Assembly: GCF_032854445.1 (NCBI RefSeq)
Contig: NC_088295.1
Location: 43,821,385-43,885,384, forward strand
DNA length: 64,000 nt
Origin: Liolophura sinensis
Lineage: Eukaryota; Mollusca; Polyplacophora; Chitonida; Chitonidae
Direction: 5' to 3'
Positions 1 to 64,000 of the stretch are shown one piece after another (position 1 is the first letter of the stretch; each line of letters begins with the position of its first letter). The notes beneath the pieces are model-generated. The model saw only the letters and a program-made list of their open reading frames with translations, was not told where the DNA came from and searched no databases. The translations under genes were made by a program, and so were the position numbers.

Positions 1-1992
1 GAAGGCCAAGTGAATAAAGGCGCATATCTTTTCATTGCAAGGGGACAAGAAGTGTGGGTTCAACCCCATCCATAGACAGGGAATTAGTACATTTCCCTAC
101 TCTCACTTTCCTTAAAACCTTGGTGACAGTGTGCAACTAACATTCGTTGAAAGACCACTTGTCTCCCACCAGTATGGTGTACATATCTGTGCATCACATG
201 TGGAAAAGTGTCAAAGGTCTGTGATTTATGCAGGGCACTCCAATTTCGTCCACACATAAAACTGACTGCCATCATCTACATGTTAATGAAAAATTAGACA
301 CGTGTCAAATAAAATCAGATTGGCAGGCTAGACAAAAATGCTGCTCACTAGTGGTTTATCTTGCCAGGCTAGACACTAGCGACATCTGTTGCCAGGCTAG
401 ACACTAGTGAATTCGGTTGCCAGGCTAGACACTAGTGAATTCGGTTGCCAGACTAGACACTTGTGGTCTCTTCCAGCAGACTAGACACTAGTGGCCTTTT
501 CTTAGTAGGCTAGACACAACTGGCTTTTTGGCAGGATAGACACTAATGGCCTTTTTGGGTACACTAAACATTACTGGCGAATTTGGTAGGTTAGACACCA
601 GTGGCCTTTTTGGCAGTCTAGACAGGCCAGACACTAGTGGCTTTTTGGTGACCTTTGGAATATCTCCAGGGAAATAATTTTGAGGAAGTTTAATCAGCGT
701 TAGGGGCAGAATTTGGCTCAGTGGAGAATGAGACATACAAGATGTAGATTGCATCCTGGACTTGGACAGAGGATTTTCAGATTTATTCGCTCTTATTGTT
801 CTGTGTAGCCCACGTGACTGTAAATTTTCAGTGGTGCTCTCAGGGCCATTTTTGCACTCTTACATTCACTGCATCAATATGGCATTCCAGCGTGTACCAC
901 AACTTCGTCAGTAACTTGGCAAAGGCCTGTGTTTTATCCTTGGTCTGACAAGCAATGTGCTGTTCGAAAATTTTTTATACATCTCACCACCAGGATTAGT
1001 GATGTATCTGTTCACGTTCTTCTGTTTATTTTCAACAAATTTGAGGCCACTGTTGGATCAGGAAAGTCTAAGGCATGAACTTTTCCAGCATAGAGTTTGA
1101 TGGGAACCAATCAACCTTTTGTAGTGGATGGGTGAAGTTGAAAATTAGTGTCATTTGAAACTTTCAAAATGAGGTAGCAAGAACTGAAATATTGACACCT
1201 TGCTGAAATATGACATCAAAAAGCTGTTAGGAGAGCCTCTTACAGATTTCTGACCATATCACCTGTTCTATGGACACCTTTTTCTTAAAGCTTAAATGAA
1301 TTGAAGTTCACTATGACAACTTACAGAGCAAGGTTAAGAAGATGTTCTGTTCATGTCTAACTAAATCATGGAAAGATTGGACCTGCTCAACTTGCCAGTA
1401 GACTGGAAAGGGACACCTATTCTATGCAATACATGCACATACTCAATGTTACTACCTAGTTTCTATCATCTAGAAAACTGACCACTGTTATACATGGACA
1501 GAGGAAACCCTCCTCAATCTTTTTATGGTGGTCTGTTGGTTGTGGCATTAATGCCCAACAAAAATTACATTAAGACCTTTCATTCATTGCATTCTCATGT
1601 AAGAGTTTGAAATTTTAACCATCAATAATGCATTCATCTGTCTCGGTTGCACGTGTTCAATCCCTGGCAGTATCAATTTGTAGATTCACCTGAACTTGCT
1701 GTTATGGCTTTTATGACAACAAGTGGTCGTCATTGCTTTTGAGAGTAGGCTTTGTCTAATGCGGCAAAGAAGTCTAAATGTCACAGAAATACCGGTGATT
1801 TACAACAATCACTCTGATTACCTCTGTGTGCAAACCTGTCATCGTATAAGTGAAAAATTCTTGCGAATGGCATTAAACAACAATCGATCAAACAATTAAT
1901 TAATCAGTCAGTGGCATGTGTGGTATGCAACTTCAGCGTTCACATTAATCTATTGCAGTCAGTGTAAAATTCTTTGCTCATCTCTTTCATAG
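1..1992. other. Intron or upstream sequence of the CLIC locus, no exon recognised
   Basis: No coding exon is recognisable here. The stretch precedes a splice acceptor at 1991-1992, so it is most simply the last intron before the first CLIC terminal exon, whose upstream exons would lie left of the window. It holds the minisatellite at 325-648. Positions 1-290 resemble an old dispersed repeat also glimpsed near 16700-16980 and 54940-55070, with phrases such as 'ttggtgac' and 'caccagtatggtgtacata'. Short open frames here are not conserved-looking. Confidence 0.5.
325..648. repeat. Minisatellite, about 28-bp unit
   Basis: About eleven diverged copies of a unit close to 'ggctagacactagtggcc'. The 'agacac' cores sit at 371, 399, 427, 455 and 483 (exact 28-bp spacing) and become irregular afterwards. 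Flanking copies are degenerate. The array lies inside the presumed CLIC intron. Confidence 0.85.
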
Positions 1993-2298
1993 GAATACAA
2001 GGGGTACGAAATTCCAGAGAAGTTCTTCTATGTGTGGCGTTACTTGTACGAAGCGTACCAAACGCCGGCATTCTTAGAGACGTGTCCGACGGATCAAGAC
2101 ATCGTGAAGCATTATGAGAAGAAGGCAGGAGTGAAGCCAATGAAAGGAGCCCCGAGTCTGCAGAAGTTCAGCCACTCGTATGATATCCCTTCCTCAGTTT
2201 TAGCCAAGATTAATGGAGGACAAGACGGATCACTTTCTCCGAATGCCTCAGACGAGATGGCACCAGAGGGCAATGGCACATTACATGGAGATGATTAA
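1993..2298 (+). CDS. CLIC: CLIC-family protein, terminal exon A (short C-terminus), partial gene
   Basis: This is the last coding exon of a chloride intracellular channel protein, a GST-fold protein that exists in soluble and membrane-associated forms. The exon starts after an AG acceptor at 1991-1992 in phase 0 and encodes 101 residues before TAA at 2296-2298. The first 55 or so residues match the C-terminal helical part of invertebrate CLICs: EYKGYEIPEKFFYVWRYLYE, then TCPTDQDIVKHYEKK. About 35 poorly conserved Ser/Asp/Gly-rich residues finish the protein. Earlier exons, including the thioredoxin-like domain, lie left of the window. An AATAAA at 2795-2800 is a candidate poly(A) signal. The same segment is encoded again at 8239, so this may be either an alternative last exon of one gene or the end of a separate duplicated gene. 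Family assignment is firm; gene structure is not. Confidence 0.88.
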   Translation, partial: EYKGYEIPEKFFYVWRYLYEAYQTPAFLETCPTDQDIVKHYEKKAGVKPMKGAPSLQKFSHSYDIPSSVLAKINGGQDGSLSPNASDEMAPEGNGTLHGDD

Positions 2299-5200
2299 AG
2301 TCTCCTAGCCAGTGCACGTAATGCCATCATTCTAGCTGTGACTTTGATTTTGAATATCAACTGCCCTGAGTCTAAGAGGGCCGTGCTGAGAGTGGAGAGT
2401 TTTGGGTGGGAAGGGAAGTTTTTTTTTATATCATTGGGGTCCACTTTGAGTAGTGTCAGATTCCATATCATGGGCCCCATTTTTCATTGGCTGAACAGGT
2501 ATCCTCTTGCCATCATTGACAGGATAAGCATAGGTTTTAAGGCTTTTTTGTTTCTCAGTATGTTTTTGGTTATTGTGTATGGGATACATCTATATCAAAA
2601 CCAGCTGGAATCTGTCCATGTTGAGAGTGCTGCTGTGTCCTGTATTATTTGTCACTCGGCAATATTATAAACAATCAATGTTATGTTTTAACTTTTTTTG
2701 TTTCTTTTTTTTTTTTTACAAGCAGCATAACTTTTTTATTTGTATTAATTATCTTTATCCAGAGCAGTCATGGTTTTCTACTTCAGATGGATGTAATAAA
2801 GCTTGAGTCTCCCCATTTTATAACCTGTCACTTTCAGAATTGAACCTAATGGTGTTATGCATGCCTCCTGTTGTTAAACAATATGCCTGGTTGATATAAA
2901 CTTCTAGTGATAACAATAATAATAAATAACTTATTTAGGTTGTTGTTATTTTTCACCCTATGTGTGCCTTGCTGCAGCTTTATTGTGTCATTTTTTTTAA
3001 TGCAGATTGCAGACATTCACTTCCTATATTTTGAACTGCACTGTTTGAAGCAAAATCTGATATTTCTGCCCTTCCAATGATTGCTGCCATTTCAAGCACA
3101 AGGGTCCATTGCATCTAGAGCTATTTCATAGATGCCAGCTCAAAAATATTCGTCCTTTAATGTGAAAGGTTTGGGTGAGCCAGATTTATCGCTATAAAAA
3201 TCTGTGTTTATTGTACTAATGCAATTATTTTAAGGATGGAATTAATATTGAAATGTCTCTTGTTGAAAAAAACAAACGAAACACGAGCAAAACTTTTTGA
3301 ATCAAATAGCTTTTCTTCAGAGAGTGCTCACTCTTATTAATGAGCTTATTACATAAATGTGTATGTAAAATTGTTTTGCCAAAATATGTATTGCTCTTAC
3401 TTGGTCACATAAATGCTTACGTCTTTACATTGCTATGTACATTCCTATTTAAGTCATTGCACTTTTCATCTCTACTAATAATGATAATACTCTATAATAA
3501 GCTTTCCTTGGAGCCTTTGTGAAAGCATCTCTGCAACAGCTCTGGTAAATGCTGGTTTCTCTTCAATACTTTATATATGTGCTGTTTATAGTTAAACAAA
3601 GCAACGACTTCTGCTGAACTATTTATTACTGATTTTTGTATGCAGGAAGTGAAGGTGTAATATCATTTACTAGTCTTCGTGGAAGATCGTTTGGTACTCC
3701 CAAACAAAACACTAAATCAAAGCAAAACTTCCACTTAGCACCAAAAGTGTTTTAGACAAATTTTTTTTTTTTTTTAAATCATTATAGGTTTCATTTAGTC
3801 TCATTCAAGACATATCTAAAATGTGAAGTAGTTGATTACACAAGGTGTATGTTACCTTATTCTGCGCTTTATGCAGCTTTCATAGTCAGATTGCTCCTGC
3901 TGAACAGTACACATGTACTCATGATATTAACGACGACACATCAATCAAATCTCGGTTTAGAAACAAGCTAAATGTGTTGGCATTCCGGTATTGAGATTAG
4001 TCTGATACTATAGCATGTGGTAGTTGTGTTATTCTGGCAAAGCGAATATTGTAATGAATATCATGTACTGCATTCATATAGTGGAAATTAAACTAGGTTT
4101 TACTTTAAAACAACTGTTGTTTCTACTGTATTCTTCTAATGGGTTATTTCTTCCTGCAGGGCATGTTAGTACATTGTGCGTGTACACTTTGTCATCTTCC
4201 AACTACATTTATGTACGTAAAAGTGCAGAAAATTAATTTGATCTGTTGTCGTATTTGTGAAAGGAGTGGTAATGGTGTATATTTTACTGAAGACAAGCTA
4301 TTTACGCAAAATGATCCTTGAATTGTTCAGTTGGTTAACATTGAAATTCAGTTTTTGAACGTTTGCGTTGGCAAAAAACTTGGCTCAAAGTTACATCTGG
4401 TGTTAAGTCTTAAACAAGTTTTGAACAACTAGGCTATATTATATTTTACTAATATGCACTTTAGGATTTACTCGAACATCTATAACTACAACAAAAAAAA
4501 TTCTCAAAGGGGTTAAAATTGGTTTAAAGTAGTCTTCCAAAGGCCCCAGCAGTTGACACAACTCACTGGAGGAAGAGTGTGAAAAGACAGAGGGGATAGC
4601 TTGATTGGCATTGAACTGGTACTGCTAAGCTTTACAGTTCCTGCCATTTCTGAAAATATCTGATTATAAAAACATGCATAAAATAGATGGGTAATTTTGA
4701 GATAAAATATGCCCCAAAAATGAAAATAAAAAAACTTGAAAGAAAAAATTTTGGCACTATATGTATTTTCCAGGTAAACGTTTTAAAGTTACTTTTAACT
4801 AATCCTTCAAGTAAAAAAATCACGTTGAATCGGGGCTGGCTTCAAGGGGTTTCCTAGTTTTTGTCTAGTTTCTCCTGTCTCCTAATGCTGGATTAATGTA
4901 AATAAGACCTTAGAAGGCGACAGGATGCAGTCTTCATACCAAGGGAAGGGAATGTTTGTCCAGTTTTCCATTTCTCGTTAGGGGTTACATTATCAAGATG
5001 AGATTTTAACCCTAGTACCTTAAATCCTCAAAAAACATGACCAAGCAATTGCATCTTTAGATGCAATTTGAAAACATGACTCGTAAGATTCTGAAGACTA
5101 AAATACATGGTTCATTTTGGGGTATGAATATTTACTGATTACAAAATTACCTGCCCAGACAAGGTGAACATTCATGTGATATGCCAAAACCTGTACTGTG

Positions 5201-6850
5201 GATTTTGCATAGTGTGAAAATTGAATGAAATCCCCTAAATGGCCTAAAATTTCACCCACAAAAGAGCATTTTTAGAGGCAAGTGAATGTCACAAAATATT
5301 ATTTTTGGTGCTGTTACAATTTTCTAGTAGAATATGATCCCATGTTCCAAACAAACTTCAAAACGGCTTTCTGAAATCAATAGAACTCTCAGAATCGGAC
5401 GATGGGCAAGTTAAGTCATTATGATCATTTGGGGTAAGTGCTTCGTAACAGCCCTGAAGTTCAGGAAAGCAAAATTAATGTATGTGTGCAGATGAATGTG
5501 ACATTTTAATCTGCAAAGCAAGTATGAATTATGGCTACATCCTTTTACAGAGACTGTGTCTGATTTTGTTTAGGATTCTTCTACAAGCATCAATTTAGTC
5601 CTTTTAATTTGTATTGTCAGATCAAATCATTTACAATTGTCTTTGAAAAAGTAGAAAGTTCTTGGTAGTTATTTTATTCAAGTCTGAAATCTGTAATTAG
5701 AAACCTGTACATGAAGAACATCTCTGAACTCCTATAATCTTGCAGGCACATGAGTTTGGCATTCAATCCTGACCTAGGCCATAGTGTGTCAGAAGCATTC
5801 CAAAGGACGGTGGTTTACATGGATCTCCAGTTTCCTCCACCCATCAAATTAACCACCATTGTGTAAAAGAATTTTTCAAGAGTATGGTGTGAAACAACCA
5901 TAAAGAAAATTTATTGACTTAAGATATTCAGCAAATATTACTGCTGTGATGCACAGTTTGAAAGTATTTATGATGGCAGAGAGGGCAAATTCCATAGAGC
6001 GATATGTGAGTTAAGTCAGAATCTGAAATACAACTTTATAGTTTATTTTTAGATCCAAGAAATTAACATTTTGACCACCTCACAAATGTTATCCCGAGGT
6101 GCAATTTATATACTGACGTATCACCTTCAACAGGTGTAAGTTTATTTCATAAGGTGCGTTGAGACTGTGATTTGTTGAATGCTACAAATGCATGAAAAAT
6201 AGTCCTGTTTTTAACTGACTCGTTAAACTCCTCATGCAATCACACTTGTGAACGTTGATTAAAACAAATTTGTCATAAATTCAACTTCCAGTACCAACCA
6301 TAAAGCATTGTGATGAGCGTTTGTATTTTTGAATCCAGCCAGAAATGGCTTTGTGGAATTTGACTCCGCATCTGTGTGAAAACCTCACCAATAAATGTTC
6401 TAGAATATGTGAACTGGATGAACTAGTGGGTCCGGAACAATCTTGATCTTCAGTTCTACAAAACACCAGGATTGATAACACAAATATCGTCCTATTTTAA
6501 CAAAACCACATATTTTAAGCCTAGCGTATTGTCCAAATCTGTAACGTATCCTTCAATCCTTCACCTTACAGGTCAATGCTCTGAATTAATTCTACAAAGC
6601 TATTCCAGACTTAAGCCAAAATTTAAAACCTCTTCACAGTGCTTAGCTTTTGTAACAGGTAGTTGGAATTTTGACACATTCATCTTACAACATTTACGAG
6701 ATGGTCAAACATTTAATTACTAGGTCCTAAAAATTGAGTCTGAAATCGTATTTCAAATTTTTGACAGTCAGAAATGGCTTTGTAGAATCGGTGCCAGATG
6801 ATGTACTTGAGCAGCTCTTGTAATTAATGCTTGACTTGACATGTTTGCAG
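2299..6850. other. 3' UTR and intron/intergenic sequence between the two CLIC terminal blocks
   Basis: The first 500-700 bases are probably 3' UTR of terminal exon A: AATAAA at 2795-2800 and another at 2921-2926. The rest has no exon I can support. I looked for CLIC N-terminal (thioredoxin-domain) exons that would make the downstream block an independent gene and saw none. A diverged dispersed repeat at about 5226-5410 resembles 47640-47830 (shared phrases 'attttagaggcaa' and 'aaaatattacttttggt'). Confidence 0.5.
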
Positions 6851-9414
6851 ACGTTCAACTTGTACCTGGTGAGTGGTACAGAACAAGCTCGCCAGAGGCT
6901 GATTCATCACCTGGAGAAGCTGAACGGCTTCTTAGAGGGCGAGGACCAGATCTATGTGATCAAGGACAGCATAACGTACGGGGACTGTTACCTCATGCCA
7001 CGCCTACACCACATCAAGGTGGCAGCCAGGGTGAGTGCTGACAGGAACTTAAATACATAGTCTATTGACTTAATTACCATTGTTCCTACCTTCAAATCAT
7101 AATGCTGTATTTGACCCAAATTCCATACATGACTAAGTTACTCCTTTTGCTTCATTGGGACATGTACTTCTAGTCATGCTAGAAAAGTGTTTTGAGGTTT
7201 GATATTCTACAGGAATTTACAGGTTTCAACAAGAAAAGTCATACTTAATAAATACTAATAATAGTAGCCTTCATTTGCCTGTAAAGATAATGTTGTTTTT
7301 TGTTGTTATTGTTGTTGTTTTTGTTGTGTGAAATTTTAGATTAAATTCAATATTCTTGAGTACCATAATTCTTCAACCTTTTCAACCAATATTTTTAAAT
7401 ATTCTGAGAGAACTATTAGGTTTAGGTTAATCTGCACAGATTTATGAAACTTGCATCTTAATCAACACAAACAATTTTTTTTAAATAATTGTTGGCATAA
7501 ATTCTACTGATGAAAGTGCTTTACAGGTTGAAAAGGTTGAGAATTTACAGCAACCAATTAAACTAATCATTATAATTCTAGTCAGACAGACTGTACTTGG
7601 TGTACATGGGTTGATATCCACTAGCTACAATGTTGCTTAAATAAAGAACAGAATCTTAGATAGCCATGACAGCCACAATGAATTTATTTATTTGAATGGC
7701 CTTTGCTGTACAGTGGTACCCAAGCAAATTTCAATGCTATTGTATTTTAATGGTGGGGGTAATTTTTGCCACTCAAGCTTACCACATACCTGACAGAAAA
7801 TACATAGTTCAGCCAACACGTGCTGGGTTTGAACACAGAAAACCTTTTGTGAGATGTCTAAAGACTTGATTTGAGATATTATAGCCTATATCTGTACTGA
7901 AGTTTTTTGACCAAAACTTCAGATATTTAAGGCAAGACCAAAGGGAAAATCCAATTTCTTGCACGATGGGTTCAACAGTGACCTGGAAGCACCAGACCAG
8001 TGTATGCAGGCCTTTCAAAATAGGTCTCAGCAATGTCTTAATCTAACACCACAAGTAAACATGCCTTATACCTAATAAATTTCACTATTTTATGTTTTTA
8101 TGAATCATTTGTCCACAAGCAATGCAGCCGACAGGTTTCTGTGGTCATAGTTGACTACCAATCCAAGGTAAACTGTTTAATATTGTAGCACATCCAGGCA
8201 GTTTTATTGAAAAATTTGTGAACGTCTGCATGTTTCAGGAATACAGTGACTTTGAAATTCCACAAGAGCTCTTTTATGTCTGGCGATATCTGTATGAGGC
8301 TTACAGGACAGATGCTTTCCAAAAAACCTGCCCAACTGATCAGGACATCATTAAGCATTATGAGATGAAGACCAAAGTTTTCAAACCCAGGAAAGGTGTT
8401 CCAAGCCTTCAGAAGTCCACGTACTCCTTCGACATACCAGAATCCATTCTGGAGACTTTGGAGAACCAGCCACCAAGAGGAGGGGATGGGGGTGAAGACG
8501 GGGGAGTGTACGAGGATTACACTGCTGCCAACATGGCGGCATCACGCCATGTAGAGGAGCATGATGGTGATCATGTGTACAACGATGCAACTGACGACCA
8601 CACAGCAGGCAGCAATGCAGCCAACAACAGCTTCCAGGATGAGACACCTGAAGAGGCCATCTATGATGACCCAGATTTGCCTCCACCCCCTGAAGCCCCG
8701 GTCACAGATTCAGCTACCAACGGGACTCCAGATCGTGTCCCCAGCCCGGAGCCACTGAGGTCTGCCAGCCCAGAACCCATTCAGGCAGCCAGCCCTGCAA
8801 GATCTGGCAGTCCCGCGGAGGCAGGGCCTGCTACTGAACCTCTGTACACCCCGCCCAGCCCAGAACCCACCTATGAGAATACGGAACCCACCTACGAGAA
8901 CCCTGAGGAACACAACCTGCCTGATCTTCCACCACCACCAGTTGACGAGGAGAATGAATACATCATAGCAGATAGGGAGTCCTCAGTGGAGGGCAGTGGA
9001 ACACCTGAGCCAGACTATGATCCTGCAATGGGGGCCAGTGAAGGTAAAACATCTGCTGAAGATGAGGATGAAGTGCCAGCACCCGACTACGACAGGCCCA
9101 GCACACCAGAGCCAAGCTCGACACCAACCCCAGACTATGATGCCGTACCCACGCCCACGCCCACACCCACACCCGACTATGACAAAACACCCGATGATGA
9201 CAAGACACCTGCCAATGAGACTGAGCCCAAAACAACATCCCCAGAACACAATGATTCGCTCACATATGAAAACGTAGATACTACGATTCCCCAGCCATCA
9301 GCGAATACTAAGTCAGTAGAATTCACAATTTCGGATAAAAATGAAGATGCTGAGGCAGTGGAAGTGAAAGTTAATGGAACAGATGAAAATAATGTCACAA
9401 ATGGACATAAGTAG
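6851..9414 (+). CDS. CLIC: CLIC-family protein, terminal exon pair B with long Tyr/Pro/acidic tail
   Basis: Two exons, 6851-7030 (60 codons, phase 0/0) and 8239-9414 (391 residues plus TAG). Acceptor AG at 6849-6850, donor GTGAGT at 7031, acceptor AG at 8237-8238. The first exon encodes the CLIC segment ending DCYLMPRLHHIKVAAR. The second continues EYSDFEIPQELFYVWRYLYE and TCPTDQDIIKHYEMK, a close paralogue of exon A at 1993. After about residue 75 of the last exon the CLIC fold ends. A tail of roughly 315 residues follows, rich in P, E, D, T and Y. It has two LPPPP stretches, four PDYD motifs, YEDY and YDDP, and three YEN motifs (YENT, YENP, YENV). Vertebrate CLIC5B and CLIC6 carry N-terminal extensions; a long C-terminal one is unusual. 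No start codon or thioredoxin domain is visible nearby, so the block must be spliced to exons outside the window or be a remnant of a tandem gene copy. Confidence 0.88.
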
Positions 9415-11904
9415 TCGGATAAAAGTGGCTGCTTCTTTGTAATGAAAATCTTCCACAATTCAGTCTCCCCTATATTCTGCATACAGTAAACCCCTTAATA
9501 TACTACATGCTTGGATTATCATATGCAGACTTTGATTTGATATTAACTACCTTCAAATGACGGTTGGCTACCCAAAGTCCTGAGGTGTTGTCCATTGATG
9601 CTTCAGCCCAGCGAACAATTATGGTATTTTCAAACAAAACAAAGAACATGCTTCTTGTAAAACTTTCAGGTAGTGTTGAAGGTTTTTTTGTAACGGTCAT
9701 TAAAAACAGTATATTTTAATGGTAGTAAATCACCAATAATTTCATGAAACCTTTCACCAGCTACTGTAACTTTGTACAGCGCTGAGCAGGGAAATTAGAT
9801 GGTGAAAAATACCATAACATTAAAGGTAGTTTACTGTCCTTCATACATTGATTGGCAGGAGACAGTTGTGTAATAAACAGGAAAGTTTTGAATTGTTGAA
9901 CCTGACCCTTTTTATCTGTTGTGTTATGAATGTGTCTTTTCACAAGACTTTGCGTCTCAATTTATATATTTAACAAATTAGAAGACAGCCCTTAGATTTG
10001 CAGGGTTGGCAGCTTGTGAGATATAATTTAAGACATGTACAATTGTTAGTGCATAAGCTCCAGTGTGATATTGTTGTACTCTAAATAAGCTAACTGCTTA
10101 ATAGTGCATTAGTCACTCAATGTACAGAAATACTGCTGAGCTCTTTACATTTACCAGTGATACAAATTGCATCACTAAAATGGTTGGTTTCACCATGTGT
10201 ACGTCTATTTTCATTATAGATTCATTGCAGTGAGAAGCAGTTTTGTTTACTAGTTAATTCTACCCCTATTAAACAAAAATGTTTTTAGAAGCGGAATAGT
10301 GCTAGCCTTTTATATAGCCCACAGTTGAGTGGATATTTCTGAGCATTAAAGGAAAGAAAACAGAATAAAAGAATACATTAATATGTGGACTGGACATTAC
10401 CATAAATCTTGAGTGCTAGATATATTTAGTATCTATATATACGAGATATTACTAATCGTTAATTATTAATAGCTTGTGAAATGGATCATGAGACCAAAAT
10501 GGGTTGGTTAGACGAATATTAGATCAAATTTTGTCTAAAATTGATAAGGGTTTTGGTTATGATTTCTGTGCTTAGTGAATAAGCATTGTATCAGTGTTTG
10601 ATTAGGGCTTTTATCATCATGAATACATGGCTAGGTTGTTGTGTGTAAGCAGACAAATGTAAAAATATTATTATATTGTTGTTGTCATTTTTGTCAATTT
10701 TTCTCAAGTGCTTGTAAACAAAGTCTAAAAAACTGTTCAGCTAACAGAGAATAGTATGGTGTACTCTCTTTTGAGTGTAACACCTGATAGAATTACATGC
10801 ACATTTCTTTCGATTTTTATTTCGCTAATTGCCTTGTATAATTTAATATTGTCAGATTTTGTCAGTAATCAATCACATTTCCTTTCATTTCAGTTTTTAA
10901 TCCAGTTACTAAGTTAATGAATTACAAGCAACATAGTCAAAAATTGATTCCCATCAAATGGAGAGAAGTTCACGTTTATAAATAAAATACCCAGGTATGG
11001 AAAGCAACATTAGTGATATGTACATATTGCAACAGTCATACAATGGATGGTTTGGTGCATGTATGTGCTTCTTAAATAGGGTCTGTAGTTAAGAAATACA
11101 TCTTTTATTTTGTAGTGTGTTACATTGAATTGTATGCATCTTGATATAGGGAAAAAACTGAAGACAAGATGTTGGATAAATTGAACTTGATGGGCTGAAC
11201 ATCTGAGTTTTGTTGATTTTTCTAAGTTGGGTTTGAATTAAATGTAACAAAAGAAATGTATCTGTCAATCATATTACTTATTCAAAAGATAAATTCTGTA
11301 ATTATGATTCAAATGATCTACACAGCATTTCGATGGGACCTCGTGTGTATGAAAAATAAAAATGATTTTAGGACACTACCTGTACCTAAACAGCCTTGAT
11401 CTGTCATGCTCAGTGGTTGAGCTATTAAATTTTGTAGTTTTTGTAAACAGTAAATTGTGAGACTAGTGAGCTGTTCTGGTTGTGATCATATATGCTGTAT
11501 ATAGATGTGTGTACACTGTAGCTCTTGTGATATTCTGATATAAAGTGGGGAAGGAAATAACATTGTACTGAGTTTCTTTGTTAAACACAACTGGACACAA
11601 AGATTTGTTATTAAAGAAACTTACAAATTAGAAGTTTGTGAATTAGGGAATGGACTTGAACAGATCTAGTCAACGTACTTTCTACCACTGGAATTCAGCT
11701 AAAGTGAGCTCAACTGACTCGGATGTAAATGTGTCTGGTGAGATAGCTGAATTGCTAATTTCAAAGAGGTTGTCAGCATTTTTGCCTTGGAATGTGCATG
11801 GAATGAGTTTTCAATGCAGGTTTTATATACACCACAGTGGTTGGATATAGCAAAGGTGCGTAATGCAGATCATATCCTCTGCCATGCAGTGCTATGGAGC
11901 AGCA
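9415..11904. other. Probable long 3' UTR and intergenic DNA after CLIC block B
   Basis: AT-rich sequence without recognisable exons. Possible poly(A) signals for CLIC block B include AATAAA at 10981-10986 and another near 11355. I cannot tell which is used. The short open frame around 11650-11850 has no family resemblance. Confidence 0.5.
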
Positions 11905-12535
11905 CTTGGCATGGCATTCCAGTGAGGCAACATTTAACATGGTATTCCATGTTACCAAGTGTTCCTGTGAGACAGCACCCAGTGTGGTGTTTCAATGAGG
12001 CAGCACCCAGTGTCGTGTTCCAATGAGGCAGCACCCAGCTGGGCATTTCAGTGACGCAGCACCCAGCTTGGTGTTCCAATGAACAGCACCAAGTGTGGTG
12101 TCCCAATGAGGCAGCACCCAGTGTGGTGTTCCAGTGAGGCAGCACCCAGTGTGGTGTTCCAGTGAGGCAGCACCCAGTGTGGTGTTCCATTGAGGCAGCA
12201 TCCAGTGTGGTGTTCCAAGGAAGCAGCACCCAGTGAGATGTTTCAATGAAACAGCACCCATTGTGGTATTTCAATAAGGCAGCATCCAGGGAGGTGTACC
12301 AATGAGGCAGCACCCAGCTTGGTGCTCCAATGAAGCAGCATCCAGTGTGGTGTTCCAATGAGGCAGCATCCAGAGTGGTGTTCTAATGAGGCAGAACCCA
12401 GTGTGGCATTTCTGTGAGGCAGCACCTAGTGTGATGTTTCTGTGAGGCAACACCCAGTGTGGTGTTCCACTAAGGCAGCACTCATCTTGGTTTTCCAGTG
12501 AGGCACCACCCAGCTTAGTGTTCCAATGAGGTATG
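11905..12535. repeat. Minisatellite, 28-bp unit, about 22 copies
   Basis: Tandem copies of a unit built on 'gaggcagcacccagtgtggt', with clear 28-bp spacing (for example 12131 to 12159) and point variation between units. Because 28 is not a multiple of three, each unit moves to the next reading frame. The lack of stops makes all three minus-strand frames open across much of the array. The resulting translations (units like EHHTGCCL, TPHWVLPHW, NTTLGAASL) are one repeat read in three phases, not genes. Confidence 0.93.
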
Positions 12536-14123
12536 ATAGGTTTAGTAAGAAATCAAAAGCTTCTGTTCATTAAAACAGAGGACGTGAAGGATTTCGGCTT
12601 AGCTCATTAGCAGGTGCCTACTAGTCTACAGCGGCATCTTTCTAGTTAGAAGAAATTATGTTGAGCCTTACAAATTATGTTGAGCCTTAGAAACCACTTT
12701 GCCTTGCTAAAAATACAAAGGTCACAATTATTAATATTTTAAGACTCCACAAAATTGCGCCTTTATATATGTGTTCAGGAGAAGTTTTAACTACTTTAGT
12801 CATCAACACTGAAAATACTTGAACAATGTGACACAGATTTTGCATGTACATGTATTTAATAATAAATAAATTAACATCCACTTGGATAAATCAGTACATT
12901 AATTGTCTGTCACACAGGGAAGAAATCTTTACATAGGCTGTAATATTCACGTCCTATTATTTTGGTATATGCATGTCAAATCAGAAATTTTCTGGCCTAT
13001 AAATAGCCCCATTTACAGTTGAAAAAGAACAGCATTTATTATATTAAAGTGCATGAAGCTGTTTCCCTGAACATGCACATCTATTTTAACCTGTCTGAAC
13101 TTGCACCTCTGATTTACATGCAGTCAGTTTCTCAAGCTGACCTCCTTGACCTTTTTCACAGAGTGTCATTTTATACATCTGTCCAGTATCAGGTGAAGTA
13201 GAAAAACCCAGTAAATCGAGATTACATTCATTAATACCAACTGAAATAGCTGCATGGCAAACTTGCATCTGAATGTAACCTGTTTAACTGTGATCAGATT
13301 GATAAAAAGAGGGAAACAATTATAGAACAAATATTGTAATTTCCTACTTTTATATGGTGTACATGCAAATAAACTTTCAGGGTATTGTTCTGTTTGCACA
13401 GATTAAAATAACTTTAATGTATATACATTATAGTGTAGTCTGAAGAAGTGAAATCTTTGAGATTCATCATCCTAAACCAGACAACACAGCTGCACATTTT
13501 CCATCCAACAACACTTAGTTTATGCACAAATAAACGGTTATGGAACAGGTGTGTGCTCAGGTCCTGATATATTTGCACACAACTCTTTGCTGCTGCCATC
13601 TCATTCAGTCTGTATCACAGGTGGATTCAGTCAGAACCAGGGACTGGATCATAAGTATGCTGTTCCCCCCAGATAAGCTCTTTCACTTTCCCTTCTCTCT
13701 GAAATAATCCGCTGAAAGGAAGACGCAGGGGAAATGTTTGTAAGAGTTTGAACACCCTCTACTCCGGGTGTTAAACAAGATCAGACGCATGATAACTGTG
13801 AGGCCATAAGGTCAGAAAGGAACACTGTTTTACACTATCTTGTACACTGTTTAGTGTCTGTATCATGTACAAAGAGACACTGCAGCTTTATACATACTGC
13901 CTTTCTGATTCAATATACGTTAATATAACATTAACAAGAATCATTATATATACAATTTAAACTAGTAAAAAATAATGACTGATACATGTAATCATTTCCC
14001 CTCTAGAAAATATCCCAAACGAGTTTTTGAGCTTGTTAAAATTTAACATAAAATTGAAAAGGAAACTTTTGAAAAGACCATTTATCAACAGCCAATCAAA
14101 TTGCTCAAAGTATTGACCTTACT
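12536..14123. other. Intergenic DNA, nothing coding recognised
   Basis: No exon, RNA gene or intact mobile element recognised. A short direct repeat 'aaattatgttgagcctta' occurs twice near 12655-12690. The region separates two minisatellites downstream of the converging CLIC and PFN4 genes. Confidence 0.45.
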
Positions 14124-15516
14124 TTACATATAAAGGACCACTACACACACACAAGGGGCCACAATAAACACAAGGGACCACTATACACATAAGGGGCCAC
14201 TATACACGTAAGGGACCACTACACACATAAGGGACCACTACACACACATAAGGGACCACTACACACATAAGGGACCACTACACACACAAGGGACCACTAT
14301 ACACATAAGGGACTACCACACACACAAGGGACCACAACACACACAAAAGACCACTATACACATAAGGGACCACTATACACATAAGAGACCACTAAACACA
14401 TAAGAGACCATTACAACGCAAGGGACCACTACACACATAAGGGACCACTACACACACAATGGACCACTCTACACATAAGGGACTACCACACACACAAGGG
14501 ACCGCTACACACATAAGGGACCACTACACACATAAGGGACAACTACACACACAAGGACAACTACACACACAAGGGACCACTATACACATAAGGGACCACT
14601 ACACACACAAGGTACCACTCTACATGTAAGGAACCACCTTTGATAAGGGACCACTCTACACATAAGGGACCACTATACACAAAAGGTACGACTCTACACA
14701 TAAGGAACCACTATACACATAAGGGGCCACTATACACGTAAGGGACCACTACACACATAAGGGACCACTACACACATAAGGGACCACTACACACATAAGG
14801 GACTACCACACACACAAGGGACCACAACACACACAAAAGACCACTATACACATAAGGGACCACTATACACATAAGAGACCACTAAACACATAAGAGACCA
14901 TTACAACACAAGGGACCACTACACACATAAGGGACCACTACACACACAAGGGAAAACTCTACACATAAGGGGCCACTACTCATAAAAGGGAGCACTATAC
15001 ACATAAGGGACTACCACACACACAAGGGACCGCTACACACATAAGGGACCACTACACACATAAAGGACAACTACACACACAAGGGACAACTACGCACACA
15101 AGGGACAACTACACACACAAGGGACCACTATACACATAAGGGACCACTATACATATAAGGGACCACTCCACACACAAGGTACCACTCTACATGTAAGGAA
15201 CCACCTTTGATAAGGGACCACTCTACACATAAGGGACTACTATACACAAAAGGTACGACTCTACACATAAGGGACAACTATACACACAAGGTACCACACT
15301 ACACATAAGCGACCACTTTAGATATATGGGACCACTTTACACATAATAAACCACTTTACACATAAGGGACAACTTTACACTTAAGGAACCACTTTACACA
15401 TTATGGACCACTTCACACATAAGGGGTCACTTTACAAATAATGGACCACTTCACACAGAAGGGATCACTTTACACATAATGGACCACTTCACACATAAGG
15501 GACCACTTTACACATT
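14124..15516. repeat. Minisatellite, 19-bp unit, with about 0.5-kb higher-order duplication
   Basis: About 70 copies of a unit near 'aagggaccactacacacat'. Superimposed is a larger duplication: the marker 'gactaccacacacacaaggg' occurs at 14311 and 14801 (490 bp apart), and the 'ggtaccactctacatgtaag' block at 14611 and 15178 (567 bp apart), so a multi-unit segment was duplicated and then changed length. The right edge runs into the stop codon of PFN4 at 15515-15517. Units nearest the gene (15350-15516) differ in type, with 'ccacttcacacataa' alternating with 'ccactttacacataa'. Confidence 0.95.
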
Positions 15517-18276
15517 ATGTCTCACCTAACTTTTCCACCGCCTCCACACACACGCTGGGGTACATATTCTCAGAGTATGTCGCAACCACCAGTAATGTAT
15601 TTGTCTTCACCAAGACCAACCCTTTTGACTGCTGTAAAGGAGGAAAAAAACACACATTTTAATTTTGGATGTACTTCAACGACTATTATTAATTTCCAAC
15701 AAAATATTGCACATGCTGCGGACTGAAAATGGTTAAAATTTGTACAGAACAAATTATACAGTTCCATGTTAGAACTCCCAACTCCCAAATATTATAATAC
15801 AGCCAATGGTTCATACAATAATCTCTCTTTACAATCCAGACATATATATCCATATATATGTACCTGGGTGAAAAAAAATCTTTAAAATTGGCGCACATAT
15901 TTTTAATTAAGAAATGTAAGCATCATATACGTTTGCCAAAACCAATAAGTATGGTTAATAGAGAATGAATGAAAGAAATGCAAAACAAGGTTGAGGTAAC
16001 AGTGGTTATATCCAGTGCAGACTGGTCTCACTATCGGTTTATGTGAAGCTGTAATTTGAGTAAAATCTTTAAACATGACCAGATTTGCAGTTGAAATGCA
16101 TCGCACAGTTGCTGGGCCAAAACTGACATCGCAGCTGGGTCAAGCTGACCCACCACATTACTGGCCACGTTAAATGAAATCTGCCTGTGTAACTACTTAT
16201 ACCCAGTCAAAATCCACTGTTTACAGCCTCTGCTTCACAGCATGTTCTAATAAACCCTGATCTTGGCAAATTTTGTAATACGCTCTTGTCCTACTTACTT
16301 GTTTAGCATATATTGAACTCTTGTCAGCTCTGACACACTTGTATAATTTATCCTCAAAGAAAATGCCTTCTTCTCTTGTCTGTGGTGGTGTTCTGAATGC
16401 ATCCAGTAGCATGTGCAACTGTTCAGCATTCAGCTGAAAGTAATACAAGCACACAATATTTATGGTTATTTACTTGGTGGAAACCTGATGACAGCAATAG
16501 GGTGTTTATGTCTTGCCAGAGAATACAAGATATCTGCTTACATTTGTTCCAAAGTGATGAAAGAATGTCATTTCATTCTTTTTGATGTCTTTGGTCACTC
16601 TGGATGAATGACACATTCACTTTCAAGCCTTGTGTACAAGCTACAATCATGAACATCCACAAACTGCACCGTTATATGTATTATATTAATTTTTTTTAAC
16701 TGATCCCCTACTCTCACCATTTATGGGTTTTGGTGACGATAAGCATTTGATTTCGTGTGAGGTCGTGTTTGGGCAATTTGACGATCATTGAAAACCACCT
16801 TTCACCAATATGGTGTATATATATTTATACGTCACATGGGATTAAGGTTTATCAGCACCTTGCCAATGATCTGAGCATGGTGTATCCAAGGCACATTTGT
16901 TTCTTCAACACTTCTGTTTTCTCCATAACATTGGCTTCCATCACATAAGTGAAAATGTCTTGAGTATGGTGTTAAGCACTAATCAAATAAATAACTTGAT
17001 ATTTTGGGCCATACTCAGGAAAATTGCCTGACCAGATGCTTGACTTGGAGCCATACTCACACTGAATCCCACAGAAGTGGCTTGTATAGAGCAGTCCTTC
17101 CTCCTGACCAGAGCACAGTGTTGGACATGCCCTGTGGAAATGAGGGCGTCATGGATCAGGTTCTGTAGCTGATTCATCTTTACTATGTCCTGAAGGAATG
17201 CCAGAGAGAAATGTTCAACACCACAGGTGTGTAACGAATCTGTATATATACAGAACCTATGTGAATTCAACAAATTAACAGTGTTCCGTCCAAAAAGTAA
17301 AATTAATTTTATGGTCATAAGAAAAATGTAAATATTTACATCTACATTTCACAGCAGTTGGTAAATACTTTTGTGCAGCTTTCCTTGGAAACTATACTGT
17401 TTTTTGGCATTATGGCATGTCATATAGCATTTCTGAAAAAAGGTTTTGAGAAAATAACCTTATAAAATTCAGCTAAAGTTGACAAGGCGATAAGTTAACA
17501 ACAATCTGGAAATCAACAAAGAGTATGTCTGCAGGCAACACCTTTCAGCACATCAAACCAATCAACACTAAGATACTGGTGATATAGGTATGTGTGAAAA
17601 AAACAGCAACACAGCAATGACTAAAGCACTGAAATGACAACAGACAGACAAACATAAAGGCCTAAAATAAACTGCTCCTCATACCTTCAAACTTTGAAAA
17701 GTCAAATGTGAAAGTCAAACAATAAAATCTGTATATTGTGTTACAACACTTTTTTTCTAAAATTCTATAAAACCAATGACATACAGAACGTTAACATGAA
17801 TGAAATAATAAAATTTAGAAATTTCTGTTAATTTAATGAAAATAATTTGAATGAAATGGATTTATATTAAAGCTTGATCTACTTGCTATTGTGAAAATTA
17901 TAGGCACATTGCTGAACTAGTCTGTGCTAAACATTAAATTTCAATATACACTAATGCTTGCAGCAGAATAGCCTTCAAATAATAAACTCAGATCCAAAAC
18001 TGAAGCCACAGAGTGTTTAGCTGATAACTGGAAACCAAAACTTAGTTAATTATTAAGCCAATCAATGCTGCCCCAAATAATTCAGCCATTTTGTTGATGC
18101 ACATAATTTAGGAAAAGTATGTGGTAACTACAGGCCCCAACACAATGAACTCAGCAACGTCTATATTTTAAAAGCAAGCAGAACACAGGCTTTCAAACTG
18201 CCTTTCAATTAAAATAACTTACAGGTGGTCCTTGCACTTTATAGTGTTGGTCTCGCTCTAGACTTAAGTCAGCCAT
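15515..18276 (-). CDS. PFN4: Profilin-4
   Basis: Minus-strand gene with coding exons 18223-18276, 17061-17189, 16299-16433 and 15515-15631, all phase 0 with GT/AG junctions, 144 residues in all. Profilin-4 is a divergent profilin expressed mainly in testis; mammalian work links it to acrosome and manchette formation and to phosphoinositide rather than strong actin binding. Diagnostic stretches are MNQLQNLIHDALI (exon 2), TREEGIFFEDKLYKCVRAD (exon 3) and VATYSENMYPSVCVEAVEKL (exon 4). Alignment to human PFN4 (129 aa) as I remember it shows no internal gaps at the junctions. Exon 1 adds MADLSLERDQ..., with G at -3 and G at +4, in frame; the family's usual start is the ATG at 17177, giving 122 residues, so exon 1 could instead be 5' UTR. 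The C-terminus stops about seven residues short of human, at a TAA lying in the 19-bp minisatellite. Confidence 0.92.
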
Positions 18277-20083
18277 GACGAGGACAGTAGAAAAAGCAAC
18301 TAGTCTACAAGAGATGGCAGTTGGCAGAGTTCTTTGTCAAGATCAGTTCTTTAGGAGAAGTTTCTTGGAGCTGATGGAATAAGAACTAGGGTTAGCAGTT
18401 CTACTTTCTAGTGTATGACTCTATACAGGTATATGTAGACCCACATGCTTTGTAATGCACTGTATGTCTGAATTTACAGGACTGGATTTATATTTTGCCT
18501 CATAGAATATAACAATGTTCCATAATCTTTTCCAGCAAGCCTGAAGTCATAAATATCTTTACAAGCTTATTTAAGTAGGCCTATACAACCTAACTCAGCA
18601 TAGTTACTTAAGTCTATTTTTACCTGGTAACTACATAGTACTTAAGCAATGTTACAATTTGACCTTGTTAGTCCCTCTTGAGCTCTATAGCTAGGCCTAT
18701 GTATTAATAATATTAAGCGTACCTGTACCAGCTAAACTTAAATGTAGCCATGAATCTGTATTAAACGCTGAACACAGGGCTTACACATAGTGGGGCGGGG
18801 GGAGGGCGTGTGGTCTGACTTGAAAATATATTATTTCAAAACAGTGCTATAGATTAAGCTGTATAGACCTAGTGTTAATTTATAGAGATTGTTCACCCTA
18901 CATATCATCTAGACAACTTTCAGTGCTGTTATATTAATTCCTCTGTTGTCAAAAGAACAGCAAGGTATTATAAGCAGTAGCTGTGCCTTTATCAGCTAAA
19001 TCTTTATTGAATGGCTACTTAGGCCACTATCCACAACTTATTACTAAACAAATCTTAAGGTCATTAACACTGACATAATTAAATGAGACAGAATAATGGC
19101 ATGGTATGCAACATCAATCATTACTGTGTTTGCACCTGTAACTTTGAAGCTTTTTTTTTGATTTATACATGCCACAATAAAGAGTTTAGGCCCTGCTATT
19201 CGAATAAAGATCTGTACAATCATACTTTTCTCATAAGCACAGGTACTGGTATTAGTTAACCCATGGAGGTATAAATTTGTCGTGCAAGTGAGAACTGAAG
19301 AAAAACAGTATACAAATACATTTTATTCTAGTTTCAGCTTGACCTTTGTAATTGAAAATAAAATTATTTACTGACCACATAAATCTACAGAATAACCTCT
19401 TCGTGGAGTTAAGATAATAAAAGTTAGCAGAACATACCTCTTTCCTTTGGTACATATAAATGATCTTTAAGTTTAATAATCTTTCATATTTAATATAGTC
19501 AGGAGACATCAATCAAGCAAATATAATTCAACTTTGCAAAATGAATATATCCAAATGAATTTGTGGATTCATTTTCACGTACTTTCAGCCGTCGTGGTGA
19601 CAGGAGCATTCAGTCTGCGATACAGTACCAGTGTAAGAAGGGGAGGGGGCGGTAGCTCGGTAGGATTCACGTGGAAATACAAACTTAACAGTCACAAACA
19701 TACTTTAAAATGTTTGAGATACATAGACATCTTATTTTATAACATTCATACAAATGAACACAAATTCTTTACCATGTATTAATTAAAAATGAGCCTTTCT
19801 CGTTGAACCACATTCATTACCACAATGTGGCGATATCTTGATATTACCTCCCTTTACAGGAAGTCTTTCGCGTTTCCATGGATGCACGACAACACTAGCC
19901 TGCTATTGACGGTCGAAAATACCCTCATATTTCATGCATGTTTTAAACTATGTGATCGGCGTTAACAACAATGGGCCATAGAGACCGCTGCAAGAGGAAG
20001 CGACAGTCAAAAGGCGGGATGATTGTGCAGTAATATACTATTTTGATACTAGAAAATACCTTTATTCTCACTAACCAGCACGG
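18277..20083. promoter_or_regulatory. Head-to-head intergenic region between PFN4 and FAM228
   Basis: 1.8 kb between the divergent start codons of PFN4 and the FAM228 gene, so both promoters should lie here. I see no convincing TATA box that decides a start. The area near 19850-20080 is less AT-rich than its surroundings and includes 'ttacctccctttacagg', the likeliest promoter-proximal stretch for the FAM228 side. No other gene is recognised. Confidence 0.45.
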
Positions 20084-23000
20084 ATGTCATCTCTACTTTG
20101 TGTTCAGCAGCCAGGCGGCACAGTGCACGTCTATAACAGAGATGTCATCTCCCAGCTTAGTGACTGGACATCGCCCGTAAGTGTCGCTTACTCTTTTATA
20201 AGTATACTCGGAATCTAACACCCATGGTAATCAATTTCACGATTTTTGTCAGGTGCAAGTGCGGATACATGCAGAATGAAGAACGACATCCTGCACTTGA
20301 TTACCGTGCTTCACTTCAGTGAAGATAGACTTGCCTTCTCGTATTAAAGTAACAGGAGCTTCTAGCTATTCGTGTAGGCCTATGTAGCTCTATGGAAGTA
20401 TGTGTGAGTATAAATGTATGTGAACATAGCCCCATAGAACTAAACAGCACGATAGACCCACTGGAGAATTTTTAACTTCTGTGGGACTGGATAGGTGTAT
20501 GGATTGAGGATGTGGAAACCATCACATAAACCAAAGTAGCACTATAAATATATATTCTGCGTATATAGTAAGTTGTAATTTTTAACTTTCAGCTTCAAAC
20601 GCCAGCCTCATCTGCTTCCCAGTTAAAGTCCCGATCTGCTGGTTACACATCATCATCATCAGCGAGCAGACGTGATGGCTCACAGTCAAGATCAACCTTA
20701 ACGACAGAGAAGTCTGAAAAGCTCACAGACTGGCTCAATGCAAAGAGTGTCAAAGAATTACAGGTACATGATTACTACTGTGGCTTAAATGAAATTTCAA
20801 TTTTTTTTTGAATTTATGTTTTCATCTAAATTTTTAATAAATGATATTATCTTTGATGGTCATCCTGTGGGCATTTAATGTCTGTCCTATAAAGTCCAGT
20901 CTGTCTTCTGTCAAAATTAGTTCCAGTCCAGATAAAATGGAAGGGTACTTGTAAAGTACGTAAGAAAAAAGCTTGTTTTATTAATGTTTTGATGTAAGTC
21001 ATTACACATGCGGTGGTAGGCCTTTACTTCAGGTGTACTTGTATACATATTGCAGGATAGATCAGATCGGGAGACACGATCAACACGAAAACTCTTAGCG
21101 ACGCTGCTGCAAGGAGAGAAAACATTTGTGCAGGTAATTTCAGCAACAAACAACATGATACTATTTAGTGGACATTCTTTTATAATACCTGCAAGGAAGG
21201 GCAAGGCATTGTATGCAGGTATTCACACATTCACTTTCTTGTGTACCATACTTAATTTCATATGATTGATTGACTAATTGATTGTTGTTTAACGCTATGC
21301 TTAAGAGTGTTTCACTTATGTGACGGCAGTCAGGTTCTGGAAGAAACGCAGTGGCCAAAGTAAACCACCTACCTTCCTAGGTAATTGACAAACTTCTTGA
21401 CTTATAATTTCAAACAACTTCTAGTATATATTACATTGAGTTTGGAAGTTTCCTAGAAGGTGAGTTGTTCAGCTAATTTGTAGTTTGAATTTATTCATTT
21501 GATTGGTGTTTTAGGCCATGCGCAAGAACATCTCATTTATATGACGTCAGCCTGCACTATGGTGGGAGGAAACCAGACTGAAATCCACGACTGTATGCAG
21601 GTTGCTGACAGACCTTTCCATGTATGACTGGACAGGAAGCCACAGTGATCACATTGGCAACTCTGGATTTAAACTATAACATTTGCTCTACTTGTATAAT
21701 TTGCAGGATGCCACTGAATATTTGGGTAATAGATCAATTCTGGAGTTGCGCAGGAAGGAATTGTTACACAAGCGGTGGTCAGATGAAGTTTATGAGCCTC
21801 TCAGGAAGAAGATTAATGATGAAATGTCAAGTAGACACTGGCCAGATGTTGATAGGAGAAAGCGAGAGATGCACAAACAATATTTGGAATTCTCAAATAG
21901 AAAGGTAACTTCGTTATAGAAAAATGAACTGGTACACAAAATAAATTAAAGAATTAATGCTTCAGTGGAAGGACCATTGACTATTCACTCTGAAAATACT
22001 TGCTGTTTTTGATTTGACTTTTTCATTCAATAACATCTAGTCAATGAGGAGTCAATGAAAATTCTGGTCCATGATAAATAGTTTGTCCACAAAAGGTCAT
22101 TGCAAAGGCAGGAATAAACAACAGGCCAAACAGCTAAGGTCCAGATCGATTCTGGTGGGAAAAGTCTCCCCATTGTTTGGATTGTCAAGGGTGCTTTATG
22201 GGCCATATTGATGTTCAGAATAAATTCAAATCCATGTCATCATGTGATGTCACTGGCGACATATATTGTCAATATGGCCATAAAGCCCACCTTAGTAAAA
22301 AAATTTGGCTCACTGCATCTAATTCAGTGAACATGTAAGGTTTTTTTAAGGTGTTTTTACTGCTGCTTAAATCCATTTCTTTCCACCTTTTGCCAGAATT
22401 GTTTGGGAGAATGTTATAAGCTGGGTATTATGTCTTCTGTTTTCTCTTGTGAATGTCTTGAATGACTGACTGTTAGATTAATGCCATATTTCAGTTCATA
22501 ATGGATATCAAGTTGGATTAACTTGTTGCCTTGAAAAAATACAGATGGAACACAATTTTCTCATAACAGGGTCATGTGTTTTTGGATACCATTGATCCAG
22601 GGGAATATTACGCCATGGCATTGACTGGCCAGAGGCCTGCACCACTTAAGGTATACCTTAACTACATTTGTTTTGTGTCATCATTTGGTCATCATTAAAA
22701 GTCACCAAAAGTAACATTTCAAAGTTACAGTAAATCACCTACATGTATAATTTCAAATGAATTTTCCACTAATTAATCACCTCCCTCCTCCATCAACCTA
22801 ATGTGAATTAGGTCATCATTTGTAGTGAAATTTCATGTGATTAATGGTAAATCTCATGAAGCTTTAGGTTGATTTTCAGCAACGACATTCTATACAATGG
22901 TTTGACTCAAGCCAGGGGTAGGTTGACCTGCAATTTAAAAAAAACAGCCTATGATGGGATGCTCTCAGTTGTTTCCACATGCTACCAGTTGCCAATTGTT

Positions 23001-24467
23001 TCCACATGCTACCAGTTGCCAGTTGTTTCCACATGCTACCAGTTGCCAGTTGTTTCCACATGCTACCAGTTGCCAGTTGTTTCCACATGCTACCAGTTGC
23101 CAGTTGTTTCCACATGCTACCAGTTGCCAGTTGTTTCCACATGCTACCAGTTGCCAGTTGTTTCCACATGCTACCAGTTGCCGGTTGTTTCCACATGCTA
23201 CCAGTTCCCAGTTGTTTCCACATGCTACCAGTTCCCAGTTGTTTCCACATGCTACCAGTCACCAAAAATCTGGTTGCTCAAGATGCAAGGTCGATCTACG
23301 CTAAGGTTTATTACTACTCCTTTGTTACATTCTGTAGCAGTCTTCATTTGACTATTGACAAATGATAAGTTGACACTACAGATCACCAAGTGAGAAGGGT
23401 AAAAATCTAGGCAGGATGAGTGTCCGAGATTTTCATTATTCCCAGCTCCTAACATTTTACTTATTTGGTCTGCACACAGATAGCTACAGCCAAACTGAGA
23501 GACCCGTTACTGTCACAAGGGAGTCAACGTAACGATGAAGATCGCATGATGTTACGATGTCTGACAGGCAACCACTACACAGACAGAGACATTGAACAGA
23601 TCAAGCAGCCGCTGTTACCCTTAGTGCCCCTGGGGCGTCACGGCACAGAGTGCAGCACCTGGCTCTCTATGCCACTTCACAATATCGAGAGTACATGTCG
23701 ACAAGCCAGCAGGTCAGACATCTTTCATAACAGCCTTACTGTTCATTGCATGTCCATTGTAGCTATAGAAACCATTTTTGCAGTTTTAGGAAAATTATCT
23801 ATTGTGTTTAATTTCGGGTTAACATGTGATTTTTTGTTTATACAGAACCAGGAGTTTCCTTCAGAAACATGCAGAAAATATATTTCTATTCAGTTAAGAG
23901 TCAATTAAGTAGTGTTTCTGTTCCCCTTATAAAGGAAAATTTAGCAGATATTTTAACAAGAATATCCAATTTCCAGTGGCAGCATGTGTGTTTCAAATAA
24001 AAACCTGTCTTTCCATTTTCAGAGGCCATTTTAGAGTTGATGGAAAGTTACATTCTTTTGCATTTGGCGTGTCATGCATGTATTTGTGTTAAATAAGAAC
24101 ATGTAGAACCATACTGCAGATCTTACAGGAAAGCCTTTCTCTTCACAACTAGAACCTAATTCATCCTTAAGACAAAAAACGGTATGATTGATTATTTCCT
24201 ACTGTGCTTCCCACTGATGTTAACCCAGTTCACTTCTTACTTATTGTCTTCAGGAGACGGATGGTTGGCAGTACAAGGCATCAGATGGATTTTGGAACCT
24301 GGGCTAAAGCACCCTTTGATTCTGCTGTGGTTGATGAAGAAATGCAAGTTCAAAGACGGCGTACATTTCCAGAGTCGTCCATCTTTGGGAAGCCCCCACC
24401 ACATGTACATCCTACCCACTCCCAGTCACACTTAGTGGATGTTGCAACCAGCACTTCAGATATGTAA
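20084..24467 (+). CDS. FAM228: FAM228-family protein
   Basis: Seven coding exons: 20084-20176, 20593-20763, 21056-21133, 21707-21904, 22570-22650, 23480-23712 and 24254-24467, giving 355 residues with every junction GT/AG and in phase. The family has no established biochemical function. The best landmark is LRRKELLHKRWSDEV in exon 4, which matches the RRKELLHKRW block of human FAM228A/B. It is followed by basic, helical sequence (PLRKKINDEM, RRKREMHKQYLEF) and a proline-containing GHVFLDTIDPGEYY in exon 5. Exon 2 is Ser/Arg-rich and probably disordered. Exon 6 ends with two spare bases, which joins correctly to the long frame of exon 7 (RMVGSTRHQMDFGTW, then RRRTFPESSIFG). Poly(A) signals AATAAA at 24592-24597 and 24834-24839. 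In human, PFN4 and FAM228A/B are also neighbours, which supports both calls. Intron 5 holds a 27-bp minisatellite. The start is the first ATG with a good exon behind it; its -3 base is C. Confidence 0.87.
21495..21640 (-). mobile_element. Degenerate SINE copy in FAM228 intron 3
   Basis: Matches the window's SINE body ('catttgattggtgtttta', then 'actatggtgggaggaaacca', then 'caggttgctgacagacc') with many substitutions. Another still older relative may lie at 21265-21400. Confidence 0.7.
22189..22292. repeat. Short foldback (inverted repeat)
   Basis: Arms 22189-22211 ('gctttatgggccatattga') and 22269-22292 ('tcaatatggccataaagc') are reverse complements with one or two differences, separated by about 57 bases. 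It sits in FAM228 intron 4 and may be a small MITE remnant. Confidence 0.7.
22972..23262. repeat. Minisatellite, 27-bp unit, about 11 copies
   Basis: Near-identical tandem copies of a unit starting 'gttgtttccacatgctacca', spaced exactly 27 bp (for example 22981 to 23008). Because 27 is a multiple of three, several frames stay open on both strands and repeat a nine-residue unit (VVSTCYQLP, SCFHMLPVA and so on). It lies in FAM228 intron 5, between the donor at 22651 and the acceptor at 23478, so these frames are not expected to be coding. Low divergence suggests recent expansion and likely length polymorphism. Confidence 0.95.
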
Positions 24468-26084
24468 CTCTCTGGGTTTTGTTTGTAGTTACGATTTGTG
24501 CTCTTGTATCATAGCTCATTCTCACAGTTTACTGTGTATTGATTGTGGGAAAACGTATGTAATACATGTAGCTACGTGTGATCTGCTGAAAAATAAATGA
24601 AAGATTTGCATGACTCATAAATTTACTAAGATGGTTTTCTTGTCATATTGGGTATTTTTGTACAGAATATGAAGTCAGTTTATATACATTTTCTTTTTAA
24701 TATTTTGCTTTGTGTAGTATATTTTGTTACATGTGACAGTGTTTTTATATCATATATATGCTTATATTATGTAACAGTATTTATGGAGAAATATTACCCC
24801 TGTGAGATCTACATGTACTTTGCATAAAAGTTGAATAAAGTTTATGTTTACAGAAGTATTCATTTTAGTGTTGTTGCATAATCTGCATCATGCCTTATTC
24901 TGGCTTCAAAGAACTATTTTCCAATCAACAACTTTTAGTTCAAGCTACATTATATGTAAATACATACATGTATAATAAGAAGTTTTTTCTGAGACCAACA
25001 TATCTCAACAGAACAATATAATCAGCTATCTGTACAAATCCTTTTTATTCTGTCACAATCTTCATAACAGAAGAGTACACCTTTACAGAGTTACAAAATA
25101 TCTGTTTATTCAGCTTACAAAAAACAACAAAGATCTGCCCTCCATTGAAGTTGAGGGCAGATCTCAGTGAAGCAAAGTAGGTATTGGGTTATGTTTACCT
25201 TCCCCCAGCCATAACCCTGGAGTCTGTTGTATAAATGAAATGTTCGAGACCTGTGTCAAACCCCAAACGAAATGGAAGTTCCGGTCATCAAACTGATTGC
25301 AAAACATTATCAACTGAGGTCTATAACAACCTTGTCTCAGGATGCAATGAGCAATTCTCCTGGGCAAAACTTGGGAGAAAGTTGTTCATGTTGGAAACTC
25401 TGTATAAGTACCCCAATTTAGGCCACACATTCAGGCCATACAGTCTGTTTCTCACACCATAATAATTTTTTTTTCAAACTCAATGTATTGGACATTTACT
25501 ATGGAATTATTGCACATCACAACAAAGCACATGCTTTGATATGTCCAAAACAGGAATATTTCCGAATATTGTATTCAAACAAAAACAAGGAGAGTAATGA
25601 ATAAAATGTCATGACTGGACGAATGTGACTTCTGCTCAGGAATGGTCATTTGTCACTTTCCTTGGCCAGAGCTTACCTTCGCATAGCTTCCTATATAAAT
25701 TTTAACAATTTCTCTTTTGAATACAATTGGGAACTTTTCCAAAATACAGTACAATAATTCAGGTCCCAGCTGTGCAGTCTTTTGTTCATTCCTGCCCTTC
25801 TTTGTATGTACATTCTCAAATTATCATATAAATTACACTATGATACAGGCCAAACTTCTGCATTTCAGTCTAACTGTACACATACTTACAAAAATCAAGA
25901 AGTCTTCAAAACATTATAATATTATGATGTTGACCAAGCATCACTCCCACCATAGCATGGGAACTGGCCAAAATCTCACCATATTTAGCACAAACTCCTA
26001 TCTCCATGATTCCACTCTATTTTCATTCGCGATGCCAATTCATTTTCATATCAAGCTCTGTAGTGATTCTACCCTTTTTTCACA
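24468..26084. other. Convergent 3' ends of FAM228 and FIG4
   Basis: The left part is FAM228 3' UTR, probably ending after AATAAA at 24834-24839. For FIG4 on the other strand, AATAAA read on - occurs at 25110-25105 and 25049-25044. If either is used, FIG4 would have a 3' UTR of about 2 kb that includes the whole 81-bp array. No other gene recognised. The open frame starting at 25717 is explained by that array. Confidence 0.5.
25131..25164. repeat. Perfect 12-bp inverted repeat with 10-base loop
   Basis: agatctgccctc at 25131-25142 and its exact reverse complement gagggcagatct at 25153-25164 flank the loop cattgaagtt. It lies just upstream (on the minus strand) of candidate FIG4 poly(A) signals at 25105-25110, so it could form a stem-loop in the 3' UTR of a FIG4 transcript. 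Function is unknown. Confidence 0.75.
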
Positions 26085-27151
26085 TGTACATCTACTTGAT
26101 GCTTACACGCTGTCTGTACAACATCATATCCTGGTCTGTGGGAGGTGTACAGTCTGTGATTACCCTATATTCACATGTACTTGCTGCAGACATACTGCCT
26201 GTACATCATATCCTGGTCTGTGGAAGGTGTACAGTCTAATTACACTATATTCACATGTACTTGCTGCAGACAAACTGCCTGTACATCATATCCTGGTCTG
26301 TGGGAGGTGTACAGTCTGTGATTACCCTATATTCACATGTACTTGCTGCAGACATACTGCCTGTACATCATATCCTGGTCTGTGGAAGGTGTACAGTCTA
26401 ATTACACTATATTCACATGTACTTGCTGCAGACATACTGCCTGTACAACATCATATCCTGGTCTGTGGGAGGTGTACAGTCTGTGATTACCCTATATTCA
26501 CATGTACTTGCTGCAGACATACTGCCTGTACATCATATCCTGGTCTGTGGAAGGTGTACAGTCTAATTACACTATATTCACATGTACTTGATGCAGACAT
26601 ACTGCCTGTACAACATCATATCCTGGTCTGTGGGAGGTGTACAGTCTGTGATTACCCTATATTCACATGTACATGCTGCAGACATGCTGCCTATACAACA
26701 TCATATCCTGGGGTGTGGGAGGTGTACAGTCTGTGATTACCCTATATTCACTTGTACATGCTGGTTGTACAACATCATATCCTGGCCTGTGGCAGGTGTA
26801 CAGTCTGTGATTACCCTATATTCAAAAGTACTTGCTGCTGACATACTGTCTGTGCATCATATCCTGGCCTGTGGAAGGTGTACAGTCTAATTACACTATA
26901 TTCACATGTACTTGCTGCAGACATACTGCCTGTACAACATCATATCCTGGTCTGTGGGAGGTATATACTCTGTGATTACCCTATATTCACATGTACTTGC
27001 TGCAGACATACTGCATGTACATCATATCCTGGTCTGTGGAAGGTGTACAGTCTAATTACACTATATTCAAATGTACTTGCTGCTGACATACTGTCTGTAC
27101 ATCATCACATCCTAGTCTGTGGGAGGTGTACAGTCTGTGATTACCCTATAT
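26085..27151. repeat. 81-bp tandem array made of copies of the FIG4 3' coding end
   Basis: Thirteen units of 80-86 bp, recognisable by the 'gtacagtct' marker or its variant at about 26147, 26229, 26309, 26391, 26475, 26556, 26639, 26725, 26797, 26879, 26962, 27046 and 27128. Two subtypes largely alternate: A has 'ctgtgattaccctata', B has 'ctaattacactata'. Read on the minus strand, each unit contains the last codons of FIG4 and its TGA. Long-form A units give PPTDQDMM, YRQYVCSKYM then stop, aligned without gaps to the genuine end [19 protein letters not shown]. The remaining bases of each unit correspond to the sequence just after the FIG4 stop. The array is contiguous with the real exon at 27152. 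Confidence 0.93.
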
Positions 27152-29013
27152 TCACTTGTACTTGCTGCTGACATACTGTCTGTACATCTTCATATCTTGG
27201 TCCGTGGGTGGGCCGGGTCCATATTTCCCCCGTAAGATGTATGCGTTGTAGATGTCCTTGGACTGCCGGCTCACTGGTGGAGGCTCAACACAGTACGAGC
27301 TGTCCAGCTTGAAAGCGCTGATAGGGTACCTGGTGAAAAAAAATAATATATCCTCAATGGACATTTTTTAATATTTATTGATCTGTTTGAGGTTTATGCA
27401 ATGTTAAAGAATATTTCACTTACACTGCAGCTCTAGCTGTACTGTATTATATTTATCAGTGGAGAAAATGATTCGTTTATTTATCTGAATGGTGTTTTAC
27501 ACCATACTGAGAATATTTCACTTATATGACAAGGGCCAGCATTATGGTGGGAGGAAACCAGGCAGAGCCCCGATGAAACCCATGACAATTTGCAGGTTGA
27601 GGAAATAATTCAGTTCAGGCACATATACATATCTGTACAATATATTCTCAAGGTGTGAGGTATACATTTTCATGTTTACAGATTAGATGATATTTTGATG
27701 TGCTCAAGTCTCATCATATTCTCATTTTATTTCTTTATTTGATTCTTGTTTTACGCCGTACTCAAGAATATTTTGTTTATATGGCGACGAAAAAAAATAA
27801 TATATCCTCAATGGACATTTTTTAATATTTATTGATCTGTTTGAGGTTTATGCAATGTTAAAGAATATTTCACTTACACTGCAGCTCTAGCTGTACTGTA
27901 TTATATTTATCAGTGGAGAAAATGATTCGTTTATTTATCTGAATGGTGTTTTACACCATACTGAGAATATTTCACTTATATGACAAGGGCCAGCATTATG
28001 GTGGGAGGAAACCAGGCAGAGCCCCGATGAAACCCATGACAATTTGCAGGTTGAGGAAATAATTCAGTTCAGGCACATATACATATCTGTACAATATATT
28101 CTCAAGGTGTGAGGTATACATTTTCATGTTTACAGATTAGATGATATTTTGATGTGCTCAAGTCTCATCATATTCTCATTTTATTTCTTTATTTGATTCT
28201 TGTTTTACGCCGTACTCAAGAATATTTTGTTTATATGGCGACGACCAGCATTATGGTGGGAGGAAACCGAGCAGAGCCCGGGGGAAAACCCATGACCATC
28301 CACAGGTTGCTGGCAGTCCTTCCCATATATGGCAAGAGAGAAAGCCAGCATGAGCTGGACTTTACAGCGACTGCATTGGTGAGAGGCTCCTGGGTCATTA
28401 CGCCGCACTAGCGCGCTAACCAAATGAGCTACGGAGGCCCTGTTCTCATTTTAAACCATCATACTGTACACACATGTAGTCAGTTAAATGTCAAATCACA
28501 TAAGCTACCATATGTTGTAACAGTATTTCCACTTTATTCCCACATCTGGCTCAAATCAAACAGGTAAACTAAAGTCATAAATGTCAAGATATCACACTGA
28601 CATCCTTTTGATCTCATTTTCATCCCTAGGAGATAAAAGTCTGACAGTGCACTGTCAGGGGGAGATTTCTACATTTACTGTTAAGGATAGACAACTTCAA
28701 AACACAAAGTTGATATTTTATGGGTTAATACAGTCCTTTAGTCTATGCCATGCAGATTCACTTACAGCTCAATCCCTCTTTTACTTGGTTCAGGTTCTCT
28801 CTTTGATGCCTCTTCAAATTCAACATACCTGTATGAATATAACATGCAACTGCTTACAAAGTGAAAGCAGTTTTATTTCTGAGCAACTTTATTACATGTA
28901 TATGTATCTCAATTTTCTGTAATGCTGACAATTTCAATACTTTTTTAATAATTAGCTTTGTGGATACATAATTTTACATGTACAATATATATAATATATA
29001 TAATATATGTATA

Positions 29014-29087
<74 letters not shown>

Positions 29088-32000
29088 CATACATGTACCA
29101 TTTGTAATTTAAAGAAGAAATACAAAAATGTTGTTAAGCAGGTCAAACATTGCCAATTTGACGTAATAAAAAAGTTTCAATTCAAAACGATGATTTTAAT
29201 TTTGATTAAAAGTCTGGAAAACTGTTTTGTTGAAATTAGATGTAGACGTCTGAAACTGGAACTTGATGTGTAACTTTGTATGATGAAGCCATGTACCAAG
29301 TTTCAATTCAGTAAGAGGAACCCTTTTAAAAAGAAGTCCAGAAAACAAAAAACGTCCACAATTTTACCCAAACTGGATGAATAGCAGCAGAAATGTAGCA
29401 CAGATTGTTTCAACTGCTTGGTAGGGTACAAAAATTTACCAGATCATATGACAATAGTAGCAAGAAGAAGTACACCAAATTTGAACAGACTTAATTAGTT
29501 TTTGAGATGTCCTGCTCACAAGATTATGTCACACACACTCAAATGAACACCTGGACACACCCACAGACAGACAGACAGAAATGAAGATGCTCCCATTGTA
29601 ATAGCAAAGGGGTCTAAAACTATTGTGATTATAACCATACCTCCTAAAACAGCTTTCAACTCGCCTCGATGGATTAGAGATTTCAAAGTCATAAACTTCT
29701 TTGCTGCAGGGAAGATCCTGAAAAACAACACTTGAATTCTTTTGAACTGGAACATACACAACACATGTCCATTTGGAAAATGAACAGACCTATTTGCAGA
29801 TGTGAAGAGATGACAACATCCTTGGGCTGGAATGAAATACAAGTGAAAACAGCAGGCAACTGATTGTTTCAGTGAGCAGAAGACAGCTGTAAACTTGTCA
29901 CATGATGAATCGTTTTAATACAGTTACTCATAACGTGGTGAGTTAATATTCTTTTCACAGACATACTGACAATTATGAAAACCAAATATGAAGACCTAAT
30001 TCGTAACAACAATTTATTTCTGATGAGGTCATCAGTTAAACTATTGCCCCTCACTGGTGGAGCGGCCCGACTTTAGCTAAATTCATTCAGTAATTAAAAA
30101 TCAGATTTAAGAACACGGCTGGTGTTATCACTTTCTTTCTCCTTGAAATTATCAAATACAGAAATGATGAGTTACTTTTGCCCTCCTGCTCTAAAGCTCT
30201 AAGTGAAGTAGACTTGTAGATATCATGTTAATGCCGAAAATCTTAAGAGAGAGACAGACAACTGGATAGGCAGACAGACAATGTCTCACTATAATACAAG
30301 CCATCAATGATGAACGGTGTATAAAAAATAAATAACTTGATTCCCAATGACTCTATTAAAGAATTATCCCATTTTACAATCATACCTTGAGAGAGACAAA
30401 GTGCGAGTCGTGATCCGAGAAAGATGTCTCAGTGGAATCGGACAAGTCTATGTCCGCGTCCACATCAGAGCTGTCCGAAGAGCTAGAGCTGCTACCCTCT
30501 GACCCCGTGGACGTGTTGGAAGCTGTCGACTCCTTGCCACTGACATTTGGGTTCGCTTCCATGCCTGTAGTACTGTAACAACAGAGAGAGAAGGAATCCA
30601 TAACTGAAAAGAACACACCTGAATGTCCAAGGACAGCTCTCAAACAGCACTTCAGTACCACACACAGAGATCTACTTTCAGATCATTATGCATTTCCTGC
30701 ATGCAATTCATTCCTTGCTCTTGTGTTTTTCTTTTCACTGATGTCTGGTTAACTCTGACGATGCACAGATGGAAGAGGGTGATGAAAAAGATGAGGGTGG
30801 TGACAAAGACGAGGGTAATTACAAAGATGAGGGTGATGACAAAGTTGAGGGTGGTGACAAAGATGACAATGATACCCTTCAGGCAAAAAAGTCCACATTA
30901 GATGGAGAGTCAGGTTTGTTCTCAGCCTTTAGGAAATACAATGCTTTCATACAGTGCCTTTATTCTCACAAAACACCAGGAGAATGTTTTACGAAGCAGT
31001 CATACATTGTGTTATTAGGTGGGGGTGTTATCATCTGCAAATGAAACAAGCTTCAACCATCTCACCTAACCTCTTACCCAGCCTACTGAAGAAAAGAACC
31101 CTGCCAACGTATTAATACATGATATCAGGTTCCGCGTAACTTCAACACTCCTACATGACCTCCCACAATCATGCAATTACAAATCTCTAACCAAGTTACT
31201 ACTCACCTTCATTTGATTAAAGTTAAAACTCGCAATTTTTGGATCAACACTCCTACATGACCTCCCACATTCATGCAATTGCAAATCTATAACCAAGTTA
31301 TTACTCACCTTCCCTAGCTTCTTTGATTAAGGTCAAAACTAACACAATTTTTGATAAACATTTATGACTGTAAAATCATAAAATTGTATGAAATTACAAA
31401 TGTTCCTGACCATCAGTACCATCAGTACAATCTTTATCATATGACAGGGGCAGTAACCACAAATGATCCAGAAGGCCAAGATTCTGTGAACATGAAATTT
31501 TGTGACATAAGCCAAAGGCATAAATAATTCCAACTGAGATCATTTAGGGTATTTTCTCATCCTCATTTTGGTGAACATCATGTTCTGTGACAGTGGCTGA
31601 AGCCAAAAAGGGAAATATTACAGCCTTAATGGGAAGGGGACCATGAAATATTAAACCTAGATGAAAACTTTGTGGTCAACCACTCGAGATTCAATAAAAC
31701 TGACTGTGGTCTGTGGGTGCTGATTAATGCAAGAATAAGCCAGAATGATGAAACAACTGAGAAACAGTGAGTAGGGGTGGGTTTGCAAATTGGTGGACAA
31801 AATCAGAACCACAAAATAAGCCACAAACCTATTATAGATACTCAGTATTGTGCTTCCAAGATGGGAGTTGAAAGAAGCAAATCTAAAAACACAATAACAG
31901 AAAAAGAGGAACGTAATTACAAACTAATCATGCAGAAAAACAACAGAAATGACACCAGCAAAAAATTAAATGATACCTTCAAACCACATTTGTACAAGAA

Positions 32001-35000
32001 CATGTGAAAACAAACATTTTTACAACTGATTCATGTCCAAACAAAATAAACTTTCATTACAAAAACTTAACAGAAATATGTTAGATTTGCAAAATTTAGA
32101 AAACTAAATACTACATATACCACTATACTGAATTACAGAACATTTTTTTGATTTTAAGTACTTGATGTTTATGTCTGAACACATCCTGCAATAAATTGAT
32201 AATAAATTCTTGCAATATAACAGATTTTATCATTTTATGAATCATTAATTATTCTCTGAAGACATAGCTGTTAATGCTAAATAAATAAGTAAATAGTCCT
32301 GTCTAATCCCATAAACAAAGCGAGACAGATCAGCAAGATGTTACTAAGGTGAAAGTGAAAGTGAAAAGTGGAATCCTCACCACAGTATAGGCATATGATA
32401 ATCTGCTTTAATATATACAAATCCCTTTTTCAACAAAGGTTATATGTTCTGCATGTATGACATGTATATCATAATTACTAAGTGTACTCTCCTGACAAAA
32501 TGTCATTTGAAAGTTTGGCTTCTCCATACAACTTGTGGGGATACAGAAATTAAGATGACTGATTGTGGTCAAGGAATGGGCATTACGCAAATTAAGGCTA
32601 TGTCATGTATTAACAAAATTATTTAATCAATCAACAATAAAATATGCAAATTTCTGATTGTACACTGCAAATTGTATATCCTTTCATAACAAAAAAAAAC
32701 CACAAGAGAATCCAAAAAGGTATTAATTCCCAGGCCAGACATGCAAAACATACAAATCAGGTTAAAATTTGCATCAAACAAAGCACAGACTCAAAGCACA
32801 CCAAGTTTAGTGGAAGGATGAGGGATTAGCAGGCTGGATGGGTTCTAAATACTGTATTCTGAGTGTCACTCAGCAGGATGGATGCCGTCCACATAAAGTA
32901 ATGTGAGTGTCACTCAGCAGGATGGATGCCGTCCACATAAAGTAATGTGAGTGTCACTCAGAAGGATGGATGCCGTCCACATAAAGTAATGTGAGTGTCA
33001 CTCAGAAGGATGGATGCCGTCCACATAAAGTAATGTGAGTGTCACTCAACAGAATGGATGTCGTCCAAATACAGTAATGTGAGTGTCACTCAGCAGAATG
33101 GATGTCGTCCAAATACAGTAATGTGAGTGTCACTCAGCAGGATAGATGCCGTCCAAATACAGTGATGTGAGTGCCATGCAGTCAGTCACCAGACATATCT
33201 ATTACAGTGTGTAGACCTATATATTGCCAAACCTAGTTTGGTGCACACATCCATTAAGGTGCAAATACAATCCTTCATATCACAATATGTTAATACTTTG
33301 AACTGTTGGTTCCTTGTCATGTACTGAATCTTTTGCCATCTTCTTGGAGATTTACACCATTCACACTTAGGTTTATTTGTCTGATTGTTGTTCAATGTTC
33401 TGACCCAAAATTTTTCGTTGTCTACATATACATAACGGCCATCACTTTTTACTAGGTGAATGATAATGGCTGAGAGCCCAAGCCTCTGCCACAGCCAAAC
33501 AGCTACATGTAAATGGCTTGTGAATTTAGTCATTTTAATTACATGTACAATTATATTTCCAAATACAGCAACAGTTCAGCCACACCTTGTCACCACTTCA
33601 GTCACAGGAAAGGAGTATTTCAACAACAGTTTTTACATCCTAAAATGTACACTGAAACAACTAAAATGAAAACTGTGAAGTAAATGTAATATCCAGATAG
33701 ACAACTGAAAGTTCTTTGCATGCAAATACTGTAATTATTGTTTATGTTTATTATTAGGGTGCTTACTTAGATATCATGTAATTATACAGGTATGTTTTAC
33801 CTTGAAGTTAAACAGTTCCATTTGTAGAGTATCCAGCACTGTGTGTCCAAAACAATCAATAAAACCATCTTACCCTAAATGACCATAAATTTCATCCATG
33901 ACTAAATTGTCCTTATTTCCAGATTCTGAGAGTTCCATTGATTTTAGAAAGGTGTTCTGAGGTTTGCTAGGGACACCAGCTGATATTCCAATAGGAAGTT
34001 TCAGCACCAAAAATAATACTGTAAAGTACATATTATTCGCTGGAATTGTTTTCATGGATTTACTCTAAAATATCTTCGCGGGAAATGATTTTCACATATT
34101 TAAGCAAACGAATGCTGAAAAAAATCTTTAAACTGCTGAATTTTCCTTCAGTTGTTATCATATAGCCAAAATAACTCAAGCACATTAAACAGGTATTATC
34201 AAGGGTGGCTTTAATTCTCCTTTGTTTCATGCGGCTTTGCTAATCCTCATAATCTGGATCAGAAATGAAAACAAAAGGGGGCAGATTATCACTATGTAAG
34301 AAGATTACTTTCACACCTACTGTGAGGAGTATATTAAAAGAAGTGTCACATCTTTTCGCCCCTTTGATGAGTAACTGACAAAGTGACCTGTCACCTTTCG
34401 AGCAGTTCAAGGCAAAACAGATGAATTCAATATTATCGGCGCCAGTTATTCATTCTTTATGAAGCAACACAATTAGTTTGAGATTGTTTTCGGTTTTAAT
34501 TGTCCTCTGTAGCCAATTAGAAACCACTAACATTGAAGCAGCTTTTAAACGGCAATTGTGTACACAGTCACAATTTGTTAAAAGCTCAGTCATTGGTCCA
34601 CAGGAGAGACACAGCCAATGGGATGGCGTGTATCAAAGCAATATTCATTGGAAGCCAGCATGTGCTGATATCCACTTTTCTTACACTTCACAGGCATACC
34701 AAAGATTGGTCAAACTAAAGAAGAATGAACTCCAACTTTGTTTTATACCCACCAAGCCCTATCACAAATGTTTTTTTATAAAGCCTAATTTTCCCTCCCT
34801 GCTGTTAAAATTTACTTGGCCTGCTTTACTGACAGAAGTTGCAATAAGAAAGATTTCACTTTATCAATACTACTACGAGTACCTGTAGTATATGATTCCA
34901 GTAACAGTATCAGAATTTTTTTCGCTGGAATTACTTTTCGCGGTCAATTCCAAGAAAATTAGTTCCACACAAAAATTAAGTACTTCACAGAATTACGGGA

Positions 35001-38000
35001 CATTTATAAGCCTCTAATAATGAACTTTTGTTGATGAAATTTGAGATCATTTAGGGTATTTCTTCATCCTCATGAAGTATTCACAAGGTCGCAATCTTCT
35101 TATATTTTTATTTTCTACAAAAAGTCGCTCAATAAATGTGTCCACCAAACAGTTGGCCTTTTCATTTGTTAGGCTTGTACCCAGTGTTTAACACTGTAAT
35201 TACCGATAGCTGGTAGGTTTATTGGCAATCAGATGAAATCTTGTGCTGAAAACAATACGGAGTGCATAAAACAGGGTTGTAGCATGGGAAATGAATACAT
35301 GTTTCTGCTAAACACATAATCAGTATTTGCCACAACTGAACATGGTACGTTCAGTTGTTATATTTTAACAATGACATTTGTGATGAGCTCTCATACCTTT
35401 AAACAGGATGACAAACCAGTGTGCAGAAGTGGTCTGAACATGCTTTTTCTTGTGTGCTTTTATGTTCTGCCCCTTACTTATGTCTTTCTTAAAAATATTT
35501 AAACAAACTTCAAAATCATACTTTTAAAGGAAATAAGGATGAGATATCACAATGAGTGGAAAGAAATACAATGTAAGATGGGACAGCCAAGCCTGTTTAT
35601 TTTGAGTTCGTCAAATGGAGATGGACAAAGCGTAAAGTGTCATAACAATACAAGGCACATAACACAGCGCATTGTCCATGTTGATCTGGAGATCCATTTG
35701 AGTATTCTTGACATTATGTTTGAAGTAAATAATACACATAAAATGCATGACTTCTGCCTACAATATTTTAACTTCTGCAAATGTTTTTACATTTAACATT
35801 AAAAACCCTCAAAAACAAAATGATTCATACCCCTTACCATTGCCAAATTTACATATGAGCAAATTTTCAAATGTGAAATGTTTATAACAATTAGGAAAAC
35901 AGAGGAGCTGTTGCAATGACTCAAACACATGGTAAAGTGGAAATTGTTAGCAAAGGTTACTTCAAATCTGCTGAAGAGAGGCCTTAATCACAATTTTGCT
36001 CGAATTCTGTTGATAGAGAATATCAAACACATTTATTTACAAATATAATTCAAAATCATCATAGGCATTGTGAATTTCCTTTGAGCTTCACATGGCTTTG
36101 TAGATGTAACAGGGAGTTTTTTCAACTTACCCAGTTTCATCATGTCTTCGATCTGGTCGAATTCGACGAGAAAATGGACTGAAATTTTGTGCTGTCTTAG
36201 GCATGAAGTTTCTAAAAGGTAGAAGAGGAGAATAGGTACATAAGCACTATCTGAATTTCTGTCCATGCTTCTACTTTCAACAGGAAAGTCCCTGTATGAC
36301 CACAAATTAGCTTTGCACACAACAATAAAATTTATTTATTTATTTGATTGGTGTTTCACACCGTACTCAAGAATATTTCACTTATACGATGGAGGCCAGC
36401 ATTATGGTGGGTGGAAACCGCGCATAGCCCGGGGGAGACCCACGACCATCCGCAGGTTGCTGGCAGACCTTCCCACTTACGGCCGCACAACAATAAAGCA
36501 ACGGCGTAAGATATTGAAATCATATTATGCTAAGTATATGAAGGGGCAACTTAGTAAATGTTAAATAGATTGCTCTGAAAATTAAGAAAGAAGGTGTTTA
36601 GGTCATAGGAAAGATGTACACAAAATTTTAGTATGCGAGTATGTTCACTGGAGTTGTGTGGACAAAACTACAATGTGGTTAATACTGTTTTGAACAGCAT
36701 GAAAATTACACATGCACAAGTTTAGATCATGGACAATATGTATGTAAATATTCAGGCAAACCTGTGTAGTAATTTCAAGGCAGTTCCGTGGACAAAACTG
36801 TGTGTACAGAGGATGGGTGTATGTGTGAGTGCAGTGTTGTTCTGCACATACAAAACCTTTACTTGACAGAGCTAAGGTACAAAGCCTTGTGTCCGGGGAC
36901 AGGTGTTGACTTACTTGACAGAGCTGGGTATGGTGAAGCTGAAGAGTTCATCCATGGAGGTAAGCTCATAAGGCTTGTAGTAGTCCCAGTAACCACTCAC
37001 TTTCTCGTCGTTCTTGTGAGTCTTTATTACCATCTGCTTACCCTCTGAGCCCTTAGCCTCTGTGTTATGTGACAAACAGATAAGAGCAATGAAATGCTTT
37101 ATTCACTTATTTATTTCTTTGATTATTGTTAAATATCACAATTAAGAGCTTTTTACTTATTTGGTGGATGCATAATGATTTTTGGTGGATGGCAGAGGTA
37201 GAGTTCAGAATGTTTCTTTCCAAACATGCCTGACCTATATACATGTATGTAACTGAGAGAGGCCAAAAATTCTTCCCTGAAACAACTATGTATTCTTATT
37301 CAAGTTTATACACAGATGTATGTATTATAACATCTACATATAATCTGAGAGAATTTACAAGGAGGAGCTACAAATATTTCTTTGTGTGAGCACAGATTCA
37401 TGGGCCAATTTCACAAAACTTTGGAAGTCATATTTCTCCTAGCCTTTTTTTGTAAAAGACATTGTCTAGGTTATTGTGCCATATGGCGGCGTCATTTATG
37501 AGAAAAGTTACGCAAAAATTGATTTACAAAGTTTTGTGACAGTGGCCCCTGATCTGCAGTACAGAACATTCTTACCTTCATCATAAGGTAGGGGCAAAAC
37601 CTTGGGAATTGGAGAATCCCACCACTGTGAATAGCTGTTCAAGTGCAAAAAACAGTGTCTGGTGAAATAACTATAACCCATGTGCATCAGGTAAACAGGA
37701 TTTTTTTATTTCAAGAAAAAATGATTGACATGCAGTCACAAGCTGTGATGCTGCACATTTATTTATTTGATTGGTGTTTTACGCCGTACTCAAGAATATT
37801 TCACTTAGACGACGGCGGCCAGCATTATGACGGATGGAAACCGGGAAGAGCCCAGAGGAAACCCGTAACTGTCCGTAGGTTGCTGGAAGACCTTCCCATG
37901 TATGACCGGAGAGGAAGCCAGCATAAGCTAGACTTGAAAATGCGCTAACCAACTGAGCCACAGAGGCCCCTACGGCACATTTAAAAATGAACCCCCTGAT

Positions 38001-41000
38001 CAAAAGGAAGACGACCATTGTCCTAACTATGAGAGTTTCCCCAGAGTTTTTCATTGCAGTTAAAAACAGGTTCTCAGACTGGATAGAGAAACAGTTTGTT
38101 TTTCCCACTGCCATACTTAACTTAATGTATGGAGTAGAAGTAGAATGTTAGCATGCTAAAGCTGATACAACATTATAAGACTGATTTATTTCTTTTTAGA
38201 TATTTTGAGGCCAGGGAAAATATTACTGCTCCAACATAAAACCAGGGCTTCCTCTGAGTCGGTATTTTTTTCAGCCAGTTACTTTAGCCACTCAGCAGAT
38301 TTTGTACCCAATACAATTTCTCTTTAGCCATATTTTCTTAGCAGTCTTGACTTAATCTTTGTGATCTTCAACTGACTGAATGGGAGCAGTATCTGTGACT
38401 CTTGGTGATCTCTACTTGTAATTCGTTTTTATGTGCCTTGGTGTAGCTGCTAGAATCAGTTTGGTCTCCTGCAGATATATCTGGATTTTAACCCATGCAA
38501 CATTTAGAACAGCTGCCCTCAAAATAATGGCAGAGTGTTTTTGTTTTTTGAAAAAAAAAAACCTTTTTTCAATTAATCTGTGTAGCGTTCTAGTAAAATG
38601 CAATTTCCTCTATCAGAAAAATTTGTTACAAAATAAATTCATAAATTTAGTTCAAGGGTGGAAGGGTTAAATTTTTTAAGTGTGGTAACTTCATTGACAT
38701 GTCTAACACTATCTATATTTATCTCCCTTAATAGTTATTTCGTTTTTTTTTTCTTTAGATTTGGCTATGAAAGGCATCCTCAAAAATGCTATGATTCTTG
38801 TTCATTAGATAACAAAAATGATTTCCAAGCGCAATCTAATGTAAGTCAACTTCCAAGAATGCGGAACCCTCTTTGTGGATTTCTGTCAATTAAAATCGCT
38901 GTGACTGTGTTATTGTTGTTTCACTGAAATGAAGCCGTTTGAAATAAAAGTAAATAAATTGTTTTCATCAGAAAAATAGCGAAAATACACATAAAACCAC
39001 AGAAAACTCTCATGCCTGAAATGTACTAGGAGATTTGCACCAGGTATTTTGTGTATAACGTTTGTACATTTTCTTTGTAAATAAATTCATCACCAAAAAC
39101 ATTTGCATATTTTCGAATTTTACCACATTTCCAAAAATTGTTCTAATTTGCGACAATGGCAAGCACCAGTGGAAGCTCTGCTACCATTTCTTTTTCTGAA
39201 ATAATTTTAAAAAATGGATGTGATGCTTGCTTCAAAAATTAATACAAAACAAAATAAACGCATGCTTACCAACCCATTATTTCCATTAGAAAAGAGAAGA
39301 ACAACACATGGCCATGTGCATTGCGAGTCTTCACACTGTCGCAATTTCCACCTCTTCAATAGCCAGTATATATTCTCGAGTAAATAATTTTGTTGCCAGA
39401 AACTTCGCCGCTTCCCTGATATCGTCGCTAATCCATATTTTTGTTTGGCGACAATGGCGAGTGCCAGCGGCAGCCCTGTTAAACAATGACTCCTTTCTAA
39501 GTCACCTAATATGTCAGTGTTTCTATTAAACACTTTTGGGGCAATTGCAACAAATACTGAGTCAGTCTATACCTTTTCCTCATCCAAGCTTTCCCGTTGG
39601 TGGCCTGCCTGTTATGTAGATAGTAATCCGTTGACATCTCCCACAGATTCAACTTGCCATCCTGAGGCTTGAAGACACCCAGAAACAAATTGATCGCATG
39701 CTGTTTATCAGCATCTGTATTTGGAATAAGACATTCATCAGTCAAAAATTTGACATAATACAAAATAAAATATGTGAAGAAAATGTTCATCCTGCAAGAC
39801 AAAATACACTATCAAACCATGTAACAGCAAGTGGATCCAACATTGAATAGAATCTTACAGAATACAAGTCATTTCCACTTTTAAAGGTTTCTAAGTAGAC
39901 AGAAGTAAAAAGAATAAATTTTTTTTCACTACCAAAGGAGGGTATAAAAAATCATCTAATTTGCTGAAAATGTAAACTATCTTGGCAAAGTTTCCTGTTG
40001 AAGACATAGTTACATACCTTAAAAGTTGAGAAATAGTAAAAAGTCAAAAAAATTTAAAAAATAGATTTACATTTTTTTAAATTTCATATTTTGATTTTTC
40101 AGTGTTGGCAGGCGAAAAAATATTTAAAAATAAGTGTCGTTTGACAGAATGCTAAGCTAGAAATTCCATCTGTTTATCTGACAACAAACTCACCTGAGAA
40201 AGCATTGCTGTAGTAGCGTGACAAAGTCCTCATGATGTCCAGGGAGTGGGAGGTCCACGGAGCTATCTTCCTGTAGCCTTTGATCCTGTGCACCAGGTGA
40301 GAGCCGCCATACTGGAGGGCAAGTGTGTCCCCCTGGTCCTCATACAGCTCTTCTAACAACCTGTCCACACATACACGTTAGACAGAAAACCTAAGACAGC
40401 ATTAGATAAATGAACCATTGAGTTATCTGCCATATAATCCAATTGATGGATTGGGTGTTGTTTAACACTATACTCAAGGATTACAGACTGAGGTAAACAC
40501 TGGAACAAGACAAGTGGCCTTTCAAGAAATTATTCTTTGAATAATACCGATTATTGTCATCAAGGCACCTACGAACACTAGTGAGTGTGGGTTCATCTAC
40601 AATTTATAATATAATTGTAGTGTTTTTATATGCAGAGTACTGAGATGATGACGAGATAAAGAGATTGACTGATGCTGTCAGTATACATGTATATCTTGTT
40701 GAGGGGATTTCCATGAAAGAAAAAATCTGATCAACATATGTAATGTTTACTGATTGAGACAGCTCTAACATAAACCTGACAAACTTGATACAAAGACACT
40801 TTATCGACCTTCCATTTTCAAGCCTAACATACACAAGTAGTATGATCACACTATATGTATTAAATGTTTTGGTACAATCGTGACATATTGTGGTCTATAA
40901 ATGTTCAAATCTGGCACATGCTGTGAAAATGTTATATTCCTACAGCTGCCAGAAAGCAACTGAATTTATTTCGGTTTATTTGTTTCTCAAGAATTTTTCG

Positions 41001-44000
41001 CTTATACAATGTTGGTAAGGTTTATGGGTGGAAGAATCATGCAACACTTCAGCCTTATGAGTCACTGAGGTTGGAAAATGACAAAGGCCCTGAGTATTCA
41101 CCCAGACTCACCTGACACAGTCTGTATCAAACTCCAGCATTGGCTCTGATACCACCCCCAGGGCATACAACTGAAACACGATCAGAAATGTATTATCTGT
41201 AACCTGGAACACCATCTATTGAACTGTGTATATGTAAGACCTATTTTCATTTCATTTTCGATGTACCCCATACTGTTACACTTTTCAGTAAATGTTTCAC
41301 TTTTAAACACCACCTATATATTCATATGTATTATAAGATTGTTACATGTAGACCATCTTTTCGCATTTAATTAAGTAACAAAAGACATGTAGTACCATAA
41401 TAATAGACTTAGCTATGATCATCAGTACACCTCAACCAATGAGGCCAAATACTGTACCTGTATATTATAAAACTCACTTGATAGCCCAGGGCACACTTGC
41501 CCACAGCAAACTGAGCCGTGTTGGTTCTGTCCAGACAGTCCACACAGTTCGTCCTCACCACACCTGTCTGCCTTAACCCATACGAGGTTTTGAAGCCCTG
41601 AATACCTGCCAGGCTGTGAGACAAGAAAAGCAAAATATACTAATATTATGTTTACAACTACTGTTGCAAATACAACATATTTAAACTAATATCAATACAT
41701 GCAAGCATACCCATTATGGTGAAAATAAATGTTTTAGATCTCTTGGCCACTCCTTTAATAGTGCCAACGTCAAATCTGATATACAATCTTGCTGGACAAA
41801 CCCAAAGCTAAGCCACAATTGTGGTTTCAATCCTGGCCTTGCAGAGGGAATTTGAGGATCATTCCAGCTCTCACCGTCTGTGGGGCCTTTGTGACTATAA
41901 TCAATCTATGAAAATTGTGTGTCATTGAGACCACTCATCTTCTGCCAATTCAGTGTGCATATATAAAGCTGTTACTAATATGTAACAAATCCACCACTGT
42001 ATTGGTAAAACATTTGTGAGAAATACTGGACTCTTGTGACCTGGAGGTCATGACAATCTTTTCAGTCTTACTCTACCTCATAAACAGTGGAGGGTCCCAT
42101 TTCAAGTTTTAATATTAAGCTTAAGAATTTTAAACTCGTTGAAAGGTTTATGGGCAGAGGAACTGGAGTGCCTGGCATAAAGCACCAAACTGTTTGGCAA
42201 GTCGTCTTCTACGTACATTATACTATGCCAACAGCCACATAAGCGTCAACCTTTTACTGTCACCCGAGGCCCCCACAAACAATGAGAGCTTGGAAATCTA
42301 GATATTCCCTGTACAAGTGTGGAAATGAACCCACATCTCCTTTCTCCTAGTAACTGAAAGACAAACAAAGCCATTGATATGGAAAATATCTGGTCTAGAG
42401 GAGAGAAAATCTGGGCAAAAATAATAGAAACACTTACTGTTCATCGTTCCACATCTCTGTGTCTGTATGATTTACCCCATGGAAATAAAACCCTGTCCGC
42501 TTCAGGGAGTACTTTGCAATCTTTCCCAGCCGTACCAGAACATTAGAGTCCTTCCTGTACATAAGTAATAGTTCAGTGTTGTTATATTACTGTTCTTGTT
42601 TCAATGTGGACAGGGTAAGTGAAACTGAAACACTAAGAAAACATAATTACTCTCCAAATGAAATCAACAGGTGCACCATAATATTAGTTTATGAAGTCCC
42701 ACTAACTCTGAAATATCCTGAACATCTAAATTCAACAATTCCCCTTAAAGCTGCAATGGTGTACTGTATTTAATTTAATACTATTTAGTTAAACCACATT
42801 ACATTCAAACTGGGTTCAACAAGAGTGAAGAATGTCAATATCTAAAAGAAAAATGGCTTAACATCAACATTTTGAACAGTGTATTAATAATGCATTAAGA
42901 AGCAATTAACTTAACAGGCCCTAGGACCTGGTAGGTGTCTCAGACTTACATGTAAGTCAGACTTAATCTTAAATTCAGAACAATTTACTGTGCTATAATT
43001 GTGACCCACTTTAAGGATTTTTATTTTAATACTAAGATTAGTTTTTGAGTACCATCACAAAACTGAAAATTAGCATCAAAGTTAAAATCTTAGCTCAGGA
43101 AAACCGTGGGTTTTGGTCTTGGGTTTCCCCCGGACTGTGCCTGGTTTCCTCCCACCATAACGCTGGCCGCCGTCGTATAAGTGAACCATTCTTGAGCGCT
43201 GCGTAAAACACCAATCAAATAAATAAATAGTCAAGGAACTATAAATACTCTGTCAGGAACTATAAATACTCTGTCTTAAGTCTACTAAAGAGACCTTTAG
43301 TAGGGGGCAGAACAAGAAATGCAATTCAAGACCCATTAACAGGCCGGAATCTCTGAGAAGATATACTGCTGTATAGTGTGCAGAGAACTGTTTACTGTCA
43401 GACCTCTTGTTAATCCTGGCCATGTCAAATCCTATATACTGTATGTTGTGTTCAGGAGGCAGGAACTGGTTCAGGTATTCTATGGCTTCACGGTACTCTC
43501 CACTCAGTATACTCTCATGGCGCTTCTTCTCACGGGTCTACAACAACAACAATCAACTGACATCAGAGCTTAATAACAGTGAATGTATTTCAATCATGGC
43601 AACCTATAAGTAGGGTTCACCCCACAACGTTCATTCAGTTCTCAAGTTATCTTTATTTATTTATTTATTCATTTGGTTGGTGTTTTACCACATATTCAAG
43701 AATATTTCATTTATAAGCTGACAGAAGCCAGCATTATGGTGGGAGGAAACTGGGCAAAGCATGGGGGAAACCCATGACCATCCTAGACTCACAGCAACTG
43801 CATTGGTCGGAGTCCTGTGTCATTGTGCAGTGCTGGGGTGCTATCCCTCTCAGCCATGGTGGCCCCTCAAGTTATCTTTATATTGTAATTCTTCAACCTT
43901 TTCACATGGTTGCAAGGTGTTTATTCAAGCATATTCTGAAGGCATTATTCTGTGTTGACTGATAAAATTATACATTTTCTGCAGCCATAGAATGCAGTTT

Positions 44001-47000
44001 TGTCTTCAAAATCAGATAAAAAATGTGCATAAATTACACTCAATGTTGCTGTTTCATATGTGAACTGGTTGAGGAATCCCTTTACTGACAGTCTCAACAT
44101 ACACTGTGTTAAGATATACTGGCATTTTATCTCAGATGAACATCTCTTTGTGAAACACTGTATAATGCATATAAATGGGAGTTATGAAATATACATTTAG
44201 ATACAGATCAAGGATGTCTAAAGTACTGAAATCTATAATTAATACATATCACAAGTTAAATAACACAGGAACTTTCAACTATACCTTGACTAGGTTGAGG
44301 ACAATAATAGGAGCTCCATATCTCCTTGTGCAGTCATTAAAATGTAGCCCTGCCACATAGGCAAATGGGTCAGCCTGATCCACTGAAATAATTCAACAAC
44401 AAATTGCATAATAAATTCTCAAGTAATCCTGTTATGTTTCTAATGACCTAACATGAGCCACTGTTTAACCCAAACCTAAATTCTCAAATACTAACGGGCC
44501 CTATTTAAGCTTGCAGGAAACTTTCTCGCAGACTAGAATCTGAATCTCCTATACTCAGATTATAGTTTAGTGGTAGCCAATAGCTTCAACAGCTTTGTGG
44601 TTGGTTGGTTTACTACGGTAAATGACCTAAAGTTTCGCACGTGAGTTATTGACGTTTACTTTCGCACAATCTGAGTTGGCGACAAGATGACAGAAGAGAG
44701 CGATTAGCCCCCAACCCGTTTCATTACCCTGTAGGGCGCTTGGCAGCTCTGGCTGCTAATCCTCCCCACATGGGGTCAAGTCACTGACAGTGAGGTGTGC
44801 AGGTCTCCTAACTCATAGACCTGCATGTACATCTCTAAATATACCCATGAATGAAATCGAAGGAAGTGTTATAAAGAAGGGCAATGTCTTTTACAAACCT
44901 TTAAATTTCAAACACTGTTTGAAAACATGACCAGGCCAAACAAGGAATGTCCATGCACAATGTACGCTGCAGATGAACCGATCATTCCGGTTAGGCTTAC
45001 ATGGAAGTCACATCACACTGTTATCTGGTGAGCAGGGTTTAGTACACTAACTGCTGAGTGAAGCGTGAGGTGGTTTATTACATTCCTGAACTGTTAGTAT
45101 AATCCCCTGACCACCCCTGACGCTCTCCCGTGGTGCTCAGTCGGTAACAACCACAACCAACAAAATGAACCCTGGAATACGTTTTCCGAGTCCCTGGGTG
45201 AAACTTTAGGTCATTCATCGTAGCGTTTAATGATGTGTTCAAGAATTTTTATGAGGTTTATGAGCGGAGGAAATCCAATAATAACAAAATATTTATTTAT
45301 TTTATTAGTGTTTTACGCACCACTCAAGAATATTTCACTTGCATGACAGCAGCCAAAATTACATTAGAATAAACCTGGCTGAAACCCAGATGATATTATA
45401 TAGAACACTTTTAACCAGAACAATCAATTTATTCTGGCTGTTCCAAAACACCATTATTACAGAAACCTGATATTGCTTACACATTATTGGAGGTTTTGGC
45501 ATCATGCTGGAGATATCCTGCGACCAGAAGAGTGGTATGGAGCCTCGGAGCTGAACAAAAGATGTCACACGACCTGTCGACAGAAAGGTCTCTGAGGCAT
45601 CCAGCACAATTTGCTCTGTCTCAACCTCATTGGCTACAGCACCCTGCAATAAGACGAAACATCACAGGTTAATTTTATTTACCAAAACATGCACTGTTCT
45701 GATCCTCTGCACTGTGAAATTTGAAACATTTAGACCTGAAGCACTTCATTTCCTAAATATATGGCATTAAGAAAATCTTTCCCAATCTTCACCAATCACA
45801 CTGAGACAAATACATTTTATACAAATAATAATATGGACTAAATTCTGACAGACGTGTTTTTTTTTTCTTTTTTTATTTTGTGGCAATCTGTTACAATAAT
45901 AAGTGTACATGTTTCTCTCAAATTAGCCCATCAAGGTCTGCCGCAACCTGCGGATGGTCATGGGTTTCCCCGGGCTCTGCCCGGTTTCCTCCTACCATAA
46001 TGCTGGACGTCGTCGTATAAGTGAAATATTCTTGAGTATGGCGTAAAACACCAATCAAATAAATAAAAAAATACAATTAGCCCATCAAAATTATGATATG
46101 TAAGAGCCAGCATGAGCCAGGCCTTGTTCACTGTGTCCTTCTTCAAATATCAAGAATAATGCCACAATGACTATTAACTACAATGGTGATTACACTGCCC
46201 CAAAAGAGACCTTTATCCCCTGAAGGTTCTTACCTCACAATTGGCTCCCCTCTTTAGAAAACGAGTACCGGCAAACTTGTTTGACCTTCTGGCAATCAGT
46301 GTCACATAGATTGGTTTGCCAAAGATAGACACACCTTCACGTATAGGAAAACAATTTCTTTGTTGAGAAGTAGAAAGAAGATGTCAATGGAGGCCCATAA
46401 GTGGGAAGGTCTGCCAGCAACCTGTGGGTGGTTGTGGGTTTCCCCCAGGCTCTGCCCGGCTTCCTCCCAACATAATGTTGGCCGCCGTCGTATAAGTGAG
46501 ATATTCTTGAGTACGGCGTAAAACACCAATCAAATAAATAAATAAATAAATCAATGGAGGCCTATGCAAATGCATTGACATGAATAATCAGCAGCTTTAT
46601 ACCTTCAAAGGAACAAGGTTTTTTTCGGACAACTTAAATATTAGTCCTACCAGATTGGTAAACATTACATCATCATCAAGAATAGCTGCCTACATTGGAG
46701 TTGATGGGGTTGATATGTATGAAAAACAGGTCTGTGTGGGTACATGAAAAGAGTGTCCCTGATTAGAATGAAAGTTTGAAACTGCAATTCGGAATAAAAA
46801 AATGTAGAAATTTGAGAAGGTTTCCTTGTTTTTTCTTATTCCACTTCTCCACATCAAAACATTCAACTTTTCAAATATATGTATAGTATATCCTGGTTCA
46901 CAAACTTGCTCTCCAGAACAAGAAACAGCAACCAAAATGCTATATTTGTCATTTGCATGTAGGTAAAAGACATTCTCCTGTCCTAGAAAAGGATACATGA

Positions 47001-50000
47001 TTGGCCAATGAAGCCATGGATGAGATGTAACACCCAATCAGAATGGACGACGTCTGAGAACTTGTCCAGCAGATGCATGTTCCAGGTGAACTTGACATAA
47101 GGCTCATTCTTCACACCATACACAGGCGTATCTGAAACACAACATTTCAAGCATACATGGTACTACACCCAGATACACCCAGCTTTGTTTATGTTCTCAG
47201 CAGGCTGGCAGTCTTTCTCAAGACATGTTTTTACAGAACCTTTAAATATTCACCCACCACACAGACAAAGAATGTCCCACTTGGTAAATTTACGAATCAT
47301 GTGACTATGTAAAAATTTATAGCAAAGGAAAAAGAACGCCACAGCAACAAAGCATTTCAATTTTGTTGGGCAAAAGTTTGTATTGTGTTTAAGAAAGTTT
47401 TTTAAGCATTGGAAATGAGCTAAAATTTCAGCTCAATAAAACCATATCAGAGACACTTAAACACCTCTGGTCTGAAATTTAAATTTTTCCAGTTGGACAT
47501 CTTCCTACATTCGAAACACCTTTCTAAGATCAACAGAACTCTCATCAGCATCAAGCGACATGAACAACATAGCCATGGATTAAAGTTAAGGTCATTTCAG
47601 TGCAAGTATTTGTACCTGACAAACTTATTTGAAGCTTAATCCAAAGCCAAGTAAGCCAAAAATAAATACTGTATTTTGCCCTGAAAATCTGCCCCCCAAA
47701 AAATGCATTTTAGAGGCAAATAAAGTCAATAAAATATTACTTTTGGTACTGAAAGATTATTTTTCTAGCACGGAGGTCCTGGCTTCCAAGAAAACCTTTA
47801 AAAATCATCTTTCTAACAAGAAGAATCAGGCCCAATGAGTATAAACTTAGTCATGGTCTTAACGTTAGGTCAGACACAGCAGGTAAAAGTATACCACATC
47901 ATTGGTAGCTCCTTAGTACCCTGAAAACTTACCCTGTTCTATACTTTCATCTAGTGGCTGATTCGCCATGACATTTTGGAAAGGAAGGTAGGAGTCATCT
48001 GCGTTCTCCAAAGATATAAAGTCTTGGAATGTCTGTCCAGGGTCCTCGATTGGTCCACTTGACTCTGCCTCGATTTTAGCTGGCATTCCTGCTTGTCGGT
48101 TTTCGAAAAGCTCACCATCAGTGGAATCATCAAAGAAATATAGTCGGGTGTTGTCTTTCTTTTCTGCAGACTCAGGAACTATGGAGATTTGACTGGGCAT
48201 CATGTTGTACTGTAAGGTGTGTGTCAGGTCATAGCTGTAACTGTACAAATGGATAAAGAAACACAAATAACCTTTATGTTATGTAATAAAGGCGGCCTCA
48301 GGTATTACAGTGACCTGTGTGCTAGCCATCATGAATTCCACATATATTTATTTATTTATTTGATTGGTGTTTTACGCCGTACTCAAGAATATTTCACTTA
48401 TACGACGGCGGCCAGCATTATGGTGGGTGGAAACCGGGCAGAGCCCGGGGGAAACCCACGACCATCCGCAGGTTGCTGACAGACCTTCCCACTTACGGCC
48501 GGAGAGGAAGCCAGCATGAGCTGGACTTGAACTCACAGCGACCGCATTGGTGAGAGGCTCCTGGGTCATTACGCTGCGCTAGCCCGCTAACCGACTGAGC
48601 CACATATATGTAAACAGTTAAAATCTGTTTAAGCAGCAACACATATCTTACATTAGATATTACATACTACAAGTAGATTAACAGAGGCAGCAAAGCCAAC
48701 TATTGCCATGTAAAAAGGATTCAGTACATCTTAAATTTATTAGCCAGAATGAAAAAAAAAAAAAACAAATTCCCTAATAATCATTGTATTTCCAAACCAA
48801 CCCAAATATTTCCTCCACTGACCTCACCCCTGTTTCCTAACCTGCCTAAGTGTCACTATGAATTGTCTGCTTCCATCAATTATGGCAATGTATTGCTCAG
48901 AGTCTATTTTATGTCTCCATGAAAAACGGTATTGAAAGGAATTTGATACAAAGTTTATTTTATCAAAATATTGGGTGTTGCATTTATATTTTTGTTCAGT
49001 ATAGTTAAATTAAATTACCTGAAGTAGAAATTGCTTGACAAGTCAACATTCTGAAAGAGCTTCTCATATCTGTAACAAAATAGAATCAAAATGACAAACA
49101 TCATCTAGAATCATAGTACCCAAACATATGTGAAGTGACAATGTGCATGAAAGGAAAGTTCAACATGAAATATAATCAATATCTTTGCTTTTCAGAAAAT
49201 AGGTCAACCACTGCTTGTACTTCTGAAATATCCCTTAACAGCAACATGTAGTTTTTACTCAGAAAATATGGCCTCAAGCTGCATTAACCAATCAGGGCGT
49301 TACTACAGATGTTTTAAAAAAAAAATTCAGGACTTTTCAATACTGCTCAGGACCACGTCTAACTCCTGACTGGGACATTTATTCAGGATTATTCAGGATT
49401 ATTCATGACAGTGGCAACCCTGCAATCATCCTTAACTTCTGGTTCTAGCCTGCATGAAAACTCAATGAACCAAGATATCACTGCCAAAGAGGCGAGGAAG
49501 CAAGAGTATTTGGCAGGCACAAAAATATATATGTTCAATTCACATAACAAACCAACTTTGAAAGCATCAGCTTCTCAAAGACAGAAGCATTATTGAGGCC
49601 ATCATTTGCTGTGCATGTTTCCTTACATGTACTTTCATTATTTTTACAACAAATAGCCCATATATCAGGTGTCAATCAAAAGTTGACCCTTGCCCTCTTG
49701 TAATACAGTAAAGGGGGACATTACTATGTTACCAGTTGGTCCACAAATCAACATCACACAGGCCGGTGTGAACAACAGACTATGCAGCTTGAGTCTTATT
49801 TCCTTTTCATGGGAACAGTTCCATACAGGACAACTGAAAATATTGTGTAAGGATTGGATATATCAGTGTTACAGTTACCTGCTTTCGTCTGGATGGATAA
49901 CTCGTACTGTCTCATTAGGGATGTAGATCATACTCGTGTCTTCCACTTTGTATACAGTGTGGGATCCAATCAGAGCAATTTTCCTCCTTTTCGTGATGAG

Positions 50001-52231
50001 AATGATATAATAACCTTCCAAAAAGCGGACAAAACCTAAGAAGGAAATTTTAGAAAAAAGGCCAATGGTATTATATGCCAATGTCAATGAAAATAAACTT
50101 AACATGTTATGAACATTTCGTTGCAGCTCCTGAGCTAGATGTTCAGAACTAGATGAACTAAATGTTATGAGCTAGATGCAGATCCTGGCATAAACAATTT
50201 GTAGTGTGGCAATATCAAGAAACACACCCACATATATGTAAACTGGGTACATTTCCCTCAAAATTGCTTACAGTGTAACATTCATAGCTGAGGAAAATTC
50301 TGTCCAAAATTTGAAAAATCTCCCAAAAACGTAAAAATATTAAAAATGGTAAGAAAGTGTGTACCACATTTGAACAGTCTCGCTAAATTAGTTTTTTAAA
50401 TGTCTTCTTCACCATGAGGCATTAAACAAATCACCAGTCCATAATTCCAAAGTTTATACAACGAATAAAACAAATGCTGACAAAACCATTCAAACCTATC
50501 TTACCCACAATTCCATAGGCTGACACAGACCGACTCATGCCATTGTTACTGCGCTGGGACATGCGTGTTTTGTTGCCATGATAGATCATCGTCAAGAGAT
50601 TTTTAATCTCACCCTGCGTATATTCCACCTGGATAGCAAAAAAAAAAAAAAACAGAAAAAGATAGGAATACTATAGAATATAAACTGAAATACTGGAACT
50701 GACTGAAACATTTCTGGATTGTTTTTTTGACAGTCTCTTTAATCCAGCAAAGGAGTTAAAATTATAAACAAAAATCATGCTGACTGGTCTTTGATGGCTA
50801 AAAATATAGTTTTTTTGTAAGGACTACATTTTTTTAATGTAGGGACTAACCAATATCAAAGTATAATGACTTGCTATTTGGAATTACACAAAACTGTCAT
50901 ATGTTACAAGTGAAACAAACAGACACTCTAACCACCGAAGCGGTCGTTTATATTGAAAAGAGATCTATTTTTGCAAAAAGTTGAACAATCAATAATCATC
51001 AAGGAGTTAAAAGATGAATCCAAGGATGATATCTGTGACAGACATTTCAGCATAAATAAAAAAAACACATTTAGATTAATAAGTTAATCGCTTAAAAAAT
51101 AAAACCAAGAAAAATAACAAACCTTGTCATCATGAATTGCCAATTCTCTAGGCTCGGTTCTATCAATCTTTAACACTCTGAACTTGGTCTCATTGTTGTT
51201 GGAGCCCACTAGATAAAACCTCTAGTAAAATAACACAAGAAAGGAAAATATATATATTCAGTACACAATTACTTTAAGACAGGCATATAAGACATATGAG
51301 AAACTTTCAATAACTATAAAAGAAAGAGGTGCATAGTAAAAATATTTTCGCAAAAAGACAGCCTAATCTTTGCAGAGATGTGGAGCAGGTTTCTAGAGTC
51401 TCTGTCTCTGGCCCTATATCTTTACCGGGCCAGGGAGAACAAAATTGACTAAAAACCTTTCAGCACTGCGCAAAAACAGACTTTTAAGATTTAGCAATTT
51501 AATCTTGCTTGAACCAATGGTAAACCATACACCGATTCACACCATGTCCGATAAGTCCTTTCTGGACAATCGCTACAGTCCAAAACTAGTGTTAATGTTG
51601 GCTCTTACCTCTCAGCTCACCCGCACACGCACATGTATATTCTACTTGGTAAAGGCACACGAGACCAAAACTCACCTCATAGTCATCGCAAAAGCAGCAG
51701 CCATGTTGCCTTCACCACGGTTATGGGTCTTGAAAAAGTTATTGTTCCTAGATGGTGCATGTACGGTGAACCCGACAAGCCGAGCATCATTGCCGCCTTG
51801 TTTAGAAATAGTTTGCCGTGTTGTGAATACGGGGCTGGTGTACCATTACCGAATGGACTTTACCTGAGATGTTGCATGTGCAGGCGAGCTGAGAGGTAAG
51901 ACTTAATGGTGACACCACATTTGGACTGCAGCCATTGTTTAGAAAAGATTTACTGGACATGGAGTGAATCAGTGTATGGTTTACTATTGGTTGGCCATGT
52001 GGCTACAATACTCCCCCAGCCCAATATGAAGAGAGGAGTTCAAGTAGCCACCTGTGGTTAAATCTTGCTTAAGAGTTATGCTATATAAATTCTGCTTGCC
52101 ATTGGTACTGATGGTGCATGTTGTTGTTGTCGTACACAGACTTGCCAACAAGTTGCTCTAGCCAATTTACTTACCGCTTTCGTTTCATACAACACAATCT
52201 TCTGCGTTGAAGATATAAGAGGGACTTCCAT
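27152..52231 (-). CDS. FIG4: FIG4 / SAC3 polyphosphoinositide 5-phosphatase
   Basis: Complete minus-strand gene, 22 coding exons, 924 residues (human 907). FIG4 is a Sac-domain phosphatase that removes the 5-phosphate of PI(3,5)P2 on endolysosomal membranes in a complex with PIKfyve and VAC14. Exons in transcript order: 52175-52231, 51123-51221, 50505-50628, 49879-50035, 49019-49069, 47933-48240, 46997-47131, 46234-46334, 45481-45643, 44285-44382, 43404-43537, 42438-42554, 41478-41613, 41112-41170, 40194-40360, 39573-39714, 37576-37634, 36915-37059, 36131-36211, 30386-30572, 29641-29717, 27152-27329. All junctions are GT/AG and in phase. Landmarks: start [19 protein letters not shown] with A at -3 and G at +4; [21 protein letters not shown]5R motif [10 protein letters not shown] with catalytic Cys at about residue 538; [16 protein letters not shown] near the end. 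Exon 6 adds roughly 50 acidic residues relative to human. Exon 20 is a Ser/Asp-rich linker. All catalytic elements I know are intact. Confidence 0.97.
27335..28242. repeat. Tandem duplication of 454 bp, two copies identical by eye
   Basis: Copy 1 is 27335-27788 and copy 2 is 27789-28242. The junction 'ggcgacg|aaaaaaaataatata' and every stretch compared agree at an offset of exactly 454 with no indel noticed. Each copy starts in the FIG4 intron 21 polypyrimidine tract next to the acceptor for exon 22, and contains one internal degenerate SINE segment and the tail of another SINE. Identity this high implies a very recent event or an assembly error. Confidence 0.93.
28182..28441 (-). mobile_element. 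SINE, near full length
   Basis: Read on the minus strand: tRNA-like head at the 28441 end (GTAGCTCATTTGGTTAGCGC), body with the 'ccaccataatgctgg' core, and A/T-rich tail at 28182. Its tail half overlaps the second copy of the 454-bp duplication, whose right breakpoint lies inside the element, suggesting the SINE was cut by or took part in that event. Confidence 0.85.
28984..29081. repeat. (TA)n microsatellite
   Basis: Nearly pure TA repeat of about 100 bp in FIG4 intron 21, with interrupted (ATATGT) edges. Frames of alternating Tyr/Ile across it are not genes. Confidence 0.97.
30787..30876. repeat. 18-bp tandem repeat, about five copies
   Basis: Copies of 'aaagatgagggtggtgac' in FIG4 intron 19. 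Read on + they give an acidic hexapeptide repeat ([24 protein letters not shown]) within an open frame of 91 residues from 30769 that follows a cacag acceptor-like site. It is antisense to FIG4 and I see no partner exons. Confidence 0.8.
31143..31350. repeat. Two-copy tandem repeat, about 102 bp
   Basis: 'caacactcctacatgacctc' starts at 31143 and again at 31245. The copies share the rest of the unit with scattered substitutions and a short insertion in copy 2. Intron 19 of FIG4. Confidence 0.88.
32857..33178. repeat. Minisatellite, 44-bp unit, about 7 copies
   Basis: 'gagtgtcactcagcagg' begins at 32861, 32905, 32949 and so on, exactly 44 bp apart. Early units are nearly identical; the last three carry shared variants ('aaatacagtaatgtg'). 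Located in FIG4 intron 19. Confidence 0.95.
36330..36487 (-). mobile_element. SINE fragment, head missing
   Basis: Tail and body of the common SINE (plus-strand reading starts 'atttatttatttgattggtg'), ending abruptly at 'cttcccacttacggccg', so the tRNA-like head is absent. It lies about 120 bp upstream of FIG4 exon 19 within intron 18. Confidence 0.85.
37393..37557. mobile_element. Probable MITE with roughly 30-bp terminal inverted repeats
   Basis: 'gggccaatttcacaaaactt' near 37402 and its near reverse complement at 37522-37557 ('acaaagttttgtgac', then 'ggcccctgatct') bound about 165 bp. No coding capacity. It ends about 20 bp from the donor of FIG4 exon 17. I did not find a clear target-site duplication. 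Confidence 0.7.
37756..37972 (-). mobile_element. SINE, internally deleted
   Basis: Contains the (AAAT)n tail, body and the tRNA-like head ('cgctaaccaactgagccaca' on +), but lacks about 40 bases around the B-box region compared with 48343-48604. Intron 16 of FIG4. Confidence 0.87.
43108..43230 (+). mobile_element. SINE fragment
   Basis: 3' half of the SINE ending in 'caatcaaataaataaat', in FIG4 intron 11 about 120 bp downstream, in coordinate terms ahead, of exon 11 territory. Head absent. Confidence 0.83.
43651..43868 (-). mobile_element. SINE, diverged
   Basis: Tail 'tttatttatttattcatttg' at the left, body with 'gccagcattatggtgggagg', and a worn tRNA-like head near 43850 ('ctctcagccatggtggcccc'). 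FIG4 intron 10. Confidence 0.82.
45287..45362 (-). mobile_element. SINE tail fragment
   Basis: Only the tail-proximal 75 bases remain ('agtgttttacgcaccactca', then 'agaatatttcacttgcatga'), about 120 bp from FIG4 exon 9. Confidence 0.7.
45930..46072 (+). mobile_element. SINE fragment
   Basis: Body and tail, ending 'ccaatcaaataaataaaaaa', in FIG4 intron 8. Head absent. Confidence 0.85.
46385..46554 (+). mobile_element. SINE fragment
   Basis: Starts 'aggcccataagtgggaaggt' and ends in four AAAT units in FIG4 intron 7, about 50 bp from exon 8. tRNA-like head replaced by a short 'ggaggccc' remnant. Confidence 0.85.
48343..48604 (-). mobile_element. Full-length tRNA-derived SINE (best copy)
   Basis: About 260 bp. 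Read on the minus strand it begins with a tRNA-like head containing an A-box (tggctcagtcgg, 48602-48591) and a B-box (gagttcaagtcc, 48534-48523). A body follows with a GC-rich 'ggtttcccccgggctctgcc' core. The element ends in (AAAT)n at 48343. This is the reference for the family in this window. It lies in FIG4 intron 5, about 100 bp upstream of exon 6. The head is a polymerase III promoter relic, not a functional tRNA gene. I do not assign a published family name. Confidence 0.93.
51513..51993. mobile_element. Long imperfect inverted repeat (foldback element) in FIG4 intron 1
   Basis: Left arm 51513-51633 and right arm 51873-51993 are reverse complements over about 120 bp with roughly 80% identity by eye. 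The best block is 'cttacctctcagctcacccg' against 'cttacctctcagctcgcctg', and both arms share 'gtaaaccatacaccgattca'-type sequence. The 240-bp centre is not self-complementary. It is a foldback or MITE-like element, or two opposite insertions of one repeat, lying within 200 bp of the FIG4 start exon. Open frames across it (such as 51445-51867 on +) have no family resemblance. Confidence 0.8.
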
Positions 52232-54493
52232 CTTGTGAGTTTACAAGTGTTTTACATTGTGACACAGAATTAGAAATCAGTTAAATCGTCCGTTTCGGTC
52301 AGAAAATCAGATGTAATGTGGGCGTACAGGAACTGTTCGATCATCTCCTTGTTCTCATGATCCATTAAATCTTATCATCTTAACCTCCGACTGCTGGACT
52401 TACATACCACTAAGCATTGTCTTCCAAAAGAAAAATACAGTAACCAAACCCTTGCAAATGTAAGAATACTTTCATAGTATTTGACAGGTGTCTTTGGACT
52501 TCTTCGAGTGTGAATGTGACACGAAAGAGTGATTGAAACGGGAGATAACTCCCTAGTGAGGGAAGGATGGAACGCGTTCGGTAGTGACAGGAGATTTCTT
52601 CGAAGAAGCAGACGAAACGCATATTATCAGCCAAAACAAAGGTATCCCAAGAAAATCTAAACGTTGACTTTATCCACAGTTGATATTAATACTCAGCACT
52701 GTATCCCACTCCTAGTATGCGATTGGGACGGCTTGTTTTGTTGACGGAGACGTTGAGGAGACCATCCGACTGACAATTGGTACCTTTTAGTGCCCATGTT
52801 TTAAGAGCAGCTTGTGTCATTTTGCACATAACTATTTTAACTCTGTGGTATGCACCAATGTAAAATTGTTTATAAATGAAAGGAAAAACAATTTTAAATC
52901 ACTTCAGACCTACGATACCGAGAAGTTTAATCAGTTTGCATTCACAACGTGGTAAGTGGTTCCACACTGACTGAACAGTCATCTCTCATCAGAATCACCC
53001 TGTGGTTCACAAAACCTGTGACTAATATTAGTCCCAAATGAATCTAGCATGTTAACCTAGCTAGCAAAGATTAATAATTACCATTGTGCATGCCATTTAT
53101 TTCTGCTTAAACCTAAATCTGTATTTAAGGTTGTGAGATGTTAGTGCTTCTAGGTATTAATTTTATAATTATTACATGCAACTTAATTAAGGGCTGGGAC
53201 AAACTATTTCTGGTATATTCGTCCCAGTTAAAGGTGAACTGCAACACTTAAAATTTTAGTAAAATTCCTTTGTCAGATGGATTCTCCTGTTATTTTATTT
53301 AAGTTCTTTTTTATTTAATAGAAAATATTTACGATTATGTAATGTGATGTGTATTGTACGAAAAATGTACTTCCTTATCTTTCTTTGTTTTTAGAAGGCT
53401 GTAATATCATTGGTTAGTGATACCTGTCATTCATGCTTTAAAAGTGTAGTAGTTTTTGTTAAGTCATGTACAATCAGGTGAATGAACGATGGCCACTCTG
53501 AAGTCGTACTTTACATTTTAGGGAAACAGACCATGACGTCAGAACAAAATGATTGTCCAGATTTATTTAGTTTTTTTCTATCAAAACATACTGTATAAAA
53601 ATTCATACTCATCTACATAATAATACAAGAATATAACACAATTATCCAAATGTATTCAGCCTGACAACTTTCATTTTCTGATCAGTAACCTTTGCAGTTG
53701 ATATTTTTAGGTATAATCTGGGACTAACACAACAGATATTTTGTCTCAGGTATAATGTGAAAAGTCCAACACATTAGCCCATACCAATCACTCTATCATA
53801 CATTTTCTAAATAATTTCTTCTACTAATTATTCCTCATGCCATGAGTTTATAAGCTTAAGGTGTCAGGTAAAATGTGTTTCAGGCATTTTTTGGTTTCTT
53901 TACAGCCAGGGATAGTGAGATAAAATTGCTTTTGGGATATGGGATGCAGGTAAATATACTCTACCAACAGTGTAGTAACTAATGTGGTTTACATTACTAC
54001 CGGGAGCAAAGATCTCATGTTTTTTCTTTTTTTGTGTGTGTGTAACTAATTTGAGATATGACGTAAAAATGTGAATGTGGAGATGTCCAGAAGTTTTTCT
54101 TAAGTTACCCAACATAATGCACAATTGAACAAAATATAATGTGTGGTATGTGGCTCGCATACTTGTCTCGTCTGAGAATTAAATTTCTGAACAACATTAG
54201 TTGATCCAGGAGAGGAGATTTGATGATGTCATTAACCTTTATGGAGAAAGTATATAACTATATAGTTTCCACGTGCTTTTCTAATGACACAGCCAGTATT
54301 TCAGTGTTAAATGTACTTGTCGTAACATTTCATTTAATTATTTATTGAGGTCATACAATGACGTTTGCCTTTTGACAGTTGTGATATCTGATTGTTTTTG
54401 TTCCAGAAAATGAACTAATGTTCTTCTACCATCTGACCCTGTGAATCTACAAAAAGGTCAACGAAAGGCCTTGATGGTCTTTATCCAATCACC
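52232..54493. promoter_or_regulatory. Head-to-head intergenic region between FIG4 and PIGZ
   Basis: 2.26 kb between divergent start codons. A good acceptor (tttttgttccag, ending 54406) just before the PIGZ start suggests that PIGZ has a 5' UTR exon spliced in from further left. That UTR would carry a tiny upstream ATG-AAC-TAA at 54409. No TATA box I would rely on and no other gene recognised. Confidence 0.45.
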
Positions 54494-57047
54494 ATGACAG
54501 CCAAGGGTACCTGTGTATTGAAACAAACACTTATTCTCTCCCTATGGTTACTGCGTATCATCCTGGTTTGCTGGCCTCAAACAGGATACATTCATCCGGA
54601 TGAATTCTTCCAGTCTGTTGAAGTAGCTGCAGGTAAATTATTTGTAACCCCTCCCCACTAATTACGTAGGTGGGAAGGTTTGCCAGCAGCCTGTTGATGA
54701 TCGTGGGTTTCCTCTCACCATAATGCTGGCAGTGTGGTATAAGTGAAATATTCTTGAATGCAGCATAAAACACCAGTCAAATAAATAAATAAATCTCCAC
54801 AAGCTAACAGTGATGTGTAGTCATGTGTATTTGCTTTGTGCAGAATGCTTATGATGAGTACTTTTCGACATGCTAAATCTTCCTTTTTTATACATGTATA
54901 ATATAGGAAAGAACAAAACTTGTATTTAACTGAATCATCCCCTGCTTTCATTACTTTTGGGACATTGGTGACGATTGACGGCTTTCAAAGGGTAGTTTAT
55001 GCAGTCTTAGATTCATTAAGCCCACTTGCCTTCCACCATTATGGCTAACATATCTGTACTTCATAGCTGGGACGAATACAAGTTCACATTGATCACATGT
55101 TGGAAATTTGCGATGGTTTTAAATATCTGTCGATGGTTTTAAATATCTGGGCACTGTGGTTTCCAACATCCTTAAAAACTGTTTCCATTTTGTACATAAA
55201 AATTTCTTGAGTACATTGTGGTGTTACGCAGTAATTACAGTCAGGTTAGTGAATTTATTAGAATTAGGATGAGCTTGAATTTGTGCAAAGCATTTCATCC
55301 TATTATTACTTCTCTTTTTTTTTCAGGTGACATTCTTGATGTCGAGGGAAAGAGAACTTGGGAATTCAATTCCAATGTCCCAATCAGAAGTGGATCAATC
55401 ATTCAAGCCACTGCTGGGTTCCCTCTATACCTGTTAAAGATTTTGGACCAGTTGTTGAGCAGCATTTCTGTCATGACATCATATTCTGTTCTGATTACTC
55501 CAAGATTGTTTCTGGTCTTATTGAGCTTTATGGGTGATTTTTGTGTGTGGAATTTGAGCCAAAAATTTTCTGTTTGCCCCAAAACAAGTCTACTGCTCTA
55601 TGCCAGTTCCTTTGTCACGCTTGTGTTTTATACAAGAACACTTTCAAATACAACAGAAAGTTTCCTCTTTAACATTCTGCTACTTTTTGCATTGTCTGAT
55701 GTGAAAAGTTCTCCAAAAGAGACCATAGACCAGAAAACATCAGCAGATGATGAAAATATTGATGAAACATTTGGAAACATCTGGTACCAAACTGTTATGT
55801 GCAGTATCTTTATGGGTGTTTTACTAGCTTGTGGAATTTTTAACCGGCCAACATTTGTTATTTTCGCATTGGTACCTGTGGTACTTTGGATGCAGAATAG
55901 TTATTCTTTGTTCACATTATTGGCTAGACTTTTGTATTTAGCAACTGGATTTAGCCTCATGTCATCCTTATTGGTCTGTCTGGACACAGTGTACTTTAGA
56001 ACAGATTTAGTAGATTTGCATGTGGACATCAAGTTTTGCCTGGAGAAATCAGAGAATGTTGTGACTTGTTTATGTCAAGCAGCTAGTGACCATTTTGTTT
56101 TTACCCCATGGAATTTTATAATATACAACACAAATAAAGACAATCTTGCATCCCATGGAGCTCACCCATGGTACTTACATCTCACTGCAAATGCTCTCAT
56201 TCTGTTTGGACCATTGAGTATTTTAGGAGTTTGTGCACTTATTAAAGCATGCTGTTGCGAAGCAAGATACTGCCTAGACTGGAGACAGAAGAAACTCTGG
56301 CCCTTAGTTTGGATATTTTATTTGCCAAGTCTTTTACTGTCTGTGTTTCCTCACCAGGAGCCACGTTTCATCATCCCGCTTCTGACACCAATGGTGTTGT
56401 TAGCAGCCCACATGTACAAACCAAAGTCTGGCTTGTTCCATCTTTTTACATTTGTGTGGATAATTTTCAATGCTGCCGGTGTTGTTCTTTTCGGATTTTT
56501 CCACCAAGGAGGTGTTGTGCCAAGTTTAATGCACCTGCAATCTAATGAGTCAACTCTTTCAACTGGTGCATCACTGTTGGGTGGTCAGAAGGTTATGCCA
56601 CCCACTGCAGTGAGTCATATGATCTACTTTCACACATACATGCCTCCAGAGCACCTGCTCCTGAAATACAGGAAGATGCCATTCAACGACAGAGGAAGGA
56701 GTAAAACAAGTGCCACTGTACGCATTCATGATCTCAAAGGTGGTGAGGACTTTGTGTTAGAAGAACTTATTTCAAACTTGAAGGAGCAAGCTCAACAAAC
56801 AGATCACCTTGACATATATGTTATTGCCCCATTTACATGGGTATTCAGCAACTGTCATAAATTCGACATGAAATGGGTTCAATCTTTCACCCCACATCTC
56901 ACACTAGAAGATCCACCAGATTTGTTCAGATTAATTACCCATGCAGGTTGGACCAATGTGTCACATTGCTTGCCACCGGGAGACAAGTTTGTATTGCTTT
57001 ACAGGCTAAGAAACATGTTCTCTCTCATTCTGCTTAAGGTTCAGTAA
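54494..57047 (+). CDS. PIGZ: GPI mannosyltransferase 4 (SMP3)
   Basis: Two coding exons, 54494-54632 and 55327-57047, 619 residues (human about 579). PIGZ is an ER multi-pass GT22-family enzyme that adds the fourth mannose to GPI precursors from dolichol-phosphate mannose. The first exon encodes an N-terminal hydrophobic segment followed by [16 protein letters not shown]; the HPDE(F/Y)-type motif in the first luminal loop is the GT22 signature. Exon 2 encodes many membrane segments with family landmarks [28 protein letters not shown] and [12 protein letters not shown], and a hydrophilic C-terminal part. The Asp/Glu-rich insert near residues 180-200 ([12 protein letters not shown]) appears lineage-specific. 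The start has ACC before ATG, a good context. Poly(A) signals AATAAA at 58025-58030 and 58116-58121. A SINE fragment sits in the intron. Divergent from FIG4, convergent with SLC5. Confidence 0.94.
54668..54795 (+). mobile_element. SINE fragment in PIGZ intron
   Basis: Body and tail only, starting 'gtgggaaggtttgccagcag' and ending with AAAT repeats, 35 bp after the exon 1 donor. The GC-rich core is deleted. Confidence 0.82.
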
Positions 57048-58205
57048 GCATTTTTAATACACATTCCTTGAACAGCATACCAGAGTTATAGGTACAAGCC
57101 TCCGTTTTGTATTAAGGTTGGCTTACCATATGTTAATAATCTCAGAGAAGATATTTTGCTCTGTGTTCCAGTGTAAGATTGTTCATCAGAGGTGCAAATG
57201 ACAAATGAGCTGTGGACTGGTATGGACAGTTATACATGTACCTACTAAAACATTCTACTCATCTATTGGGCACAGATAAATACTCCATCTGTATGCAATC
57301 TGAAATACTTGATAGCAGCAAAACGTGTGTTCTTTGACCTTTAGCAGTAAAGTTTTGAACTGTGTTATATGAATATGCATTTTGTTGTTGAAGCCCATGC
57401 TGAAATAGAAATTGGAACATATTTCCATTTGATCCTTATCTTGTTTCTTACCCAAAGAGCTTGATCAGTTGACAGTCAGATAAACAATTTTCAGCTGGTT
57501 CACCGGTATCTCGACATCAGTATGTTGTCTGGTTTCTACTATGTAGACACTGATACATTTCCTCCTGCAACAAACCTACAAGCCTAATTCATTGTGTAGG
57601 TGGAACATTCATGATTATGGTGTAACACTTATCAAATTAACAAGGCTCACAATTTCAGTCTGAACACTAAAGATAGATGTTCTGCAACCTGCGGGTAGTT
57701 GTAGGTTACCCCTTGGTTTCCTCCCATTGCAATGCTGGCCACAGTTAAATGAAATATTCTTGAGTACAGCGTTAAAGACCAGTAAAATAAAAAATATTCA
57801 AACTACATGTAAGTGTAGTAATTCACTATTTAAGCAAGAAAAAAGTGTTACTGGTACAGAGGCATGTAGAATTTAATGTACATGCTGTTTTAAATGTGCA
57901 AATACCTTGAGTAGTTCATCCACTGATGTTGTGAATCATAATTGGAGCTTAATCATTGAAAACTGTTATGTATGTTTGTTGTTATTGTTGCTTTTATGCA
58001 CTTTCCTGTTTAATATAGAACAAAAATAAATGTTGTATTTTTGAATATAAATGAATGCATGTAGTTTCTTTGACTCATTGTTACTTAATGTTTTATTGAC
58101 CCAATGGGTTCTGTAAATAAAGATTAACTTTCCACAAGTATTTTTGTTTGATGACATGATTAACTGGTATTTGGTATGCTACTGCAAGTCAGAAATCACA
58201 TGAAC
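57048..58205. other. PIGZ 3' UTR and flank
   Basis: Probable 3' UTR to about 58140 (AATAAA at 58116-58121). It includes a SINE fragment at 57680-57797 on + (ending 'accagtaaaataaaaaatat'), so the mature PIGZ mRNA likely carries SINE sequence. Nothing coding recognised. Confidence 0.6.
57680..57797 (+). mobile_element. SINE fragment in PIGZ 3' UTR
   Basis: 'tgcaacctgcgggtagttgt' to the degenerate A-rich tail. It is diverged from the 48343 copy. Confidence 0.75.
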
Positions 58206-58453
58206 ATCTTGATTGATTGATTTATTTATTTGATTGGTGTCTTACGTCGTACTCAAGAATATTTCACTTATAAGACGGCAGCCAGCATTATGGTGGAAGG
58301 AAACCGGGCAGAGCCTGGGGAATGCTACCTTCCCACGTACACCCAGAGAGGAAGCCAGCATGAGCTGGACATGAACTAACAGCGACCACACTGGTGAGAG
58401 GTTCTTGGGACATTACGCTGCCCTAGCGCGCTAACCAACTGAGCCACGGAGTA
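58206..58453 (-). mobile_element. SINE, near full length
   Basis: Plus-strand reading runs from 'atttatttatttgattggtg' to the tRNA-like head 'gcgctaaccaactgagccac'. A short deletion removes part of the body after 'cagagcctgggg'. Between PIGZ and SLC5. Confidence 0.88.
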
Positions 58454-58624
58454 CCTTGAGATGATTACCATATGACATATGTGACATGTTGAAAGCCGCA
58501 AGAAGAATTCTTATGACAAGCTGCATTTTCCGTAAAAGTCCAAATTCCATCTTCAAATTACAATCACTAGGAAATATTCCAAGGAATGCTACCCTATGGT
58601 GGAAGATAACTTGACGGAATGATA

Positions 58625-58725
58625 CGGGTTTCTTTCCACAATAATGCTGGCCGCCGTCGTATAAGTGAAATATTCTTGATTACGGCGTAAAACACCCATC
58701 AAATAAATAAATAAATCAACACAGC
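58625..58725 (+). mobile_element. SINE 3' fragment
   Basis: 'ataatgctggccgccgtcgt' to AAATAAAT, opposite in orientation to the copy 170 bp to its left. Confidence 0.8.
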
Positions 58726-58845
58726 GGCAAAATTCTTGAAAAGCTGAAGAGATGAGTTGCTTTAAAACAAACTATCGCTGTGCTTTATGGGCTCAGGTTG
58801 TGTCCAGACATATCTTCAAACGACGGCAGCAGGAAAAATAATTCA

Positions 58846-59007
58846 GGGAATGAGACCAAGAAGCCACATGTAGGCATGAAGGCAAAGCTGTGCTTCATGT
58901 GTGACTCAATTACCAAAACCTCAGCAGGGAATGAGACCAAGAAGGCACATGTAGGCATGAAGGCAATTCTGTGCTTCATGTGTGACTCAATTACCAAAAC
59001 CTCAGCA
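58846..59007. repeat. 81-bp tandem duplication, two copies
   Basis: Copy 1 58846-58926 and copy 2 58927-59007 start 'gggaatgagaccaagaag' and differ at only a few positions. Both strands stay open through them: + gives two 27-residue units containing HVGMKA and LCFMCDSITKTSA, - gives VIESHMKH units. No start, splice or family context supports coding. Confidence 0.9.
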
Positions 59008-59565
59008 GTACCCCGGGCACTACGGTTTCCTCCACCCACAAACTTGGCTGCAGCCATATAATAATGGAAAAACGAGTTAATCAATCAATAAAGCAAATAA
59101 TCAGTCACACGAGACTTCAGGGTCGTGCTTCATATCCGTCAGTGTGTACATACCATACTTCTGCGTATTTGTTTTAGTCTGATGTCGCGTTGAACATCCT
59201 TCCCTTTCTTAACAGAGATTGTCTTGCATACATTGTAGTGGAGTTTAAACTGTTGACTTGCAGATCACACTATATAATAGTTAAGATTATTTTAAACCAA
59301 GGCAGATTTGTGGAAGTGTTTTCCAAGTTCTTTTACATTTAAAAAATCCGAGTCTGGAATAGTATTCTAGTGAAGATAAATCTATCCTACCGCCTTAGAC
59401 ATTTCATTGATAAGTAATTGAGAACAGAATAGAAAGATTGTTTGAGTTTTTTTTTATTTACTTATTTTTATTATTCTTATAACTGATGTAATAAGTGGGC
59501 CTTCCATTGTACTTAATATAAATTTCAAAATATCCAACATATATTTAAGAACTCTGGTTTCATCT
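59008..59565. other. Convergent 3' flank of SLC5
   Basis: AT-rich, no gene recognised. AATAAA read on - at 59458-59453 is a candidate poly(A) signal for the SLC5 gene. Confidence 0.5.
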
Positions 59566-62500
59566 TTATGTCTTGTGGTCTTTCGTTTGGCAGTGATACG
59601 CCTTCATCTTTCTTTTACAACAATAGCACCCTGAGTTTCTCGGAAAACTTAATAGTAAATTGTCATCAATGTCTTCTCTCTTTGATAAACCTGTAACAAA
59701 GATATATGTGTGTGTGTGTAAACTGCTGATCAGATGAAATGAAACATGTTTTCAGAATAAAGATGCAATTTTATAATATTATTCCTTGATTACAACAAAA
59801 CAGAAATATCAGCGAAAAATATAACATTTTGTTGATTTTAAAATTTGTTCGGTCTGATGTACGATTTATTTGTTTACTTTTTTAAAGTTTAACTGGAGTG
59901 TCAGAGATAAACCGGCGGTCTTTGATAAGTCACTTACGTATTTTATCACCCGTCACGTACAAACTTGCACGATAAGTTGGTTAAAGAAATATGAACGCAT
60001 GACAGCGAAAGTGGCCTCAGTTAAGAGAGGTGTAATTATATGACCAGCACGGCACCACATGCAATGAGAGCCGTGGAATCAAGGCTGATATTCATATGCA
60101 GATATATTTACCTGTAATAACACTGACAAGGAAACCAACGAGAATGGTGGAGAGAATACCGATGGCGCTGAACCACAGATAGGAAATGCTGTAAAGCTGC
60201 TCCAGTCCAATTCTGTCAAAGAATGTGACAAAGGCTAATAGATATCTCTGCAGTATTAAGTTGTACCAACAAGGCATACATACAGATTACGACATCATAC
60301 ATTCTACATTAAAATTAAGACAATACACTGAAAATTGTCGAATGTGTTAAGCAATTCAAACTTAACCTTCTGTATTTTCGCTCTTATAGCCAACATGAAG
60401 TTGTAGTTCTACTCTCGAGGCGGCACTATACACCGTATAGAGTCACTAAGTTTAACAAGGCATTAAAATTATAGTACTTTGAAGAATGCACTATATATAA
60501 CTATGATACTATACTTTCACTAAGGCACTATCCAACATGTACATTCCAGTCTGAAGAATATAATACATGAGTAAAAATACAATTAATGTAAATTCAGAAA
60601 AAAAAAATTTTCCTTTTTTGTTTAAAGCTATGGTTTATGTTTCCGGGATTCAGTTGATGTCCAACGGGACACTTAATGATGTAGATGAAAAGTGTATTGG
60701 AATTTAATGAACAAAGTCTTCAAATGTAACTTCAATCCTGAGTGATTTTACAAACATGTAGAATAAATTGTACACAATTTTCCAAATGAATTTCAGATAA
60801 ATTCAGATTTGTATCAAGCGACATTGTTCATCTACAGTAGATAGACCGATTTTTGGGATGATAGGCAAAAACTGTGAAGAAAAAACTCACATATCATGAT
60901 GTATGTCAGATTTTAATGATGTACCCTGCAGATGCTGTGAGGAATTTGCCCACACAGAAACTGAAGTGTTCGAGTTGGACACGTTGAAGTAGCATCCCTC
61001 CACGGATGTGGGGAGTTTAAAATCCACGGGTTTTGTTAAATATTTCCCGATAATAAGCCACATTGAAAATGAGAACCCCAAAACACCACCAATGATAGCA
61101 CCCTGTCAAAATAAATCAAAATAAATTATCATAGACCTACTATATATAGTTCCCCATGCATGAATACTGAACTTCACATTTTACATATTTTACTGAATTT
61201 TATATTCTCACCAGTGTTCCACATTATTCACATAAACATACAATTTAATTCTTTCTTACATACATATACGTCCTACACATGTTTATACTGACAACGCAAA
61301 AGCCTTAAAGACATTATGTCCCGTATCCATTTAATCCTTGGTGTGCGCAGGCTAAAATTAAAGAGCACTAAAATCTATATATCTCAACGTTTCATTCTTG
61401 TCCAAGTAATACCGGGTAGATTAAGTGTAGGTTATAGATGGAAATATAGACTGAGAGAAAACGACAGTGCGTTTATCGCCAATCAGGTATATACCTGCGA
61501 TTTGTTTCTTCTCCCCAACATAGGTTTCAGAACACAGGGTTATCGTGGAATCTAGAAACATGGCCAACCGATCTCAGCTGTACCAAGCTGGAGACAGCAA
61601 ATCGTTAACCTATCACCCAACCGATTCCAGAGGTATGTACATGTACCTTGCTGAAGACGACTGAAACTAGCAAATCGTTCAGCAATCAACCAACGTATCT
61701 GGGAAGTATATACGTTTACCAAGCTGGAGACGGCAGAATACAGCAAATCGTTAACCAATCACCCAACCCATCTCAGAGGTATGTACGTGTACCAAGCTGG
61801 AGACGGCTGAATACAGCAAATCGATAACCATTCACCAAATGTAAACAACTGAATCAATTGCACGCTGTCATATTATATAGACCTAACGAGGCAGTTTCTG
61901 GCTAGAGTATAATTCGGGTCTGTATGCCTATATAAGCTCTGTAGTTCACTGTTCATTTCTGCCTGTGCGGTGATGTTTTCAACTGAGCAAACTGGTATAA
62001 AGTGTTGCAGATGCATTGCAAGACAGCACAGGTCATTTCCGCTTGGACTCTCTTTGCATGACTTCCTCCTAACTTCGAACTTCATATAATTTCTTAGTTC
62101 TCTGGATATGCGTTAAATGTCGTTATGTGATTTATGGCATGCATAGAACGTCCAGTTTAGTTGACAGGTGGTACGCGAATGACCGTTTCAAGGCATAGAT
62201 CCAAGTCACCGTTGCGCAGGAAAGGTAACCCGTTGTTAGAAATATATAGGCTAAGTGAATTTCACTTTCTTTATCGAGCTTGCTGGACAGAAATACATCA
62301 CATTTTAACATGATTATTCGTAGTATGGAATGATTACAAAAGACTGCAGCATGGAGAGTAAAACCAGAGCAGCAACGACAGTGTGATATGGTTGGCAAAT
62401 GGACACTTGTAACGGGTGAAATATACTTGCAGCGTGTATTCTATAAACACCAATTCTAATTCTAATTCTGACCCCAAGGCACCATGGTTTGAGTTGAAAT

Positions 62501-63712
62501 CATGTCTACTTACAATCCAGTTGATGCAAGGAAAAAACGCTCCCAGGATAAATATCCCCACTAAAGGAGCACCAGCGGCCCCGTTAATGGTCAGCGATGC
62601 CTTAAAAAAGTAACATATACAGTTTACGTGCACGTCATGTTTTCTACGACCAATATCCGCCCCAAAAGTGCACCGGCCGCACCGTCGATGGCCAATGATT
62701 CCCTCAACATGTAATAAATTTACACATAATAGCTTACGAGGATGCCAGGATGAATAAAGTACTTTAAAGGTAGAGAAAAATAAAAATGACATAAAGTTCA
62801 GATGAAAGAGTGCGAAAAGTTATCCCTAAATGTGGTCTTCAATATTTTTTCCGATTTTTCCTTAAGTAGAACAAGACACTTTAAAATAATTATTGTATGG
62901 TGGGTATTTGTGAACGCCTGTTGGTATTTATAGTCTTCGTTTTATAATGTCATAAATGAGGATGTAACACAGGTTTAATAAAGATTTTTTGCACTAGAAT
63001 TTGTTCTTTTCAGCTAACAAATGTATTTAACCTCAATTTAGATCATATTTATATTTTCAGTATGTTCATAAATATCGTCATAATTTAGATTAAATGCATG
63101 TGTTTCGATATAAACAACAACTTCACATTTAAATAAATTTATTAGACAAGCATCACATTCTTATTTAGAACATTATTAAGCAACAACAATAAATACCAAA
63201 AGTTGGTCCCAAATACCCACCAAACAAAAATATTTTCAAATACCTTTTTCTCTTCAAAAATAAAACATAAAAAAAAATATTAAAGATCATATTTGCAAAT
63301 AAGTTTTGAGGCTCTTTCATCTGATTTTGGCATCATTTTTATGTTTTCCTCTCCTTTAACAAACTGAAGTAGTATTCTTTCGTTTCGCTTCTTGCTTTTT
63401 AAGGCAAATGTATATAAATCTGAAAATTACTTAAATCTCCATTAATTATTCCTCTGGAAAGTAGCTTACATAATGGCCTGCAATCTTGTCCGATTAAGAT
63501 AATCAAAACAGTAGATCTGCCAACAACCAACAGTAAAGATATTTCGTCAACCGAACCTTAAATGAGTTAAGTATTTATCAGTAGAGTTTCTGTCAGACTG
63601 TTTTTTCTTACTGGTGTCTCCACACATATAATGTTCAATACCTGCAGAACAGTTCCACCCAGCTGCTCCACCAGAAAGGCCACGCCAACACCAATCACAC
63701 CATACAGCACAA
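59566..63712 (-). CDS. SLC5-family sodium-coupled solute transporter, SMCT-like, C-terminal part
   Basis: Five minus-strand exons in transcript order: 63642-63712, 62514-62600, 60891-61102, 60112-60212 and 59566-59690, all GT/AG and in phase, giving about 198 C-terminal residues. The gene continues beyond 64000. The SLC5 family couples Na+ to uptake of monocarboxylates, iodide, vitamins or sugars. Landmarks: GVAFLVEQLGGTVLQASLTI, GAAGAPLVGIFILGAFFP, GGVLGFSFSMWLIIGKY, LPTSVEGCYFNVSNSNTS (N-glycosylation sequons NVS, NTS and later NSS in an extracellular loop), SISYLWFSAIGILSTILVGF. These are the last three or four membrane helices plus a short tail with CYCCKRK, ending in DHKT and TAA at 59568-59566. 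SLC5A8/A12 (monocarboxylate) fits best as I recall them, but SLC5A6-type cannot be excluded from the C-terminus alone. Confidence 0.85.
61577..61835. repeat. Tandem repeat, about 60-74-bp unit, four copies
   Basis: Copies share 'ccaagctggagac', then 'cagcaaatcg', then 'cacccaaccgatt' and 'agaggtatgtac'. The 'agcaaatcg' marks fall near 61597, 61669, 61743 and 61817. In the SLC5 intron between exons 62514-62600 and 60891-61102. Confidence 0.83.
62645..62705 (-). pseudogene. Degenerate duplicate of an SLC5 exon segment
   Basis: Minus-strand sequence here translates ESLAIDGAAGALLGRIL, against ASLTINGAAGAPLVGIFIL encoded by the real exon at 62514-62600, only 45 bp away. The match is also visible in the DNA. 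It lacks the second half, has a poor acceptor (ttgag) and loses hydrophobicity after 17 residues, so it looks like a dead partial exon copy. Confidence 0.75.
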
Positions 63713-64000
63713 CTGTAAATGTTGATATGTCATATTACATTATACAACATTATCTGAATAATATAGTCACACAAGTCACACAGCATGGTGTAAAGGCAAT
63801 CTCAGATATTTAAAATGTATGAATAAAATACTTATACAGAGATTGAATTGCCGTGTATGGATACTTCGAGCGTATAACTTTATCATGCCATCACAAGAAT
63901 CATGACAGTTTTCGTTTCCTTAATGATCTGAAAATCGGGGTCATTCTTTCATCAATATTTTGGTTGTAGGGTCCGATGTGTGAATGCTGGACAGTGTGTA
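63713..64000. other. SLC5 intron at the window edge
   Basis: No exon recognised. The acceptor for the exon at 63712 lies immediately to its left on + (minus-strand AG at 63714-63713). Confidence 0.5.

Follow-up and report, generated by a model that had tools for sequence, protein, structure and literature searches.

The DNA that follows the stop codon of FIG4 in Liolophura sinensis is, with high probability, a minisatellite that has arisen in place by local copying of the end of the gene itself. FIG4 lies on the minus strand of the window (the whole stretch of 64 kb that was analysed), and 13 tandem units were found directly 3' of its stop, the last one near 26070, all 13 oriented as FIG4 and with no break between the gene stop and the array. 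Each unit contains up to 57 nt that stem from the end of the coding sequence, with the stop, and 26 or 28 nt of UTR. A previous sequence-only reading had announced about 13 stop-region units after FIG4, a breakpoint inside the last exon and a local origin from the gene end. The 13 units indeed combine the coding end and its stop with the start of the UTR, the breakpoint is supported at the P-T-D-Q codons, and local origin is supported by the match of the terminal codons to a FIG4 protein chain and by a window that holds no other copy. The span given for the array, 26085..27329, had to be revised, with the array proper at about 27123-26070 and 27329 being the start of the intact exon.

Three stretches of the minus strand match the FIG4 chain 7k1w_F of the Protein Data Bank, whose record title is 'Fig4 Sac homology model' and which we take to be human FIG4. 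The last coding exon without the stop occupies 27155..27329 and is preceded by a probable acceptor, ACCAG, at 27334-27330, and it is from this AG, together with the reading frame, that we infer the exon start. Positions 27155-27328 translate into 58 residues that begin with YPISAF and end with SKYK, and in a phmmer search residues 2-57 of this query aligned to residues 862-917 of the 918 of the chain (E = 9e-07). The two other stretches match the chain with E values of 9.5e-14 and 4.6e-27, and one further FIG4 stretch matches the SacI homology domain of Pfam with E 3.1e-05 and 23.9 bits, under the curated cut-off of 27; Pfam returned zero matches for the last exon and for both other stretches that match the chain. 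The FIG4 coding sequence ends at a TGA at 27154-27152, and the gene end is still at its original stop. With an alignment of the last exon to 7k1w_F that reaches residue 917 of 918, the terminal codons predate the array, which makes the array the copy and the older gene end its source. By unit alignment, the source consists of the final 57 coding nt, TGA included (27152..27208, minus strand), and of the first 28 nt 3' of the stop (27124..27151, minus strand), which are identical at 28/28 positions to the UTR part of six of the 13 units.

The resemblance between units and exon is well above chance. All 13 units reached local scores of 54-79 against the exon end, compared with 41 for the best of 2000 shuffles, so that an identity no higher than chance, named by the sequence-only reading as the outcome that would speak against it, was not what we observed; the shuffles were intended to preserve dinucleotides, with recourse to plain shuffling if that failed, and the observed scores were taken from each unit joined to the next and the null from single units, which slightly favors the observed values, yet the margin is wide. 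Elsewhere in the window the best local score was 24 on either strand. An nhmmer profile recovered the gene segment and the 13 units with a worst E of 2.5e-14, a result that is informative only for unit U13 and for the absence of other copies, as the profile had been built from the gene segment and the 12 other units. No further copies were detected in the 64-kb window by 14-mers or by the profile, whose next best hit had an E of 0.67. The alignments thus indicate that the array derives from the FIG4 coding end.

The array (26070..27123, minus strand) consists of diverged copies whose spacing is not that of the plain 81-bp unit previously proposed. From stop copy to stop copy the distances are 85, 80, 85, 80, 74, 85, 85, 80, 85, 80, 82, 80 and 91 bp, a mostly regular alternation of 80 and 85 bp that makes a 165-bp dimer across the greater part of the array, and Tandem Repeats Finder (TRF) returned periods of 85, 165 and 489, with 82 for one part. 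Minisatellites are made of head-to-tail units of ~10-100 bp in arrays of ~0.5-30 kb, and with 13 units spaced 74-91 bp over ~1.1 kb the array is of minisatellite, or variable-number tandem repeat (VNTR), size. When units were cut at the exon-side junction (U13 by hand), six of the 13 aligned without gaps to the 57 coding columns of the gene, with identities of 45/57 to 50/57; the earlier description of gap-free long-form units holds for these six, and among the others six have lost the same in-frame 3 nt (identity 46/54 to 48/54) and one, U05, lacks 11 nt of the coding part (37/46). Over the UTR part, identity to the gene is 28/28 in six units, 24/26 in five, 25/28 in U02 and 12/27 in U13. The most regular core lies at 26305..26634 (minus strand), where U07 to U10 form two near-identical 165-bp dimers, U08 being equal to U10 and U07 98% identical to U09 in the identity matrix. 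At the gene-distal end, U13 (26070..26142, minus strand) is the most diverged unit, recognized with an nhmmer score of 49.1 (E 2.5e-14) by the profile without U13; cut as 26142-26059, it matches the gene in 45/57 coding columns. A possible remnant of an extra unit, insecure and outside the 13, occurs in the expected register at 26033..26061 (minus strand): in ungapped comparison shuffles were as good in 17/300 and 13/300 cases, which is borderline, and in gapped comparison the remnant had no significance (157/500 and 71/500).

The array appears to have changed separately from the gene, as had been proposed, through substitutions that are common to most units, not to all. Every one of the 13 units departs from the gene at columns 6 and 12, and at column 20 so do all seven that have a base there; column 53 is gene-like in U05 only. 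At columns 30 and 40 the gene-like bases are kept in U01, U04 and U13, both array edges included, with the derived G at column 30 in nine units and, at column 40, a derived state common to nine units other than these three. The announced change of VSSK to VCSK is seen as a Cys in place of the first Ser in nine of the 13 units, Ser being kept in three and the codon missing in one, and exact V-C-S-K occurs in seven. Likewise, for the change of KYK to KYM, the last Lys codon, AAG, is altered in 12 of the 13 units and is ATG in 10.

In U01-U04 and in U07-U10, units of long coding part and short UTR form take turns with units of short coding part and long UTR form, the former coming first; U12 fits this alternation and U05, U06, U11 and U13 do not. 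Units are more alike at lags 2, 4 and 6 (identity 0.898, 0.882 and 0.899) than at lags 1, 3 and 5 (0.860, 0.853 and 0.845), and with U13 left out a difference between lag 2 and lag 1 as large as that observed was reached in 150 of 5000 permutations. Two sets of units are identical, U03 with U09 and U08 with U10 and U12, a sign that the dimer was amplified. Of the unit alignment and unit tree that had been suggested as a check, the alignment matched all 13 units to the exon end, and the maximum-likelihood tree of 14 rows (11 of them different) had none of its eight inner branches well supported; therefore, we make no claim on the order of unit birth or on the finer history.

In the reading that we favor, a segment of ~85 bp, which starts at the P-T-D-Q codons, crosses the stop and ends in the 3' UTR, was probably tandemly duplicated once or a few times just downstream of FIG4. 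The copies, free from selection, would then have gained the 3-nt coding deletion, a 2-nt UTR deletion and the changes of Ser to Cys and Lys to Met, and a long-short pair would subsequently have been amplified as the 165-bp dimer via unequal exchange or slippage. By eye, CCCAC is common to the unit junction and the exon, the original UTR partner not being recoverable. The most likely location of the array is within the FIG4 3' UTR or immediately beyond it, and the array is probably neutral; effects on the FIG4 mRNA or its terminal codons, as suggested by the sequence-only reading, would be hypothetical.

The neighboring sequence holds other repeats. Directly upstream of the last exon, and separate from the array, a perfect 454-bp tandem duplication (27335..28244, minus strand) occupies the intron and ends at the pyrimidine tract before the exon; its copies are identical at 454/454 positions and at 2 further bases (TRF 100%), and it is either very recent or an assembly error. 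Further away, a 27-bp repeat of about eleven copies with 98% matches (22966-23259) is free of stops in five of its six frames, and an 81-bp repeat of two copies (96%) at 58844-59008 has one open frame per strand and could be a duplicated exon piece. Two long minisatellites are present at 11959-12531 (28 bp, ~20 copies) and 14126-15515 (19 bp, ~73 copies). The presence of several other tandem arrays in the window suggests that such arrays may be frequent in the genome. Open frames of the plus strand at 20572, 21680, 23453 and 24192 had no Pfam match over the cut-off.

We considered whether copying has been strictly one-way. Through gene conversion or unequal crossing-over, the array may instead keep exchanging with the stop region and renewing the start of the 3' UTR, with purifying selection holding the terminal codons. 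Against the array majority the gene differs in 7/57 coding columns and in 0/28 UTR columns (column 22 has no single array state, some units having a gap and others T), a contrast that could reflect exchange with the gene, and U01, the unit nearest the gene, has gene-like states at columns 22, 30 and 40. The contrast is, however, not significant (Fisher p = 0.09), a young array plus chance explains it equally well, and gene-like states are present at the far end too, in U13, so that we regard such exchange as unlikely. That the array is a live reservoir repeatedly exchanging with the FIG4 stop region seems to us decidedly improbable; if it were, the gene-derived repeat could supply FIG4 alleles with changed terminal codons or other mRNA ends. 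We give still less credit to the idea that the array multiplies 3'-end processing signals, its length setting the end of the FIG4 mRNA. AATATA, a weak variant of the poly(A) signal, accompanies the stop of the gene and of 12 of the 13 units, and the first minus-strand AATAAA after the stop, at 25110, is ~2 kb off. Nevertheless, the 12 motifs are inherited from one and are not independent, variant hexamers occur past the array and closer than AATAAA (AATGAA at 26044, AATAGA at 26021, AATACA at 25575 and AGTAAA at 25500), and such motifs would be expected in DNA as rich in A+T as the window (G+C 37.5%).

A dispersed satellite or mobile element of 80/85 bp as the source, inserted at FIG4 and supplying the terminal codons that the gene now has, is hardly credible, given that 7k1w_F has the same terminal segment and that the 64-kb window contains no other copy. 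It is equally hard to believe that the array is an assembly artefact: the perfect 454-bp duplication directly upstream is something that could result from a mis-joined assembly, but the substitutions and small deletions that distinguish the units are not created by mis-assembling one sequence; at most, the number of copies in the near-identical core could be in error. An antisense open frame runs through part of the array at 25699-26736 on the plus strand, with 345 aa from stop to stop, and its single Pfam match was far under the cut-off (E 0.059). In the concatenated units the longest stop-free stretch on either strand is 225 codons, a length reached in 70 of 2000 column permutations that keep the repeat structure, which is nominally unusual; one open frame repeats itself because the dimer of 165 nt is 3 x 55 nt. 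We read this antisense frame as probably not a gene. By eye, CCCACAG or a similar string stands at every unit junction, and splicing into the units was considered.

In conclusion, local copying of the FIG4 end, the reading that we favor, yields a legible tandem repeat, whose source can still be seen at its site and has a conserved counterpart in a distantly related protein. The early steps of repeat birth, namely the breakpoint, the first divergence and the switch to amplification of a dimer, can thereby be studied at one locus, and whether an array can exchange with an adjoining functional exon could be put to a natural test there. SLC6A3 too harbors a tandem repeat, a variable-number one that lies in the 3' UTR in its human version. 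The SLC6A3 repeat, described in dog with 38 bp (PMC3871558), resembles the FIG4 array in being a tandem repeat within a gene; the FIG4 unit can be traced to the end of the coding sequence of the gene that it adjoins, and it has no known phenotype. On the W chromosome of Eremias velox, amplified fragments of the protein-coding gene ATF7IP2 are part of a repeat (PMC8160951); there the repeat is composite and runs along the chromosome, whereas at FIG4 a small array sits beside its parent gene.

How the FIG4 array should be named depends partly on wording. Satellite DNA, as PMC12692304 describes it, is traditionally abundant, forms long arrays and is classically found in heterochromatin, while the array described here measures ~1.1 kb and has no second copy within 64 kb. 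The 'satellite birth' of the sequence-only reading is a strong term for ~1.1 kb at one known place, and minisatellite fits better; the broad definition given in the same paper, any non-coding tandem array, localized or scattered, does admit it, the array being judged non-coding from its stops. In the review PMC5615363, the seeds named for satellites are ribosomal spacers and transposable elements. Among the open-licence literature matches listed, no report of a tandem repeat spanning the FIG4 stop codon was present. The route proposed here would fit the model of Haber and Louis, in which, as PMC6947457 outlines it, short flanking repeats give rise to a minisatellite through slippage or unequal exchange between them. 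Short flanking repeats of this type are not demonstrable at FIG4, where the undisplaced UTR is not recoverable. Like the FIG4 array, the minisatellites of that outline are short tandem copies of adjoining unique sequence with diverged units, a higher-order dimer and an expansion that slippage or unequal exchange can explain; unlike them, the FIG4 unit crosses a stop codon and is part coding exon and part 3' UTR. A unit that spans the stop codon, with its source still present, is a tidy case of a known kind.
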